NCBI GenBank assembly: GCA_023954475.1
Contig: JAMLHW010000004.1
Location: 1-64,000, forward strand
Reading direction: 5' to 3'
DNA length: 64,000 nucleotides
Source: Anaerolineae bacterium
Lineage (GTDB): Bacteria; Chloroflexota; Anaerolineae; Promineifilales; Promineifilaceae
This document shows positions 1 to 64,000 of the stretch, in pieces. The notes under the pieces were generated by a model, which was given only the letters and a program-made list of their open reading frames with translations, was not told the origin of the DNA and made no database searches. The position numbers and the translations under genes were made by a program. The stretch's first letter is position 1, and every line of letters begins with the position of its first letter.

Positions 1-2544
1 ACGCGTCGCCCCGGTCTGGTCCAGGCCGTTAATCGGTGAGGCGGCGCAGGCGGCGGCGGGCGCTTCGTCCACCGCCGGGCTGACCGGCACCAGGGCATGG
101 GTCAACGTCGGGCCACCGTTGTTGGCCAGTGTGGTAACGAGAATGTCCGACAGGTGGGTGGGATTGGTGCCATTGCTGGTGGCGGTGATGTCGGAAGCGC
201 CGGGCGAAGCATAGTAAAAGGCCTCGGCGTTGGTATGGCTGCTGTCGCCGAGCAGGTTGTAGTCGGCCAGGTAGATGTTGCCGCCCCCCGCAGAAGCCAG
301 TTCATCGCCGGTTCCGGCCGAATTGCCGGAGACGAGCGAACGATGGAGATAGGTGCTCGCTGTGCCGCTTAATCTGCCCGTGTAGACCCCACCCCCGTTG
401 GCGGCGGAGTTGCCGGTGATGGTGCTGTTGTTGAGGGTGACCAGGGCCTGGGTTGGGTGGCCGGAATAATCGTAGGCGAAATTGAAAATACCGCCGCCCT
501 TCTGAATGGCCGTATTACCGCTGATGGTGCTGTTGTTGACCGTCACCGCCACCAGGGTGTCTGCATAGTAAGATTCGGCACGGCTGAAGATGCCGCCGCC
601 ATATGACGCCGAATTACTACTGATGGTGCTGTTGTTGACCGTCACATTGATGCCGGTGGGGTTGTTATCGCCGCCTTTCCGCGCCCAAATCCCCCCGCCG
701 CTACCGGCTGAATTGCCACTGACAGTGCTGTTGTTGATGGTGAGCGTACCTCGGTTCAGGACAGCGATCCCACCACCATTAGAGGCCGAGTTACCGCTGA
801 TGGTGCTGTTGTTGAGCGTCGCATCCCCGCTGTAAATAGCCAGCCCGCCACCTGCAGCACCGAAATCGCCGCCCGTCAGCGTCGTCTGGTTCAAGGTCAG
901 GTTGCCGCTGCTGGTGACCCGCATGATGCGAAAATTGCCGGCTGCGCCGCCGTCCCGCTCGATGGTGCTGTCATTGCCCGCAATGGTGACCTCGCTGGTG
1001 ATGTCCGGCAGGGCGGCGAAGTAACCATAGGCGGCGGTGTACGTATAAGTGTTGCCCGCCAGGGGAATGGTGTCCGCGCCGCCGACATCAAGACAGCCAC
1101 CGGTGGGCACATCGGTGTTGGCGGTGATGATGGCTTCCACCAGCGAACAGCCATCGTAGCCGTTGAGTCCGGCCGCGCCGGGGGTGGGGCTGATTTCGGT
1201 AGGATAGCTAGGGTTAGCATACTCCACCGCGCCGATGTCACATTCATTGCCGCCATTGCCCGGCCCGCCGGCGCGCGTCGCCCCGGTCTGGTCCAGGCCG
1301 TCGATGGGGGCGGCAGCACAGGCTGCAGCCGGCGCTTCGTCCACCGCCGGGCTGACCGGTACCAACGCATGGGTCAGCGTCGGGCCGCCATTGTTCGCCA
1401 GAGTCGTGTCCAGGATGTCGGATATGTGCGTGGGATTGGTGCCGTCAATGGTGGCGGTGATGTCGGATGCGCCGGGTGTCGCGCCGGAAAAGGCCTGGGC
1501 ATTCGTATGGCTGCTGTCGCCAAGCAGGTTGTAGTCGGCCAGGTAGATATTGCCGCCACCCAAGGCAGCCAGTTCATCGCCGCTGGCCGAGGCGGCGTTG
1601 CCGGAGACGAGCGAGCGATGGAGGGTGATGTCGGCCGTTCCGCTAACCCTGCGATTGTACACCCCACCGCCGTTGGCGGCCGAGTTTCCCGTGATGGTAC
1701 TGTTGTTGAGGGTGATGGTGGCCTGGGATGGGTAGCCGCCGTAGTTGTAGGTATAGTTGTGAATGCCCCCACCATTGGCGGCTGAATTGCCACTGATGGT
1801 GCTATTGTTCACCATCACCGCGACCTGAGCTAAAGCGTAATAGGCTCTGGCAAGGACGCGAATGCCACCGCCGTCGCCGGCCGTATTGCCACTGATGGTG
1901 CTGTTGTTGATCGTTACATTGATGCCGGTAGCGTTGTTATCACCAAATTTAGCGGCCGATATGCCCCCGCCTGCGCCGGCTGAATTACCGCTGATGGTGC
2001 TGTTGTTGATGGTCAGCGTGCCCCGGGGGAAGACACCAACCCCCCCACCATTGTTGGCCGAATTGCCGCTGATGGTGCTGTTATTGATCGTCGCTTCCCC
2101 AATGTTGACATACAACCCCCCACCCGTCGCATTGAGATCGCCGCCGCTGAGTGTAACCTGGTTCAAGGTCAGATTGCCACCACCGTTGACTTTCATCAGG
2201 CGGAAGTTGGCTGCGGCGCCGTCCCGTTCGATAGTGCTGCCGCTGCCCGTAATCGTTATGTCACTGGTGATGTCGGGTAAAGCCGAGTCTGTGCCATAGG
2301 TGATGGTGTAGGTGTAGGTGTTGCCGGTCAGGACAATTGTGTCCGCCCCGGCGGGATCGCCCGTGTCGCAGTCGCCATAGGGCTGGCCCGTGGTGGTGTC
2401 GTTGGCGTTGTGGATGGCTTCCACCAGGGAGCAGTAACCATCGACGACGATGCCGGATGCGCCGGGGTCAACGGTAATGGTGGCCGCGTGGATGCTGGGG
2501 GTGGGGCCAAGAGCGAGCAGGAAAGCGGCCCCAACAATGCCTGT
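1..2544 (-). repeat. Tandem 1272-bp in-frame module duplication
   Basis: Position 6 aligns with position 1278 and the match continues through the next 130 bases and beyond, so the period is 1272 bp, exactly 424 codons. Both units carry the CCCCGGTCTGGTCCAGGCC segment, the GCTTCGTCCACCGCCGGGCTG segment (slightly shorter when aligned) and the same order of beta-helix repeats. The unit ending near 1272 continues off the window, so more units may follow. Confidence 0.75.
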
Positions 2545-2688
2545 GGCAAAAGCACGCTGCAAACGCCGCCGCCAACGACGGGGCAACCCGTTCAGTTGCC
2601 GGCGAAAGTACGATGTACGATTTTGCAAACGCCGGGCACGCTTGAGCAACAAGGCAGCCAGCCAGGGCATCTCGGCCGATTGCTGCAT
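1..2688 (-). CDS. Secreted beta-helix repeat protein, CSLREA/choice-of-anchor-Q type (3' end outside window)
   Basis: The reading frame is open from an ATG at 2688 to the window edge, giving 896 codons without a stop. The N-terminus has a long basic region, then a hydrophobic stretch (about residues 48-66) with a likely signal peptidase site after Ile-His-Ala at 68. The mature part has motifs like CSLVEAI with NANxDT, and many copies of NNSTISGNSA, which is typical of right-handed parallel beta-helix proteins of Chloroflexota. Two modules of 424 residues are visible in tandem. Each ends with a DxxGLDQTGATR segment followed by a CDIGAVEY-like piece. Base composition is more GC-rich than the neighbours. 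It is probably a cell-surface or adhesive protein; the ligand is unknown. Confidence 0.8.
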   Translation of the reverse strand, partial: MQQSAEMPWLAALLLKRARRLQNRTSYFRRQLNGLPRRWRRRLQRAFATGIVGAAFLLALGPTPSIHAATITVDPGASGIVVDGYCSLVEAIHNANDTTTGQPYGDCDTGDPAGADTIVLTGNTYTYTITYGTDSALPDITSDITITGSGSTIERDGAAANFRLMKVNGGGNLTLNQVTLSGGDLNATGGGLYVNIGEATINNSTISGNSANNGGGVGVFPRGTLTINNSTISGNSAGAGGGISAAKFGDNNATGINVTINNSTISGNTAGDGGGIRVLARAYYALAQVAVMVNNSTISGNSAANGGGIHNYTYNYGGYPSQATITLNNSTITGNSAANGGGVYNRRVSGTADITLHRSLVSGNAASASGDELAALGGGNIYLADYNLLGDSSHTNAQAFSGATPGASDITATIDGTNPTHISDILDTTLANNGGPTLTHALVPVSPAVDEAPAAACAAAPIDGLDQTGATRAGGPGNGGNECDIGAVEYANPSYPTEISPTPGAAGLNGYDGCSLVEAIITANTDVPTGGCLDVGGADTIPLAGNTYTYTAAYGYFAALPDITSEVTIAGNDSTIERDGGAAGNFRIMRVTSSGNLTLNQTTLTGGDFGAAGGGLAIYSGDATLNNSTISGNSASNGGGIAVLNRGTLTINNSTVSGNSAGSGGGIWARKGGDNNPTGINVTVNNSTISSNSASYGGGIFSRAESYYADTLVAVTVNNSTISGNTAIQKGGGIFNFAYDYSGHPTQALVTLNNSTITGNSAANGGGVYTGRLSGTASTYLHRSLVSGNSAGTGDELASAGGGNIYLADYNLLGDSSHTNAEAFYYASPGASDITATSNGTNPTHLSDILVTTLANNGGPTLTHALVPVSPAVDEAPAAACAASPINGLDQTGATR

Positions 2689-2892
2689 TTGGGTACGGTA
2701 AACGGAAATTAGAGCGCTATCTGATTGTCGGTTGCGGGACGGATCTGATTGTTTCACATGTATTTCCTGATCTCGACGCTTATGTGGCCACTGAAGTCCC
2801 GCAAATTGTAGTCCACTAAAACCAATTGTTCAAACGGCTGTGCAAAGCATCCAACTTCTGGAACACATCGACTGCGGTGAGCTATAGCGTGC

Positions 2893-5322
2893 CTACCGCA
2901 GCAATTCCGGCATTTCGGCCGAAACACCCTCCTTCAACCCACATGCCACACAAGCCGTCCGCTCTTTACCCGCATCGACGACGATTTCGCTGCCGTCTAC
3001 GCCAACAGGCTTTTTCCAACTCGTGAACTCACAGTCGGGATAGCGGGCACAGCCGTAGAAAATGCGGCCCTTACGCGTGCGCCGTTCGATCAGCTCACCA
3101 CCGCCTACCGGACATGTCACACCGACTTTTACCAGAATCTGCTCAGTATAGCGGCATTTGGGGAAGTTGTTACAACCGATAAAACGGCCATAGCGCCCGT
3201 CGCGGTAAATCAATTCACCGTCTTCGCATGACGGGCAGGCACGCCCTACCGGTTCCGGCGCAGCGCGTTCCAAATCAACTTTTTCGATCTGCTCATCGGC
3301 AATCTTCAGATGTTCCTCGAAACGCTTGTAAAACGTATCGACAACCGGAACCCAGGGCTTGCCGTCGACAATTTCGTCCAACTGCGTTTCGAGTTCGGCC
3401 GTAAAGTCAACCGACAGTACACGCGGGAAATACTCGACCAGCAGATCGTTGACGATTTTGCCCGTCGGCGTTGCGTACAGGCGCTTTTTGTCGCGCTCGA
3501 CATAGCCGCGTGATTGCACGGTGGAAATGATGCTGGCATAGGTACTTGGTCGGCCGATGCCGTTCTCTTCGAGGGCTTTAACCAGGGACGCTTCAGAATA
3601 GCGTGGCGGCGGCTGCGTAAAATGCTGTTCCGGCAGCAATTTGACCAAATCGAGCAATTCGTTGGTCTGCAAATCGGCCGAAACCTTATTTTCATCATCA
3701 TCCGGCCGGTCAGTCGGTCGTGTTTCTTCGTAGACCGCCAGAAAACCGGCAAAGCGCAAGGTCGATCCGCTGGCGCGGAAATGATAGCGCCGTTTGGTCA
3801 CCGCAACCTCAGCTTTTCCGGCATAGATATCAGCCATCACCGTATCGTATTGTGCCGGCGCCATTTGCGACGCGATGAAGCGTGACCAAATCAGCCGGTA
3901 AAGACGGTATTGATCACGCGATAGCTCACTCTTGATTTGTGAGGGGATGCGCATCACCGCAGTCGGGCGCACCGCCTCGTGCGCTTCCTGCGCCGCTTTG
4001 GAACGGGTGCGATAGATCGGCGGTTTCTTCGGCAAGTGATCGGCACCGTAACGCGCCGTCACATAGTCACGTGCTTCTGCCTGCGCCTGCGCCGAGACGG
4101 TCACACTGTCGGTGCGCATATAGGTGATCAACCCTTCCCGTTCGCCGGCACCGATGTCGACTCCTTCGTAAAGCTGCTGCGCGATGCGCATCGTCTTGGA
4201 CGTGCCGAAGTTGAGTTTGCGCGATGCTTCCTGCTGCAAGGTACTCGTCGTAAACGGGGCGGCCGGTTTGCGCGTACGCGTGCCGACTTTGACTTTGCCC
4301 ACGGTCCATTCGGCCGAATTCAGCGCGGCAACATGCGGCGTGACCTCTGCCTCAACTTTTAGTTCCGGCTCCTGTCCGTCAATTCTATGGAGACGCGCCT
4401 TGAAAGTGTCTGCTTTTTTGATTTTCTGCCGGTCGAGAATGGCATCAATGGTCCAATATTCTTCCGGCTCAAAGCTCTCGATTTCGCGTTCGCGCTCAAC
4501 TACCAGCCGCACAGCGACCGATTGCACACGCCCCGCCGACAGCCGCCCGGCGACTTTGCGCCATAGCAATGGGCTGAGTTTGTAGCCGACCAGGCGGTCC
4601 AGAATACGGCGTGCTTGCTGCGCATCGACGCGGTCCATATCGATTTCACGCGGATGATCAAACGCTTCCAGAATGGCCGGCTTGGTGATTTCGTGGAAAA
4701 CGACGCGTTTGGTACGGTCGGGATCGATTTCGGCCGATTCCAACACATGCCACGCTATCGCCTCACCTTCACGATCAGGGTCGGTAGCCAGAAAAATCTC
4801 AGAAGCGCCTGCCGCTGCCGCTTTCAGTTCCTTGACGACTGCGCGTTTATCGTTCGGCACGCGATATTCCGGCGCGTAATCGTGCTCGATGTCCACGCTC
4901 AAACGGGACTTGAGCAGATCACGCACATGGCCCACGCTCGACTTGACTGTATAACCACGGCCCAGATATTTACTGATGGTACGTGCTTTGGCAGGCGATT
5001 CAACAATCACCAGTTTTCCGGAACGGCGCGCAGTCGTTCCGGCAGATTTCGACTTGCTTTTAGCCTTTGATTTCGACTTCTTGCCACGCGTTTTTTTACC
5101 ACGCGTTTTCTTGGGTTTGGCGTTGGCACGCAGCGTTTCAGGATCGGGTTTAGGCAAGTTATCATGCATGGACGTATGACCGCGCTTGTACATATTTGTC
5201 CCGCACACAGTACACGTACCGCGCGTCGCCGGACTGCCATTGGCAGCCCATTCCGCTTGCGGGTTTTCCATCACGCGATGTTCTTTACACTTCAAACAAT
5301 AACCAATGATTTCTTCACTCAT
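2893..5322 (-). CDS. topA: DNA topoisomerase I with N-terminal DUF5679 zinc-ribbon domain
   Basis: This is a type IA topoisomerase that relaxes negative supercoils by transient cleavage of one strand. The 809-residue product begins with a small four-cysteine domain (GYCLKCKEHR...CTVCGTN, residues 1-45) of DUF5679 type, then a Lys/Ser-rich linker. The TOPRIM domain starts near residue 103 (KLVIVESPAKA, DPDREGEAIAWH). The catalytic Tyr lies in GLITYMRTDS. The C-terminus has zinc ribbons: CPSCEDGE...CNNFPKC is intact, while the next (CPVGGGEL...CARYPDC) has lost one Cys. A last CVACG pair stands alone near the end. The ORF could start at 5367, but the ATG at 5322 starts the conserved MSEE domain and was chosen. 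Confidence 0.95.
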   Translation of the reverse strand: MSEEIIGYCLKCKEHRVMENPQAEWAANGSPATRGTCTVCGTNMYKRGHTSMHDNLPKPDPETLRANAKPKKTRGKKTRGKKSKSKAKSKSKSAGTTARRSGKLVIVESPAKARTISKYLGRGYTVKSSVGHVRDLLKSRLSVDIEHDYAPEYRVPNDKRAVVKELKAAAAGASEIFLATDPDREGEAIAWHVLESAEIDPDRTKRVVFHEITKPAILEAFDHPREIDMDRVDAQQARRILDRLVGYKLSPLLWRKVAGRLSAGRVQSVAVRLVVEREREIESFEPEEYWTIDAILDRQKIKKADTFKARLHRIDGQEPELKVEAEVTPHVAALNSAEWTVGKVKVGTRTRKPAAPFTTSTLQQEASRKLNFGTSKTMRIAQQLYEGVDIGAGEREGLITYMRTDSVTVSAQAQAEARDYVTARYGADHLPKKPPIYRTRSKAAQEAHEAVRPTAVMRIPSQIKSELSRDQYRLYRLIWSRFIASQMAPAQYDTVMADIYAGKAEVAVTKRRYHFRASGSTLRFAGFLAVYEETRPTDRPDDDENKVSADLQTNELLDLVKLLPEQHFTQPPPRYSEASLVKALEENGIGRPSTYASIISTVQSRGYVERDKKRLYATPTGKIVNDLLVEYFPRVLSVDFTAELETQLDEIVDGKPWVPVVDTFYKRFEEHLKIADEQIEKVDLERAAPEPVGRACPSCEDGELIYRDGRYGRFIGCNNFPKCRYTEQILVKVGVTCPVGGGELIERRTRKGRIFYGCARYPDCEFTSWKKPVGVDGSEIVVDAGKERTACVACGLKEGVSAEMPELLR

Positions 5323-5436
5323 AAATAAAGTTCTTGCAGGCAAACCGGGCTGACCGTAATGGGTCATCGGTTAGCCACACCATATTGCGTTGTCATTCAA
5401 TAGCCAACTGGGAAAGACGGCGATGTCATGGTTCTT

Positions 5437-5467
5437 GAAACCGGTTGACCACTGGAAAACCGGTTTC
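5437..5467 (-). terminator. Hairpin downstream of manC
   Basis: Perfect 10-bp arms GAAACCGGTT (5437-5446) and AACCGGTTTC (5458-5467) form a stem just after the manC stop codon. There is no clear T run on the minus strand, so it may be a weak terminator or a processing stem between manC and topA. Confidence 0.4.
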
Positions 5468-5472
5468 CGGAA

Positions 5473-6561
5473 TCACGTATACAGCTCCAATTCCGTACCT
5501 ACCATACCATTGACTAGTTTTTTCACTAAGGGGATGCTGTCCTTATGAACGACCAGCACGGCATGATCTGTATTGACGACAATCATGCCTTCCAGTCCCA
5601 CAGCAGCCAGTAGTTTGTCTTGCTCATAGTTGTAAAGCAGACAATCTTGCGATTCATACGCCTCCACCAGCCCGCGTACCACATTAGCGGTCGCGTCACT
5701 GTTGATGGCTTCCTTCAATGCGTATAACGTGCCGGGATCGCTCCAGCCCATATCGGCATGCAGCACCAGCGCATCGTGCGGATCGATGTGCCGCAAAATC
5801 GCATCGTCAAAACTGATCACGTCGAGTGTCGGATACAGGCGCTGCAATGTCTCATCATAGCGATTTGTGCCAATTGACGCACCAATTTGTGTCAAACTTG
5901 CCCACATCTCTGGCGCGTGGCGCTCATATTGTGCCTGGATATAAGCCACCGTCGTCACGAAGTAGCCAGTATTCCAGACATGCGATCCGGCAGCGAACAT
6001 ACGCCGACATTCGGCCGAAGCGGGACGATAGGTGAGCGAACCAAAGCCGTAATATGATAACCCTTCAACTTCACCGGCACGACCGTTAAGCCCAATCCAG
6101 CCCAATTGATCGTTGGCAAATCGCGGTGTTTCACCCATAAACGTGATCTGAGCGCGATCGGCCGTGATGAGGCGACCTGCCGTCTGCAAAACGCGTTGGA
6201 AAGTAGGTACCGCGTCCATGTAGTTGTCGCCCCATAAAATGGCGACCGGTTCATCCGTTGCGCCCGCACGGGCCAAATGTACCATGGCCAACCCAACCGC
6301 CGCCGCCAAATCGCGCCGTGTCGGCTCACCGATCAGGTTTTCGGTCGGAATCATCGGCAGTTGTGCGGCAATGATCGGCAAATATGCCTGGTTTGTGGAT
6401 ATGTAGATGTTCTCAGCACCGACCAGGTCAAGAACGCGGTCAACGGCAAGCTGTACGGTTGATTTGTCACCGATAATCGGTTCGAATTGTTTAGGTGATG
6501 CCTTGAGGCTGATCGGCCACAATCTGCGGCCACTGCCACCGGCAAAAATCACAACTTTCAT
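5473..6561 (-). CDS. manC: Mannose-1-phosphate guanylyltransferase
   Basis: This enzyme makes GDP-mannose from mannose-1-phosphate and GTP for glycan and exopolysaccharide synthesis. The nucleotide-binding signature FAGGSGRRLWPISLKASPKQ is at residues 6-25. EPTRRDLAAAVG occupies the place of the usual substrate-binding EN/TAPA loop, and WNTGYFV and DVISFDDAI follow in the expected order. The common PADH is replaced by WGDN. At 362 residues it is the short form without a phosphomannose isomerase domain. It lies alone between dprA and topA on the same strand. It probably feeds the glycosyltransferases at 31224 and 53844, though this link is inferred. Confidence 0.9.
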   Translation of the reverse strand: MKVVIFAGGSGRRLWPISLKASPKQFEPIIGDKSTVQLAVDRVLDLVGAENIYISTNQAYLPIIAAQLPMIPTENLIGEPTRRDLAAAVGLAMVHLARAGATDEPVAILWGDNYMDAVPTFQRVLQTAGRLITADRAQITFMGETPRFANDQLGWIGLNGRAGEVEGLSYYGFGSLTYRPASAECRRMFAAGSHVWNTGYFVTTVAYIQAQYERHAPEMWASLTQIGASIGTNRYDETLQRLYPTLDVISFDDAILRHIDPHDALVLHADMGWSDPGTLYALKEAINSDATANVVRGLVEAYESQDCLLYNYEQDKLLAAVGLEGMIVVNTDHAVLVVHKDSIPLVKKLVNGMVGTELELYT

Positions 6562-6682
6562 TTGATGTATCTAAGCTCCAACAAGCAAATTTACTGGGTC
6601 GGGAACCGGGTTCATCCTGTAACTCGAGGTCTGTATCGACCAAAACCGCGGCTGCTCCGGCACCGTTTGCAGCGACCGGCAC

Positions 6683-7807
6683 TCACTGCTTATCGGCCGA
6701 TACGGTATAGACCGGCCCGTCTTCTCGGCACATCACGTATTTCATGCCGCCAACCTGCTGCACCATGCCTTTCAATTCCATCAACGTCAGTGTGCTGCTG
6801 ACCAGTGCCGTCGGCAAGCCCGATTGTCGACTCAATTCATCGACATGCGTCGGTTCATCCACTAAATGACGCAGCAACAACGCTTCTTCGGCCGATTCCG
6901 GCATAAACAACTGCACAGCTTGCTGTTGTGTCGCCTGCGTCAAATTCAATTCTTCCAACACATCCTCGATAGACGTAACCAACTTCGCACCTTCCTGAAT
7001 CAGCCGGTTGGTACCTTTGCTGGCCTTGCTCGTCACCGGACCGGGCACAGCAAAAACCTCGCGATTCTGCTCCAGCGCAAATGAGGCTGTGATCAAAGCG
7101 CCGCTACGTTCACCTGCTTCAACAACAATTGTGCCCAGTGACAATCCGCTGATAATGCGATTGCGCGGCGGAAAATTCCTGGCATCGGGCGGGGTATCGA
7201 GGGCATACTCAGAAATCAAGGCACCGTGCCCCGCCACGATCTGTTCTGCCAAACGCCGATTTTCAGGCGGATAGATCTGATTTAGCCCGGAACCGAGTAC
7301 CGCAATGGTGCGCCCACCGGCTTCAATGGCGGTTTTGTGCGCCAGTGAATCGATACCGCGTGCCAGACCGCTGATGACGGTAATACCGCTGCGTGCCAGA
7401 CCCAGTGTTAGTTCACGCGCCACCTGCCGTCCGTAGGCAGTCAAGCGGCGTGTACCGACCACGGCAATGGCCCACTCATCGGCCGATAACAATTCGCCGC
7501 GCATGTAGAGAACAGGCGGTGCCATGGGAACTTCACGCAAATAACGCGGATAATCGGCCGATTGCCATGTCAGTAGACGCAATCCGGCCCGTTCAATCCG
7601 CGCCAGTTCTGCATCCAAATCCAACGCCTCGCGGGCCGCAACCAGGTTTTCTAACGTGCGTTTGTCGATGCCCAATGCGTACAGTGCACCCACATTGGCA
7701 TACCAAGCTTGCTCCAGATCATCAAAGCGATCCAGCAGCGCCTGTATCTTGGCCGGGCCGATGCCGCTCACCAAATTAAAACCCAGCCAATACTTTACAT
7801 CAGACAT
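6683..7807 (-). CDS. dprA: DNA-processing protein DprA
   Basis: DprA binds single-stranded DNA and loads RecA during natural transformation. The 374-residue protein has an N-terminal helix-hairpin-helix/SAM-like part (GFNLVSGIGPAKIQALLDRF), the Rossmann DprA core with GTRRLTAYG, ISGLARGIDSLAH, VLGSGLNQIYPPEN and NFPPRNRIISGLS, and a C-terminal winged-helix DML1-like domain (about residues 300-360). All core motifs are intact. A strong promoter with its -10 only 6 nt before the ATG suggests a leaderless mRNA. No other competence genes are seen in the window. Confidence 0.95.
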   Translation of the reverse strand: MSDVKYWLGFNLVSGIGPAKIQALLDRFDDLEQAWYANVGALYALGIDKRTLENLVAAREALDLDAELARIERAGLRLLTWQSADYPRYLREVPMAPPVLYMRGELLSADEWAIAVVGTRRLTAYGRQVARELTLGLARSGITVISGLARGIDSLAHKTAIEAGGRTIAVLGSGLNQIYPPENRRLAEQIVAGHGALISEYALDTPPDARNFPPRNRIISGLSLGTIVVEAGERSGALITASFALEQNREVFAVPGPVTSKASKGTNRLIQEGAKLVTSIEDVLEELNLTQATQQQAVQLFMPESAEEALLLRHLVDEPTHVDELSRQSGLPTALVSSTLTLMELKGMVQQVGGMKYVMCREDGPVYTVSADKQ

Positions 7808-7813
7808 TAGTCT

Positions 7814-7841
7814 AAAATAGCGGTCTTTCCGGCTTTGTCAA
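7814..7841 (-). promoter_or_regulatory. Promoter of dprA, probably leaderless
   Basis: On the minus strand TTGACA (7836-7841) and TATTTT (7814-7819) are separated by 16 bp. Only six bases separate the -10 box from the ATG at 7807, so transcription would begin at or next to the start codon. No Shine-Dalgarno sequence is present. Confidence 0.65.
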
Positions 7842-7884
7842 GCGTTGTGGCACGTGTCTGAACTCTGTTTTCACACAATTGGCA

Positions 7885-8448
7885 TCAGCGCAAGCCAGGC
7901 AAAAGCCGAACTTTCATGTGTTTGGCAGCCACATCGAGTGCCAGGATAACCTGATCAATATCAGGCAACAGGAGTTCGCTATCCGGCCCGGTGACGACAA
8001 AAACGAGATTTGAGCCGGTTTCAATTAATTCCGTTACTGTACCTAATTGTTCACCACTCTCACTTTCAACGGCCAGACCGAGCAACTGAAACAAATAAAC
8101 TTCACCGTCATTCAACGGAACAGCTTCATCGATCGGCACTTGCAGCCAATGTCCGCGTAGCGCATCGGCCGATTCGCGATCATCACATCCGACTAGCTTG
8201 AGCAATACAACTTCGCCATGCGAGCGCACGCTTTCAACGCTGTGCAGTTGAGGGGCATCGTCCCACTCATCGGCCGAAACGTATACCTGTTCCAACCATG
8301 TAAACCGCTCAGGGACATCAGTGTGGACGGCAACGCGCACTTCACCACGCACACCGTGTGGCTTCGTAATTCGGCCGATGACCAAAAAACGAGGCTCAGC
8401 GGACACTGCCGCCGAGCCCCGTCGATTTCGTCTTGCTCGACTCACCAC
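7885..8448 (-). CDS. rimM: Ribosome maturation factor RimM
   Basis: RimM binds S19 and helps mature the 30S head. The 187-residue protein has a basic N-terminal extension (about 20 residues), then the RimM N-terminal beta-barrel (IGRITKPHGVRGEVRVAVHT) and the C-terminal PRC barrel (LLGLAVESESGEQLGTVTE, ELLLPDIDQVILALDV). It closes the ffh-rpsP-khpA-rimM run, a gene order widely conserved in bacteria; trmD and rplS, which often follow, are absent. The start at 8448 gives a basic tail of uncertain reality; a later internal start is possible. Confidence 0.95.
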   Translation of the reverse strand: MVSRARRNRRGSAAVSAEPRFLVIGRITKPHGVRGEVRVAVHTDVPERFTWLEQVYVSADEWDDAPQLHSVESVRSHGEVVLLKLVGCDDRESADALRGHWLQVPIDEAVPLNDGEVYLFQLLGLAVESESGEQLGTVTELIETGSNLVFVVTGPDSELLLPDIDQVILALDVAAKHMKVRLLPGLR

Positions 8449-8467
8449 TATCTATTCCTGGAGCGGT

Positions 8468-8713
8468 TCACTCCGCCAATTCCACCTGAATACGCATGTC
8501 ATCATCGGATGCCATCGCCTGTGCCACAGTGCGAATCGCATTGATCACGCGGCCACCACGGCCAATGACACGTCCCATATCACCAGAAGCAACATGCACT
8601 TCAAGTAACAACGACGCATCTTCGTCGATCTCGCGCACTTCTACCTGGTCCGGGTTATCGACGAGTGCTTTGACAATGTATGCGACTGTGTCGGAAAATC
8701 TCGCGTCACTCAT
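8468..8713 (-). CDS. khpA: KH-domain RNA-binding protein KhpA
   Basis: An 81-residue single KH domain protein of the YlqC/KhpA family. The RNA-binding GxxG loop is seen as GRVIGRGGRVINAIRT near residues 51-66. It lies 23 bp downstream of rpsP and 19 bp upstream of rimM, the usual place for this gene. It probably binds RNA with a KhpB partner, which is not in this window. Confidence 0.93.
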   Translation of the reverse strand: MSDARFSDTVAYIVKALVDNPDQVEVREIDEDASLLLEVHVASGDMGRVIGRGGRVINAIRTVAQAMASDDDMRIQVELAE

Positions 8714-8736
8714 AACTATTTTGGCACCTAAACGGG

Positions 8737-9276
8737 CTACTCGGTATCGGGTGTTTCGTCGGAATCGGCCGAATCATCAGCCTCGCTGTCGTCTTCAGCC
8801 TCGCTGTCGTCTTCAGTATCCTCATCGTCACCGTCAAAAAAATCGATGACATCTTCAACCGCATCTTCAACTGCATCCTTTACCGCAGCCAGGAAACCAC
8901 CTGTTTCTTCAGCTTCTTCGGTCTGTTCAGCCTCAACGACCGCTTCCTCTGCAATCACTTCTTCAACGACTGTAACACCATAAAATTCAGCAGCCAGCGC
9001 ATCAATGCCTTCACCTTGATGCACGCGCGTCAAGCGCTCGTAGGTACCCTGACGTGTCAAAAGACCGCGCACAGCATCAGTCGGCTGCGCACCGACGCTC
9101 AGCCAATACAATGCCCGATCCTCAGCAATCTTGTAATCGACGGGATCAACCAGCGGATCGTAATAACCAATGCTCTCCACAAAGCGACCGTCGCGCGGCG
9201 CTTCTGCATCGGCGACAACAACACGATAGCTCGGCTGGCGCTTTTTGCCCCGGCGAGTCAGACGAATTTTCAACAT
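8737..9276 (-). CDS. rpsP: 30S ribosomal protein S16 with long acidic C-terminal tail
   Basis: Residues 1-80 form a normal S16 (MLKIRLTRRGKKRQPSYRVVVAD, VESIGYYDP, RALYWLSVGAQPTDAV). The protein is 179 residues, about twice the usual 80-100. The extra part is acidic (VVEAEQTEEAEE, then a segment rich in Asp, Glu and Ser from about 145). An 18-bp tandem repeat at about 8780-8818 codes part of it. GGAGAA lies about 9 bases before the ATG. Acidic tails on S16 are known in some phyla; the role here is unknown. Confidence 0.95.
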   Translation of the reverse strand: MLKIRLTRRGKKRQPSYRVVVADAEAPRDGRFVESIGYYDPLVDPVDYKIAEDRALYWLSVGAQPTDAVRGLLTRQGTYERLTRVHQGEGIDALAAEFYGVTVVEEVIAEEAVVEAEQTEEAEETGGFLAAVKDAVEDAVEDVIDFFDGDDEDTEDDSEAEDDSEADDSADSDETPDTE

Positions 9277-9356
9277 AGTATCACGTTCTCCATTTCAATC
9301 AGAAAATTATCCAAGCTTGTCCAAAAAGAGTCAACACATCGTCAACTCAGTCAAAA

Positions 9357-10697
9357 TCAAAATTTGCCACCAAGAAGATTACTCAATGCGCCGCGTCGTC
9401 CTGCACCGCTACTCTTCAACTGCTTCATCATTGTCTGCATTTCGCGGAATTGCCGCAACAATTGATTCACTTCTTGTACAGACGTACCGGATCCGGCAGC
9501 AATGCGGCGCTTGCGGCTCGCTTTAAGCAGGCGCGGATTGCGGCGTTCTTTCGGTGTCATCGAATAAATAATTGCCTCGACACGCTTCAATTCACCCTCT
9601 GCTCCAGATAAATCGACATCATTCATCATCTGGCCCATTCCCGGCAGCATACCCAGCACCTTGCCTAACGGGCCCAACTTCTTGATCTGCTGCATCTGTT
9701 GCAAGAAATCTTCAAGGTCGAACTTACCGCTCATCAGGCGCTCGCCCGCACGCTGCGTCTCTTCCTCGTCTAGCTGCTCCGACGCTTGCTCTATGAGCGT
9801 CAGCACATCGCCCATGCCCAGAATGCGGCTTGCCATGCGATCAGGGTGAAACAACTCCAGACCATCCAGTTTTTCACCCGTACCCAGATACTTGATCGGT
9901 ACACCGGTTACTTCACGCATTGAGATAGCGGCGCCACCGCGGGCGTCACCATCGACTTTGGTCATGATCAGACCGGTTAGGCCAACCGCATTGTTGAAGT
10001 CGGTCGCTACGCGCACAGCTTCCTGACCTGTCATCGCATCAGCCACCAGAATCACTTCAATCGGGTCGGTAGCAGCTTTAATTGCTTTGATCTCGTCCAT
10101 CATCATGTCATCGATGTTGAGACGACCTGCCGTGTCCAAGAGTACAACGGTAGCACCTGACTCACGCGCTTTGGCAACACCGTTGGCACAAATAGTCGGC
10201 GGACGACCATTAACGCCTTCATCGTAGACAGGAATATCCAGTTGACGACCGAGTGCCTGGAGCTGATCAATAGCAGCCGGGCGATAAACGTCAGCCGCGA
10301 CGAGATAGGGACGACTGCCTTTTTTGCGCAAATGTAGTGCCAATTTGGCGGCGGTAGTCGTCTTGCCGGAACCCTGCAATCCGACCAGCATAATAATTGT
10401 TGGATTTTGCAATCCTAATTCAAGTCGCCCCGGCTCACCCAGCGTGTTGATCAGTTCTTCGTGGACAATTTTGACCACTTGCTGACCCGGTGTAATCGTC
10501 TGCATCACCTCGACGCCGACAGCACGCTCACGCACGCGTTTGACAAATTGCTTAACAACTTTGAAGTTGACATCGGCTTCGAGCAGTGCGAGACGCACTT
10601 CACGCATGGCAGCATCGACATCGGCTTCGGTTAGCTTGCCGCGTCTTTGCAGGCCGTCAAAGACGCCCTGAAGTCGATTTCCAAGTGATTCAAACAT
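9357..10697 (-). CDS. ffh: Signal recognition particle GTPase Ffh
   Basis: Ffh binds signal peptides and 4.5S RNA and targets nascent membrane proteins to FtsY. The 446-residue protein has the N domain, the G domain with P-loop GLQGSGKTTTAAKLA (about 107-121), DTAGR and TKVDGDARGG, and the Met-rich M domain (MPGMGQMMNDVD, SMTPKERRNP, SGTSVQEVNQLLRQF). All motifs are intact. It heads the conserved cluster with rpsP, khpA and rimM. No TCGGCCGA octamer occurs anywhere in ffh or rpsP except in the tail of rpsP. Confidence 0.97.
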   Translation of the reverse strand: MFESLGNRLQGVFDGLQRRGKLTEADVDAAMREVRLALLEADVNFKVVKQFVKRVRERAVGVEVMQTITPGQQVVKIVHEELINTLGEPGRLELGLQNPTIIMLVGLQGSGKTTTAAKLALHLRKKGSRPYLVAADVYRPAAIDQLQALGRQLDIPVYDEGVNGRPPTICANGVAKARESGATVVLLDTAGRLNIDDMMMDEIKAIKAATDPIEVILVADAMTGQEAVRVATDFNNAVGLTGLIMTKVDGDARGGAAISMREVTGVPIKYLGTGEKLDGLELFHPDRMASRILGMGDVLTLIEQASEQLDEEETQRAGERLMSGKFDLEDFLQQMQQIKKLGPLGKVLGMLPGMGQMMNDVDLSGAEGELKRVEAIIYSMTPKERRNPRLLKASRKRRIAAGSGTSVQEVNQLLRQFREMQTMMKQLKSSGAGRRGALSNLLGGKF

Positions 10698-10807
10698 GCG
10701 TTACCTACTCGTGGTGAACAAACCACAAGACCCGGAATTCTAACAAAGCCGCCGAGGTTGGTCAAGCAGCACTGATTGCATTTATCTCTTGCTTACACCG
10801 ATCTGCT

Positions 10808-11206
10808 TTAGCCGGTGAGGCGTAGCCATAATGGTGGGCCAAGAATGAGCAGTCCAACCAACACAGAGCTACATGCACCGACGAGGACAGTTGCGGCTGC
10901 CACATCTTTGGCTACTTTGGCTAGCGGATGATAGTCAGGCATGAGCATATCGATAATGGCCTCAAGCGCCGTATTCATGAATTCAGCGATCCAGACAATG
11001 GTGATGGTAATGATCAGAATAGCCCAATCAGTACGCGATAGTCCGAGCCATAATCCGACAAGAACAACGCCAATAGAAACTACGCCGTGAATCCAGGCGT
11101 TTTGTTGGGTGCGCAAAACATACCACCATCCGGCAAATGCGTAGCGAAAACTGCGCGCGCGGGCCATCATCGAAAATGGCTGCTGTTGCGGTTCTTTGGC
11201 GCTCAT
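10808..11206 (-). CDS. dgkA: Diacylglycerol/undecaprenol kinase family membrane protein
   Basis: A small integral membrane kinase of the DgkA family, which phosphorylates diacylglycerol or undecaprenol. From ATG at 11206 it has 132 residues. Family motifs are FRYAFAGWWYVLRTQQNAWIH, EFMNTALEAIIDML and AKVAKDVAAATVLV, with three hydrophobic helices. The longer ORF starting at 11272 runs into the 3' end of ybeY. The ATG at 11206 overlaps the ybeY stop as ATGA, so translational coupling is likely and this start was chosen. Confidence 0.9.
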   Translation of the reverse strand: MSAKEPQQQPFSMMARARSFRYAFAGWWYVLRTQQNAWIHGVVSIGVVLVGLWLGLSRTDWAILIITITIVWIAEFMNTALEAIIDMLMPDYHPLAKVAKDVAAATVLVGACSSVLVGLLILGPPLWLRLTG

Positions 11207-11673
11207 TCGTCTTCTCGGGGCATAGTGAGGGATGATCCGAGTTTGGTCAATATGGTTTTTTGTGCATACCACATGGCTGCTTTTTCGGCCGAATCCCCAT
11301 GATCATATCCCAACAAATGCAGCGTACCGTGTACCGTGAGTAAACATAACTCGGCATCAAGTGAGTGTCCCCACTTTTCTGCCTGCCGCGCTGCCTGTGG
11401 TATTGAAATGGCGACATCTCCCAAATACAGTGGCCCATCCGGATATAATGGCTCTCCGTCGGCAAAACTGAGCACATCGGTCGTCTTGTCCACGTCCCGA
11501 TAGGTGCGATTCAGCATCTGCACCGTTTCGTCATCGGTCAACAGCAGCGCCATAGAAGCAGACGGCGCCACACCTTCGTGGGTCAAGGTCATTGTGACCG
11601 CATCCGACAGCACGGTTTCAATTCCGTCCGGCACATCGACATCAATTTGAATGTCAATCTCATACGGGATCAT
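11203..11673 (-). CDS. ybeY: Endoribonuclease YbeY, rRNA maturation factor
   Basis: YbeY is a zinc endoribonuclease involved in 16S rRNA 3' maturation and ribosome quality control. The 156-residue protein carries the metal-binding HGTLHLLGYDHGD motif near residues 115-127 and the upstream TDVLSFAD segment. It overlaps the pgpH-like gene by 4 bp upstream and the dgkA gene by 4 bp downstream (ATGA at both joints), so the three genes form a tightly coupled operon. Confidence 0.95.
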   Translation of the reverse strand: MIPYEIDIQIDVDVPDGIETVLSDAVTMTLTHEGVAPSASMALLLTDDETVQMLNRTYRDVDKTTDVLSFADGEPLYPDGPLYLGDVAISIPQAARQAEKWGHSLDAELCLLTVHGTLHLLGYDHGDSAEKAAMWYAQKTILTKLGSSLTMPREDE

Positions 11674-13910
11674 TGGCTCTGGGTTGCGGCAACAGACGGG
11701 TCGGTTGTGGGCATTTCGGCCGAATCCCGCACCACCGGCGGCAATTCCGACCGTGACGGCAGTGCTTCCATTTCAGTCACGCGATGGGTCGGCGGCGCTA
11801 GGACAGCCGGCCTGTTCTGCGCTTCAATAGCTTCATTCCCTTCATAGCGCACACGAATATGGAAACGTCCTTTCATCGTGTCGATAAACGATTCCCGTGC
11901 CGCCTTGATATCACCAAGAGAAAGGCCTGAATGATCCAACTGGCCTTCCTGCAAGATTTCATCAATCAACGTGTTCACCAACTTCTCGACTGCCGCCTCG
12001 TTATTAGGCTGGATAGCGCTCGATGCCGCCTCCAGCGTATCCGCCATTGCTACCAGACCCGTTTCGCGTGAGGTCGGCAACGGGCCGGGATAGCGAAAAC
12101 GAGCCATATCAACTGAATCCGGATCACTCTCCAGCGCGCGGGCTTTCTTGTAAAACCCTTTCAAAACACGGTTACCGTGATGGGTAGCAATAAACTCCTG
12201 AACTTGTTGCGGCAGCCGGTGCTGTTGCGCCAGTTTCAGACCGTCACTCACATGCGAAATGATGATGCGTGCGCTGCTGTAGGGATCGAGTTGATCATGT
12301 GGATTGATCCCTTCCTGGTTTTCCGTAAAGAACGGCGGTCGCGTCATCTTGCCGATGTCATGATAGAAAGCGCCGACACGGACTAGCGACGCATTGGCAT
12401 GAATACGTTCCGCTGCCTGTTCGGCAAGGTTCGAAACCATAATACTGTGATGATAGGTGCCCGGCGCCCGGCGCAACAATTCCTTGAGTAATGGATGGTC
12501 GAGATGGGACAATTCCTGTAATTGCAGCGTAGTGATAATACCGAGCACATTGCCGATGATATAAAATCCTGCAATGGTCAAGCTGGCAGCCAGCAATCCG
12601 TTAGTCAGTGCCAGACCCAACAACACGGAAAAATCGAACAAGTCAACCTGCGGCGTCGCGTTAAATGCGATGACGACGAGAATATTGCCGATGCCGGCAA
12701 TGAGTCCGGCGCGAAATATGCCGTTGATACGCTCAATTCGGCGCAGAGAGAAGATCGCCATTAAACTGCCGACAACAATATAAAATGCCGTTTCCAGTGA
12801 ATTGCCGGCAACATACCCACCAATGCCACCCAACGCCAGCATAATGATGGCAGCAAAACGCACGTCGAAGATAACGGCAACCAGCATCGCCAACGCTACC
12901 GCAGGGAAAAGAAGCTGGACAAACATCTGCTGCTGCGTCAACATAAAACGCGCCAAAACAACGAAGATGATAGCCAGACTCGACAGCAAAACAATATAAC
13001 GCTGTCCATGGTATCGCGGCAGATTGAATTGACGCCAATACAACATGCATACGGTGACACACAAAAATGTCACCAAAGCGATGCGGCCGACGATTTCCCA
13101 ATTCGTCGTTGACTGCAACAGCCCCAATTGTGCCAACGCTTCTATATGTTCGGGTCGAACTTCCTGACCTGCAACAACGACATTATCGCCTTGAATGATA
13201 GTTTTGGTGACGGAATCTACCTGGGCACTGGCATCTTCGCGCAACGTGGCTGTTTCTTCAGCATTCAGGAAGCTGTTGGGAATGATAAACTGAGTCGCCA
13301 GGTTCATCACGACGGCTTCTTGTGTTTCGCTTAGCCCAAAACCCAATTCCCGGCTCACGCGATTAGCGAAGTCGTAGTTGCCGTCATTTCTGATTTCGCT
13401 GCTCATCAATCGGCCGATTATCGTTGACACCTGCCCGCGCACCGTGTCAAAATCGGCATCACTCATAGTCAGCAGGCTGGTTGCCGTCTCAGCATCCACG
13501 TCAACGCCTTCAACTGCCTGCAACGTCGCGATCTTCTGTTCTAGCGTAGCCGACGTATCATTGCGCACAACTTTGATGAAATCGAATACCTCACGAGCAA
13601 AGCCGTCTTGGGTTCGGCCGATATCGCGATCTATCGACGAATACACTTCGTCAACTGCGGTCGCTGCGTTTGCACGCGCCCGCTCCGTCAGGACATCGCT
13701 CAGATAAGACTTGTTTTGTGTGGCGACAATCGTTTCCTGAGCGATGTCACCTTCCTGCAAATCGAGTGCAGTGGGGTTGGTCAGACTGGCAGACAGAATG
13801 AGCGTCAGCACAAGCGATAACGCTACTGTGTATACCCACGGTAGCCACGCTTGCAGCATGTTTTGCAAACGCATTCTGGAATCGGCCGATGCAGTTTCCG
13901 ACGGCGTCAT
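11670..13910 (-). CDS. PgpH-like membrane HD hydrolase (7TM-7TMR-HD)
   Basis: A 746-residue protein like PgpH, which hydrolyses cyclic di-AMP in Firmicutes. An N-terminal TM helix (about 25-45) is followed by an extracytoplasmic 7TMR-HDED-type domain (residues 50-270), a multi-pass membrane region (about 280-460) and a cytosolic HD domain with HHSIMVSNLAEQA, AFYHDIGKM and THHGNRVL. The HD metal ligands are intact. The tail after the HD domain is Ala/Pro-rich. Its place before ybeY is conserved across bacteria. The substrate in this phylum is inferred only from the family. Confidence 0.9.
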   Translation of the reverse strand: MTPSETASADSRMRLQNMLQAWLPWVYTVALSLVLTLILSASLTNPTALDLQEGDIAQETIVATQNKSYLSDVLTERARANAATAVDEVYSSIDRDIGRTQDGFAREVFDFIKVVRNDTSATLEQKIATLQAVEGVDVDAETATSLLTMSDADFDTVRGQVSTIIGRLMSSEIRNDGNYDFANRVSRELGFGLSETQEAVVMNLATQFIIPNSFLNAEETATLREDASAQVDSVTKTIIQGDNVVVAGQEVRPEHIEALAQLGLLQSTTNWEIVGRIALVTFLCVTVCMLYWRQFNLPRYHGQRYIVLLSSLAIIFVVLARFMLTQQQMFVQLLFPAVALAMLVAVIFDVRFAAIIMLALGGIGGYVAGNSLETAFYIVVGSLMAIFSLRRIERINGIFRAGLIAGIGNILVVIAFNATPQVDLFDFSVLLGLALTNGLLAASLTIAGFYIIGNVLGIITTLQLQELSHLDHPLLKELLRRAPGTYHHSIMVSNLAEQAAERIHANASLVRVGAFYHDIGKMTRPPFFTENQEGINPHDQLDPYSSARIIISHVSDGLKLAQQHRLPQQVQEFIATHHGNRVLKGFYKKARALESDPDSVDMARFRYPGPLPTSRETGLVAMADTLEAASSAIQPNNEAAVEKLVNTLIDEILQEGQLDHSGLSLGDIKAARESFIDTMKGRFHIRVRYEGNEAIEAQNRPAVLAPPTHRVTEMEALPSRSELPPVVRDSAEMPTTDPSVAATQSQ

Positions 13911-13937
13911 AAACGACTCACTGTGAACACAACGTGC

Positions 13938-14393
13938 TCAACTTTCCTTTTCGCGTAACAGATCGTTGACAACCTCGTTAATCAAGCGACCATCTGCCTT
14001 GCCGCGCAACTGCGGCATCAATCGACCCATGACCTGTCCCATTCCACGCACATCGGTTACACCAAGTTCCTCTATGACTCCAGCGGCGACCACCTCAATT
14101 TCTGCACGGCTCATCATTTGCGGTAAATACCGTTCAATGACAGCCAGCTCACGCTGCTCAACGACAACAAGATCAGATCTGCCTGCCTTTTCATAGTCGA
14201 CAATACTCTCCCGGCGTTGTTTGGCCTGCTTGCTGAGTACAGCCATCACGCCACTGTCATCGAGTTCTTCGCCGCTGTCTACTTCTGTCTGTTTAATGGC
14301 CGCGTTGAGCGACCGCAACGTATCACGCGTATCGGTATCACCCGCTCTCATCGCCGTTTTCAGGTCGGCATTTATTTGCTCTCGAACACTCAT
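13938..14393 (-). CDS. yqeY: GatB/YqeY domain protein
   Basis: A 151-residue YqeY family protein, related to the tRNA-binding tail domain of GatB. The sequence begins SVREQINADLKTAMRAGDTDTRDTLRSLNAAIK, has EYEKAGR-like and RYLPQMMSRAEIE segments, and ends in MGRLMPQLRGKADGRLINEVVNDLL. A strong GGAGG lies 9-13 bases before the ATG. The gene is 27 bp upstream of the pgpH-like gene on the same strand. The family's exact role is unclear, possibly in amidotransferase or tRNA binding. Confidence 0.93.
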   Translation of the reverse strand: MSVREQINADLKTAMRAGDTDTRDTLRSLNAAIKQTEVDSGEELDDSGVMAVLSKQAKQRRESIVDYEKAGRSDLVVVEQRELAVIERYLPQMMSRAEIEVVAAGVIEELGVTDVRGMGQVMGRLMPQLRGKADGRLINEVVNDLLREKES

Positions 14394-14537
14394 TTCGGTG
14401 TGCCTCCGTAGGGTGATTGTAGCATTTGCGTCGAAAAAGTGTCAACTTCGGCCGATTACGACACATGAAACCGGTCGATCCGGCATTGACTATAAGTGAA
14501 CTATGCGAAGCTGCGAAACGACAATTATGCTATGCGC

Positions 14538-15278
14538 TCAAGTCTCGTATGCAGCTTTGCGGTAATCGCTGCGGGGAATCATGATGGTGTAGAGATTGAG
14601 ATCGCCTTCGCGACCGTCAGCGCGAAATTGATCGATGATTTGCAGTTCGGCCGAAGCTGCCAGAACTTCCGTCGCCGCAGCGTCAATCAGGCTGACATAA
14701 CGCCGTCCCGCTCCGCCACGGTGCCATGAAAGTAGATAATCGCCCGGTTCCACATCGCTTCCTGTCAAGCCGACTGCCGACCACGGCAGCAGCTTGCGAC
14801 GTTGTCGATCACTATCCATGAATTGCCAGTTGACCAGAATCAACCGTCCGCCCGGCTCCAATTGCACCGCCATCTCACGCAACAATTGAGCGCGTCGCGC
14901 TGCACCGGGAATGTGCTGCATTGTCGCCACACACGCCATACCGGTAAAGTAACCGAGATCAGCCAAGACTCCCGGCATTGTGATGTCGCGCTGGAAATAT
15001 GTCATGGCCTTGTGCTGCGGGCCAGCTGCCAACAAAGGCACGCTAAAATCGACCCCAATATATGTCGCAATTGCATTCTCTTCGAGCAGATACTGTCCCA
15101 AGCGGCCGGTGCCACAGCCCACATCGAGAAAACGGTCACAAGGTTGAGGCAGTGCCTGAGCTAATCGGCCGAATCCCGACCACGGACGGCGGCGACTGAC
15201 TGCAAACGCGGTGCCAAACTGCGTATAAAATGTGTGATTCAGCGCAATGAGTTGTGCCGCTACCTCGGGTTTCATCAT
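14538..15278 (-). CDS. Class I SAM-dependent methyltransferase
   Basis: A 246-residue protein from the ATG at 15278. The SAM-binding motif I is FLDVGCGTGRLGQYL (about residues 60-74), followed by YIGVDFSVPLL for motif II and a motif-III-like LEPGGRLILVNWQF. The family matches small-molecule methyltransferases of the Methyltransf_11/25 type; no substrate can be assigned. The ORF extends upstream to 15389 but that part overlaps the preceding small gene in another frame. ATGATG at 15273-15278 overlaps its stop codon (TGA), so coupled translation is likely. Confidence 0.85.
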   Translation of the reverse strand: MMKPEVAAQLIALNHTFYTQFGTAFAVSRRRPWSGFGRLAQALPQPCDRFLDVGCGTGRLGQYLLEENAIATYIGVDFSVPLLAAGPQHKAMTYFQRDITMPGVLADLGYFTGMACVATMQHIPGAARRAQLLREMAVQLEPGGRLILVNWQFMDSDRQRRKLLPWSAVGLTGSDVEPGDYLLSWHRGGAGRRYVSLIDAAATEVLAASAELQIIDQFRADGREGDLNLYTIMIPRSDYRKAAYET

Positions 15279-15463
15279 GACATTTTTGAACGAATGCGGC
15301 GCGTATTGGTCACGAAGAAATGACGCCCATCCGCCAACCGCACCCATACGCCGGGTGCATCGAGAGCAACAACCTGTCCCGCAAGCCAATTTTCCCCTGT
15401 GCCACCGGCAAACGTGATTTCGACCGCATCACCGGGCTTAAATCGATCGATCAATCGTCTCAT
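15275..15463 (-). CDS. Small conserved-looking protein of 62 residues
   Basis: A 62-residue ORF starting MRRLIDRFKPGDAVEITF and ending RRIRSKMS. It is read in frame with a longer ORF (to 15772), but the upstream part lies antisense-free inside the kinase gene in another frame and looks like noise; the ATG at 15463 follows the end of the kinase gene by 22 bp. The content (GDAVEI, GQVVALDAPGVWVRLADGRHFFV) suggests a small SH3-like or KOW-like beta barrel. The TGA stop overlaps the ATG of the methyltransferase. Function is unknown; it may act with the methyltransferase. Confidence 0.65.
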   Translation of the reverse strand: MRRLIDRFKPGDAVEITFAGGTGENWLAGQVVALDAPGVWVRLADGRHFFVTNTRRIRSKMS

Positions 15464-15485
15464 ATAGCGTTTGGTCACAATGCGC

Positions 15486-16334
15486 TCAAAAACCGAACCG
15501 CTGCAAAGTCCGCGACATGGCATCGACATAGCCGCCACCGAACAAACGGACGTGGACGAGGAGCGGATAAAGGTTGTAAATGTCACACCTTTCCTCAAAA
15601 AAACCGTCTCGTATCGGCCGAATGGCAGCATACTGCTCATAAAATGGACGATCAAACGTATGGAACAACGTCGTAAACGCCAGCTCGATCTCCGGATCCG
15701 CATAGTAGATTGCCGGATCGAGAAAAGCCGTGACGCATTCCGCATTTGCCAGCACATTAGTTGTCCACACATCGCCGTGGATCAAAGCCGGTTGTTCCGG
15801 CTCAATCAGCCATCTGTCGAGATGAGCCGCAAACTGTTCCAACCGGTGCAGCACAGGTGATGGCAACATCCGCTCGGTAGCTGCCTCACGTCCAAAATTC
15901 AGCAACCGCTGCTCACGAAAAAAGTCAACCCACGATGCCGTCCAGAGGTTAGGCTGATGTAATCCACCGATCAATGTATCGATTTCCAGACCAAATTGGG
16001 GCGCAGTTACTGTGTGCAAAGAGGCCAGCAGTCTGGCAGCATGGCGCTGCGCCGACTCCGAAAACTGACTCCGGCCCGGTTCACAGGTCATAAGCAGCAA
16101 ATTGGGGGATGCCGACAGCACAGCAGGTACAGGCAACTGGCTATTTTCTGCCAGATAGGTGAGCATGGCCGCTTCGATATCCAGTCTGGCGTTCGGCCTG
16201 TCGTCAAACTTGGCAACAATGGTGTCGTCAGCTAATGCAACGCGATACACGTCACCGATGCTGCCGCCGCTCAGACGATGCACTGCCATCGGCCGAACAC
16301 CCAGTGCTGCTTCAATCGCCTTTTCTAGTGACAC
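15486..16334 (-). CDS. Fructosamine kinase family protein
   Basis: A 282-residue protein of the fructosamine-3-kinase/APH-like superfamily, which phosphorylates ketosamines formed by glycation so they can break down. Motifs are GGSIGDVYRVALAD (glycine-rich loop), VAKFDD with the ATP-binding Lys, the catalytic loop LIHGDVWTTNVLA and the metal-binding FLDPAIYYADPEIELA. The C-terminus DIYNLYPLLVHVRLFGGGYV is typical. It lies 7 bp downstream of the PPOX gene. Substrate assignment is by family only. Confidence 0.92.
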   Translation of the reverse strand: MSLEKAIEAALGVRPMAVHRLSGGSIGDVYRVALADDTIVAKFDDRPNARLDIEAAMLTYLAENSQLPVPAVLSASPNLLLMTCEPGRSQFSESAQRHAARLLASLHTVTAPQFGLEIDTLIGGLHQPNLWTASWVDFFREQRLLNFGREAATERMLPSPVLHRLEQFAAHLDRWLIEPEQPALIHGDVWTTNVLANAECVTAFLDPAIYYADPEIELAFTTLFHTFDRPFYEQYAAIRPIRDGFFEERCDIYNLYPLLVHVRLFGGGYVDAMSRTLQRFGF

Positions 16335-16340
16335 GACCCA

Positions 16341-16883
16341 TCACTCATACAAACCGGTCGGCCGATTGTCAAGGCTAACCTGATTGTTCTCGCGACGATA
16401 TGCTTCTACCTCTTCCTCGCCCCGATTTTCTGCCCACTGAACGAGTAAATCGCGCTGACCGACATAATCGTACAACGGCACGGCAAATCCACACGATGTC
16501 TGCACCAGATCGACATGGACATCGAAAATCTGCCGCGTGCCGGGTATCGGCCGAAAATGAGCGAACAACGCGTCCCACGCCGGATCACGAGGATAAACCG
16601 CCGTCGCCTCGCCGTAAAGTCGCAAGATCATCGGTTGGCCGGTAAAAGCACAAAACAGCAGCGTCATGCGTTTGCTTTCCAGCAAATGGGCCGCGGTTTC
16701 ATTGCCACTGCCGGTCACACTGAGCCATGCAACGCGATTCGGACTCAAAACTCGCAGCGCATCCAATCCTTTCGGCGACACGTTCACGCGGCCGTCCGGT
16801 GCCGCCGTCGCCACAAAAAACATGTGCTGCGCTGTGATAAATTCCCGATGTTTGTCTGTGATTGCAGGGTATTGTTGTGCCAT
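16341..16883 (-). CDS. Pyridoxamine 5'-phosphate oxidase family protein
   Basis: A 180-residue flavin-binding split-barrel protein. FFVATAAPDGRVNVSPKG near residues 22-39 and ETAAHLLESKRMTLLFCAFTG are the FMN-binding family motifs. The C-terminal part (CGFAVPLYDYVGQRDLLVQWAENRGEE, seen in short pieces) is typical of the subgroup annotated as pyridoxamine 5'-phosphate oxidase-like in many genomes. It is unlikely to be the true PdxH, which has a different C-terminus. The gene sits directly upstream of the fructosamine kinase gene. Confidence 0.9.
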   Translation of the reverse strand: MAQQYPAITDKHREFITAQHMFFVATAAPDGRVNVSPKGLDALRVLSPNRVAWLSVTGSGNETAAHLLESKRMTLLFCAFTGQPMILRLYGEATAVYPRDPAWDALFAHFRPIPGTRQIFDVHVDLVQTSCGFAVPLYDYVGQRDLLVQWAENRGEEEVEAYRRENNQVSLDNRPTGLYE

Positions 16884-16954
16884 AAACCAACCAGATTTTG
16901 CGCGGTCATTGGACTGACCACCGCAACTACTATGTCCGTTCCTACCACGCTCGA

Positions 16955-17623
16955 TTATGGTGCAGCGGCTCGAAAATCGTCAAACTCGACAGCGACCGTA
17001 CCCAACTCGAAAGACCCACCGGTAACGCCGACATCGCCGGTTGTATGCGAGTTGTCCTGTACGCTGGCCAGCAACTCACCGTTGGCAAACAACGTCAATT
17101 CATTGCCGACACAACGCACCAGTAGATTGTTGTTAGCCTGACCCTGACGAATGGCGGTCGAAGGTTGATAATAATTCGGTGCTTCGCCGGTTAAATACTG
17201 TATTTCGGCCGATTGACTGTCGTATTTACCAATGGCGTAATAGCCGTCAGCACTGACAAGAAAAACATAAAAGTTCTGCAGGTCAGTGTAGCGACAAATC
17301 ACGCCGTATGCATTGTTGTCCGGGCCAGATACCGGTATAGCGGCAACCTCAATAACCACATCGTCAAATTGGCGGCCCGGATTCGACCATGCCAGTTGCC
17401 CGTTGTTGCTGACGTCGATGCGCATCACACCGTTTTCAATGGCCGCCGACGCACCTCCACTGTCAAATTGCGCCCAACCACACAAGGCCGGATCATCAAA
17501 TGTGTCGACAAAGCCACCGATTTCACTGATGCAGGCGTCTACGGGCGTTGTGAATCGCTCTACTACCTGACAACCTGACATTGTGAGTACCAACAGCAGT
17601 CCAACACCAATTGCGATGCGCAT
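16955..17623 (-). CDS. Lipoprotein with LamG/concanavalin-like domain
   Basis: A 222-residue predicted lipoprotein from ATG 17623 (a longer ORF reaches 17689 but overlaps the upstream small gene). The signal peptide IAIGVGLLLVLTMSGC ends in a lipobox with Cys at residue 18. The mature part (FDDPALCGWAQFD, NNAYGVICRYTDLQNFYVFL, NELTLFANGELLASVQDN, GDVGVTGGSFE) matches beta-sandwich DUF1080/LamG-like carbohydrate-binding folds. It lies 4 bp after a 52-residue membrane protein gene. The ligand is unknown. Confidence 0.75.
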   Translation of the reverse strand: MRIAIGVGLLLVLTMSGCQVVERFTTPVDACISEIGGFVDTFDDPALCGWAQFDSGGASAAIENGVMRIDVSNNGQLAWSNPGRQFDDVVIEVAAIPVSGPDNNAYGVICRYTDLQNFYVFLVSADGYYAIGKYDSQSAEIQYLTGEAPNYYQPSTAIRQGQANNNLLVRCVGNELTLFANGELLASVQDNSHTTGDVGVTGGSFELGTVAVEFDDFRAAAP

Positions 17624-17627
17624 TCGT

Positions 17628-17786
17628 TTACCCACTTTTCGCCTCTTGCTCATCAAGAAGTGTGGTGACAGCATCAATATCTTCTTCAATGCCGCTATTG
17701 TGCCGTGCTGAGACCAAATACAGACCTACAGCGATAAGCCATAAGACAATGATTATCACAGCGACAGCAGTTAGATTGGCAAACAT
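17628..17786 (-). CDS. Small single-pass membrane protein, 52 residues
   Basis: The ORF runs from ATG at 17786 to TAA at 17628. GGAG lies 8 bases before the start. The product begins MFANLTAVAVIIIVLWLIAV, a single TM helix, then SARHNSGIEEDIDAVTTLL, an acidic amphipathic helix. The layout is like CcmD (a TM helix followed by a short charged coil), but no other cytochrome c maturation gene is near. The stop codon is 4 bp before the ATG of the lipoprotein, so they are probably co-translated. Confidence 0.7.
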   Translation of the reverse strand: MFANLTAVAVIIIVLWLIAVGLYLVSARHNSGIEEDIDAVTTLLDEQEAKSG

Positions 17787-17931
17787 GATATTACTCCATG
17801 GTCAATTTTCAACAGATACATTTGAATCCCGGCATCGGCCGAAATACACTACGAGTTAAGCAGAAAGTAATTCCGTTGGCAAGCGCACACTGCTTTCATT
17901 TCATATTGATACAATAAACAGCACCGTAATC

Positions 17932-18495
17932 TTACAGACGGGAGTCCCACAAACTTTCGGCCATACCGTTTTGCTGGTTCTCGTAGCGGGCCATGACAAA
18001 CAGTGCATCGGAAAGTCGGTTGAGGTAGGGAATGACAAACGGCCCCACCCCTTCTTCACGCGCCAATGTCACGACATCGCGCTCAGCACGGCGGCAAATG
18101 GTACGTGCCAGGTGCAATGACGCTGCACCCGCTGTTCCGCCAGGCAAGATGAAGTTCTGCAACGATCCCACGACCTCCAGCAGGTCATCAGTCAACGCTT
18201 CCAACTTGGTAACGTGCCGTTCCTCAATCTGCGGAATGCTAAAACGCTCTTTGTCGGCTTCCAGAAAGCACAGATCGGAGCCGAGATGAAACAGCTCATT
18301 TTGGATTACAGGCAATTCAACCGCTAAGCGAGGCGTGACGCCCAAGGCCACAGCGACGCCAAGCGCAGAGTTGAGTTCGTCGACCGTGCCGTAAGCGGCA
18401 ACCCGCAGCGATTCCTTGGCGACGCGCTGACCGCCACCGAGTGATGTCATACCTTTGTCACCACCTTTCGTGTAAATCTTGTCCAGTTTTGGCAT
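17932..18495 (-). CDS. Cob(I)alamin adenosyltransferase, PduO type
   Basis: This enzyme transfers the adenosyl group of ATP to cob(I)alamin to make coenzyme B12. The 187-residue protein has [22 protein letters not shown] near residues 5-26, YGTVDELNS, and the C-terminal [24 protein letters not shown] and [20 protein letters not shown]. The ATG at 18495 was preferred to the one at 18504 because AGGA lies 9 bases upstream of it. It lies 15 bp after the ECF ATPase gene, which points to corrinoid uptake as the job of that transporter (inference). Confidence 0.93.
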
Positions 18496-18509
18496 ATATC
18501 TCATTCCTA

Positions 18510-20138
18510 CTAATTATGTGTCGTTTTCGGCCGAAACATCAATCCATCCAGTACATCCGCCACAGTCAACCATCCTGTTTGCGGAAACAAGTCGGCAATT
18601 TGTGGTGTAAATGCCGGGTCGCTCGTGAGCACATCGGCCGAATTGCCCATTGCAACTAGTTTACCCTCAGCCAGCAGTGCCACCCGGTCAACCAGAGCTG
18701 CCGCCAATTCAACATCGTGCGTCGCCAGCACAATCGCCATACCGGCGTCAGCCCACCTGCGCAGCAAATTTGCCAGCCCTTGTTTGGCAGGCGCATCCAG
18801 ACCACGCGTCGGCTCGTCGAGCAATAAGATCTGTGGTCGCGTTACCATAATAGCAGCAAGCGCGACACGTTGCCGCTGGCCGACCGATAAATCGCGTGGA
18901 TAGGCGCTCTGGACAGCGCTCAGCTCGAGTTCGTGCAGCAGTTTGTCAGGCGCAATGGGTGGCGCATCGTCCAAACCATGGTTGCGCAATGTGATGAATA
19001 GCTCATCGCGCACTGTGTCGGCAAATAGCAAGTCATCGGGATTTTGCGGCAAGTAACCGATAGTGCGGCAGATGTCGGCAACCGTACGACCGGCAATCGG
19101 CCGATTTTGTACCGTGATCGCGCCCTGCCGCGTAGACAACAGCCCCACAATCGTCTTGAGCAGCGTGCTTTTGCCCGACCCGTTGCGCCCCATCAAACCG
19201 ATTATTTCGGCCGATTGCACTCGCAACGATACGCCATGCAACACAGCCCGGTCTCCATATCCGGCATGAACCTTATCGACTTGTAGTAGCGGCGACTGCC
19301 TCCGTCGCACAACGGGTGTCGGTTCAATTCTCTCTTGCGAGCCCATCTGCACCGCAAAGGGACGAGCCGCTTCAACTGTCAATGGCAGCGGCGTCCATTT
19401 TAGCGCTTCGGCAAGGACAAACAGTGGCGGACGTGCAAGGGTATAAGCAATGGCGTTTTGGACAGGGCCATCGGCCGAAACAGCGCCATTTTCCATCACG
19501 ATCAACCGATCACAATACGCCAGCACACGCTCCAAACGATGCTCGGCCAGAACAATCGTGAGACCAAGCTGCTGGTTAAGGTGAACCAGGCCGTCGAGCA
19601 ACATTTCGGCCGATTGCGGATCCAGTTGACTCGTCGGTTCATCCAATACCAATACGGACGGACGCAGCGCCAACGCCGTTCCAATAGCGACGCGCTGCCG
19701 TTCACCACCTGATAATGTCCGTATCGGCCGATTGCGCAACGGTGTCAAGTCAAGCAAGTCGAGTACCGCAGCAACGCGTTCTTCCATTTCCGGCGCAGGC
19801 AGACCGGCATTTTCCAGCGCAAACGCGATTTCCGGTTCTACCGTGTCGAGGACGGCTTGCGCTTCCGGCGTTTGAAAGACAAAACCGACCGTCTGCCCAA
19901 TCCTCGACGTGCCCGCTTCCACCACGTCAACACCATCGACGCTCACTGTACCCGCAATTGTGCCGCCGCTAAAATGAGGTACCAACCCGTTGATGCAGCG
20001 CAACAAAGTCGATTTGCCACAGCCGGATGGCCCTGTGACAAGGACAAATTCACCGCGCTCAATACGGAGCGATACGTCACGCAAGGCAGGACGGGCAGCG
20101 TTCGGATAGGTAAATGTAATGCCTTCAAACGCGATCAC
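18510..20138 (-). CDS. ECF transporter ATPase, two fused ABC domains
   Basis: A 542-residue ATPase with two nucleotide-binding domains in one chain. Domain 1 has [17 protein letters not shown] (about residues 36-52), [15 protein letters not shown] and [12 protein letters not shown]. Domain 2 has [17 protein letters not shown] (about 315-331), [15 protein letters not shown] and [13 protein letters not shown]. Both sets are intact. In most ECF systems EcfA and EcfA' are separate genes; here they are fused as in YkoD. The gene overlaps ecfT by 14 bp. Confidence 0.93.
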
Positions 20139-21138
20139 GATGTTCCTCTATCATGGTCACGAGTGCCGGAACGAGAAGCAATAACAAAGCCAGTCCCAGC
20201 CACAGATTAAACGACGGTATGTCCAAACGAGGGTATGGAGAATAGGCAATCTGGTCACGCCACAGAATGACGATGATCAATAATGCCGTTGACGCAATGA
20301 GGATGAGTACATCGGCAATTGTAACGGGTTTCGGCCGATAGACTGTCACCTGCACCGTACGCCCTAAGCGCCACAGGACAAAACCCATCACACCCAATCC
20401 CAGCGCCATCACGCCCCATCCCGGTGCACCCAGCCACAGTGTCAATCCCCACCCGAGGATTGTCAAGAACAACGTTACCAGCAGCAGCAGACGCAACCGC
20501 GTTTGCAACGTCTCGTCTTCCACCGTGCCGTAGCCGCGACTGACCATTGCCTCTGCCAAACCCATCGCCCGCTCCAGACCGCCCACCAGCAGAGGAATGA
20601 TCAGCGGACGCCAATCGCGCACACCACGCAGCGTATGGCCGCGAATCGCCTGTGCTTCACGAATACGCTGCCAATGTTGCTGCGTTTCCGGCACATAGGT
20701 CACAGCCACCAATACAACCACACCGAGATCGCGAAAAGCACGCGGCGTCAATCGAACCAATTCATGCACAGGAACAATTTCGTTGAAGGTGACAAAAGCC
20801 GCCAGCAAAGCTACCAGCACAAGACCGTTGACGGCACCGTAAACCAATGCTTCAACCGTTAAATCGCCGCCAATCAACCACCATGAGCCTGGCAAACGGG
20901 CAATCACCGTGACGCCAATATGCACAAACAATACATTGAACAACGCCGCAAACAGGACAATCACGACGCCAATGCGCCACAATGAAACGCGAAACAGACG
21001 CTCCTGACTCCGGCATGTGATGCCGACAATGCGCACCGCGCCAAGTGCCAGCAGCACGTACAAAGGGTGGCGTGACAGAGAAATGGTCACAACGGCCGCA
21101 GCCAGCCAGACCAACCACGATTGCGCCCGCACTGTCAT
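20125..21138 (-). CDS. ECF transporter transmembrane protein EcfT
   Basis: A 337-residue membrane scaffold that couples the ATPase to the substrate-binding S component. Hydrophobic helices fill residues 5-110 and 200-330. The coupling-helix motifs are seen as PETQQHWQRIREAQAIRGH and GGLERAMGLAEAMVSRGYG, with the Ala-Arg-Gly signature typical of EcfT. It overlaps the S gene by 4 bp (ATGA) and the A gene by 14 bp, so the three form a single transporter operon. Confidence 0.9.
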   Translation of the reverse strand: MTVRAQSWLVWLAAAVVTISLSRHPLYVLLALGAVRIVGITCRSQERLFRVSLWRIGVVIVLFAALFNVLFVHIGVTVIARLPGSWWLIGGDLTVEALVYGAVNGLVLVALLAAFVTFNEIVPVHELVRLTPRAFRDLGVVVLVAVTYVPETQQHWQRIREAQAIRGHTLRGVRDWRPLIIPLLVGGLERAMGLAEAMVSRGYGTVEDETLQTRLRLLLLVTLFLTILGWGLTLWLGAPGWGVMALGLGVMGFVLWRLGRTVQVTVYRPKPVTIADVLILIASTALLIIVILWRDQIAYSPYPRLDIPSFNLWLGLALLLLLVPALVTMIEEHRDRV

Positions 21139-21962
21139 CGGCCGACCTCAGAAGTTGTTAGCGTAGATTGGTCTAAACGAACGAAAATAATACGGTCATG
21201 AAAACGTGCCAGAGCCCGCAGCGTCGCTGCACCGAGAACGGCAATCAACACGGCATTCCCCACTGCACGCACAACATCCCACACAAGCGATGTGGCGACA
21301 TAGAAAACCAGATAACGGGCAACGGTAGTGCCGACCGTTGTACCGTTTTGCCAGGCCATATCAGCTTCAATTGCCAAAAACGGCCAAATGTAGAGATTGA
21401 TCAGCAAGCCAAAAAGCAGGCCCCACATAAAACCAAAAATGGCAAGAGCCAACACGGCCGGCGTTCCGATTCCCAGCCGACGCCTGGGCAACCAGCCGGC
21501 CGATGCGCCTACCCACCCGGCAACGAACATCTGGTACGGCAGCCACGGACCGACACCGCCGGTAATCAGCGCCGAAACGAACAGCGTCAATGTGCCCATC
21601 AACAGCCCGAAACGAGATCCAAATATGTAACCAGCAATGATTATCGGGGCAAAAATGGGTGAGAAGCCGCCCGGCAGCGGCACAGCGACCTCAATAAAGC
21701 GCAAAACCGCAGCTATGGCGACCAAAACACCCAATGTTGCAATTGTTTTTACGCCAAGTGTGCGTCCTTGCAGTTCGAGCATCAATACGAGCAGGCAGAG
21801 CAACAGCAACAAAGCCGTAAGCAAACCTGTTTCGCTGCGCGAGGCAGTTGCAGCTTCGGCCGATAGGAGCAACGGCTGAAAAAACGGATACAGGAATGCC
21901 AGTATACCGATGAGTGCCGTCATCATATAGACGGCAACCGTAATCCAACGCTTCACCACCAC
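21135..21962 (-). CDS. ECF transporter S component, substrate probably a corrinoid
   Basis: A 275-residue membrane protein. One TM helix at the N-terminus (residues 10-32) is followed by the S-component core with six helices. FSPIFAPIIIAGYIFGSRFG (about residues 100-119) and GGVGPWLPYQMFVAGWVG resemble the CbrT/QueT-like group. No direct substrate residues can be read. The downstream adenosyltransferase suggests cobalamin or cobinamide, but other vitamins cannot be excluded. A possible structured leader lies at 22028-22104. Confidence 0.8.
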   Translation of the reverse strand: MVVKRWITVAVYMMTALIGILAFLYPFFQPLLLSAEAATASRSETGLLTALLLLLCLLVLMLELQGRTLGVKTIATLGVLVAIAAVLRFIEVAVPLPGGFSPIFAPIIIAGYIFGSRFGLLMGTLTLFVSALITGGVGPWLPYQMFVAGWVGASAGWLPRRRLGIGTPAVLALAIFGFMWGLLFGLLINLYIWPFLAIEADMAWQNGTTVGTTVARYLVFYVATSLVWDVVRAVGNAVLIAVLGAATLRALARFHDRIIFVRLDQSTLTTSEVGR

Positions 21963-22027
21963 CTCAGGCTTGATTTATGAATATCGTGACCATGCATGAT
22001 TGTACATCACTTCGCACCACGCTTCGT

Positions 22028-22104
22028 TGTGGCACAGTTTAGCGCTAACATTCCATCAAAAGCGCAATGCGTTTCGGCCGCTGTGCCACACACATTTTGT
22101 TAGC
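22028..22104 (-). promoter_or_regulatory. Possible pseudoknotted mRNA leader upstream of the ECF operon
   Basis: Read on the minus strand, GCTAAC (22104-22099), TGTGGCACAG (22090-22081), GTTAGC (22049-22044) and CTGTGCCACA (22037-22028) form two interleaved pairs, 6 bp and 10 bp, in the order A-B-A'-B', as in an H-type pseudoknot. A small CGC-ATT-GCG hairpin lies inside. The element ends 66 nt before the start codon of the S component. It is not a cobalamin riboswitch by sequence. A TATACT box on the minus strand at 22153-22158 could start this leader. Confidence 0.4.
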
Positions 22105-22132
22105 ACCCTGTCAGATTAGGCGCATTCGCGTA

Positions 22133-22160
22133 TTGCCCCGCATCGTTGACTGAGTATAAT
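22133..22160 (+). promoter_or_regulatory. Promoter of the S1-domain gene
   Basis: TTGCCC (22133-22138) and a perfect TATAAT (22155-22160) are 16 bp apart, about 95 bp upstream of the start codon. The minus-strand TATACT box at 22153-22158 overlaps this -10, so the two divergent units could compete for RNA polymerase. Confidence 0.5.
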
Positions 22161-22255
22161 TAGGTGTTGGTCTGCATGCACAAATTATGTTGCAGACAAG
22201 AACAACACGGCTCTCAACCAACGCGTTCTGAGAGTCTATTCTGAGGAGAATTGCT

Positions 22256-23008
22256 ATGTCGGCCGAAAATGAAACAATTGCCGCACCCCAACGCATTGAG
22301 GAGGTGCAGCGCAAAACCAAATTGACCGGAACGGTCACCCGCACAGAACTCTATGGAGCGTTCATCGACATCGGTGTCGGCGTCGATGCTGTGATCCACA
22401 TTTCCCAATTGGGTGACAAACGCGTCAACCGCGTTTCAGACGCTCTCAAAGTCGGGGACGAAGTGACTGTGTGGGTCGATAAAGTAGACCCGGAAACCAA
22501 TCAAATCATCGTTTCCATGAACGAGCCACTGGCAGTTGAATGGGATGATTTGCACGAAGGCCAAGTCTACATCGGCAAAGTTGTTCGGCTAGAAAACTTC
22601 GGTGCATTCGTCGATATTGGTGCTGAGAAAGAAGGACTGGTACACGTTAGCGAACTCGCTCATGACTACATCAAACATCCTTCGCAGGCCGTAAACGTAG
22701 GCGATGAAGTACAAGTGAAGGTGTTAGGAGCCAGCAAACGCAAACGCCGCATCAATTTGAGCGTCAAAGCACTCACAGATCGTCCCGTTTCAGAATCAGA
22801 TGAAGGCTCCATGGACGATCTTGATTTTGAAGATGACGAAATCGCACCGACTGCGATGGAAATTGCCTTCCGTCAAGCTACCGGCGAGACATTGGACGGC
22901 ATGCGCAAACGGGATCGCTACAACAAAAAACAGCGGTACAACAGCAGCAAACGGCGCAAGATGCAGGATGATGTTATCAAGCGCACATTAAATTATTCGC
23001 ACGAGTAA
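22256..23008 (+). CDS. RNA-binding protein with two S1 domains
   Basis: A 250-residue protein with two OB-fold S1 repeats. The first (LTGTVTRTELYGAFIDIGVG, residues 23-42) and the second (YIGKVVRLENFGAFVDIGAE, about 103-122) are clear. The tail is acidic then Lys/Arg-rich (RKRDRYNKKQ). Ribosomal S1 in many bacteria has 4-6 domains; this one is shorter and may be a translation or RNA-turnover factor. The AGGAG site is 7 bases before the ATG. Codons 2-4 (Ser-Ala-Glu) are a TCGGCCGA octamer. An intrinsic terminator follows. Confidence 0.9.
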   Translation: MSAENETIAAPQRIEEVQRKTKLTGTVTRTELYGAFIDIGVGVDAVIHISQLGDKRVNRVSDALKVGDEVTVWVDKVDPETNQIIVSMNEPLAVEWDDLHEGQVYIGKVVRLENFGAFVDIGAEKEGLVHVSELAHDYIKHPSQAVNVGDEVQVKVLGASKRKRRINLSVKALTDRPVSESDEGSMDDLDFEDDEIAPTAMEIAFRQATGETLDGMRKRDRYNKKQRYNSSKRRKMQDDVIKRTLNYSHE

Positions 23009-23035
23009 TTTGCGGCTGATTCTCCTCAGAAACGC

Positions 23036-23067
23036 AAAGGCGGGGCCATTTTGGTTCCGCCTTTTTT
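23036..23067 (+). terminator. Intrinsic terminator of the S1-domain gene
   Basis: An AAAGGCGG arm and a CCGCCTTTTTT arm form a GC-rich stem with six T residues at the end, 28 bp after the stop codon. Confidence 0.8.
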
Positions 23068-23140
23068 ATTCGGCCGATAACAAGACAAAACCCACCGTTT
23101 CGTTCAATCGATTAACAACGAGTCGCTGCTCGTTTCACCC

Positions 23141-24403
23141 TCAAAATACAATAGACGGCCAATCGATCATCATGGCTTCCAGTTGCTCTCCAGCAGCTAC
23201 TTGTCTAACCTCTGCGGGAATAATCACCAATCCGTTGGCCTTTACCAACGACGTGATCATGTGCGAATCCTGGCCGCCGGTCGTCACAGCTTCGTAGCCG
23301 GAATCTCTGCGCGTTATGATGGCGCGAATGTAACTTTCCCGCCCGTCTGATTGCAGCGCTTCACGCACGGTTACGGTGACACGCGGACGCTCCAAACAGG
23401 TGTGTCCACCCATTTTCAGGATTGCGGGCCGTGCGAAACGCTCAAACGACAGCATGGCCGACACGGGATTGCCGGGCAAACCCAGAAAAGGAATGCCACC
23501 ATATCGGCCGAATGCCAATGGTTTTCCGGGCCGCATCCGCACCCGCCAAAAACCAACGGTGCCCTCACTTTCCAACACCGCTTTGACCACATCATAAGCC
23601 CCGACTGAAACCCCCGCCGAACTGACAAACAGATCGACGCCAGCTTCCAGTCCTGTTTGCAGCCGGTCACGAACAGACGCTTCCGTGTCACCGGCATTGC
23701 CCAGCATCACGGGAATGCCGCCGGCATCGGCAACTTGAGCCGCTTGGGCATAGCTGTTACTGTTGCGGATTTTGCCCGGCGTGAGTGCTTCTTCGACAGC
23801 TACCAATTCATCACCGGTTGCCAGGATTCCTACGCGCGGTCGCCGGACGACGGCGATGCGTGCAACACCCAGCGACGCCATCATGCCGATTTCCTGTGGC
23901 CGGATAACCTGCCCGGAATTGATTACAACAGCACCTGCTGTCACGTCACTACCGACACGACGAATATAACCACCGCTGCCCACGGCTCGATTGATACGGA
24001 TTGTGTCGGGCAGCGGGCGCTCACGATTGCGCCATTGTTCGTCTGTATTCTCAACGGGCACAACGGCGTCAGCACCTGCCGGAATCGGTGCACCGGTCAT
24101 GATGCGTGCGGCACAGCCTTGCGCAACGGTAAATGGTGGGTAGCTGCCCGCTGCAATGTCTCCGACAACGCGCAAAGTCACCATATTTTCGGCCGATGCC
24201 CACTCGATATCCTGCGCACGAACTGCATACCCATCCATCGATGAATTGTCAAATGGGGGTAGGCTATCACGTGCTACGACCTCTTCCGCTGTAATGCGGT
24301 GGCGTGCTTCTGACAAGGCAACAGACTCGACATCTAAAACAGAAACGGTGGCTAAAACACGCTCTAACGCGTCCGCCACCGTCAAATACTCAACCTCTGC
24401 CAC
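23141..24403 (-). CDS. moeA: Molybdopterin molybdotransferase MoeA
   Basis: MoeA inserts molybdenum into adenylylated molybdopterin. The 420-residue protein has the PFDNSSMDGYAV segment (residues 50-61), GAPIPAGADAVVPVENT and IRRVGSDV, then the MoaB-like domain with VGILATGDELV, SSAGVSVGAYD and the GLPGNPVSAMLSFE signature, and a C-terminal beta barrel. All domains look complete. It lies upstream of no other molybdenum cofactor gene here, so the rest of the pathway must be elsewhere. Confidence 0.95.
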   Translation of the reverse strand: MAEVEYLTVADALERVLATVSVLDVESVALSEARHRITAEEVVARDSLPPFDNSSMDGYAVRAQDIEWASAENMVTLRVVGDIAAGSYPPFTVAQGCAARIMTGAPIPAGADAVVPVENTDEQWRNRERPLPDTIRINRAVGSGGYIRRVGSDVTAGAVVINSGQVIRPQEIGMMASLGVARIAVVRRPRVGILATGDELVAVEEALTPGKIRNSNSYAQAAQVADAGGIPVMLGNAGDTEASVRDRLQTGLEAGVDLFVSSAGVSVGAYDVVKAVLESEGTVGFWRVRMRPGKPLAFGRYGGIPFLGLPGNPVSAMLSFERFARPAILKMGGHTCLERPRVTVTVREALQSDGRESYIRAIITRRDSGYEAVTTGGQDSHMITSLVKANGLVIIPAEVRQVAAGEQLEAMMIDWPSIVF

Positions 24404-24425
24404 ACGACTCTCCTGTTTTTAGGAC

Positions 24426-25031
24426 TTAACCGCCCCCGTCCGCCAATCGACCATCCAATTCCAAATCAGCCGCAGCGCCTTGCATCGCGCTGAGTACGTT
24501 GCCGACATGGGTCCACAAATCGAGCTGCTCGCCAAAGCAAACGCGGCTGAAGTCGGCTGTCGCCTGCTCGACGTGATCGCGGTCAACACCGGCGGCAAAG
24601 CGGCGCGTGTTCCATTTTTTGCGCACAGATTTCAATTGCACGTCGAGGATATTGCGATTCGGCCGAACCAAAGCCGAAGCAATGATCAAACCGGTAATTT
24701 CATCACACGCGAGCAAAGCAAAATCGACTGGTTTTTCGGGAGCAACGCCTGTGCCGCCTTCGTAATGCGACATGATAATGCGAATCGTCTCATCATCCCA
24801 GCCATTTTCGCGCAAAATCGGCGCACCCAACATCGGATGCTCGTTCAAATTCGGATGAATCTCCCAATCAAAATCGTGAATTCGGCCGATTGCTTCCCAA
24901 TAATCCGCATCTTCACCCAATTGGTCGGCATAAAAGCGCATTGCCACACCAACCGAACGCATGTGGCGGCGCAATCCGGCATCCTGCACATACTGACAAA
25001 CCAACGCCCAGGCTCGATCAGCTTGTGTCAT
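24426..25031 (-). CDS. HD-domain hydrolase
   Basis: A 201-residue HD domain protein. The metal-binding set is seen as RRHMRSVGVAMRF (first His), IGRIHDFDWEIHP (HD), and later ACDEITGLI (Asp). It resembles predicted HDIG hydrolases found near tRNA and cofactor genes. The ATG at 25031 overlaps the stop codon of ricT (TGA as ATGA), favouring this start over the ORF start at 25049. Function is unknown; phosphate-ester or nucleotide hydrolysis is likely. Confidence 0.85.
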   Translation of the reverse strand: MTQADRAWALVCQYVQDAGLRRHMRSVGVAMRFYADQLGEDADYWEAIGRIHDFDWEIHPNLNEHPMLGAPILRENGWDDETIRIIMSHYEGGTGVAPEKPVDFALLACDEITGLIIASALVRPNRNILDVQLKSVRKKWNTRRFAAGVDRDHVEQATADFSRVCFGEQLDLWTHVGNVLSAMQGAAADLELDGRLADGGG

Positions 25032-25945
25032 GCGCCCTTGTTCCCGCAATCACATGCACCGTCTTCATGTTTGGAACAACCGGCAGCCGCTTTTTCCTGC
25101 AATGCTTTCAGTTCCGCCAGCGGTTCCAACTCCTCGCGCAACACCTCGTGGTACTCGCCGTTTACATCGACCAACACTGAGTCACGCAAAACACGTACAT
25201 CCAGCACAATGCCGTCACCGTATGGTGTACCAACTTTTGACTTATATTTAGGTAAACGTTTCTTGGCCTCGACATACTGCTCATATTCATACACCAAGCA
25301 GCAACGCAGACGTCCACACATGCCGGTAATCTCGCTGGGACTGAGTGAGATGCCCTGAGCTTTCGCCATCCGAATCGATACAGGGCTGAATTCAGTGAGA
25401 AATGTCGAGCAGCAGCGCGGCCCACCACACGCGCCATAACCACCGAGGATTTTGGCCACATCACGCGGCCCAATCAATTGCATCTCGATCCGTGCTTTGA
25501 GAGACCGGGAAATGCTATTGCTCAATTCGTTCAATTTGAGCTGCTTGTTTTCCGTCGTGTAGGCTACCGTCAGCCAGGAACCATCAAAACTGTAGGTTGC
25601 CTTGATGAACTTGACATCTTTAAGACCCAATGCATGAGCTTTTTCGCGGGTCAAAATCAAGGCTTCCAACTCTTTACCCTGCCATATTTGCTGCATCACC
25701 AGATCACGTGGCGTCGCTTTGCGTTCCACGCGTCGTACATTGCGCCGTCGGTTGATTTCGTCACTTGGCACATATTGGACAACCTGGCCCAATTGGCGAC
25801 CACGCCGGGTTTCAACAACGACAAAATCGTCAATGGCAACGTCACCGTTTTCACCACCCAGTCGAAAATGATACAACTTGCCTAATTTCTGAAAGCGAAT
25901 GCCAATGACATTGCTTTGTTGTTCTTGTTCACGAACTGTTCCCAT
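25028..25945 (-). CDS. ricT: PSP1-domain protein RicT (YaaT) homologue
   Basis: A 305-residue PSP1 family protein. RicT joins RicA and RicF in the Y-complex, which affects RNase Y activity in Bacillus. The core (VVETRRGRQLGQVVQYVPSDE) is at residues 40-60. Four or more cysteines lie in YGACGGPRCCSTFLTEFSPV and TGMCGRLRCCLVYEYEQY; these bind an iron-sulfur cluster in the family. A further Cys-rich tail (CSKHEDGACDCGNKGA) is seen. The last bases are shared with the HD gene start. Confidence 0.9.
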   Translation of the reverse strand: MGTVREQEQQSNVIGIRFQKLGKLYHFRLGGENGDVAIDDFVVVETRRGRQLGQVVQYVPSDEINRRRNVRRVERKATPRDLVMQQIWQGKELEALILTREKAHALGLKDVKFIKATYSFDGSWLTVAYTTENKQLKLNELSNSISRSLKARIEMQLIGPRDVAKILGGYGACGGPRCCSTFLTEFSPVSIRMAKAQGISLSPSEITGMCGRLRCCLVYEYEQYVEAKKRLPKYKSKVGTPYGDGIVLDVRVLRDSVLVDVNGEYHEVLREELEPLAELKALQEKAAAGCSKHEDGACDCGNKGA

Positions 25946-26005
25946 TCAGTCATACTCCAACACATCGGCCGATGTGTATTCAGGCTACTATCCATGGCAC
26001 GGCAC

Positions 26006-27070
26006 TTAGCCAATCATTTCAATCGGAACAAAGTTGCCGCGATCCATCAGTGTCAACACACTTACCTTGGCCGCAATCAGCGCCGCAATGTCAGCAAAAG
26101 CTTGTGCTGATGGCGACGTTTCGGCAAAAACCGTTACCGGCTCACCGGCATCACCACCGATGCGTATCTGCGCATCGAGTGGAATCGCGCCAAAATACGG
26201 CACATCATTCGATTCAGCCAGCTTCTCACCGGCACCCGTCCCAAAAAAGTCGCCACTCATATTTTCAACAACGCCGAGAATCGGCACATTGAGTTGTTCA
26301 AACATTTTGATCGCGCGCAACGCGTCACCGGCAGCAACTGCCATCGGCTGCGTTACAATGACTGTCCCCGTTAGTGGCATCGTCTGTGCCAGCGAAAGCT
26401 GGGCATCACCTGTGCCCGGTGGCAAATCCACGATCAAGTAATCGAGTTCTCCCCACGCTACGTCGACCAGCAGTTGACGAATGGCACTGTGCAACATCGG
26501 TCCCCGCCATACCAGTGCCTGATCGGGCCGCATCAAAAACGCTGTCGAAATAAACTTGACGCCGTAATTTTCGGCCGGCACCATTTTGCGGTCGCGCGGC
26601 GGCGGCATTGTATCAACGCCCATCATCATCGGGATATTGGGGCCGAGAATATCGGCATCGAGCAAACCAACTCGCGCACCCGTCTTTGCCAGTGAAATGG
26701 CAAGATTGACCGACACCGTCGATTTACCGACGCCGCCTTTGCCACTAGCGACGGCAATGGTGGTGCGAAAATTCTTGCCGACATCGCTCGTATGCTGGTG
26801 GCGCGGTACGTTTGAATCCCATTTGACGGTTACATTCGTGATACCCGGCACTTGTGCCAGTGCAGCACGTGAATCGGCTTCCATCTTGCCCTTCAGTGGG
26901 CACGCCGGGGTGGTTAACATGATGGTAAACGTCACGTCACCACCATCGATTTTCAGATCACGCACCATATTTAACGATACGAGGTCGCGGTGCAATTCAG
27001 GCTCAATGACAGTACTCATTGCTGCCATGACAGCTTCTTTGGTTACTGCGTTATTGTTACGTTTAAGCAT
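26006..27070 (-). CDS. apbC: Mrp/NBP35-type Fe-S carrier ATPase
   Basis: A 354-residue P-loop ATPase thought to carry Fe-S clusters to target proteins. Residues 1-90 are a DUF59/MIP18 domain ([34 protein letters not shown]). The ATPase has the deviant Walker [19 protein letters not shown] (about residues 110-127), [20 protein letters not shown] and [15 protein letters not shown]. The usual C-terminal CxxC pair is not seen; this region reads [14 protein letters not shown]. Gene name by family only. It is close to the complex I genes, whose clusters it could supply (inference). Confidence 0.92.
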
Positions 27071-27357
27071 GATTCTTATTATGTCTCACCTTATCGGCCG
27101 AAAGAATTCAGAAGCTTAACACACTGTAACGGAAGTTTTCAGAAGCCTGGCTTTTACTATGAGTAGCGTTTGCACCAGACGAAAAAGCTAGGCTTCCTTT
27201 GTTACAGAGTACTTATCCTACTAACTTCTCTCCGCTTAGAAAAGTTGGATATTAAGACAGGTTGCCCTCCCCTAATATCCAACCGCATGGTTGTTATTCG
27301 ATTGCATGCAGGTAAACCCTGCATATGATCAGACAAACAGTCTGTTTCAAGTATTAC
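27071..27357. other. Spacer between apbC and nuoI with several inverted repeats
   Basis: This 287-bp stretch has no convincing gene. It holds one copy of the 84-bp stem-loop element (27124-27207) and a GTTGGATATT/AATATCCAAC stem (27244-27253, 27272-27281) that may end transcription of nuoI. A TCGGCCGA octamer lies at about 27094. Confidence 0.6.
27124..27207. repeat. 84-bp stem-loop repeat element, copy 1
   Basis: Outer arms CTGTAAC (27124-27130) and GTTACAG (27201-27207) flank a strong inner inverted repeat, GAAGCCTGGCTTTT and AAAAGCTAGGCTTC. About 87% identical to copy 2 at 38261-38343. Hairpin-forming, so it may be a MITE-like repeat or a bidirectional terminator. Confidence 0.75.
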
Positions 27358-28203
27358 CTAAATCTCAACCGACGCAGGGTCGATACCAAGCGCCTTCAGT
27401 TCCTTCTTGTAAGCCGATTTGGCTTTGGAGTTGGCAATACGCGCCTTGCGAATATCGGCCGGATCCATATCGTCGGTGATCTCGATCAATTGCGGTGGCG
27501 GCGGCACATTGGCAGCAGGAGCAGGTGTCGCGGTGGCAGCAGGTGTCGCCTGGCGTTCCTTTGCCGCCTCGACACGTTTCTCACGTGCGCCTCCGCCCTT
27601 CTTTTTCGATTTCGCAGCGGCTTCCGCCTCGCGTACTTCCGCTTCGGCCAGTGCCCGACTCGGCGCAATTTCACGCCAATAGCTGATCGGTTTGGTCAAG
27701 CGTTCTTTGTCATGGATATGGGCAAAGGTGCGATCATAGCTCGCCAACTCGTAATCATGATCCATTTTGATGGCATCAAACGGGCAAAATTCGGCACACA
27801 GACCGCAATTCATGCAAATGTCAATGTCGATGTAAAACTCTTCCGGCTGCGGATTCGGCCGACCATTGGGCAATGTACCACGCTTAATCCAGATACATTG
27901 TGGCGGACACACCTTGGCACAAATCCCGCAAGAAGTACACCAATCCTTGCCGTATTTCTGACCGGCCATCGGCTCATCAGAAATCAAGAATGGCACAAAA
28001 CGAAAGCGCTCCGGCACAGGCAGTTTCTCTTCCGGATAGTTAACCGTAATGACGCCTTCGCTCTGCAAACTCTGACGTACTTTAAGTGCATCCGGGTTAT
28101 AGTATCGGCCACCGCGCGTCATCCAGCGCAGGTCATCGACATAGGTATCGACGAAATGCTTCAGCGTGACTCCTAACCCTTTGATAATACCTGTTCCGTA
28201 CAT
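27358..28203 (-). CDS. nuoI: NADH-quinone oxidoreductase subunit I with long C-terminal extension
   Basis: NuoI carries the two [4Fe-4S] clusters N6a and N6b. The motifs CTSCGICAKVCPPQC (about residues 88-102) and CMNCGLCAEFCPFDA (about 132-146) are intact. The N-terminus (TLKHFVDTYVDD) is typical. The protein is 281 residues; normal NuoI is about 160-180. The extra C-terminal part from residue ~185 is Ala/Lys/Glu-rich with an Ala/Pro stretch, ending in a compact helix-like segment. AGGGAG precedes the ATG by 5 bases. It follows nuoCD by 55 bp. Confidence 0.95.
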   Translation of the reverse strand: MYGTGIIKGLGVTLKHFVDTYVDDLRWMTRGGRYYNPDALKVRQSLQSEGVITVNYPEEKLPVPERFRFVPFLISDEPMAGQKYGKDWCTSCGICAKVCPPQCIWIKRGTLPNGRPNPQPEEFYIDIDICMNCGLCAEFCPFDAIKMDHDYELASYDRTFAHIHDKERLTKPISYWREIAPSRALAEAEVREAEAAAKSKKKGGGAREKRVEAAKERQATPAATATPAPAANVPPPPQLIEITDDMDPADIRKARIANSKAKSAYKKELKALGIDPASVEI

Positions 28204-28257
28204 AACTGCTCCCTAACGAGCGTCGCCGCAGCTAAAAACAGCCTGCGCAATACGCTG

Positions 28258-30069
28258 TTAACGATCGACTTCTCCCAACACAATATCAATGCTTCCCAGA
28301 ATTGCCACCAGGTCGGCTACTTTATGTCCTATACTCATCTTTTCCATCGCCGTAAGATTGATGAAACTGGGAGCACGAATATGATACCGATCCGGGTTGG
28401 AAGCACGTCGCTGTGCGGTCACATAATAGCCCAACTCGCCTTTTGGATTCTCAACACGACTGTACACTTCGCCACCGTTGACGCGTACCGCGTACTGCGG
28501 TTTGCCGGTCATGATGGGTTGTCCCTCGGTCGCTTCCAAATGCGGTAAAACCTGTTTGATGATTTTGATGCTTTCATAAATCTCGTCAACACGCACGAGA
28601 TACCGGTCGTAAATGTCACCGTTGTAGCGCACCGCCACGTTGAAATCCAGTTGATCGTAATATGAATAAGGTTGTGCACGACGTACGTCGTAGGCAACAC
28701 CGCTGGCACGCAGCAAAGGACCGGCAGCACTATACGCGATGGCATCTTCGGCCGATAAATATCCAACACCCTGCATACGTGCCTTTGCAATTTCATTGCC
28801 CGTAATCAACCGCTCAAACTCGGCCATCGCCGTGGGCAAGCGCTCATAAACCAATTCGTTGAGGTACGCCATCGTCGGTTGTTCACGCACCCGTTCCGGC
28901 AAATCAAACGCCAGGCCACCAAAACGCATGTAATTACACATCATGCGTGAGCCGGCCGCTGCTTCAAAAAAGTCAAGAATCAATTCGCGCTCAATGTAGA
29001 GGTAAAGCATCGGCGTTTGCAGCGCGCCAATGTCGTTCAGCAAAAAGCCCAACGCCCACGCATGATTGACAATACGCGTCAACTCAACCATCAAAATGCG
29101 GATCCATTCGGCACGTTCTGGTGGTTCAATATCCAGCAATTTCTCGACAGCTAACACATAGCCGTGATTGTTGGACATCGACGACAAGTAATCGAGCCGG
29201 TCTGTGTACGGAATGTTTTGAATGAATGTGTTGCGCTCACCGATTTTCTCGTGATTGCGATGCAAATAACCCATCACCGGCTTGAGTGCAACGATCGTTT
29301 CGCCGTCGAGCGTCACAACCATGCGAAACACGCCATGCGTCGACGGATGCTGCGGCCCCATGTTGACCGTAACTTTGTCGGTCTTCAAACCGGGTGTTTC
29401 GTCACGCTGGACGGCAACTTCGCCGTACATGTCGGTTTCGACTTCGTACTCTTCACCGGTTGGAATCCATCCATCCGGATAGGTGACGTTTTTGCCATAG
29501 CGATTTAATTCTTCGGCGCGAATGACATCACCACCAGGCCAACGGCTCCCGAACGGCTTGTTGTCTTCTTCGTAAAATGCTTCACGCCAATCTTTGCGCA
29601 TCGGAAAGCCCTGAAACTCTTCCCACATTAAGATGCGGCGCAAATCGGGATGACCGTCAAATTTGATGCCGAACAAATCCCAGATTTCGCGTTCCTGAAA
29701 GTCGGCACCGGGCCAATACGGCGTCAGAGACGGCACGACGGGATTATCGCGATCTATCTGCACCTTGAGCACAACCGGCCCGCCACCCTTTTCAATGCTA
29801 TAGACGTGATAGACGACTTCCAGTTTGTTGTCTTTGATCAGATCGACACCGGTGACGCTGGACAGATAATTGAAGCCCAATTCTTCGCGCAAAGCCATGG
29901 CGACGGCAAGCAGTTGGTCGGCTTCGACTATAACGCCACTGTAATCTGGCCGATCATCGTCACGAATATCGGGAAACCGCTCTTTCAAATCAGCCAACGC
30001 TTCTTCTGGTGGTGAAGCGTATACAACCGGAGCGTCACCTGCTTCCATAACCATCTCGGTCTCACTCAT
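28258..30069 (-). CDS. nuoCD: Fused NADH-quinone oxidoreductase subunits C and D
   Basis: Residues 20-200 are NuoC (GFNYLSSVTGVDLI, YWPGADFQEREIWDLFGI, RRILMWEEFQGFPMRKDWRE). Residues 230-603 are NuoD (NMGPQHPSTHGVFRMVVTLD, YLHRNHEKIGERNTF, RVENPKGELGYYV, and a final SIDIVLGEVDR). C-D fusion is known in several phyla. The quinone-site Tyr and His of NuoD are within the conserved stretches. It is between nuoB and nuoI in a short complex I cluster lacking the membrane subunits. Confidence 0.96.
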   Translation of the reverse strand: MSETEMVMEAGDAPVVYASPPEEALADLKERFPDIRDDDRPDYSGVIVEADQLLAVAMALREELGFNYLSSVTGVDLIKDNKLEVVYHVYSIEKGGGPVVLKVQIDRDNPVVPSLTPYWPGADFQEREIWDLFGIKFDGHPDLRRILMWEEFQGFPMRKDWREAFYEEDNKPFGSRWPGGDVIRAEELNRYGKNVTYPDGWIPTGEEYEVETDMYGEVAVQRDETPGLKTDKVTVNMGPQHPSTHGVFRMVVTLDGETIVALKPVMGYLHRNHEKIGERNTFIQNIPYTDRLDYLSSMSNNHGYVLAVEKLLDIEPPERAEWIRILMVELTRIVNHAWALGFLLNDIGALQTPMLYLYIERELILDFFEAAAGSRMMCNYMRFGGLAFDLPERVREQPTMAYLNELVYERLPTAMAEFERLITGNEIAKARMQGVGYLSAEDAIAYSAAGPLLRASGVAYDVRRAQPYSYYDQLDFNVAVRYNGDIYDRYLVRVDEIYESIKIIKQVLPHLEATEGQPIMTGKPQYAVRVNGGEVYSRVENPKGELGYYVTAQRRASNPDRYHIRAPSFINLTAMEKMSIGHKVADLVAILGSIDIVLGEVDR

Positions 30070-30132
30070 AACATTAGTCCTTTTTCGCTGACGGTGTGTG
30101 CTTGGTAAATAGGCATTTCGGCCGAAACCACA

Positions 30133-30798
30133 TTACGCCGCTTCCGCTTCCGTGACCTTCTTGGCCTCGGCACGAATCAAATCGAGTTGGCGAATATCAA
30201 CCAAATCGGGTCCCAGTACGGGAATCGGCACAATTTCCGTACCAATGCCATTTTTACGATACCAGGGAACAGTCGCCAGGCTTTGCTGATCGATCTTTTC
30301 CTGCAGAGAAATCAAACCGTGAATTAACGCCTGCGGCGTGGGGGGACAGCCCGGCACATACACATCTACCGGCAAGAATTTATCAATACCATCGACGACG
30401 TTGTACCCTTCCTTGAAAGGGCCACCTCCGTTGGCGCAAGCGCCCATGCTCAACACATAGCGCGGTTCCGGCATCTGATTGTAAAGACGGATGATGGTTG
30501 GCACCATCTTCTTTGTAACCGTACCCGACACAATCATGAGATCGGATTGGCGTGGCGTAGCACGAAAAACTTCCATGCCAAAACGGGCCAAATCGTAGCG
30601 ACTCGATGCCGTACAGATCATCTCAATCGCACAACACGCCAACCCAAATACCATCGGCCACACCGAGTTGCGACGTGACCAGTTGTAAACGGGATCGAGT
30701 AATTTTGAAATATTGGTGATGAAGACGTTGTCTTTCACGTCGTCGGGGATAGCTATGTCTGATTCAAGCGCGGGAATGGAGGCGTCTGCCGTCATCAA
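30133..30798 (-). CDS. nuoB: NADH-quinone oxidoreductase subunit B
   Basis: NuoB binds cluster N2, the last iron-sulfur centre before quinone. Cluster residues are visible in [35 protein letters not shown] and [15 protein letters not shown], all intact. The 221-residue length is near normal; the tail is Ala/Glu-rich. It overlaps the iscX-like gene by 4 bp (ATGA), so these two are co-translated. Confidence 0.96.
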
Positions 30799-31007
30799 AG
30801 TGTCTCCTCAGTCCATTCGGTCTGAATATCGAGCAAGATTCTGTCAGTTACCAGGGCCGGATCGTCTTGAAAGCCGGGAAGTGATTCCACCAAATGCGCC
30901 AACTGGATGAGGCCAACATCTTCCGGTGATAAGTCGGGATATGTCTGCTGCAACATCACGACAATGGCGTATGTGGAATCCCAATAAAGCTCTAGCCCTT
31001 CGTTCAA
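30795..31007 (-). CDS. iscX: IscX-like Fe-S assembly protein
   Basis: Residues after the TTG at 31007 read like IscX (YfhJ), a small acidic regulator of Isc[40 protein letters not shown], and a final WTEE. The product is 70 residues, close to the normal 66. The ORF runs up to 31133, but the extra N-terminus has no family match and contains a TATAAT box (31111-31116, minus strand) within it. GGGAG lies 6 bases before the TTG. It overlaps nuoB by 4 bp. The start choice is inference. Confidence 0.7.
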
Positions 31008-31184
31008 CGCATTCTCCCAGGTGAAACCGGTGGAAGCGCTCTGCTGATGAAGTTTAGTCAAAGCGCAATGGTGCGCCGGCACAGTCAGAAGAAGTGTGCC
31101 TTCTCGGTGGATTATAACAAATTTCACAATCAATGCTAGATGCGTTTCGGCCGATCACCTCTGCAAAACCGGCTGATATGGCCC

Positions 31185-31212
31185 TTGCAATGAAGCGTCA
31201 CCACGTTACAAT
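31185..31212 (+). promoter_or_regulatory. Promoter of the QTMAN-like gene, short or no leader
   Basis: TTGCAA (31185-31190) and TACAAT (31207-31212) are 16 bp apart. The ATG at 31224 is only 11 bp after the -10, so transcripts would start within a few bases of it. No Shine-Dalgarno sequence is seen. Confidence 0.5.
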
Positions 31213-31223
31213 CGCCCTCAGTT

Positions 31224-32372
31224 ATGCGCATTTTACTCTTGTCACCATACCACAGCGGCAGCCACCAAGCCTGGGCTGAAGGATACACTGCGCACAGCCG
31301 GCATACAGTCGATTTATTGACGCTGCCGGGCCGTTTCTGGAAATGGCGCATGCATGGGGGCGCGGTTACTCTGGCGCGACACTGGCTCAATTCGGCCGAA
31401 ACAGTACCCGACATCATCATGGCTGACGACATGCTCGATCTGTCCACCTTTCTCGCCCTCACCCGTTCTACAACGGCGACTATCCCCACCGTGCTCTACA
31501 TGCACGAAAATCAGCTCACCTATCCGCTACCTGCCGACGGCGCGACCGGACCGATGCGCCGCCAACACGGTGAACGCGATTTGCATTACGTCTTTATTAA
31601 CTACGCTTCCATGCTCGCCGCCGACGAAATCTGGTTCAATTCACGCTTTCATTACGAAAGCTGGTTTAACGCGCTGCCGGGCTTTTTACGTCGCTTTCCC
31701 GAATACAATGAACTGGAAACGGTAGCGATGCTGCACCGCAAGGCGCACATCATGCCGGTTGGTGTCGATTGGCAGCGATTGGAACCCGGAATCGAGAAAA
31801 AAGAATCGGCCGAACCATTGATTCTGTGGAACCAGCGCTGGGAATACGACAAAAATCCCCGCGCGTTCTTTGATCTGCTCGACAAGCTCGACAGGGCCGG
31901 TCTGCCGTTTCGCGTGGCGCTGTGCGGTGAGAATTTCAGCAACCAGCCGGTAGAATTCGAGCAAGCCATCGTCCGACTGGGCGAACGCATTGTACACAGC
32001 GGTTATGCCGATGAAGCCACATACCGCCGCTTGTTGTGGCAAGCCGACATCGTCATCTCCACGGCATTGCATGAGTTTTTTGGCATCAGTATTGTGGAGG
32101 CTATCTACTGCCGCACGTTTCCTCTGCTACCACACCGTCTCAGTTACCCTGAGCTAATCCCGCCGCAATATCACGCCGATGTTTTGTATGCCGATTCGGC
32201 CGAACTGGAACAAATGGCGATCAACGCGCTCACACAACCTGATTATACCAGACGCATTTCGGCCGAATTAGCCACCGCAGTCGCATCTTATGGCTGGCGT
32301 AACATGGCTTCACGCTATGATGCGCGATTGCTAAAAATCCACAAACTACTTGACGAGTCAACAAACCGGTAG
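31224..32372 (+). CDS. DUF3524 glycosyltransferase, tRNA-queuosine mannosyltransferase-like
   Basis: A 382-residue GT-B fold protein. The N-terminal DUF3524 domain (LLLSPYHSGSHQAWAEGY, PGRFWKWRMHGGA, MADDMLDLSTFLAL, YMHENQLTYPLP) is the hallmark of QTMAN, the enzyme that adds mannose to queuosine in tRNA(Asp) of animals and has bacterial homologues. The C-terminal GT domain has NQRWEYDKNPRAFFDLL and STALHEFFGISIVEAIYC. The bacterial role is inferred from family only. It lies 120 bp upstream of the glgP gene. Confidence 0.85.
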   Translation: MRILLLSPYHSGSHQAWAEGYTAHSRHTVDLLTLPGRFWKWRMHGGAVTLARHWLNSAETVPDIIMADDMLDLSTFLALTRSTTATIPTVLYMHENQLTYPLPADGATGPMRRQHGERDLHYVFINYASMLAADEIWFNSRFHYESWFNALPGFLRRFPEYNELETVAMLHRKAHIMPVGVDWQRLEPGIEKKESAEPLILWNQRWEYDKNPRAFFDLLDKLDRAGLPFRVALCGENFSNQPVEFEQAIVRLGERIVHSGYADEATYRRLLWQADIVISTALHEFFGISIVEAIYCRTFPLLPHRLSYPELIPPQYHADVLYADSAELEQMAINALTQPDYTRRISAELATAVASYGWRNMASRYDARLLKIHKLLDESTNR

Positions 32373-32521
32373 ATAATTGGATTTTACCGTCGTTGCGAAC
32401 GACCAACCGAATTTTATGCCGCCGCCTACCACATCACTGCCTTTTCCCTGTGTTCTCACTATCGAGCAGCACACCGTCACAGTGTTTTGAGGACGGCGAC
32501 CTTTCAAGGAAACTCACCAAT

Positions 32522-34672
32522 ATGGAAACTTTACTCATTGATCGTATGCCTGCTTCTCTTTCTCGTTTACCTGAACTTGCGTACAACCTGTGGTGGAGTT
32601 GGACACCTGAAGCGCGTTCCATGTTCCGCCAACTCGACTATCCGCTGTGGCGCAAAACCAACCATAACCCGATACGCATGTTGCAGGAAATCAGTCTTGA
32701 GAAACTGAATGAAATCGCTGAAGATCCATCGTTTCTGCGCCTTTACAAAAAGACGATCATGATGATGGATAAAGAAATGGCGTTTGAGGGTTCCTGGTTC
32801 ACAAAAACTTACCCGGAACAAGCGGGCGATGTGATCGCTTATTTTTCGGCCGAATTTGGTCTCCACAACTCCATTCCCATCTATTCCGGCGGCTTGGGCA
32901 TCCTGTCCGGCGACCATGCCAAAGAAGCCAGTGATCTCGGCATTCCGCTCGTCGGCATCGGCTTCCTCTACCCACAAGGTTACTTCCGCCAACACATTCC
33001 AAATCACGGTTGGCAGGAAGCCATCTACGATCAACTGGACATTACCAAAGCCGCTATTCAACATGCCTATGACGCGGATGGCAATGATATCAAAGTGACG
33101 GTGCGCATTGGTGACCGTGATGTACACGCCCGCGTTTGGCATGTTCGTGTCGGCCGAACCCCACTCTACTTGATGGACACTGACGTCGACGAAAATGATC
33201 CGTGGAACCGCGAACTGTCAGCTCGACTCTACTCCGGTGACAGCGAAATGCGCATCCGACAGGAAATGCTGCTCGGTATCGGTGGTGTTCGGGTCATTCG
33301 TGCGCTGGGCTATAATCCTAAAGCCTGGCATATGAACGAAGGACACTCCGCATTTCTCATATTGGAATGCATTCGTGAGAAAGTCGCCGCCGGTCTTACC
33401 TTCGAACAAGCTGCCGAAGAAGTGCAAAATCGCACAATCTTCACGACACACACGCCAGTTCCCGCCGGTCACGATGCTTTCGCTTTCCAGGTTGTTGAGA
33501 AATACTTCCAGGGGTATTGGCAAGAATTAGGCATATCTCTGGAACAACTGCTCGAACTGGGCAACCACCAGGAAGCATGGGGTACCGCGTTCAATATGAC
33601 CGTCCTCGCACTGCGCATGTCCGGCCAATCCAATGGCGTCAGCGAACTCCACGGTGCAGTTTCCCGCAACATGTGGCAAGGAGTCTGGCCTGAAACACCT
33701 CCAGAATCCAACCCCATCACACATGTAACCAACGGTGTTCACATGCCAACCTGGATATCAGCCGGTTTATACGATCTGCACAAACTGTATCTCGGTCCCG
33801 ACTGGTCGCAGAAGCAGGATGATCCCAAAATATGGGAGCAAATGACCAACGTGCCGGATGAGGTGCTCTGGGATTTACACATGATCATGAAGGGAAAACT
33901 GATTTCCTTCATCACCGACAACGCGCGACGTCGTTGGCTTGCCGGCAACACAGACCCCGGACAAATCCTGACAAGCGGGACCTTGCTCGACCCCAATGCG
34001 CTAACCATCGGTTTTGCCCGCCGCTTTGCCACATATAAGCGTGCCACACTGATTTTCCACGATCTGGAGCGCTTGCGTCGCATCATGCTCAACACGCATC
34101 GGCCGGTACAGTTCGTGTTTGCCGGCAAGGCACACCCGGCTGATGATCCCGGCAAATCGATGATCCAGCAAGTCTACAACATGGCAAAAAGTCACGAAAT
34201 GGGCGGGCGTGTTGCCTTCATCGAAAACTATAACATGCATTCTGCTCACTACCTGGTTCAAGGCGTCGATGTGTGGCTGAATAACCCGCGCCGCCCGCGT
34301 GAAGCCAGCGGAACGAGTGGCATGAAGGCAGCGATGAACGGCATTCCCAATCTGAGCATTCTCGACGGATGGTGGGTTGAAGGGTATAACGGCGCTAACG
34401 GCTGGACAATTGGTTCGCAGGAACCGTTTGATTCTACTGCTGAAGAAGACGACGTTGATGCCAATGCCATTTACGAGTTGTTGGAAAATGAGATCGTGCC
34501 ACTGTACTACTCTCGGGATCGCGACGGAATTCCGCGCGGCTGGGTTGAAGTGATGCGTGAATCAATTCGCTCGGTTAGTCCGCAGTTCAGCATGACACGT
34601 ATGCTGAAAGATTACACAGAGCAGCTCTATATCAATGCGCTCCGAGTTGCAGAACTCAGCCATGCTGACTGA
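32522..34672 (+). CDS. glgP: Alpha-glucan (maltodextrin/glycogen) phosphorylase
   Basis: This enzyme releases glucose-1-phosphate from alpha-1,4-glucans. It starts at the ATG 32522 with AAGGA upstream; a longer ORF begins at 32393 but lacks family content there. The 716-residue product has the short-form layout of bacterial GlgP (NLWWSWTPEARSMF, AYFSAEFGLHNSIPIYSGGL, YPQGYFRQHIPNHGWQE, TTHTPVPAGHDAF) and the PLP-lysine segment ASGTSGMKAAMNGIPNLSIL. No other glycogen genes are seen here. A hairpin follows the stop. Confidence 0.94.
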   Translation: METLLIDRMPASLSRLPELAYNLWWSWTPEARSMFRQLDYPLWRKTNHNPIRMLQEISLEKLNEIAEDPSFLRLYKKTIMMMDKEMAFEGSWFTKTYPEQAGDVIAYFSAEFGLHNSIPIYSGGLGILSGDHAKEASDLGIPLVGIGFLYPQGYFRQHIPNHGWQEAIYDQLDITKAAIQHAYDADGNDIKVTVRIGDRDVHARVWHVRVGRTPLYLMDTDVDENDPWNRELSARLYSGDSEMRIRQEMLLGIGGVRVIRALGYNPKAWHMNEGHSAFLILECIREKVAAGLTFEQAAEEVQNRTIFTTHTPVPAGHDAFAFQVVEKYFQGYWQELGISLEQLLELGNHQEAWGTAFNMTVLALRMSGQSNGVSELHGAVSRNMWQGVWPETPPESNPITHVTNGVHMPTWISAGLYDLHKLYLGPDWSQKQDDPKIWEQMTNVPDEVLWDLHMIMKGKLISFITDNARRRWLAGNTDPGQILTSGTLLDPNALTIGFARRFATYKRATLIFHDLERLRRIMLNTHRPVQFVFAGKAHPADDPGKSMIQQVYNMAKSHEMGGRVAFIENYNMHSAHYLVQGVDVWLNNPRRPREASGTSGMKAAMNGIPNLSILDGWWVEGYNGANGWTIGSQEPFDSTAEEDDVDANAIYELLENEIVPLYYSRDRDGIPRGWVEVMRESIRSVSPQFSMTRMLKDYTEQLYINALRVAELSHAD

Positions 34673-34717
34673 TTAGCATCGCCGTTCAATAAACCTCGTT
34701 ACTTTATAAATCTGAAG

Positions 34718-34753
34718 CGCGGTGCAGCGACACTATTATGTCGTTACACCGCG
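34718..34753 (+). terminator. Hairpin downstream of glgP
   Basis: CGCGGTG and CACCGCG arms, with an inner CGACA/TGTCG stem and a three-base internal loop, form a strong hairpin 46 bp after the stop codon. A loose T-rich stretch follows. Confidence 0.55.
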
Positions 34754-34907
34754 TTCTCATTTTCACCGCCATTGTTTGCAACGCCGTTTGCAACGCCAAC
34801 AGTGCGGCAAAATTAAGTATAATGACGATGCAATCGTCTGTTACACGTAGCCGGGTTGCCGCCTACAGTACACATTCGCGAAAGCATCATTGCAAACGAG
34901 TACGCTG

Positions 34908-35240
34908 ATGAAAAAATGGGGCCGCCGCCTTATCTATTTACTGATAGCCATTGTTTGGTTGGGCATCATGCTCTTTCCGACATTCGCCTTCGTCTTGATG
35001 CGCAACGAACAGATCGAAATCGGAGCGACGCGTATTTTCATGCTGCTCGAAGAGGATGTTGCCGGCATTGGTGTGCAGACAAGTCGACCTGCTCGCACTG
35101 AAGACGACGTTTCATGTCAGCGTGGCAGTATTTTCTATATCGTGTGGCAAGGTGAAGCCGAAGGGCAGAATGCGACTTATTGCACCTGTGACGATGGCAG
35201 TGACCGCATACGCGATGGGCGTTGGTGTCGATCTCCCTGA
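34908..35240 (+). CDS. Predicted membrane protein, 110 residues, unknown
   Basis: Starts at the ATG 34908 (MKKWGRRLIYLL), with the hydrophobic stretch IYLLIAIVWLGIMLFPTFAFVL (residues 8-29, seen as two short blocks) as a signal anchor. The extracytoplasmic part has four cysteines (SCQRGS, TYCTCDDGS, RWC), compatible with disulfides. No family recognised. It is the first of three unknown membrane genes, 34908-36081. The ORF could also start at 34890. Confidence 0.6.
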   Translation: MKKWGRRLIYLLIAIVWLGIMLFPTFAFVLMRNEQIEIGATRIFMLLEEDVAGIGVQTSRPARTEDDVSCQRGSIFYIVWQGEAEGQNATYCTCDDGSDRIRDGRWCRSP

Positions 35241-35338
35241 CGAACCTTAGAGGGTAACAATGCTGCAGCCAGTTTGGCAAGCCATTCGGCCGAAACACCT
35301 CATTTATCGCTGCGCTCAATTGTGGTAGAATTTGAACT

Positions 35339-35860
35339 ATGGCGTTGACGGATACACCACCTACAGAATCATCCTCGTCATCGATCCCGCCCACTGATGA
35401 CCAACTGACGCGTGCCAAGGCACTGCGGCGTTTTAATTGGCTGTATATCTATACACCTATCATCGTCGCAGCCTCGTTATCGTTAATCGCCTTGCTGCTC
35501 TTGACCTGGTTTAGTCTGGTGCCCGACTCGGCCGAAGAAATCCTGTTCATCTCCGGTTTAGCCGACATCATTCTCATCGGCTGGATGTGTCCGGCAACGT
35601 TAATTTTCAGCTTGGGCCCAATTGCAGGTATCTATTACTTTTACAGGCGGCGACAACACGGTTCCTATGTACGAGAACCATTACAGCGCCTTTCCTGGCG
35701 TACAGACAACTTGCTTGATGCCTCGCAGAGCAAAATCAAGGGCGTACAGCCCCATGTAGCCAAGCCGTTTATCGAAGCACATGGCTGGGTTGCTTTTTTC
35801 CGCAACATCTTGCAGCAGATCGTACAGTCAATCAGAAATCTTTTTGAACGGAGAAACTAA
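35339..35860 (+). CDS. Predicted membrane protein, 173 residues, unknown
   Basis: Two hydrophobic segments (YTPIIVAASLSLIALLLLTW in residues 39-58; LADIILIGWMCPATLIFSLG in about 78-97) follow an N-terminus rich in Ser/Pro. The cytosolic tail is basic. The stop codon overlaps the start of the next gene (TAATG), so the two are co-translated. A TAGAAT box lies 7 bp before the ATG with no ribosome-binding site, suggesting a leaderless mRNA. No family recognised. Confidence 0.65.
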   Translation: MALTDTPPTESSSSSIPPTDDQLTRAKALRRFNWLYIYTPIIVAASLSLIALLLLTWFSLVPDSAEEILFISGLADIILIGWMCPATLIFSLGPIAGIYYFYRRRQHGSYVREPLQRLSWRTDNLLDASQSKIKGVQPHVAKPFIEAHGWVAFFRNILQQIVQSIRNLFERRN

Positions 35861-36081
35861 TGGCAAATTATCAGGAGCAAGAAAACTGGAAAACGAAACT
35901 CCTGGTCGGTGGCACGATAGTCGGTGCTATCATCGGCCTGGCGACGGCATTTATGCTGGCGCGAGCGGCTGAGGAGAATGGCGAAGGACCACCCAATATT
36001 GATACGATGGACGCGCTCAAAATTGGAGTTGGCATCATTGGCACAGCACGCACAATTGCTGCACTGGCAAACAAGAATTAG
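35860..36081 (+). CDS. Small membrane protein, YtxH-like layout
   Basis: A 73-residue protein with one TM helix (LLVGGTIVGAIIGLATAFML, residues 14-33) followed by an acidic linker and a second weaker hydrophobic part (ALKIGVGIIGTARTIAALA). The glycine zipper in the first helix resembles YtxH-like proteins. It starts in the stop codon of the previous gene and is followed by a clear terminator at 36156-36184. Function unknown. Confidence 0.65.
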   Translation: MANYQEQENWKTKLLVGGTIVGAIIGLATAFMLARAAEENGEGPPNIDTMDALKIGVGIIGTARTIAALANKN

Positions 36082-36155
36082 TTGCACAGAATTCGGCCGA
36101 TTCAGACGTACAGTAGTGCGCTAATCGCACTCTAACACAAACGCGCTATAATCGA

Positions 36156-36184
36156 AATCGTCGGTACAATACCGACGATTTTGT
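36156..36184 (+). terminator. Intrinsic terminator of the membrane-protein pair
   Basis: Perfect 11-bp arms AATCGTCGGTA and TACCGACGATT with a 3-base loop, followed by TTGTT, 75 bp after the stop of the 73-residue protein gene. Confidence 0.75.
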
Positions 36185-36508
36185 TATGCAAAGAACTATT
36201 GACGCATTTTGAATTCGAACAGCGTCAATTACGACGGGATTAACAACAGCAAAGCTTATTTGGGGCCATCCATTTGTTTACCGTAGCGCCGCCAAAAGAC
36301 TTTCGGCGCCGGATTTTTCGGCCGACCCATTTCGTGGCAGATTACCAATTTTCGATTTTGCCTTGTGGCACACGTTACCAACTGTCTTCCACACAATTCG
36401 GCCGATTACCATTGCACGACCGCACAACCAATTTATCTTGTGTCAAGCAGCGTGTCGTGAAGCCTGCAACCAGCCTCCTGCTCATTGATCCCGCTAAGGA
36501 GAAAACAA
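36185..36508. other. Spacer upstream of the PHP-AlbA_2 gene
   Basis: No gene is supported in this 324-bp stretch. It has an inverted repeat ATTGACGC (36198-36205) and GCGTCAAT (36222-36229) around a TTCGAA centre, a possible operator, and two TCGGCCGA octamers (about 36319 and 36398). Confidence 0.5.
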
Positions 36509-38260
36509 TTGAATAATCGTGGCGGTGGACGCCGCAACACCCGTTCCCGTAAATCACGGCAATGGCGTCGTATGGATTTACATATTCATACACCTGCCTC
36601 AAGTGATTATCAGGAACCCAACGTAACCTATCTCGATATCTTGCATCAGGCAGAACTGCGTGGGCTTGACATCATCGCTTTTACCGATCACAACACCGTG
36701 GCCGGTTATGCGGCCCTGCGACAAGAGCTGCAAAACCTGTTGCTGCTAGAAGAATTACAACGCATTCAGCCCGATGAAAAATATCGTCTGGATGAATATC
36801 GCCGTCTGCTGGACAAAATCCTGATTCTACCGGGATTCGAGTTTACCGCGACATTTGGATTCCATATCATCGGTGTATTTCCCCAGGAAACCTCGATCAG
36901 CGTATTGGAACACCTGCTCCTGACACTGAATGTGCCGCCGGATTTACTCAAATCCGGCAGTTCCACAGTTGGCTCAACCAGCGATGTGTTGACAGCTTAT
37001 CGCGTCATCAATGAAGCCGGAGGCATCGTCATTGCCGCACACGCCAATTCGAGCAACGGCGTCGCTATGCGTGGCTTCGACTTCGGTGGACAAACACGCA
37101 TCGCCTACACACAAGACCCTAATCTGCATGTTCTCGAAGTAACCGACCTCGACAAACGAGGCCGTTACACAACACAGCGTTTTTTCTCGGGATCAAAGAC
37201 AGAATACCCGCGTCCCATGCGATGCATTCAGGGTTCTGATGCGCACCGGCTTGTCCGCGATACCAAAAACCCCAAATTGACTGGCATCGGCGACCGCATC
37301 ACCGAAATCCTGCTGCCGGAAGTGAGTTTTGCAGCCCTGGCGCAAACACTTAAAAGTAACGACCTGGCATTGACACGCCCATTCCACGGACAAGCACAAC
37401 CGCTTGACTTCGTACAAACAGCACGAGAGAGCGGGGAAAGTATCGTCCAGGTTTTTCGGCCGAGCATGACGATTCGAGGCGGATTTTTCGACACCATCTT
37501 GCAAGACGTTTGCGGCATGGCCAACACCAACGGCGGCACAATTTACATCGGCGTCGCATCCGATCCCAAAGTAGCTCCCGCGGGTGTGCGTGAACCGGAG
37601 AAAGCAACCAAACGCCTCAACAACGCCATCCAGGAACGCTTCAGCCCAGTACCTGAAGTCACCATCGACCGGATTCGTTCTCAGGGAAAAAACATATTAC
37701 GCGTTGCCGTAGAATTGGGCGATGACCTGCCTTACTCATTGGACGAAAACCAAATATTTGTGCGGGACGAAACCGAAACCAATCTGGCCGTACGCGATGA
37801 AATTGTGCGCCTCGTTGAGCGTGGCCTGAGCAAAAAGCCGGTGACTAAACCAACGACGTCTAAACCGGGCAAAGCGGCCGAGACTGTGGCACCGGTTGTG
37901 TCAAGCAGAACCATTCCAGCACCACGCACCGGCGTTGAAATTGTCGATAGCACAAAACGCAATGGCAAGGTGTACCATACAGTTCGTGACTTGCGCAACA
38001 ACAATCTGATTCAAAACGTAACGCGCCAGTCAGCCCGCAAATTGTGGCACTATGCTATCAAGCAAACCGAAAACGGCGTGCCATCAGAGCAGGAGATCAC
38101 GTGGAATGGTGACATTGCCCTACTCAACAAGCGTACAAAAGACAATTACACCTGGTATGACCTCGCTATGCGCGAAAACGATACAGTCCATATTTATTAC
38201 GGGGTCACAGACAACGGTCTGAGCGATGAGTGGCTGCTGCTCCTCAGCGAATCAACCTGA
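36509..38260 (+). CDS. PHP metal-dependent phosphoesterase fused to an AlbA_2 (Schlafen-type) domain
   Basis: The start is the TTG at 36509, with a perfect AAGGAG 7 bases upstream; an ATG 24 bp upstream is also possible. A basic N-terminus precedes a PHP domain (residues 22-290): MDLHIHTP, AFTDHNTVAGY, IVIAAHANSSNG, IQGSDAHR give the His/Asp metal ligands. Next comes an AlbA_2-like domain (about 315-455; DVCGMANTNGGTIYIGV, IFVRDETETNLAVRDE) found in Schlafen-type proteins, then an unrecognised C-terminal domain (from about 480). The total is 583 residues. PHP plus AlbA_2 suggests a nucleic acid or nucleotide hydrolase with a regulatory or binding module; the real role is unknown. Confidence 0.8.
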   Translation: MNNRGGGRRNTRSRKSRQWRRMDLHIHTPASSDYQEPNVTYLDILHQAELRGLDIIAFTDHNTVAGYAALRQELQNLLLLEELQRIQPDEKYRLDEYRRLLDKILILPGFEFTATFGFHIIGVFPQETSISVLEHLLLTLNVPPDLLKSGSSTVGSTSDVLTAYRVINEAGGIVIAAHANSSNGVAMRGFDFGGQTRIAYTQDPNLHVLEVTDLDKRGRYTTQRFFSGSKTEYPRPMRCIQGSDAHRLVRDTKNPKLTGIGDRITEILLPEVSFAALAQTLKSNDLALTRPFHGQAQPLDFVQTARESGESIVQVFRPSMTIRGGFFDTILQDVCGMANTNGGTIYIGVASDPKVAPAGVREPEKATKRLNNAIQERFSPVPEVTIDRIRSQGKNILRVAVELGDDLPYSLDENQIFVRDETETNLAVRDEIVRLVERGLSKKPVTKPTTSKPGKAAETVAPVVSSRTIPAPRTGVEIVDSTKRNGKVYHTVRDLRNNNLIQNVTRQSARKLWHYAIKQTENGVPSEQEITWNGDIALLNKRTKDNYTWYDLAMRENDTVHIYYGVTDNGLSDEWLLLLSEST

Positions 38261-38343
38261 CTGTAACTGAAGTTTTCAGAAGCCTAGCTTTTGTTATGAG
38301 TAGTGTTTACTCCAGACGAAAAAGCTAGGCTTCTTTCGTGCAG
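38261..38343. repeat. 84-bp stem-loop repeat element, copy 2
   Basis: Begins on the base after the stop codon of the PHP-AlbA_2 gene. Its inner arms are perfect, GAAGCCTAGCTTTT and AAAAGCTAGGCTTC. It is about 87% identical to the copy at 27124-27207, with the 3' end more divergent. It may end the upstream transcript. Confidence 0.75.
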
Positions 38344-38450
38344 AATACTAACGACCAATCAGAGTTCAGAAGATTCGGCAATTATTCGCTTCAGTTGTAC
38401 AGACAATTGAGCTTCTGCACTCTCACAGTAGATACGGTCAATGATATACC

Positions 38451-38903
38451 ATGTGGATGCGCCTTGTTTCAGCAGCGACGTTGACTGCCTCAATCGCGAC
38501 GGCTTTCTTCATCATCGGTGGTAAAAAGCCACATCATCTTGGTGTTAAAAACGGCATTCTGGCACCTTGTCCGGATTGGCCCAACTGTGTATCAACTCAG
38601 ACTGAGGGTGGCTACCCGCAAGCCCAGCCAATACCGTATGACGGAAACACAGCAGCAGCACGAGCACGAATTCTGCAAATTATCAATGCCGCTTCGCGTA
38701 CGCGCATCGTCACGGAGCGTGACAACTATATCCATGCCGAATATAGATCGCGTTTTTTTCGTTTAGTAGATGATGTGGAGTTTTATTTTGACGAAGCGAG
38801 GAGCGAAATCCATTTCCGATCAGCATCGCGCATCGGTTTCGGCGATTTGAATGCCAATCCGAGGCGTATGGCTGCTATTCGCGCCGCATTCACACAAACA
38901 TGA
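38451..38903 (+). CDS. DUF1499 domain protein
   Basis: A 150-residue protein with an N-terminal hydrophobic signal anchor (residues 3-23) and a DUF1499 domain (LAPCPDWPNCVSTQ, and IHAEYRSRFFRLVDDVEFYF, ending IHFRSASRIGFGDLNANPRR). The two Cys near PCPDWPNC are conserved in the family. DUF1499 proteins are mostly uncharacterised, periplasmic or membrane bound. It lies 36 bp upstream of the WD40-like gene. Confidence 0.85.
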   Translation: MWMRLVSAATLTASIATAFFIIGGKKPHHLGVKNGILAPCPDWPNCVSTQTEGGYPQAQPIPYDGNTAAARARILQIINAASRTRIVTERDNYIHAEYRSRFFRLVDDVEFYFDEARSEIHFRSASRIGFGDLNANPRRMAAIRAAFTQT

Positions 38904-38938
38904 TGCAGCGTTGCAGTGCAGTGTAAATCACATCTTCT

Positions 38939-40033
38939 ATGGCAGCGGACCCGACCAACGACCTATCAACCAATCGCAATAAAATCATCCTGGTTGGCGC
39001 AGTTGTGGCAATCGTTTTAATCGTTGTCGCTTTCGTCGTGTCGAATGACCGGCAGGGTACGACAGATCAAAACCGCGCTCCACTCATCGCATACCTGGCA
39101 CCAGACGACAACGGATTATGGCAACTGTTTGTCGCTGAAGTCGATGGCAGTGAAGCTAAGCAGTTGACAGGCCATGATCAAGATATACACACGTTTTCCG
39201 TTGCACCAGACGGCGATGCGATTGTGTATGCGCTGCCTGACGAGAACGGCGGCAGTGCTGTCTGGTTAATTGATCCCCGGGATTCGGCCGAATCTGAAAT
39301 CCTCTTCGCCTGCCCTGATGAACTGTGCACCAATCCAATCTGGACACCTTCCGGTGACGCGCTGCTCATCGAACGCGCCAAACCCGATGCACCACAAGCG
39401 TCCCGTTTGTGGTGGCTGACACGTGACGGCGAGACAACACCGGTTTTTAGCGATGAAAGCATTTACGGCCAAAACGCACAATTTTCTCCTGACGGCCGGC
39501 AAATTGCGTTCTTCAATCCATCGGCCGATGCCATTATTCTTTACGACCGGGAAACCGGAGCCAATACCATACTGCCAACGACGATCATGACGCCGGTTGT
39601 GTGGCATCCTGATGGGAGTGCGTTATTGTTTCGGGACATGCAAGCGTTCGGCGAGCAGTTCGGCATCCGTATGTTGCGTTACGACGTTGACACAGGGGAT
39701 GTGACCAATTTGACGGTGGATATGCGTGATGACGAGTTGCCGGCCATCTGGACCGACGAAGATGTCATTATTTTCGGCCGAAAGCGTTCGCAGACAGCCA
39801 TGGGGCGTCAGCTTTGGTCAATGAATCCCGACGGCACACTTCACGCGCTGACTGCCAATGCCGATGTACAATACAGTGTTTTCTCACTCTCTCCCGATCA
39901 AGAGACCATACTCATGCAGCAATTCAATATCACAACGCCTGGTGCGCAACCGGGTATCTGGCAGTTTAACCGCGCCTCCGGCGCCATGCAACAGGTTGTC
40001 CCGGTAGGAATTCAACCACAATGGCTACCATAA
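38939..40033 (+). CDS. TolB-like beta-propeller protein
   Basis: A 364-residue protein with an N-terminal TM helix (IILVGAVVAIVLIVVAFVVS, residues 15-34) and a series of PD40/WD40-like repeats (HTFSVAPDGDAIVYALPDE, NPIWTPSGDALLIERAKPD, AQFSPDGRQIAFFNPS, VVWHPDGSALLFRD, FSLSPDQETILMQQ). Such propellers in the TolB C-terminal family mediate protein contacts outside the membrane. No partner gene is visible. There is no clear ribosome-binding site. Confidence 0.85.
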   Translation: MAADPTNDLSTNRNKIILVGAVVAIVLIVVAFVVSNDRQGTTDQNRAPLIAYLAPDDNGLWQLFVAEVDGSEAKQLTGHDQDIHTFSVAPDGDAIVYALPDENGGSAVWLIDPRDSAESEILFACPDELCTNPIWTPSGDALLIERAKPDAPQASRLWWLTRDGETTPVFSDESIYGQNAQFSPDGRQIAFFNPSADAIILYDRETGANTILPTTIMTPVVWHPDGSALLFRDMQAFGEQFGIRMLRYDVDTGDVTNLTVDMRDDELPAIWTDEDVIIFGRKRSQTAMGRQLWSMNPDGTLHALTANADVQYSVFSLSPDQETILMQQFNITTPGAQPGIWQFNRASGAMQQVVPVGIQPQWLP

Positions 40034-40260
40034 ACTGCTGTGCAGAGAGAAAAATCGGCCGAATTTACCTGATTTTGCTGTTTATTGTTTACGCAGCGCC
40101 CATTTCCTGATACGATGTGCTTAAGCCAGCCCAATATGGTCTGTGTAACGTTGTGTCAAAATCGATTGACGAACCAATGCCCTACCAGTTGCAGTTTGAC
40201 ACCAACTGGTTCAAACTACACAAATGATGGTGTCATAAATTGGGAAAAGGAGAAAATCAC

Positions 40261-41820
40261 ATGAACTACAAACCAACCTCATCAGTCAAATTGCTAATTG
40301 TCACCTTGCTGTTGGCATTGTTGCTCGCCGCAGGCATTACCGTGCGCACCGGGCGCGTGCAGGCGGCTCAATCTAATCCGACGATTGCGGAAATTTTGTC
40401 CGGTGACAGCAACTTTACCACCCTGGCAGCAATTTTAGATGCATCTTTGCTCACGCAAACGTTTAATGGCGAAGAGGTTTACACCGTTTTTGCACCGACA
40501 AATGATGCGATTGCAGCCTTGACGCCCGATATGTTGGCTGCAGTTGAAGGTGATCCACTCGGCGCACTGACTGATTTGATACTTTTCCACACTCTGGAAG
40601 GTGCAGTTTCGGCCGAACAGTTGGGCGCAATGGACACAGTCGACACAGTTGCCGGTATTCCACTGAGCATAACCGTTACCGATGACGGCACGATTCTCAA
40701 TGGCTCTGTCCATCTCATCCTAACCGATGTAATGGCCGCCAACGGCATCATTCACGTCGTTGACGGGGTGCTGATACCCGGCGCAGCGGACGATACGGCA
40801 ATGGCACCGGATATGGATGCAGCCACAGAAGAAACCGATGACGCTGACACAGAAGAAGCTGCCGACACCGAAGAAACTGCCGACACCGACGAAGCCGCCG
40901 ATACCGAAGAAGCTGCCGATACCGACGCGGCTGACGACGCTGATATGGCTGACGACGCTGATATGGCTGACGACGCTGACACGGCTGATGACGCTGACAT
41001 GGCCGACGATGCTGACATGGCCGACGATGCTGATATGGCTGACGACGCTGATATGGCCGACGATGCTGATATGGCTGACGACGCTGACATGGCCGACGAC
41101 GCTGATATGTCTGACGATGCTGATATGGCTGACGATGCTGATATGGCTGACGATGCTGATATGGCTGATGATGCTGACATGGCCGACGATGCCGACACGG
41201 CTGATGATGCTGACATGGCTGATGATGCTGACATGGCCGACGAGACTGATACAGAAGAAGCCGCTGCTGCCGACTCAGCAAGCGATGACGAAGCAGAAGA
41301 CGATGTCGTCTACGGTTACTCGATAGCTGATGTACTCGAATCAGCGCGGGCATTTTCAATGTTGACTGATATTCTGGCGGCGGGAGACGGTCTTGAACTG
41401 CTGCGCCAAGACGGCGAGTATACCGTCTTTGCACCAACCAATGCTGCCATCGAAGCGTTGCCCGCAGAATTGTTAGACGCATTAGCGTCCCATCCGGGTG
41501 CCTTGGAACGTCTTGTACGCTATCACATCGTAAAAGGTGTCATACCATCAGCAGAACTGGCAGATTGTCGGCTGTTACAATCAAGTATCGGAACCGGCAT
41601 TAAGGTCGAGATCGATGAAGAAGGTAATTATTTACTTAACGGCAGCACCCAAATCCTGATCAGCGATGTCATGACAGACAATGGCATCATTTACGTGATC
41701 GATTCTGTTTTGCTGCCCCCGGCTATGCAAAAGTCGATGATGCATGACCATGAGGCGCATATGCCAATGCACCCGCATCGGCCGATGCACCCCCACCATC
41801 ACGCACCGTCCATGCCCTGA
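40261..41820 (+). CDS. Secreted FAS1 (fasciclin) protein with acidic repeat and His/Met-rich tail
   Basis: 519 residues from the ATG at 40261 (AAAGGAG upstream; a TTG start 21 bp earlier is less likely). A signal peptide (residues 12-38, ending VQAA) is followed by FAS1 domain 1 (about 40-185; VFAPTNDAIAAL, IIHVVDGVLIP). A 6-residue repeat DDADMA (17 units, residues about 225-326) follows a Glu/Asp/Thr-rich linker. FAS1 domain 2 (about 345-490) has TVFAPTNAAIEALP and IIYVIDSVLLP. The tail is rich in His, Met and Pro (HDHEAHMPMHPHRP). It is probably a cell-surface adhesion protein; the tail may bind metals. Confidence 0.9.
   Translation: MNYKPTSSVKLLIVTLLLALLLAAGITVRTGRVQAAQSNPTIAEILSGDSNFTTLAAILDASLLTQTFNGEEVYTVFAPTNDAIAALTPDMLAAVEGDPLGALTDLILFHTLEGAVSAEQLGAMDTVDTVAGIPLSITVTDDGTILNGSVHLILTDVMAANGIIHVVDGVLIPGAADDTAMAPDMDAATEETDDADTEEAADTEETADTDEAADTEEAADTDAADDADMADDADMADDADTADDADMADDADMADDADMADDADMADDADMADDADMADDADMSDDADMADDADMADDADMADDADMADDADTADDADMADDADMADETDTEEAAAADSASDDEAEDDVVYGYSIADVLESARAFSMLTDILAAGDGLELLRQDGEYTVFAPTNAAIEALPAELLDALASHPGALERLVRYHIVKGVIPSAELADCRLLQSSIGTGIKVEIDEEGNYLLNGSTQILISDVMTDNGIIYVIDSVLLPPAMQKSMMHDHEAHMPMHPHRPMHPHHHAPSMP
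40933..41238 (+). repeat. Tandem 18-bp repeat, 17 copies, coding for DDADMA
   Basis: Exactly 306 bp made of 17 units, coding 17 copies of Asp-Asp-Ala-Asp-Met-Ala with rare Thr or Ser changes. Codon differences (GAC/GAT, GCT/GCC) distinguish some units, which fits slippage or unequal crossing-over. Confidence 0.9.
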
Positions 41821-41842
41821 GCCAGACCTCACTGCTATTTAC

Positions 41843-41874
41843 AGGCGTTGCCCTTCCGGGTAACGCCTTTTTTT
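41843..41874 (+). terminator. Intrinsic terminator of the FAS1 gene
   Basis: AGGCGTTGCCC (41843-41853) and GGGTAACGCCT (41858-41868) form a near-perfect 11-bp stem, TTCC loop, followed by seven T, 22 bp after the stop. Confidence 0.9.
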
Positions 41875-42033
41875 GTGATTCGTGCCTGACGTGCACAACG
41901 CCTTTGAGCCAAATAATCGATTGCCCGTGTTAACGGCGAATCCGCTAATCTAATACCATACCAATAGACGCTCCCGATCAGTTTCCGTAGAATGCGGGGC
42001 TGTGGCAACAAACCGCCGCGAACAGGAGATACT

Positions 42034-42828
42034 ATGTCAAACAACATTGAAGAAACACCACAACAACCCCGAAAACGATCGTGGAAACGTATTCTTCTAA
42101 TCGGGTTAGCTATCGTAGTCGGATTCATCGTTGTGGCATCGGTCGGCTTCGTCGCCTGGGCGAACAATACACCCGAACCGACCAGTGCGGCCATTGCAGC
42201 ACTTCAGTCAGATGGGGTTGTTGCCATTCAGGATGAAGACGGTGTGTTGCGCTTTGAGCCCACTGGGCAGCTTGCCACAACTGGTTTGATCTTTTATCCA
42301 GGTGGCCGCGTTGACTATCATGCTTATGCTGCGCCACTGCGACAACTCGCTGAACAAGGATACCTCGTCCTCGTGCCGGAGATGCCGCTGAATCTTGCCG
42401 TTTTCGACGCAGACAGCGCGGCAACACTGATTGCCGACAATCCCGATATCGATACCTGGGTTGTCGGCGGCCATTCACTGGGTGGCGCAATGGCGGCCGG
42501 ATTTGCCGCCGACAATTCTACCCTGATCGATGGTCTGGCTTTGTGGGCAGCTTATCCGGCAGCCGGTACAGATTTGACAGCAAGCCCACTCGAAATTGCC
42601 ACCATCTACGCTTCCAACGACGGCCTGGCAACGCTTGATGACATCGACAATGCACGCTACCTGTTGCCGAATGATGCACAGTGGACGTTGATTGAAGGTG
42701 GCAATCACGCACAATTTGGATCCTACGGCGTACAAAACGGTGACGGCATTGCGACGATTGATGAGGCGACACAACACAGTGCCATCGTGGCAGCGATGAT
42801 GGAATTGATGGCACGCCTGGAGGAATAA
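42034..42828 (+). CDS. Alpha/beta hydrolase with N-terminal TM anchor
   Basis: 264 residues from the ATG at 42034 (AGGAG upstream; the ORF extends to 41992). A TM helix (about residues 19-40) precedes the hydrolase core: IFYPGGRVDYHAY (oxyanion loop), VVGGHSLGGAMAAG with the nucleophile Ser, YASNDGLATLDD near the acid, and GGNHAQFGSYG with the catalytic His. The fold is Abhydrolase_5-like. The substrate is unknown. Terminators lie on both sides, so it is monocistronic. Confidence 0.88.
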   Translation: MSNNIEETPQQPRKRSWKRILLIGLAIVVGFIVVASVGFVAWANNTPEPTSAAIAALQSDGVVAIQDEDGVLRFEPTGQLATTGLIFYPGGRVDYHAYAAPLRQLAEQGYLVLVPEMPLNLAVFDADSAATLIADNPDIDTWVVGGHSLGGAMAAGFAADNSTLIDGLALWAAYPAAGTDLTASPLEIATIYASNDGLATLDDIDNARYLLPNDAQWTLIEGGNHAQFGSYGVQNGDGIATIDEATQHSAIVAAMMELMARLEE

Positions 42829-42884
42829 CGTTTCGGCCGATTTGACACATCAATGCCATGGACAAGCTGTTGTTCATGGTTTGC

Positions 42885-42914
42885 AAGAGCACGTTTGCAG
42901 CGTGCTCTTTTTTT
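42885..42914 (+). terminator. Intrinsic terminator of the hydrolase gene
   Basis: Arms AAGAGCACG (42885-42893) and CGTGCTCTT (42901-42909) with a 7-base loop and a run of seven T. Confidence 0.9.
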
Positions 42915-43001
42915 GTCACAGTAATTCTAGACAATAAGCGGAGATTTGTAGACAGAACTATTGCAAAAGTATTACAAACACATTAATTGGAGGCAAAACA
43001 G

Positions 43002-43030
43002 TTTACAAATTGACAAAACATTGTTAATAT
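43002..43030 (+). promoter_or_regulatory. Promoter of the three-FAS1 lipoprotein gene
   Basis: TTTACA (43002-43007) and TAATAT (43025-43030) with a 17-bp spacer lie in a very AT-rich region upstream of the lipoprotein gene. Confidence 0.45.
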
Positions 43031-43105
43031 ATCGACAAATGCTGTTCGGACAAGTTCAAAGATGTCCAAACAACAAATGTAAATTATTGAAATAGAGGAG
43101 CCAAA

Positions 43106-44605
43106 ATGAACTTACGTAATGTGTTTTACCTATCAACCTTTTTAATTCTCGCACTGGTTCTTGCAGCTTGTAGCACTGCCGAAGAGACCAGCGAGCCAGT
43201 TTCAGAAGCAACTGTAGTCGTGGAAGCAAGTCAGGATGAATCCATGGACGAAGCGCCAATGGATGAAGAAATGGAGTCAATGGATGAAGAATTGCAATCC
43301 ATCGCGGCGATTGCATCTGGGAACGACGACTTCTCCACCCTGGTGACCGCACTCGATGCGGCTGGCCTCGTTGACACGTTTGCCGGTGACGGATCGTTCA
43401 CCGTCTTCGCACCAACCAATGCCGCTTTTGCCGCCCTCCCTGAAGGTACGCTGGACGCATTGTTAGCTGATCCTCAAGGCGCACTGACCGACATTCTGAC
43501 CTATCACGTCGTCGGTGATGCGGTATTGGCTGAGCAGGTTGTGACACTCGATTCGGCCGATACGCTCAACGGCGCACCGATTGCAATTGCAGTTGTGGAC
43601 GACGGTGTCGTTCTGAACGATACCGTTAATGTTACAGCGACAGATATTATGGCTAGCAACGGCGTCATTCACGTCATCGACGCAGTTTTACTGCCTCCGA
43701 CCGACGAAATGATGGAAGATGAGATGATGGAAGAGCCAACACAGACGATTGCTGAAATTGCAGTTGCCAATGATGATTTTTCCACTTTGGTAACAGCACT
43801 CGAAGCAGCCGGACTGGTTGATACGTTTGCCGGCGAAGGCGCATTCACCGTCTTTGCTCCGACCAACGACGCGTTTGCCGCTTTGGGCGACACATTGAAC
43901 GATGTACTTGCTGATCCGCAAGGTCTGTTGACTGACATTCTAACCTACCATGTCGTAGACGGTGTTGTATTGGCCGAGCAGGTCGTAACACTCGATTCGG
44001 CCGATACGCTCAACGGCGCTCCGATTGCAATAGCCGTTGTTGACGGCAGCGTGGTACTCAATGACAGCACAAACGTCGTTGCAACTGACATCAAAGCGAC
44101 CAACGGCGTCATTCACGTCATCGATGCAGTCTTATTACCTTCAACCGACGAGATGATGGAAGACGAGACAGATGCGATGATGGAAGAGCCGACGCAGTCG
44201 ATCGCCGAAATCGCTGTCTCCAACGACGATTTCTCAACACTTGTAACGGCATTGACAGCAGCTAATCTGGTGGAAACCTTGTCCGGTGAAGGTGAGTTTA
44301 CCGTGTTTGCTCCAACGAACGATGCTTTTGCAGCGCTCGGCGATACGCTCAACGATGTACTGGCTGATCCGGAAGGGTTATTGACGCAGATACTTCTTTA
44401 CCACGTGGCTGATGGCATTGTACCGGCCGAAAAAGTTGTCACGCTCGATGAAGCACTCACACTCCAGGGTGATGCCATTACCATCGAAGTAACGGACGAC
44501 GGCGTTATTCTCAACGACACTGCCAACGTCATCACTACTGACATTAAAGCGACCAACGGCATTGTTCATGTCATTGACGCAGTATTGTTGCCACCAACAC
44601 CCTAA
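43106..44605 (+). CDS. Lipoprotein with three FAS1 domains
   Basis: 499 residues with a lipoprotein signal (FLILALVLAAC, Cys at about 22), GAGGAG 6 bases upstream of the ATG, and three FAS1 domains at about residues 65-200, 212-350 and 365-499. Each has a VFAPTN(A/D)AFAAL motif and a VIHVIDAVLLP-like end. They are linked by short Met/Asp/Glu-rich linkers (MMEDEMMEEP). Domains 1 and 2 share an identical 9-codon stretch with a TCGGCCGA octamer (43553 and 43996), so recent internal duplication is likely. Confidence 0.92.
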   Translation: MNLRNVFYLSTFLILALVLAACSTAEETSEPVSEATVVVEASQDESMDEAPMDEEMESMDEELQSIAAIASGNDDFSTLVTALDAAGLVDTFAGDGSFTVFAPTNAAFAALPEGTLDALLADPQGALTDILTYHVVGDAVLAEQVVTLDSADTLNGAPIAIAVVDDGVVLNDTVNVTATDIMASNGVIHVIDAVLLPPTDEMMEDEMMEEPTQTIAEIAVANDDFSTLVTALEAAGLVDTFAGEGAFTVFAPTNDAFAALGDTLNDVLADPQGLLTDILTYHVVDGVVLAEQVVTLDSADTLNGAPIAIAVVDGSVVLNDSTNVVATDIKATNGVIHVIDAVLLPSTDEMMEDETDAMMEEPTQSIAEIAVSNDDFSTLVTALTAANLVETLSGEGEFTVFAPTNDAFAALGDTLNDVLADPEGLLTQILLYHVADGIVPAEKVVTLDEALTLQGDAITIEVTDDGVILNDTANVITTDIKATNGIVHVIDAVLLPPTP

Positions 44606-44616
44606 TGATTGAATTG

Positions 44617-44659
44617 AAAATGAGGTGGGCTGCCTGTGTGTAGCCTGCCTCGTTTTCCA
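44617..44659 (+). terminator. Terminator of the three-FAS1 gene
   Basis: GAGGTGGGCT and AGCCTGCCTC pair (10 bp, two G-U), extended by GAAAAT and GTTTTC outside, 16 bp after the stop codon. The T tract is weak. Confidence 0.6.
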
Positions 44660-44692
44660 CGCGATATTTAACGTACTAAAGGATACTTACTC

Positions 44693-45331
44693 GTGAAAAC
44701 TGCTCTAGTCTGGGGAGCAACCGGCGGAATTGGACGAGCGGTAACAGAGTTACTGCTTACAACTGGTTGGCAAGTAGTTGCTTTCAGCCGCCAACCACAG
44801 CACCTTGATGGGATAGCCACCTTTTCATTTGAAGCCAATTTTGCCAATCCGGCCTCGGTCGATCACGCACTATACAACGCAGCATTGACGATCGACGAGG
44901 CCGACCTTTTCATCTATACAGCGGGTGACATAGCGCAGGCCAAAGTGGAAAACATGGATTCGGCCGAATGGCAACGTATTATCGACGCCAATCTGACCGG
45001 CCCATATCTTACGACCCACGCCAGCCTGCCGCTGCTAACACCAGATGCGCATTTATTCTTTATCGGGGCCATAAGCGAGCGCCTCCAGCTACCATCATTA
45101 TCATCATACGCAGCCGCCAAAGCTGGGCTGGAGGCGTTCGCGGCCACACTCGCCAAAGAACAACGCAAACGCAAAGTTACTGTCGTGCGCCCCGGCGCCG
45201 TCGATACGCCATTTTGGGATAAAGTTACATTGCGCAAACCCGCAGATGCTGCGCCGCCGGATCGCATAGCGCAGCGCATTATGACAGCTTACAATCAAGG
45301 TACAACAGGTCATCTCGACATAACGCACTGA
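44693..45331 (+). CDS. Short-chain dehydrogenase/reductase
   Basis: 212 residues from a GTG start at 44693 (AAAGGAT upstream). The NAD(P)-binding WGATGGIGRAV is at residues 7-17. The catalytic Tyr-Lys pair is in SSYAAAKAGLEAF. The protein is shorter than most SDRs (about 250). The next two genes follow closely on the same strand, so a three-gene unit with an SRPBCC protein and a desaturase is likely. The substrate is unknown. Confidence 0.9.
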   Translation: MKTALVWGATGGIGRAVTELLLTTGWQVVAFSRQPQHLDGIATFSFEANFANPASVDHALYNAALTIDEADLFIYTAGDIAQAKVENMDSAEWQRIIDANLTGPYLTTHASLPLLTPDAHLFFIGAISERLQLPSLSSYAAAKAGLEAFAATLAKEQRKRKVTVVRPGAVDTPFWDKVTLRKPADAAPPDRIAQRIMTAYNQGTTGHLDITH

Positions 45332-45342
45332 GAGGAAGTGAT

Positions 45343-45801
45343 ATGCCCCAATTCAATTACGAATTCACAGTTGCAGCGCCGGTAGCGGCTGTTGCTGCAT
45401 TTCACGGCAGCACCGATGTCTTGAAAAAGCTGTCACCGCCACCGATGTTTGTGCAAATTCACGGCTTTGGCGAGATGGAAGAAGGCATGATTGCCGATTT
45501 CACACTGTGGCTCGGTCCGATTCCGTTGCGCTGGCAAGCTGAACATTCCAACGTGTCACAAAATGGGTTTACAGACACGCAAATCAAAGGGCCGTTGCGC
45601 TCATGGCAACACACGCATAGCTTCGTTGCAGAAGGACCGCAGCAGACTCGGGTCCGCGAACACATCGACTATACCCATCCGTCAGGGCTGAAAGGTATTT
45701 TTACGCGTCTGTTGTTTGGTAAACCGGGGCTGCTCTTTCTATTCAGCTATCGCAAGCGGGTGACGCAGAAAGGCGTTGCCCACATGTTAGCCGTCGCCTG
45801 A
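45343..45801 (+). CDS. SRPBCC-fold (polyketide cyclase/START-like) protein
   Basis: A 152-residue protein with a hydrophobic-pocket SRPBCC fold: FNYEFTVAAPVAAVAAFHGS at the N-terminus, a central MFVQIHGFGEMEEGM and the C-terminal EHIDYTHPSGLKGIFTRLLF. The family binds lipids or polyketides and has many proteins of unknown role. It is 11 bp after the SDR gene and 31 bp before the desaturase-like gene. Confidence 0.85.
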   Translation: MPQFNYEFTVAAPVAAVAAFHGSTDVLKKLSPPPMFVQIHGFGEMEEGMIADFTLWLGPIPLRWQAEHSNVSQNGFTDTQIKGPLRSWQHTHSFVAEGPQQTRVREHIDYTHPSGLKGIFTRLLFGKPGLLFLFSYRKRVTQKGVAHMLAVA

Positions 45802-45832
45802 TAGAATTCGGCCGAAACAACCCCACCCTGTC

Positions 45833-47407
45833 ATGAGTTCTGCAACACCGCACACCGTAGTCATCGGCGCCGGAATCGGTGGCCTCACTGCCGCAGCGTT
45901 ACTTATCAAGGCTGGCCACCGCGTTACCGTTCTCGAAGCGCAAACGTACCCCGGTGGCAGTGCCGGAACGTTTACCTATCAGGGTTATCGCTTTGATGCC
46001 GGGGCCACATTGGCCGGCGGCTTCGCGCCGGGCGGCCCACATTATCGTCTGGCAGAGCTGTTGGGGCTTGAATGGCCGATCAAGCCGGTTGACCCGGCCT
46101 GGGTTGTCCATTTGCCGGATGGTCGCACTGTGACCCAGTGGGCTGATCACACTGCCTGGCAATCTGAACGGATCGCTGCTTTTCCAAATGCGGAAGCCTT
46201 TTGGCACAAGCAAGAAATGCTCTCCAATCTGTCCTGGGACATTTCCAGCCGCCACTTTCCGTGGCCGCCACAGAAACCAGGTGACTTGCTCGACCTGACC
46301 TTGGCTTTGCGGCCACGCACGCTGCGCGCTATGCCATACATTCTGCGTACAATGGCCGACATCATGCCGGACAGCGATCCGCTGTTTAGGACATTCATCG
46401 ACGCCAACTTATTGATTTCGGCGCAGACAACGGCAGAAAATGCCAATGCATTATACGGTAGCGCTGCACTCGACCTGCCGCGTCGTGGTGTCAATACGGT
46501 GCGCGGCGGTATCGGTGCGCTGGCACAAACGCTCGTCGACTGGATACAGGCCAACGGTGGTACCGTCCATTTCAAGCAAAAAGTCGGCCGAATCGATGTG
46601 CGCAATGGCAAAGCAGTCGCTATTCATGCCAATTTACACAGTCGCAACAAGCGCTCACAACGCACCTTCACGTTTGACAACCTGCTCGCCAATCTAACAC
46701 CTTGGAGCTTGAAAAATCTACTCGGTGACAATGCCCCGGAGAAAATGCAACGCACTGTTGACAAGCTTGAGCCGACCTGGGGAGCGTTTATGCTTTACCT
46801 GGGAATTGCTGCTGACGCGTTACCGGCAGATGCAAACGGACATTATCAAGTGATCGGTGATCATATGCGCCCATTGGGCGAAACTAACTCGATCTTTATT
46901 TCGATGTCGCCGGTTGATGACGATTCCCGCGCACCGACCGGAATGCGGGCGGTCAATATCTCGACGCACACCGATATTGCGGCTTGGTGGGCGCTACGCA
47001 ACAACCAAAACCGCAAAGCTGAATACCACGAGCGGTGCGATCAGTATACGGAACAGATGATTGCCCTCACGGAACGTGCGCTGCCCGGTTTCAAACAGGC
47101 GATTCGCCTGACGCTTCCGGCAACACCTGTGACGTATGCCCATTGGACAGGACGAGAATGGGGCATGGTGGGTGGTTTTCCGCAAAGCTCGATCTTGCAG
47201 GCGCGAGGCCCACGCACGGCGCTCGAAAATGTGTGGCTGGTCGGGGATAGTATTTTCCCTGGTCAATCAACGGCGGGCGTGACTTTGGGTGGTATGCGAG
47301 TCGCGCAGGATGTGATCAATGCAGAAGGGCGTTTCGGCCGAATTTCGATTCCTCAATTCAGTTTTGGCAAAAAACTACAGCGCACCAACGCTGAGACAAC
47401 CGGCTAG
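45833..47407 (+). CDS. FAD-dependent phytoene/carotenoid desaturase-like oxidoreductase
   Basis: A 524-residue flavoprotein of the CrtI/CrtD/CRTISO group. The N-terminal dinucleotide motif is VVIGAGIGGLTAAALL (about 10-25) with the second loop YPGGSAGTF. The C-terminus has NVWLVGDSIFPGQSTAGVTLGGMRVAQDVI. The closest groups are carotenoid desaturases and isomerases, but no other carotenoid genes are in the window, so the substrate is only inferred. No clear ribosome-binding site; a TCGGCCGA octamer lies in the spacer before it. Confidence 0.88.
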   Translation: MSSATPHTVVIGAGIGGLTAAALLIKAGHRVTVLEAQTYPGGSAGTFTYQGYRFDAGATLAGGFAPGGPHYRLAELLGLEWPIKPVDPAWVVHLPDGRTVTQWADHTAWQSERIAAFPNAEAFWHKQEMLSNLSWDISSRHFPWPPQKPGDLLDLTLALRPRTLRAMPYILRTMADIMPDSDPLFRTFIDANLLISAQTTAENANALYGSAALDLPRRGVNTVRGGIGALAQTLVDWIQANGGTVHFKQKVGRIDVRNGKAVAIHANLHSRNKRSQRTFTFDNLLANLTPWSLKNLLGDNAPEKMQRTVDKLEPTWGAFMLYLGIAADALPADANGHYQVIGDHMRPLGETNSIFISMSPVDDDSRAPTGMRAVNISTHTDIAAWWALRNNQNRKAEYHERCDQYTEQMIALTERALPGFKQAIRLTLPATPVTYAHWTGREWGMVGGFPQSSILQARGPRTALENVWLVGDSIFPGQSTAGVTLGGMRVAQDVINAEGRFGRISIPQFSFGKKLQRTNAETTG

Positions 47408-47428
47408 CTTCCCCCAACATGATCAAAC

Positions 47429-47457
47429 AAAAAAGCGTAACCGGGACCGGTCACGCT
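47429..47457 (-). terminator. Intrinsic terminator of the yggS-yggT unit
   Basis: On the minus strand AGCGTGACCGG and CCGGTTACGCT form an 11-bp stem with one mismatch and a 2-base loop, then TTTTTT, 34 bp after the yggT stop. Confidence 0.85.
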
Positions 47458-47490
47458 CTAAAGTAACGACTGGTGCCTGCTGGTGCTTTG

Positions 47491-47748
47491 TCAGCGAAGC
47501 AGAGAACCGATGATCGTCTGTGCGAAATAGAGGATAAACAATAGGATGATCGGGCTGAAGTCAAGACCTGAACTCGGCGGCAAGACGCGCCGAATGGGCG
47601 CTAAAAACGGCTCTGTGGCGTCGTGGATAAAGCGCACGACAGGAAAAAACGAGCTGCTCGGACTGATGCGCACCCAGGAAACGATAACACGGGCGAAAAC
47701 GAGAATAGTTAAAAATGTGAAAAGCGTATTGATAATCGTTGCAATCAT
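47491..47748 (-). CDS. yggT: YggT family membrane protein
   Basis: An 85-residue membrane protein with two hydrophobic segments (INTLFTFLTILVFARVIVSW; IILLFILYFAQTIIGSLL) and the WVRISPSSSFFPVVRFI and EPFLAPIRRVLPP family motif. YggT proteins are linked to cell division and turgor response. It lies 12 bp after yggS, the usual neighbour. Confidence 0.93.
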   Translation of the reverse strand: MIATIINTLFTFLTILVFARVIVSWVRISPSSSFFPVVRFIHDATEPFLAPIRRVLPPSSGLDFSPIILLFILYFAQTIIGSLLR

Positions 47749-47760
47749 TACGTAAATCCT

Positions 47761-48483
47761 TTAGTGACGTTCACCGAAGATGGCTCGGCCGATGCGTACA
47801 TGAGTCGCACCTTCTTCGATAGCAATTTCAAAATCGTCGGTCATTCCCATAGACAGAGCGGAAAAGTCGTGATCAGGCAGTTGGGTTTGCAACCACAAAC
47901 TCAATTCACGCGTGCGGCGAAACACATCTCGAATCAATGCCTCATCAACGCCCCACGGCGCCATGGTCATCAGACCTCGTACTTCTATACGCGGCAAGGC
48001 GGCAATGGTTGCAACGGCTTGCAACACGGTTTCGCGCTGTCGGTCGTCATTTTCCCAGGTGCCACATTGAAAACCGTGCTTACTTTCTTCACCGGAAACA
48101 TTGACCTCGATGAAAACCGGTAAGTTTCGGCCGATTTCCACCAGTTGACGCGATAATCTCTCAGCGATCTTGACCCGATCCACAGCATGAAAGTGATCGG
48201 CGTATTGGGCAATCGGCAAGCTTTGGCGTGTCTGCAGGTTACCGATGAAATGCCAGTTTGCATCTCGAAGTTGTGCCAGTTCGGCATGCTTGACAGCAAA
48301 TTCAGTTGCCCGATTCTCTCCAAAATGTCTGACACCGGCTTCATACGCCGCTATTAACGCATCAGCCGGTTGTGTTTTGCTGACAGCGACAATGGTAATC
48401 AGTTCGGCCGAACGACCTGACCGCTGTGCTGCTTGTACAACACGCTCCACAATCGCCTGATAACGGTCTGCAACGACACTCAT
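47761..48483 (-). CDS. yggS: YggS family PLP-binding protein (PLPBP)
   Basis: A 240-residue PLP-binding TIM-barrel protein that balances vitamin B6 and amino acid pools. The PLP Lys is in ELITIVAVSKTQP (about residue 34-35). Other motifs are GENRATEF, WHFIGNLQTRQ, VFIEVNVSGEESKHGF and LSMGMTDDFEIAIEEGATHVRIGRAIFGER in short pieces. It forms an operon with yggT. Confidence 0.95.
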   Translation of the reverse strand: MSVVADRYQAIVERVVQAAQRSGRSAELITIVAVSKTQPADALIAAYEAGVRHFGENRATEFAVKHAELAQLRDANWHFIGNLQTRQSLPIAQYADHFHAVDRVKIAERLSRQLVEIGRNLPVFIEVNVSGEESKHGFQCGTWENDDRQRETVLQAVATIAALPRIEVRGLMTMAPWGVDEALIRDVFRRTRELSLWLQTQLPDHDFSALSMGMTDDFEIAIEEGATHVRIGRAIFGERH

Positions 48484-48541
48484 ACCATCATTATAGGCAA
48501 ATCAAGCACTGCAGTCCGCCAGTCACCGGGCATCTTATGCC

Positions 48542-49456
48542 TTATAGACGATTGTATGCCTTTAGGCTGCGCAACATATGCACTGTCAATGCACCTTTCC
48601 ATTCCCTCTCTGCCGTGGGCCAGACTTCGTCGTAGTCACCAAACCAGCTCCAATTAGGTGCCCACGCACCGTCATCGCCTTGATGCGCGATTTCGAAATC
48701 GAGATTGGCCTGTATATCGTCGGCCAGGACTTCGGCTAACGGCGCATCAGGAAACGGCGCCAGATCGAGTGGCTTGGCGGCATAATCGCTCCAATTTTCC
48801 GGATCGCGCTCGACGACATGGTCGATAATGGCATGGAGTTTGTCGAGAATCGCTTGTCGGTATGCGGCTGGAAGATTATCGGCCGAAACCGTCCACAACC
48901 AGCACAGCATCGCATTGTACTGAATCGTCTCAGGTAATGTGTGCAGACAATCCATCATCTGTTCCGTTACTGTCTTCAAAAATGGTTCCGGAACGAGCTC
49001 AGCATAATGCCACAAATGACCAGCAATCTGAGCGCTCGGATTGGAATCGAAGCCAACCGGCAACGGGTTATCACTATCAAACGTCCACCACGGAGCATGC
49101 GGCGCGGAATTCATCGGCGGCGTATTGAAATCCCAACGCGCTCGCGCCGTGTCGTAGCTTTGCAGACAATAACTAATCGCCCCACGCACAAGTGAGCTGG
49201 CGGATGTCACACCTAAATCGCGCAAAATTTGCAGGGCAACCGTTGTGCCGATTGGCGTCGACGGTTCACAGCGGATATCCGGTTCAATTGCGTTGCCAAA
49301 CCCACCGTCGGAATTTTGATAGTCTGCCAACGCGTCGAGAACGGCATCGGCCGAACCCGATTCAAAGTAGTAGCTGAACTGTGTCCGTTCCAGATCACGC
49401 CCTTGCGTGAAGATATAGGTACGGGCTTTAGTGAAGTTTTCGGCCGAAAGTTTCAT
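48542..49456 (-). CDS. Alpha/alpha-toroid protein (prenyltransferase/squalene-oxidase repeat-like)
   Basis: 304 residues from the ATG at 49456 (GGAG 5 bases upstream; the ORF extends to 49492). ADYQNSDGGFGNAIEPDI (near residues 44-61) is like the QNxDGGFG motif of terpene cyclase and prenyltransferase alpha-toroid repeats. A later repeat-like part reads HQGDDGAWAPNWSWFGDYD. No catalytic DXDD motif of squalene cyclases is seen, so it may not be a cyclase. Its substrate is unknown. Confidence 0.7.
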   Translation of the reverse strand: MKLSAENFTKARTYIFTQGRDLERTQFSYYFESGSADAVLDALADYQNSDGGFGNAIEPDIRCEPSTPIGTTVALQILRDLGVTSASSLVRGAISYCLQSYDTARARWDFNTPPMNSAPHAPWWTFDSDNPLPVGFDSNPSAQIAGHLWHYAELVPEPFLKTVTEQMMDCLHTLPETIQYNAMLCWLWTVSADNLPAAYRQAILDKLHAIIDHVVERDPENWSDYAAKPLDLAPFPDAPLAEVLADDIQANLDFEIAHQGDDGAWAPNWSWFGDYDEVWPTAEREWKGALTVHMLRSLKAYNRL

Positions 49457-49496
49457 AGAATCTCCAGAATTCGCCAGAGGTTGAATCTTCAAACAG

Positions 49497-49937
49497 CTAT
49501 TCGCGTTCTAAAATAAGTGTCACAGGGCCGTCGTTGTGAATTTCGACATCCATTACCGCGCCAAACACGCCGGTCGCCACATCCAAACCAATATGGCGCA
49601 GAGTGGCGACAAAATGATCAAAAAGCGGCTCAGCGTGTTCGGGGCGAGCTGCTTCAATAAACGAAGGGCGCCGTCCTTTTCTTGCGTCACCGTACAGCGT
49701 GAATTGTGATACGGCCAGAATGCTACCATCGACATCATCCAGCCCGCAATTCATCTTCCTTTCCGCATCTTCAAAAAGGCGCAATCCGGCGATCTTGCGC
49801 GCCATCCATTCGACTTGCGCCTTTGTGTCGCTGTGTGTAATGCCGACAAGCAATGCAAAACCAGGGCCAATTCGGCCGATAACGGTACCATCTACAGTGA
49901 CTGATGCGCGGCTAACGCGCTGCAAAACAACTCTCAC
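49497..49937 (-). CDS. dtd: D-aminoacyl-tRNA deacylase
   Basis: Dtd removes D-amino acids from tRNA. The 146-residue protein has [17 protein letters not shown], the [17 protein letters not shown] active-site segment and the GxPVT region seen as DGPVTLILE. Length and motifs are normal. It overlaps the sugar nucleotidyltransferase gene by 4 bp (ATGA). Confidence 0.97.
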
Positions 49938-51007
49938 AGGATTCCGAGTTGGCTGTTGTCGCCCAGCGTGAACTTGAGCGATTTTGGTTTGATTGGGGAG
50001 CGTTCAATGGTTACATTTCGGCCGATAAGGCTATCCTGAATTCGCGCCTCAATATCGCGAATCGTGCTGTGTTCCAACACCATCGAATGCTCAATCTCGG
50101 CATTTTCCAGTGTAACATTGTGGTAAATAGCAGTAAACGGGCCAACATAACTGTTGATGATACGCGTATTTTCACCGATGATCGCCGGGCCACGAATGAC
50201 GCTGTTGATTACTTCGGCACCTCGCTCCACTTTGACGCGCCGCCCGACCTGGCTATCGCGGTCGATATAGCCTTCGATCGTGTAATCCAATTCTTCCAGC
50301 ACCAGGTCATTGGCCTCCAGCATGTCACCCGGCTGTCCGGTATCGATCCACCAACCACGATGCACATAAGGATGAACGCCGTATCCATTGTCGATCAGCC
50401 ACTGGATCGCGTCCGTGATCTCCAATTCACCACGCCATGATGGTTTGATGGCATGGGTCGCCTTATGAATGTTTTTGTCAAACATATAAATGCCGACCAA
50501 CGCCAAATCACTGGGCGGGACTTTGGGTTTTTCAACCAGGCGGCGGATGGTACCATCATCAGCCAGATCGGCGACACCATATTGCTGCGGATTGGGAATG
50601 CGCGTCAAAACTATCTGGCTGTTCCACTCATTATGTGCAAACTCGCCGATCAACTTGCTGATACCGCCTTCGATAACATTGTCACCCAAAAACATGACGA
50701 ACGGATCATCTCCGAGGAAATCTTCGGCCGTTTTGACCGCGTGCGCCAACCCCAATGGCTCTGCCTGCTCGATGAATGTAATCTCCACATCCCAGCGACC
50801 ACCGCGTCCGACTGCTTCTCGAATCTGGCGGGCATTGCTGCCGACGCCGACGACGATGCCGATCTCGTTGATACCGGCTTCTTTTACCGCCTCGATCACG
50901 CGAAACAGTATGGGCTTGTTAGCAACGGGAATCAGTTGTTTGGCACTGGTAAATGTCAACGGATAAAGGCGTGATCCCTTGCCTCCGCTCAAAATCAATC
51001 CTTTCAT
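49934..51007 (-). CDS. Glucose-1-phosphate thymidylyltransferase-like enzyme, long form
   Basis: 357 residues. Residues 1-235 form the nucleotidyltransferase ([62 protein letters not shown]). The C-terminal part has hexapeptide left-handed beta-helix repeats ([36 protein letters not shown]). Long forms of this type use glucose-1-phosphate or a relative with dTTP. It lies near the polysaccharide export genes. Confidence 0.92.
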
Positions 51008-51079
51008 GAACTCTCCATTTTCTGTAGTACAGGCAATCTGCCTGCTTTGTCGCAGACAAGTTGTCTGCGCTACGGGTTT

Positions 51080-51724
51080 TTAGCCGTAGCTGCCTACGGC
51101 GCTATCGATGGTGGCGTTGGTCAATGTCACGCCGACAATACGCACGTTGGCCTGATCCAACGTCTGTTTGGCGCGTTCTGCCTGGTCGCGGCGCGTCTTG
51201 CCGGCCTGAACAACGAGCAACACACCATCTGATTTGGCACCCAAGATGACAGCATCAGTGACGGAGATGACGGGCGGCGCACTGAGAAGGACGATGTCGG
51301 CATGTTCCAACAAGGTTGCCAGCACGCGATCGACCTGTTTTGTGCCGAGTAAATCGGCCGAATTGGGCGGCTGCGCCCCGCTCGTCAACAACCACAGATT
51401 CTCTACTGATGTTTCTCGCAACGGTGGCGCAACGGCTTCATCAAGCACCATCTCGGTAAATCCCGTCTCATTCTGCACCGCAAACAAATTGTGCACTGTC
51501 GGCCGACGCAAATCACAATCGACGGCAATTGTGCGCTTACCGCCTTGTGCCATCGTCACTGCCAGATTGGCCAGCGCGATGTCCTTACCCTGATCAGGAG
51601 CAGGCGACGTGACAACGAGCGTTTGCAACGGTTTGTCGAGACTGTAAAACGAAAGATTGGTGCGCAACGTGCGATACGCTTCACTTTGCGGAGAACGGGG
51701 GTCAGTCAAGGTAATCAGGCTCAT
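51080..51724 (-). CDS. CpsD/CapB-type P-loop protein with altered Walker A and B motifs
   Basis: A 214-residue protein of the bacterial tyrosine kinase/MinD superfamily. The N-terminal EAYRTLRTNLSF is typical. The usual GxGKS/T reads APDQGKDIALANLA, so Ser/Thr after the Lys is Asp. The Walker A' AVDCDLRRPTVHNLF is normal. The usual Walker B IIDTPP reads LLSAPPVISVTDA, so the Asp is replaced by Ser. No Tyr-rich tail is seen. It may be a catalytically weak or dead regulator of polysaccharide export (inference). Confidence 0.85.
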   Translation of the reverse strand: MSLITLTDPRSPQSEAYRTLRTNLSFYSLDKPLQTLVVTSPAPDQGKDIALANLAVTMAQGGKRTIAVDCDLRRPTVHNLFAVQNETGFTEMVLDEAVAPPLRETSVENLWLLTSGAQPPNSADLLGTKQVDRVLATLLEHADIVLLSAPPVISVTDAVILGAKSDGVLLVVQAGKTRRDQAERAKQTLDQANVRIVGVTLTNATIDSAVGSYG

Positions 51725-51727
51725 AAT

Positions 51728-51761
51728 ACAAGTTGGTTAGTTGGTTAGCATGATAGTTGGA
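51728..51761. repeat. GTTGGTTAGTTGG-type intergenic repeat
   Basis: The 86-bp spacer between the CpsD-like gene and the Wzz gene has GTTGGTTAGTTGGTTAGCA near its left end. Related pieces are at 52457-52568, 55930-55965 and 58777-58870. Confidence 0.5.
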
Positions 51762-51811
51762 TCGAATCGTTGCCGCCCCAATACATGTCAAACCACCTAA
51801 CAGTCTCCTCA

Positions 51812-52456
51812 CTATTTCGGAATTGTGCCGATGACGGGTATGCCGAGATACCGCTCAATATCTTCGCTGCGGCGAATAATGCCGGATTCGATCCATTCCA
51901 GAATGAAGACGAGAATCACGCCCAGCAGAAAACCAAACACAGCACCGGCAGCAACATTGATCTTCGTATTGGGCCCGGCAAGTCCAGCCTGCGGATCATC
52001 GAGGAATTGGGCCTTAATGCGATCTTCCTCGCGCAAACCGGCATTCTCAGTGTTGCGGAATTGGATCAATTGGTCACCCCAAACACGGGCAATATCGTTC
52101 GCCAGATTAGGATCGCTGTTTTCAACATCGATCTGAATCAGGTTCGAGTCAGTTGCCGGGGCAATGGTAACATCGCCAAGCAATGCCATCGGATCCATGT
52201 CGAGTTGCAACTCGTCAATGACATCTTCGGCACGATAGCTGCTACGCAACCAGGCTGAAAAATCACGAATCAAGGCTTGCGCAGCCTGGGTTTGGCCAAA
52301 ATCGGGGCGCGACGTAATCAACAGGCGCACCGATGATTTGTACGTCGGTTCCTGCATTTTGCTGAAAGCGAACGCCGCGCCTGCCGTGAGCACCGTGGTT
52401 ACAAGAATGATCCACCAACGGCGTTTGAGAATGCGAATATAGTCGTTGAGTTCCAT
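51812..52456 (-). CDS. Wzz/chain-length-determinant family membrane protein
   Basis: A 214-residue protein with two TM helices (about residues 14-33 and 168-190) and the N-terminal DYIRILKRRWWIILVTTVLT motif of Wzz proteins. The middle is a periplasmic domain with coil-like content. A short cytosolic tail ends in RYLGIPVIGTIPK, typical of the Wzz-BY-kinase link. It is one of two Wzz-like genes in tandem. It probably controls chain length of an exopolysaccharide. Confidence 0.88.
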   Translation of the reverse strand: MELNDYIRILKRRWWIILVTTVLTAGAAFAFSKMQEPTYKSSVRLLITSRPDFGQTQAAQALIRDFSAWLRSSYRAEDVIDELQLDMDPMALLGDVTIAPATDSNLIQIDVENSDPNLANDIARVWGDQLIQFRNTENAGLREEDRIKAQFLDDPQAGLAGPNTKINVAAGAVFGFLLGVILVFILEWIESGIIRRSEDIERYLGIPVIGTIPK

Positions 52457-52568
52457 ATAATTTGTTTGTTGGTTGGTTGGTTAGTTGGTTAGTTGGTTTG
52501 TATTTGGTTGGGTGGCTGATAAAACCATCCAAACGTACCAACCTCTCAAACTAACAAACTAACTATCT
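52457..52568. repeat. GTTGG-rich intergenic repeat between two Wzz genes
   Basis: The left half has about six GTTGGTTAGTTGG-like units (52457-52510) and the right half the reverse complement type, CAAACTAACAAACTAAC (52547-52565). The two halves are partly complementary, so a long imperfect hairpin could form. No gene. Confidence 0.6.
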
Positions 52569-53291
52569 CTATGTTTTTCGGCCGAATAAGCGCCACTTGC
52601 GTTTCGGAATCTCAGCCATGACCGACATATCCAACGCTTCAATCTCGATGCGGCTGTGTACAGTCGGGTCGAGATATTCGGCGAGGAAAGCGAGTAACAC
52701 GCCGACGATCAACGCAATAGCAATGCGCAACGGCAGGTCGAGTTGATTGGTAATGGGCGGATTGACGGCATTGACAATAGGTTGATCGAGTTGGATGATT
52801 TCGGCCGATACGCCACCCAACTGCGGCAACGCTTCCCCGTTCTGCTCCTTGAGTACGGTAATCGCTGCGTCGATCATCGCCGCCAGTTCGGCTTCATCGC
52901 CGTGGCTGAGCGACATCGTCAACATACTGCGCGAATAATCAGTTGCCAATCCACCGCCATTTTTCCAAATTGCATTGTACGGCACGTCGAGGCCTTGCTT
53001 AGCCAATTCTGCACTGACTCGTTCCGAAAACGTCGTACCTTTGATCCAATCTGCCAGCGCCGCAACGGTATACTCCGAAGCTTGCCAGTTCGCCAGCCGA
53101 TCTTCATCGTCAAATTGCGCGTTTTCCAGCGGATATTGGCCGACGATGAAACGCACACCGACATTGTAAAATGTACTCGCTTCGGGCGGCGGCGAATAGG
53201 TCAGCAAGCCCAGTGTCAGCACAATCAGCGCCGGGATCAAGGCAAAAGGCCACCTTCGTTTCAATATGCGCCAATAAAGCCATAATTCCAT
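52569..53291 (-). CDS. Second Wzz-like membrane protein
   Basis: A 240-residue protein like the previous one: WRILKRRWPFALIPALIVLTLGLLTYSPP in short at the N-terminus, a periplasmic domain with FYNVGVRFIVGQYP and NEQNGEALPQLGG, and a second TM segment (RIAIALIVGVLLAFLAEYL, about residues 197-215). The tail has EIEALDMSVMAEIPK. Tandem copies suggest a paired chain-length complex or a recent duplication, though the two are far diverged. Confidence 0.85.
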   Translation of the reverse strand: MELWLYWRILKRRWPFALIPALIVLTLGLLTYSPPPEASTFYNVGVRFIVGQYPLENAQFDDEDRLANWQASEYTVAALADWIKGTTFSERVSAELAKQGLDVPYNAIWKNGGGLATDYSRSMLTMSLSHGDEAELAAMIDAAITVLKEQNGEALPQLGGVSAEIIQLDQPIVNAVNPPITNQLDLPLRIAIALIVGVLLAFLAEYLDPTVHSRIEIEALDMSVMAEIPKRKWRLFGRKT

Positions 53292-53348
53292 ACAGTTTGA
53301 TCACCGCCTAAGTTTTGGTGACAGGCCCAACACAAGCAAATTTCCAAC

Positions 53349-53576
53349 TCAAAGCAAATCCCTAAGTTCTTCTCTTGACAACTCAGTATCGCGCAAAATC
53401 TTGCGTAACAATCCACGCCCTATGGTCCTGCCTGAATGAACCGGAATAGTCGTTACGCGTCCGTCCATATGCTGCATTCGTACATGACTGCCTTTTTGCC
53501 GTACAATACGAAACTCGGCACGCTGCAAGGCACTAATGAGTTCTAGTGAGGATAGCTGCGGTAGCCTTTCGCTCAT
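53349..53576 (-). CDS. hicA: HicA-family mRNA interferase toxin
   Basis: A 75-residue HicA toxin (double-stranded RNA-binding-like fold). The catalytic His is in RQKGSHVRMQH. The C-terminus (IPVHSGRTIGRGLLRKILRD) is typical. It starts 4 bp before the end of hicB, so the two are co-translated; antitoxin first is one of the known orders. Confidence 0.93.
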   Translation of the reverse strand: MSERLPQLSSLELISALQRAEFRIVRQKGSHVRMQHMDGRVTTIPVHSGRTIGRGLLRKILRDTELSREELRDLL

Positions 53577-53788
53577 ACTGCGACGCGTTGTACACCAATA
53601 AATTCGGTAATTTCAGATTCGTCATCTAGCTCGTCCAGACACAATTCAATCACTTCGCGCATGTTACGCATTAACTCATCGATTGTTTCTCCTTGAGAGT
53701 AACAACCGCTTAATTGAGGGACTTCACCCACATAAATACCATCTTCATCGCGTTCAATGACGACATAGTAATCACGTTTTGCTTTCAT
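53573..53788 (-). CDS. hicB: HicB-family antitoxin
   Basis: A 71-residue short HicB with the partial RNase H fold: YYVVIERDEDGIYVGEVPQLSGCYSQGETIDEL in short pieces. It lacks the extra C-terminal DNA-binding domain of long HicB forms, so autoregulation may be weak. AGGAG lies 9 bases before the ATG. It pairs with hicA downstream. It sits beside polysaccharide genes but is not related to them. Confidence 0.93.
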   Translation of the reverse strand: MKAKRDYYVVIERDEDGIYVGEVPQLSGCYSQGETIDELMRNMREVIELCLDELDDESEITEFIGVQRVAV

Positions 53789-53843
53789 TTGCTAATACTC
53801 CTGAGAATAAAGTGTCCGATCAAACTTGAACTCCATGTCTACA

Positions 53844-54944
53844 TCATATTGCAAGATGTTGCCGGGCTTCTAATTTCTGCTCAATAAATGTCGTCATTTT
53901 GCGCCGGAAAACGCTCGTATCGAATTGTTCGGCGTGCCGGCGAATAAAAGACGGGCTGGTTGTCAATGGATCAAATTGCTCAACAGTACGAAAAATGGTT
54001 TCGGCCGATTGGTCATCAAAACACACACCTGTACCCTGAACTACCGTCTCGATAGCGCCACCGGCTTTATAGGCGATCACAGGTCTACCCGCTGCCATTG
54101 CCTGAATCGGGCCAATGCCAAAATCTTCTTCGCCCGGCCACATAAACGCTTTGCACCGCGCCATCAAATCGGGCAGCGCATCATCGGGTACAAAGCCGAG
54201 AAAGGTCACCGTCGGCCCAGCCAATGCTTCCAATCGCTCGCGATCACGGCCAGACCCACCGATCGCAAGAGGCAATTGTAACCTGTTGAACGCTTCTATT
54301 AAAACGTCTAGCCGACGGTAAGGCACTAATCGGCCGACAAATAAATAATAATCATCCAGCCGCGACGCCGGTTCAAACCGTTCTGTAGCCACCGGTGGAT
54401 AAATGATAACTGCGTCGCGCTTGTAGACCTTGTTGATTCGCTGACGGATTTCATCCGAGATAGCAATGAAGTAATCCACACGATCGGCTGCCAGCCTATC
54501 CCATACGCGCAAAGCGGTCAAGAAAGGTATCAGAGCTGCACGAGTCATTCGGCCGAGATTTTCCTGTTCAGCATATTGGTGATAGCGCCACACATAACGC
54601 GTCGGTGTCAGGCAGTAGCAAATATGAACCGTTTCCGGCCCGGTGATGACACCGTGGCAAAAGCCGCTTTTATTGCTCAACACTAAATCGTAACCGCGTA
54701 AGTCGAACTGTTCAAATGCGGTTGGGTACAGCGGAAAGTAAAGTTGCTGCTTCTTGTGTGCCAGCGGCAGCTTGTCGACAAAACTCGTGCGAATATCCCA
54801 GTCGCGCCAATGGGCGGGCATCCCGTCACGCCAATATAGCGATGTATACAGTGGTGTACCGGGATAAAGATGAACCAATTCCTCCAGCACATCTTCCGCA
54901 CCACCCAGCTGATTGAGCCAATCGTGAACCAGGGCCGTTTTCAT
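53844..54944 (-). CDS. Glycosyltransferase family 4 protein
   Basis: A 366-residue GT-B protein. LVHDWLNQLGGAEDVLEELV is the N-terminal acceptor-side motif. Later parts have YYLFVGRLVPYRRLDVLIEAF, VTFLGFVPDDALPDLMARCK and EEDFGIGPIQAMAAGRPVIAY with the GT4 EX7E pattern. It resembles mannosyltransferases, so GDP-mannose from manC could be the donor (inference). It ends 56 bp upstream of hicB on the same strand. Confidence 0.92.
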   Translation of the reverse strand: MKTALVHDWLNQLGGAEDVLEELVHLYPGTPLYTSLYWRDGMPAHWRDWDIRTSFVDKLPLAHKKQQLYFPLYPTAFEQFDLRGYDLVLSNKSGFCHGVITGPETVHICYCLTPTRYVWRYHQYAEQENLGRMTRAALIPFLTALRVWDRLAADRVDYFIAISDEIRQRINKVYKRDAVIIYPPVATERFEPASRLDDYYLFVGRLVPYRRLDVLIEAFNRLQLPLAIGGSGRDRERLEALAGPTVTFLGFVPDDALPDLMARCKAFMWPGEEDFGIGPIQAMAAGRPVIAYKAGGAIETVVQGTGVCFDDQSAETIFRTVEQFDPLTTSPSFIRRHAEQFDTSVFRRKMTTFIEQKLEARQHLAI

Positions 54945-54973
54945 ACGGGTATTGTCTACCGGGAATCGGTGTC

Positions 54974-55651
54974 TCAGTCGAGACCCAGCCGCTCCATCCG
55001 GGCTGCCAGTTCGGCTTCAACTTCCAGACTGTTCAGCGCTGAATCGAGTTGTGAGTCAAGGCTGCTGGTTTGCACTTCCCAGGCAGCATCTGCATGATCG
55101 AGGCGACGACGAATGTTTTCGGCCGATTGAGCCACTTCCATATCACCTTGCCCCATCAACGAATCGAGCGACTTCATCGCCCGTGTCGATACCTCTTTCG
55201 CTTCCGCCAATTGCAGCAAGAAACCCAATTCCTCCCGTTCCTGCCGTGCAATATCCAGCCGACCCTCCAGCTTGATCAGAATATCCTGCAGCGTTTCCGC
55301 CGCCGCTACCTGGCGCTCCAACGACGCGTCATACGTTTCGATAAGCTGGAGCGTCGATGTCAATCGCTTTTGTGCCATCATCGCCTCGGTGCGTTGCTCT
55401 TTCATCAGAAATTGATCAACGGCAAAATCCAGTTTTGCGGCATCTTCGGCAAGCGCGTCGCGGCGGCGCTTTGACTGCTTGACTTGCGCAAACATCGGCG
55501 CGATGGTTGCTCTGAACTCGGCGATTTCGTCGGTGGCCTCACGAATGTACGCATCGTAGACGGCCAGATCGTTCCTTTGAACTGCTTTATCAGCGAGATC
55601 GTGCAGATTAGCTTTGAAAAGTGTGCGGATTTTTTGAAAGAGGGTTGCCAT
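54974..55651 (-). CDS. pspA: PspA/IM30 family protein
   Basis: PspA binds and protects stressed membranes. From ATG 55651 (a longer ORF reaches 55738) the protein is 225 residues, the normal size. FQKIRTLFKANLHDLADKA at residues 5-23 is the amphipathic membrane-binding helix. The rest is coiled coil. TATAAT (55658-55663, minus strand) lies only 6 bp before the ATG, with no ribosome-binding site, so a leaderless mRNA is likely. pspC-like gene lies 328 bp upstream. Confidence 0.9.
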   Translation of the reverse strand: MATLFQKIRTLFKANLHDLADKAVQRNDLAVYDAYIREATDEIAEFRATIAPMFAQVKQSKRRRDALAEDAAKLDFAVDQFLMKEQRTEAMMAQKRLTSTLQLIETYDASLERQVAAAETLQDILIKLEGRLDIARQEREELGFLLQLAEAKEVSTRAMKSLDSLMGQGDMEVAQSAENIRRRLDHADAAWEVQTSSLDSQLDSALNSLEVEAELAARMERLGLD

Positions 55652-55978
55652 GCGGCAATTATACTGGAGTTTTATTGAATGGGGCAGAATGCGACTAACA
55701 CGTTGCGGGGAACGTGAACTGCGCGATACACGAAGCACCCTGCACGATTCACATTACGTTGCTACACTCACAACGAATACGAAGGCGGCTGCTCCGCGTG
55801 GGTGCAGCCGCCTTCTTGCTTAACCGATTGTGCCGGGTTCATTCGCGCGAACGAAATCTGCCCGGAGAGTCAGGAGGCAACCGGGTTAAAGCCGATTTGA
55901 TTTTGGTTGATTCGCCATTTTTGACAGGGCGAACCAACCAGCTAACCGACCGAACTACTCGATAGCGGTTTTCCCGCG
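55652..55978. other. Spacer between pspC and pspA with a perfect hairpin
   Basis: No gene was seen. GAAGGCGGCTGC (55781-55792) and GCAGCCGCCTTC (55804-55815) form a perfect 12-bp stem, followed on the plus strand by TTGCTT. GTTGG-type repeat remnants lie at 55930-55965. Confidence 0.6.
55781..55815. terminator. Perfect 12-bp hairpin between pspC and pspA
   Basis: A GC-rich stem with an 11-base loop. T tracts are poor on both strands, so it may stop either direction weakly or be an RNA structure downstream of pspC. Confidence 0.45.
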
Positions 55979-56233
55979 TTAGGCGTCCTTGACGATAACC
56001 TCTTCGTCGTAATCTACTTCTTCGGTCTGGACCTTACCGACGAAATTGTCTTCCGGCATGATGATTGCCAGAACGACATATGTCAGAATGGCCGGGAAGA
56101 AGGAAGTCGCAAAGGCGAAGACGACCCAAAGGATGCGAATGATTGTCGGATCGATGCCGAAGTATTCAGCTATGCCACCCGCAACACCGAGGAACATCTT
56201 GTTATTTGTACGCATTAGTCGTTTGTTGTTCAT
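55979..56233 (-). CDS. pspC: PspC-domain membrane protein
   Basis: 84 residues from the ATG at 56233 (GGAG 8 bases upstream; the ORF extends to 56278). The PspC core KMFLGVAGGIAEYFGIDPTIIR is followed by a TM helix (ILWVVFAFATSFFPAILTYV) and an acidic C-terminus. In many bacteria PspC senses membrane stress together with PspA, which is the next gene on the same strand. Confidence 0.93.
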   Translation of the reverse strand: MNNKRLMRTNNKMFLGVAGGIAEYFGIDPTIIRILWVVFAFATSFFPAILTYVVLAIIMPEDNFVGKVQTEEVDYDEEVIVKDA

Positions 56234-56422
56234 TTTATTTCTCCAATCAAAGGTCTGATTTGTTGTTTTCGCATTCACTACACATTACGCAGGGTTCGGC
56301 CGAAAGTTGCACCAATTCAAAAACCAACTATCGAAAGACATTTTCTCAACCGGTGCTCACCTGATATAGCCGAAACAACAATATCTGGTCTGCGTAAAAC
56401 GATGTGCTACACTTGTGCCGCA

Positions 56423-57439
56423 ATGCTTCAACGAACCATTACTGCGCTCCTATTGGCATGCCTTGCTTTTATATTTGTCGGCCGAATTTCGGCCGAAAGC
56501 ACCGGTCATGATCAACTCATTGCCGCGCTCAACAGTGAACGCAGCGCAGCCGCCCTACCCACCGTCACATTCAGTCCAGTACTAGCATCTGTCGCACAGC
56601 TTCAGGCAAACTACATGGCCGGTACCGCTTCGGTAACGCATTACGGCGCTGCCGGCGGCAGTGTCGCTTCACGTGCCCAAACTGTCGGCTATTCCGGGGA
56701 AGTCAACGAAATCATCTTTGGCGGGGTCGCCGATCCGGACGGCATTGTAAAATGGTGGATGGGTTCAGACGCACATTGGCCGATCATTCTCAATCCTGCA
56801 TTTAGTCAGGCTGGTGTAGCGACGGCGACCAACGCAGAAACAGGGTGGACGTACTGGTGTGTCGTTTTTGGCGCACCCGCCGGGCAACGAAGCGCCGATG
56901 TCGCCTTAGTCAGCGTAGAACGCGTCGACGCCGCAGTGACACAATCGGTGCCGGAACCGGTCACTGTCGCTGAACCTGCCGCACCAGCACCAACCACGAA
57001 CGAAGCCAATGCAGCGCCTGTAACGGTACAAAATCCGCCGCAGGCCCCCGACTTGGCGGATTCAGCCACTGTCGTTTCGCCAATTGAGCAAACTAACACG
57101 CAGGCGAACACAGCACCCCCGGCAGCGCCTGACGCAGCAGAAGCAGTCATCGCGATTCCGGAACCGGTTGCTGTGGCTGAAGTTGCCCCGGCAGCACAAC
57201 TGCCTGCGGTTGTGACGCTTGGCGGTGTGGGCGGTCTTACCGATGTCGTCGTCCCGCACCATACAACTATGGCGGAAGAGACAGTGGATTCGGCCGAATC
57301 CTATCAACAAGCGTCTATGTCACTCGACCCGGTGCATATCGCCATCGCCGGCATCGCCTTAATCGCCGCTGGATTGTTCATCACAATCGGCTATCTGAAA
57401 CCTCGTCGCAACTACGATCCGTTCCGCCGCCATTATTAA
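56423..57439 (+). CDS. CAP/SCP-domain secreted protein with C-terminal TM anchor
   Basis: 338 residues from ATG 56423 (the ORF begins at 56402). After a signal peptide, the CAP domain spans about residues 25-165 (DQLIAALNSERSAAALPTV, ANYMAGTASVTHYG, GWTYWCVVFG). The rest is Pro/Ala/Thr-rich with no fold, then a TM helix (IAIAGIALIAAGLFITIGYL, about 305-324) and a short basic tail. The SCP His and Glu residues are partly visible. Two TCGGCCGA octamers 11 bp apart lie in the signal peptide codons. Confidence 0.85.
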   Translation: MLQRTITALLLACLAFIFVGRISAESTGHDQLIAALNSERSAAALPTVTFSPVLASVAQLQANYMAGTASVTHYGAAGGSVASRAQTVGYSGEVNEIIFGGVADPDGIVKWWMGSDAHWPIILNPAFSQAGVATATNAETGWTYWCVVFGAPAGQRSADVALVSVERVDAAVTQSVPEPVTVAEPAAPAPTTNEANAAPVTVQNPPQAPDLADSATVVSPIEQTNTQANTAPPAAPDAAEAVIAIPEPVAVAEVAPAAQLPAVVTLGGVGGLTDVVVPHHTTMAEETVDSAESYQQASMSLDPVHIAIAGIALIAAGLFITIGYLKPRRNYDPFRRHY

Positions 57440-57512
57440 CTGCCGGTAACAACTGTCAGGTTATGGTGACAGGCATCATCAATAACCTGATTACAGATGA
57501 CCGGATTTGGAT

Positions 57513-58364
57513 ATGAAGATCGCCGTCCTCTCCGACATTCACGGCAATTTACCCGCGCTTGAAGTCGTTATGGCGCACATCGACCAAAGTCGCCCTGATC
57601 AAGTCGTTGTCAACGGCGATGTGGTCAATCGCGGGCCGCAGCCAGCCGAATGCTGGCAATGTATCCGTGAACGCCTGACTCGCGACGGCTGGCTGATGAC
57701 TCGTGGCAATCACGAAGAGTATGTAGCGGCGTGGGCTGTTCCTCGTCCTGAATTGACACAGGCAGAACAGGATTTGTTTCGGTCATCACGCTGGGCATAC
57801 CATCAGTTACACGGTGACGTAGCCGCCTTCGGCCGATTGCCCGACCGCATCAGCCTCACAGCACCCGACAACGGCGAAATACGCATCACCCACGCCTCGA
57901 TGCTGGGCAACTCAAATGGTTTTCTGCCATGGCATACGGATGAACAAATTCGGCCGAAAATTGCGCCCCCACCGGTTGTGTTCGTCACCGGCCATACGCA
58001 TCGCTTTTTTGTGCGTCAAATCGACGACACCCTGCTCGTCAATGCCGGATCTGTAGGCTGTCCGTTGGATGGGAATAGTCACACGGGCTACGCCGAGTTG
58101 ATATGGCACAACGATGCGTGGCAAGCCAATCTCATTCGCCTACCTTACGATCGCGATGCGACTTATCATCACTTTACCGAGTCCGGATTTCTCGATGAAG
58201 CGGGGCCGTCAGGTTTGTTGATGTATCTGGAATGGCTGGATGCGCTGCCGCATATGCCCGGTTGGGGTCGTGCTTACGGCGACAAAGTGCAGACAGGGCA
58301 GATAACGGCGCATGACTCAGTCGCCGCTTATCTGGATTCAATCGGCCGAACGGTCGAATTGTAG
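57513..58364 (+). CDS. Calcineurin-like metallophosphoesterase
   Basis: 283 residues from the ATG 57513 (TTG at 57507 is the ORF start). Metal-binding motifs: LSDIHGNLPALE, VVNGDVVNRGPQP, TRGNHEEY, FVTGHTHRFF, in normal order. It resembles YfcE-like or predicted phosphoesterases with unknown substrate. Its last 27 bp overlap the 3' end of the convergent HD gene. Confidence 0.92.
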   Translation: MKIAVLSDIHGNLPALEVVMAHIDQSRPDQVVVNGDVVNRGPQPAECWQCIRERLTRDGWLMTRGNHEEYVAAWAVPRPELTQAEQDLFRSSRWAYHQLHGDVAAFGRLPDRISLTAPDNGEIRITHASMLGNSNGFLPWHTDEQIRPKIAPPPVVFVTGHTHRFFVRQIDDTLLVNAGSVGCPLDGNSHTGYAELIWHNDAWQANLIRLPYDRDATYHHFTESGFLDEAGPSGLLMYLEWLDALPHMPGWGRAYGDKVQTGQITAHDSVAAYLDSIGRTVEL

Positions 58365-58772
58365 CCGCTCCCACGCCCGTTTGTATTTGCGCAACCGACG
58401 TAAGTCGCGATCAGTAATTTCATTCAGCCGCAACACATCCATATTGTGCCGCAAATCGGCCAGTTTGATGCGTCGCGCCAACCGATTCGGCCGAATGCGT
58501 TCGATATATTCATCATAGCTGTGCGCCGGATGGTGGGTCAACAGATCGATGGTTGTGATGATTTCGGCCGAAAATCCCGATGCTGCCAGGTCATCCAGCG
58601 TCATTTCCGTATCTTCGATCACATCGTGCAACACAGCGACAATGCGCTCCGTCTCCGTCTCCATCTGACACATCAAATGCAGCGGATGCAACACATAGGG
58701 ATCGCCATTTTTCTGTACCTGACCGGCGTGGCTGGTTAAAGCGATAGTAATGGCTTTTTCAAGTTGAGACAT
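58338..58772 (-). CDS. RelA/SpoT-type HD hydrolase, small
   Basis: A 144-residue protein like the single-domain (p)ppGpp hydrolases (MESH1/SAH-type). Signatures are ITIALTSHAGQVQKNGDPYVLHPLHLM (in short pieces), VAVLHDVIEDTEMTLDDL and RRIKLADLRHNMDV. It lacks the synthetase domain. It may turn over alarmones or other nucleotides. It converges with and overlaps the phosphoesterase gene by 27 bp. Confidence 0.9.
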   Translation of the reverse strand: MSQLEKAITIALTSHAGQVQKNGDPYVLHPLHLMCQMETETERIVAVLHDVIEDTEMTLDDLAASGFSAEIITTIDLLTHHPAHSYDEYIERIRPNRLARRIKLADLRHNMDVLRLNEITDRDLRRLRKYKRAWERLQFDRSAD

Positions 58773-58776
58773 TGTT

Positions 58777-58870
58777 CGTTAAGTGGTTTGGTAGTTGGAT
58801 AATTGGATGGAAACATCAGGCACGCCAACGGTCATCAACTATCCAACTGACTGACACTATCAAGCACTAT
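58777..58870. repeat. GTTGG-type intergenic repeat
   Basis: The spacer between the RSH-type gene and proA has AAGTGGTTTGGTAGTTGGATAAT-like content (first 20 bases are GTTCGTTAAGTGGTTTGGTA) and its complement-like ATCCAACTGACTG. It belongs to the same repeat type as 51728-51761 and 52457-52568. Confidence 0.4.
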
Positions 58871-58877
58871 CAAGCTG

Positions 58878-60173
58878 TCATGGTCGTATATGTCCGTCGC
58901 CGATACAGACCCATTTATACGTCGTCAATTCTTCCAACCCCATCGGGCCGCGTGCATGCAGCTTCTGTGTGCTGATCGCCACCTCCGCACCGAGGCCAAA
59001 CTGACCGCCATCGTTGAAACGGGTGCTGGCATTGACAAACACGGCTGACGAGTTGACCTCGTTGACGAATTTGGTGGCGTTGCCCCAATCATTGGTGATA
59101 ATGCTGTCAGAATGATCCATGCTGTGTTCCTGCACATGGGCAATCGCTGCATCAACATCAGAAACGATCTTGACACCCAGAATCAAGCCCATCCATTCCG
59201 TATCGAAATCGTCCGGACCGGCCGGCACCACTACCGCATCGTGACCGTTGCCGAGCATATCGTAGGCGGCTCCAGCAGCACGGATTTCGACACCGTGCTG
59301 TGCCAGACGTGCCGCCATTTGCGGCAGAAAAGCGCCGGCAACATGGGCATGGACGAGGACTGTATCGAGTGCATTGCAAACGCTGGGGCGCTGCACTTTG
59401 GCGTTTTCGATGATGGCGATGGCGGCAGGAAAGTCGGCCGATTCGTCCACGAACACGTGACAAATGCCAATCCCACCCGTAATCACAGGCACAGTCGCCT
59501 CGTTGCGACACAATTCATGCAGACGATGGCCGCCACGCGGAATGATCATATCTACGTAGTGGTCGAGGCGCAGCAAATCGCGCACCAGAGCACGGTCGGG
59601 ATCGTCGATGTATTGTACGCAGACGCGAGGTAAGCCCGATTTCTCCAGCGCAGTTTGAATGACTTGTGTCAGCGCAATGTTGCTGCGCAGCGTCTCGCTG
59701 CCGCCCCGCATAATCGCCGCGTTGCCGGTTTTCAGGCTGAGCACGGCGATGTCGATAGTCACATTGGGCCGCGCTTCGTAGATGACACCGAGCACACCAA
59801 TCGGAATGCGGCGCTTGGAGAGACGCAGGCCATTGGGTAAGACACGGCTCATGAAATCCGCGCCGACCGGATCGGGCAGCGCAGCGACAGCGCGGCTATC
59901 GGCTGCCAGTCGGGCAATGCGCTGTTCAGTCAAGAGCAAACGGTCGAGAAGCGCATCACTCAAACCTTTTTCGCGTCCGGCGGCAATGTCCAGCGCGTTT
60001 TGAGCAAGTATTTCGGCCGATTGTGCTTCCAATTCATCTGCAATGGCAAGCAAAGCCGCATTTTTGACATCGGTGTTTAGTGGCGCAAGCACGCGACTCG
60101 CCGCACGGGCAGCTCGCCCCATCGCGATCAAATCAGTCGTCGTTTGTTCCGTACCATTGACTATGTTCATCAT
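58878..60173 (-). CDS. proA: Gamma-glutamyl phosphate reductase
   Basis: ProA makes glutamate semialdehyde for proline synthesis. The 431-residue protein has [19 protein letters not shown], the catalytic Cys in [14 protein letters not shown] and the C-terminal [27 protein letters not shown] in short pieces. The length and motifs are normal. It overlaps the M3 peptidase gene by 4 bp. proB is not in this window. Confidence 0.97.
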
Positions 60174-61909
60174 AACTGTTGCTCCAAATCGGCGATCGTC
60201 GCCTCGACCAATGCTACCAATTCGGTCAGCATGGGCACGTCAAAGCGGAATTCGGCTCCGGCAGCTTCAAAAAGCGCGGGCAACGTGCGCGTGCCGCCCA
60301 ATGATAAGGCGTAGCGATAATCGGCCAGCGCCTTGTCGTAATCCTCCAGGCTGTTGCGCCATACCTGCATCGCACCGATTTGAGCCATGCCGTATTCAAT
60401 ATAGTAGAACGGCACCTGGAAAATGTGTAATTTGCGCTGCCAGCCGGTTTCGGCCGAATCCCGGAATTGCGACCAGTCGACCAATGGAATGCAGCGCTGC
60501 CACAATGCCAGCCAGTGGGCATCGAGCTTCTTTGTATCCATCGCCTCATCGGGATGGGTATAAACCCAATGCTGGAATCGATCGACGACAGACATATAAG
60601 GTAGGAATAGCAGGATGCTTTCCAGATGTTCAATACGCGCACGTGCCGCCTCTTCGGCCGAATAGAACCCACCTCTTTCACGCACCAGATTCGGCGCAGC
60701 CAGTAGCTCCATCGCCATCGACGCCACTTCGCAGAACTCCATCGGCGTGTTGCGCTGCCAATATAGATCAGTGTGCGCCATCGACTCAAATGCGTGAAAG
60801 GCGTGTCCCGCTTCGTGGAGCATCGTCTGCACATTGTCATGCGTGCCGACACCGTTCATGAAGATAAAGGCGCGCTCGCGTAGTGGTAAAGTCGAACAAT
60901 ATCCGCCCATCGCTTTGCCCTGACGTGTGTCGAGATCGAGCAAGCCATCGGCAGCCATCGTATCAAAATACAGTGCCAGTTCAGAATCAAGCTGGTGAAA
61001 CATGGACGAACAACCGGCGATCAATTCTTCCTGCCCTCGATACGGCTTGAGTGGTGGGCCGTCAATAGTACTGACAACGATGTTGCCCATGTCCGGGACC
61101 CAATCCCACGGCATGAGCCGATCAACACCGAGTCGTGCCTGCTTTTTGCGCAACAGTCGTTCAACCGCCGGGACAACGACCACTTCAATTGCTTCGTGGA
61201 AAGTGAAACAATCTTCAGGCGTGTACTCAAACCGCTCCATGCGCCGGAATGCATATGCACGGTAGTCGGGAAAGCCGGCATTTTCAGCCACTTTCTGCCG
61301 AAACGGCAGTAATTTGACAAACAGGTCGTTTAACGGTTGGCGAATGGATAGCCACAGGTCGAGAATGGTGCGATAGGCGCGTTCAGCTTCGGCCCGATCA
61401 TCGCTGCCGACATGGGCGACGAGTTGATTGAGATTTTGCTGTTCGCCATTCCATTCAGCGCTGAGGTTGCCGGTCAACTTATCGTACTCGGTGTTCAGCT
61501 TGGCGATCGCGGTAAAGAGCGGCAGGTTTTCTTCGCGGAACATCGCCACCTGGTTGCGAATACTGCGCATGGCTAATGCGAGGCCGGTTTCGGCTTCGTT
61601 CAGGGAGAGCAAACGCTGTTTGAGCTGCTGATCGGCCGATTGCGCTTGTGGTCTCACATCGGAGACAAAGCGCATATAGGTTTCTTCGACTTCTTTGTCG
61701 TTTGTGTCGAGGGTTGTGTTGATGTAGATCAACGATCCGGCTTCGTGGATGAGTTTGGAAAGATGGGAATACTGTTCGAGCCACTGATGTATTTCGGCCG
61801 AATTTGTGCCAATCTCGCGCTGTTGCAAAGCCTCAAAATAGGGAGCAAATGTTTGCCAACTGTCGCTTTGTAAATTGTCAATTTTGTCAGGCAATGCCAA
61901 TGTATTCAT
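60170..61909 (-). CDS. M3 family oligoendopeptidase
   Basis: A 579-residue zinc peptidase of the PepF/oligoendopeptidase F type. The active-site motif [14 protein letters not shown] lies near residue 365. Flanking parts ([34 protein letters not shown], and a final [17 protein letters not shown]) are typical. It probably hydrolyses short peptides in the cytoplasm. It is upstream of proA on the same strand, with a 4-bp overlap. Confidence 0.95.
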
Positions 61910-61966
61910 GGTCGAGTGTTCCCTGCCGCAAGGCCATTGTGATCATCTGATGGAGTCACATTGTAA

Positions 61967-61998
61967 CAAAAAAGCCCTTGCCTGGGCAGCAAGAGCTT
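61967..61998 (-). terminator. Intrinsic terminator of the tRNA cluster
   Basis: On the minus strand AAGCTCTTGC and GCAAGGGCTT form a stem with one mismatch, followed by TTTTTT, 21 bp after the end of tRNA-Cys. Confidence 0.85.
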
Positions 61999-62018
61999 GA
62001 ATACAGCACGATAAAAAG

Positions 62019-62090
62019 AGGCGACGACCGGATTCGAACCGGTGAATAGCGGTTTTGCAGACCGCTGCCTTACCACTTGGCTACGTCGCC
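62019..62090 (-). tRNA. tRNA-Cys (GCA)
   Basis: A 72-nt cloverleaf: acceptor GGCGACG/CGTCGCC, discriminator T, anticodon loop CTGCAAA with anticodon GCA, T arm GGTTCGAATCC. CCA is not encoded. It is the third gene of the cluster. Confidence 0.95.
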
Positions 62091-62135
62091 ATAATCGACA
62101 ACGGCAGGCAAATGCCCGCCGTATGGTTGGTCGAG

Positions 62136-62207
<72 letters not shown>

Positions 62208-62222
62208 ATGTTATTTTCGAGA

Positions 62223-62295
62223 TGCCAAGACCCAGACTCGAACTGGGGACTCCTGCATTTTCAGTGCAGTGCTCTACCAACTGAGCTATCTTGGC
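62223..62295 (-). tRNA. tRNA-Phe (GAA)
   Basis: A 73-nt cloverleaf: acceptor GCCAAGA/TCTTGGC, discriminator A, anticodon loop CTGAAAA with anticodon GAA, D arm AGCTCAGTTGGTAGAGC, T arm CAGTTCGAGTCTG. CCA is not encoded. First gene of the cluster. Confidence 0.95.
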
Positions 62296-62317
62296 GCACC
62301 GTGTTAATGTGAGCGAG

Positions 62318-62346
62318 ATTTTACCTAATGCACGGCACGATGTCAA
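62318..62346 (-). promoter_or_regulatory. Promoter of the tRNA Phe-Gly-Cys cluster
   Basis: On the minus strand a perfect TTGACA (62341-62346) and TAAAAT (62318-62323) lie 17 bp apart, 22 bp upstream of the first tRNA base. Confidence 0.75.
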
Positions 62347-62506
62347 GTTGGCTTAAACGCTCGGGTGCTTGAAAACTGTCGTCTACTCGTGCAATGTTGC
62401 ACAAGTGCCTGGTTTACGCGTAGCTGCATGTGATTTGGCGGTAAAGGTTGACCAAAATGTTTCAGACAAGGCATTTGACCAACCCGAAGACCGGGTGGCG
62501 ATTTGC

Positions 62507-62535
62507 TTGACAACGGAAGTCAGCGTTGTTAAACT
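62507..62535 (+). promoter_or_regulatory. Promoter-like sequence upstream of the wecA-like gene
   Basis: TTGACA (62507-62512) and TAAACT (62530-62535) with a 17-bp spacer. The downstream gene begins 380 bp later, so the transcript would have a long leader. Confidence 0.45.
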
Positions 62536-62915
62536 GCCGGGCGGTTGTTGAAATTTTGAATAGATTCAAACGCTACCTCACACATCATCCATCCCACATG
62601 TATTGTTTTTTGATAAGGTAATGTTGCTTCGTTTGGCCGGATATTGAGACTCGGGCGACCGTGTATTGACGGCTGCAATTCGGCCGATACCTGACAAAAC
62701 ACATACTGACCATTCAAATCAACCGTCATAAGGTTGCTTACCATGCCCATTTCATCTTTTCAAACTGACATTTCCGGCTATACTCTGTTTGGGAACAGCT
62801 TGATCGAATATCTTCAAGCTGGCTTGTTAAAGATGGGATGGAGCACGAGTCACAATAGTTGCGCGTTTGCTAAAAACGCATATCGTTACGCGCAACGCGG
62901 CCCTGGAGATTACAG

Positions 62916-63980
62916 GTGTTAGGTTACGCAATTGCTTTTGCATTAACGTTGCTGCTATCGTTGGCGCTGACACCTTTGGCACGTAAACTTGCGTTCCGTC
63001 TCAATACTGTTCACTATCCCAAAGCAATATCTATCGACACACACGTAAATCCCATCCCCTATTTAGGTGGACTCCCCATCTTCACCGCTTTTATCGCCTC
63101 GACCACCTTAATCTATGGTTATTTGGGAGACCTGGTGATGGTCATACCTGCCCTCATCGCCATGACAATCGTCGCTATTGGTGGATTTATCGATGATGCC
63201 CATCCGTTGAGCGTGCTTGGCAAGTTTATCGCCCAAATTGTTGCAACGACCTTCATACTCGTAACCGGCCAGGATTTTCTCCAGATATTGCCCATTTTGG
63301 GTAGTACTGTTCCGGACACAATTCTCGCGTTTATTTTTCTCGTCGGCCTGATGAACGCGATCAATTTTCTGGACATCATGGACGGGTTGGCTGCCGGGGT
63401 TGTCGCCATCGCATCACTTGGATTTGCAGGTGTCGCCATCCTGCAAAACCAGCCCATCGTCGCTGTGATGGCGTTGGCGTTGGCCGGTAGTACCATTGGC
63501 TTTCTTTACTACAATTTTAATCCGGCCCGCATTTTCATGGGCGATACGGGCAGTCAGTTCATTGGCTTTACGCTTGCGCTGTTTCCTCCAATGTTACTCA
63601 AGCAGAATACGGCAGGATCAAACCAGGTACTGTTAGTTGCCAGTTTGATCATTCTCACCATTCCGCTTTTTGAGATGACCTATACGAGCACCATTCGCAT
63701 TCTCACCGGAAAACGACCCTGGAAAGGCAGCAAGGATCATTTTGCGCTGCGTGTCTTCGCAATGGGATATTCCGTGCGCAAAATTGTCTTAACAACCTAT
63801 GCGATTGGTATTGTGGTTGGTATCGCCGGCATTGTTGTAAGCAAATTGTCGATCGGTTTTGCGATTGGTGTTGCCATTGTTGTTTTGGCATGTTCGCTGG
63901 TTGTCGCACGTTGGTTGAGCCGTGTTCATGTTCCAAAACCTGCCGCAGGCAGTCAGAATCCGGTCAAGCCGACCTCATGA
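62916..63980 (+). CDS. WecA/TagO-like undecaprenyl-phosphate sugar-1-phosphate transferase
   Basis: A 354-residue multi-pass membrane transferase that starts glycans on a lipid carrier. It starts with a GTG (GGAG 8 bases upstream). Catalytic motifs are VAIGGFIDDAHPL, NAINFLDIMDGLA, FMGDTGSQFIGF (Asp motifs) and GSKDHFALRVFAMGYS (HxxR-like), in the MraY/WecA order. It probably begins the polysaccharide that the Wzz, GT4 and nucleotidyltransferase genes at 49934-54944 serve. Confidence 0.92.
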   Translation: MLGYAIAFALTLLLSLALTPLARKLAFRLNTVHYPKAISIDTHVNPIPYLGGLPIFTAFIASTTLIYGYLGDLVMVIPALIAMTIVAIGGFIDDAHPLSVLGKFIAQIVATTFILVTGQDFLQILPILGSTVPDTILAFIFLVGLMNAINFLDIMDGLAAGVVAIASLGFAGVAILQNQPIVAVMALALAGSTIGFLYYNFNPARIFMGDTGSQFIGFTLALFPPMLLKQNTAGSNQVLLVASLIILTIPLFEMTYTSTIRILTGKRPWKGSKDHFALRVFAMGYSVRKIVLTTYAIGIVVGIAGIVVSKLSIGFAIGVAIVVLACSLVVARWLSRVHVPKPAAGSQNPVKPTS

Positions 63981-64000
63981 TGGTGCGGTTGAAGCCGGCA

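Follow-up and report, generated by a model that had tools for sequence, protein, structure and literature searches.

A conserved PHP–AlbA_2 protein of Chloroflexota with a new C-terminal domain

The 64,000-nucleotide stretch of Anaerolineae DNA analysed here (henceforth the window) contains a gene (36509–38260, + strand) whose 583-residue product joins a PHP domain, an SLFN/AlbA_2 domain and a C-terminal domain, and which raises the question of whether such a protein serves phage defence or the ordinary upkeep of the cell. An earlier note, made from the DNA letters and their translations, had read it as a new enzyme, possibly in defence or in RNA/nucleotide processing; the latter we still find plausible. 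Pfam, NCBIfam and the orthologues agree on the three-part architecture, of which we found no description in open-access papers (subscription papers may differ). Within the PHP hydrolases, the protein is a core enzyme that has not been studied before and whose combination of domains is new.

The program-listed open reading frame begins at a TTG at 36485, and the start preceded by a Shine-Dalgarno sequence is, as had been proposed, the TTG at 36509: CTAAGGAG can be read directly 7 nt upstream of it (TAAGGAG plus spacer, 36496–36508, + strand). Counted from this start, the PHP domain covers residues 18–290 (36560–37378), with a helical hairpin (residues 65–103) between motifs II and III, and is followed by the SLFN/AlbA_2 domain (residues ~300–440, 37406–37828), a variable, low-confidence linker (residues 441–470, 37829–37918) and the C-terminal domain (residues 472–583, 37922–38257), all on the + strand. 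The stem-loop repeat noted earlier at the stop codon is a real hairpin and is better described as an intrinsic terminator, in which a long hairpin leads into a T-rich tail (38278–38334, + strand; fold of −33.9 kcal/mol for 105 nt); a hairpin scan with a loop limit of 8 had missed it.

The general Pfam PHP model matches weakly (19.7 bits vs a cut-off of 26.4), while the NCBIfam TrlF model aligns with residues 18–282 (91 bits, E 6.6e-26). All the metal-ligand motifs of the fold (HxH, (T)DH, E, H, H, DxH) are present, and ten positions, D23, H25, H27, D60, H61, E111, H119, H178, D244 and H246, do not vary across 99 of 99 orthologues. The same ten, together with E210 and S243 (of the S-D-x-H motif), are invariant in 30 of 30 genomes from two clades of the phylum, so that the ligands whose loss had been named as evidence against a new enzyme are kept in both sets. 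Within the protein, conservation peaks at the PHP active site; given the invariance of the metal-site residues in the 99 orthologues, the enzyme is probably active, as judged from sequence. Structure prediction, which had been suggested as a check, recovered both the PHP and the AlbA_2 folds. In the AlphaFold2 model of the full protein (mean pLDDT 81; within the PHP domain mostly >90 at residues 21–110 and <60 in parts of 181–230), the PHP domain matches PHP structures with Z scores of 12–19, the best being Endonuclease Q (Z 19.4, rmsd 3.3, 230 residues), followed by TM0559 (Z 17.5) and RNase AM (Z 16.2).

Endonuclease Q (PfuEndoQ) is a PHP endonuclease that cuts DNA 5' of deaminated bases, and RNase AM, or RNase RNM (YciV), is a PHP 5'-3' exoribonuclease. 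The conserved residues of EndoQ include DLHxH, SDAH and Glu/His residues, and its C-terminal region carries a Cys4 zinc motif, CPxCG (PMC4357722). Apart from the shared fold, DLHxH, SDAH and the conserved Glu/His have apparent counterparts in our protein; on the other hand, the zinc motif is missing (only C239 and C335 are present), AlbA_2 and the new domain take the place of the EndoQ C-terminal region, and the helical hairpin is a large insert. RNase AM/RNM shares the PHP fold (Z ~16) and a distant sequence match that scores 22.1 bits against an equivalog cut-off of 375, and it lacks the extra domains found here. Fold likeness does not by itself point to a substrate: phosphatases of nucleotides and of sugar phosphates are found among PHP domains as well, and our protein could be a phosphatase of small metabolites (a nucleotide, pAp, a cyclic phosphate or a sugar phosphate) in which AlbA_2 and the C-terminal domain play an allosteric or regulatory part. 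The single-domain phosphoesterases TM0559 and BAD_1165 do fold closely to the PHP domain, and its NCBIfam relatives include, weakly, nucleoside bisphosphate and cyclic-phosphate enzymes; yet a DNA endonuclease gives the best fold match, AlbA_2 generally serves as a nucleic-acid module, and the C-terminal domain recurs on an NYN protein (see below). We regard such a phosphatase as possible but unlikely.

The AlbA_2 domain itself is well supported (Pfam SLFN_AlbA_2, PF04326, residues 330–425, E 3.2e-16, 60.4 bits vs a gathering cut-off of 25.3), and its fold resembles that of the RecG-related 2kyy and of the Schlafens, SLFN11 and SLFN13 among them, with Z scores of ~10–12. SLFN13 is an AlbA_2 pseudo-dimer that requires E205, E210 and D248 (PMC5862951), whereas each chain of our protein has one AlbA_2 copy. 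Unlike the Schlafens, moreover, it has lost the glutamate of the EFK motif (E210 in rSLFN13): in a profile alignment the SLFN11 equivalent falls on V315, in a column whose five commonest residues among the 99 orthologues are A, S, D, T and V, with no E seen. The missing glutamate suggests that this AlbA_2 is probably inactive as a nuclease and a binding module instead, which would bind nucleic acid or dimerise.

The earlier statement that the C-terminal ~100 residues match nothing known withstood closer scrutiny: they have no Pfam family match and no confident PDB relative. Predicted alone, this domain reaches a pLDDT of 93.5 with a bbb-a-bbb-a arrangement (b, strand; a, helix), and its nearest PDB structures are weak matches (best Foldseek E 0.015; VIA, Z 4.5). 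Identities as a tandem chromodomain, a dsRBD or an SsgA-like domain were rejected as weak matches that covered half of it or did not fit, as was an internal bbba-bbba duplication (hhalign probability 0.3, no better than controls; the halves are without sequence similarity). In genome G054 the domain ends a 509-residue NYN-domain protein, which the whole-protein query matched only via this domain. It may therefore be able to move between putative nucleases, a weak suggestion from a single case. The gene for the NYN-domain protein with this domain (L101:789–2318) occurs in one genome of its family only and has an enolase gene downstream on the opposite strand. A 766-residue paralogue (L102:1027–3327, − strand) combines PHP and AlbA_2 with what look like two to three diverged C-terminal domains and resembles the form found in a second Chloroflexota clade. 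Two orthologues (L134:3136–5661 and L135:3100–5655, both − strand) carry an extra acidic, proline-rich tail of ~200 residues after the C-terminal domain.

The source genome has one copy of the gene. Matches with E < 1e-90 were found in 46 of 59 related genomes (for the window's own family, 29 of 35), full-length orthologues of 51–68% identity occur across the class, far more than chance would give, and a profile of the C-terminal domain was positive in 168 of its 248 genomes; the second, more distant Chloroflexota clade has two or three copies of this domain. When 84,980 species genomes were scanned, the best 80 of 202 relatives were all labelled Chloroflexota or subgroups of it. Distances between the proteins of 30 genomes follow those of rpoB (r = 0.745, reached in 0 of 2000 permutations), and 1 of 12 well-supported splits of the tree conflicts with rpoB. 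Because of this wide distribution and co-divergence with rpoB, we consider the gene a mostly vertically inherited, mostly single-copy core gene of Chloroflexota, lost or absent in some families.

The description of the gene as standing alone holds for the source genome, and fails in relatives, in which an operon-like cluster surrounds it. Neighbours were counted on the same strand in loci long enough to test; these had been chosen mainly for their resemblance to the window gene, so that near relatives are over-represented and the loci are not independent in phylogeny. Lon is found no more than 3 kb upstream of the PHP gene in 55 of 91 such loci, Hsp20 upstream within 5.5 kb in 42 of 69, a lone receiver of 120 residues within 1 kb in 65 of 107, and MogA downstream in 36 of 100; complex I genes are further neighbours. 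The Lon linkage extends to distant clades, where that of the receiver is absent. The source genome has two lon genes elsewhere, neither with an adjoining Hsp20 or receiver. Where relatives carry the receiver (response regulator) gene, the window has a gap (36082–36508) with no credible remnant: the best tblastn hit (E 0.006 over 28 aa) is misplaced for an N-terminus, and a search for a relocated copy in the source genome returned only other, larger regulators at 26–33%. The isolation of the PHP gene is a derived state, in which neighbours have been lost. Just upstream of the gap remain, on the + strand, a small membrane protein (35339–35860) whose upstream position is conserved within the window's family (29 loci) and a 73-residue one-helix membrane protein (35860–36081) resembling, by eye, a 72-residue neighbour family of the relatives.

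Other + strand genes of the window also deserve mention. A tRNA-queuosine alpha-mannosyltransferase-like gene (31224–32372; QTMAN_N, E 2.7e-55) is kept near the locus in the window's family, a gene for a DUF3417 and carbohydrate phosphorylase protein (32393–34672) holds the same upstream position relative to the PHP gene in 16 loci, and downstream two multi-fasciclin-domain proteins (40240–41820 and 43106–44605) are encoded close together.

These data bear directly on defence. TrlF, Ppl and Spaf_1101 are PHP-ATPases of the anti-phage type, and by sequence theirs are the PHP domains closest to ours, TrlF being colinear over residues 18–282, so that the protein might be an anti-phage effector in which AlbA_2 has replaced the ATPase. 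The full-length equivalog scores are nevertheless far under the family cut-offs (91, 69 and 68 bits vs 350, 1000 and 475), and no ATPase part is present (Pfam finds AlbA_2 instead). Ours is, besides, a core gene rather than an island gene: it is near-universal in the window's family, mostly single-copy and co-divergent with rpoB, none of 50,697 phage records has it, plasmids give two weak matches that cover only or mainly the PHP part, and its neighbours, Lon, Hsp20, MogA and complex I genes, include no defence genes. We find such an effector quite improbable, and the neighbours and a distribution that is neither patchy nor mobile speak against a defence system. The defence role once envisaged was not borne out; a housekeeping or stress enzyme is more likely than a phage-defence gene.

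The receiver invites another reading. Often its gene runs into the start of the enzyme ORF or ends just short of it, and its phospho-Asp, Ser and Lys are conserved in a protein without an output domain. No fusion of receiver and enzyme was seen among relatives with longer ORFs, the extra length of which consists of long linkers or tails. AlbA_2 is also found in regulators, and the protein might be a transcription or signalling regulator that binds DNA through AlbA_2 under control of the receiver, with PHP only a sensor or modifier. The adjoining receiver without output domain fits this scheme; against it, no part of the protein is as conserved as the PHP active site and the receiver can be dispensed with, and we judge such a regulator improbable.

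We tentatively favour, at somewhat less than an even chance, a vertically inherited Chloroflexota PHP metallo-phosphoesterase that cuts phosphodiesters or terminal phosphates of nucleic acid and is linked to stress. The PHP domain, with its multi-metal centre, would carry out the cleavage, AlbA_2 would bind nucleic acid or dimerise, and the C-terminal domain, to go by the NYN protein, probably provides substrate or partner binding. Linkage to Lon, Hsp20 and a receiver that can be phosphorylated suggests a role in stress or damage handling, and the receiver may regulate the enzyme in the clades that retain it. Against this phosphoesterase stand the source genome, where the receiver is missing and Lon/Hsp20 do not adjoin the gene, the missing receiver linkage in distant clades, the single NYN fusion, a fold likeness that gives no substrate in a superfamily with small-molecule phosphatases, and a tree not fully congruent with rpoB. 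A more specific version, in which a kinase phosphorylates the lone receiver to switch the PHP nuclease beside Lon/Hsp20, and a transferable C-terminal domain targets nucleic acid, making this a family of stress or damage endonucleases, is speculative and would surprise us if correct.

A conserved, apparently active core metalloenzyme with an undescribed domain and no described function is a good experimental target. Its study would connect PHP chemistry with protein-stress loci and would show what relation there is between a housekeeping gene and the PHP type of anti-phage ATPases.
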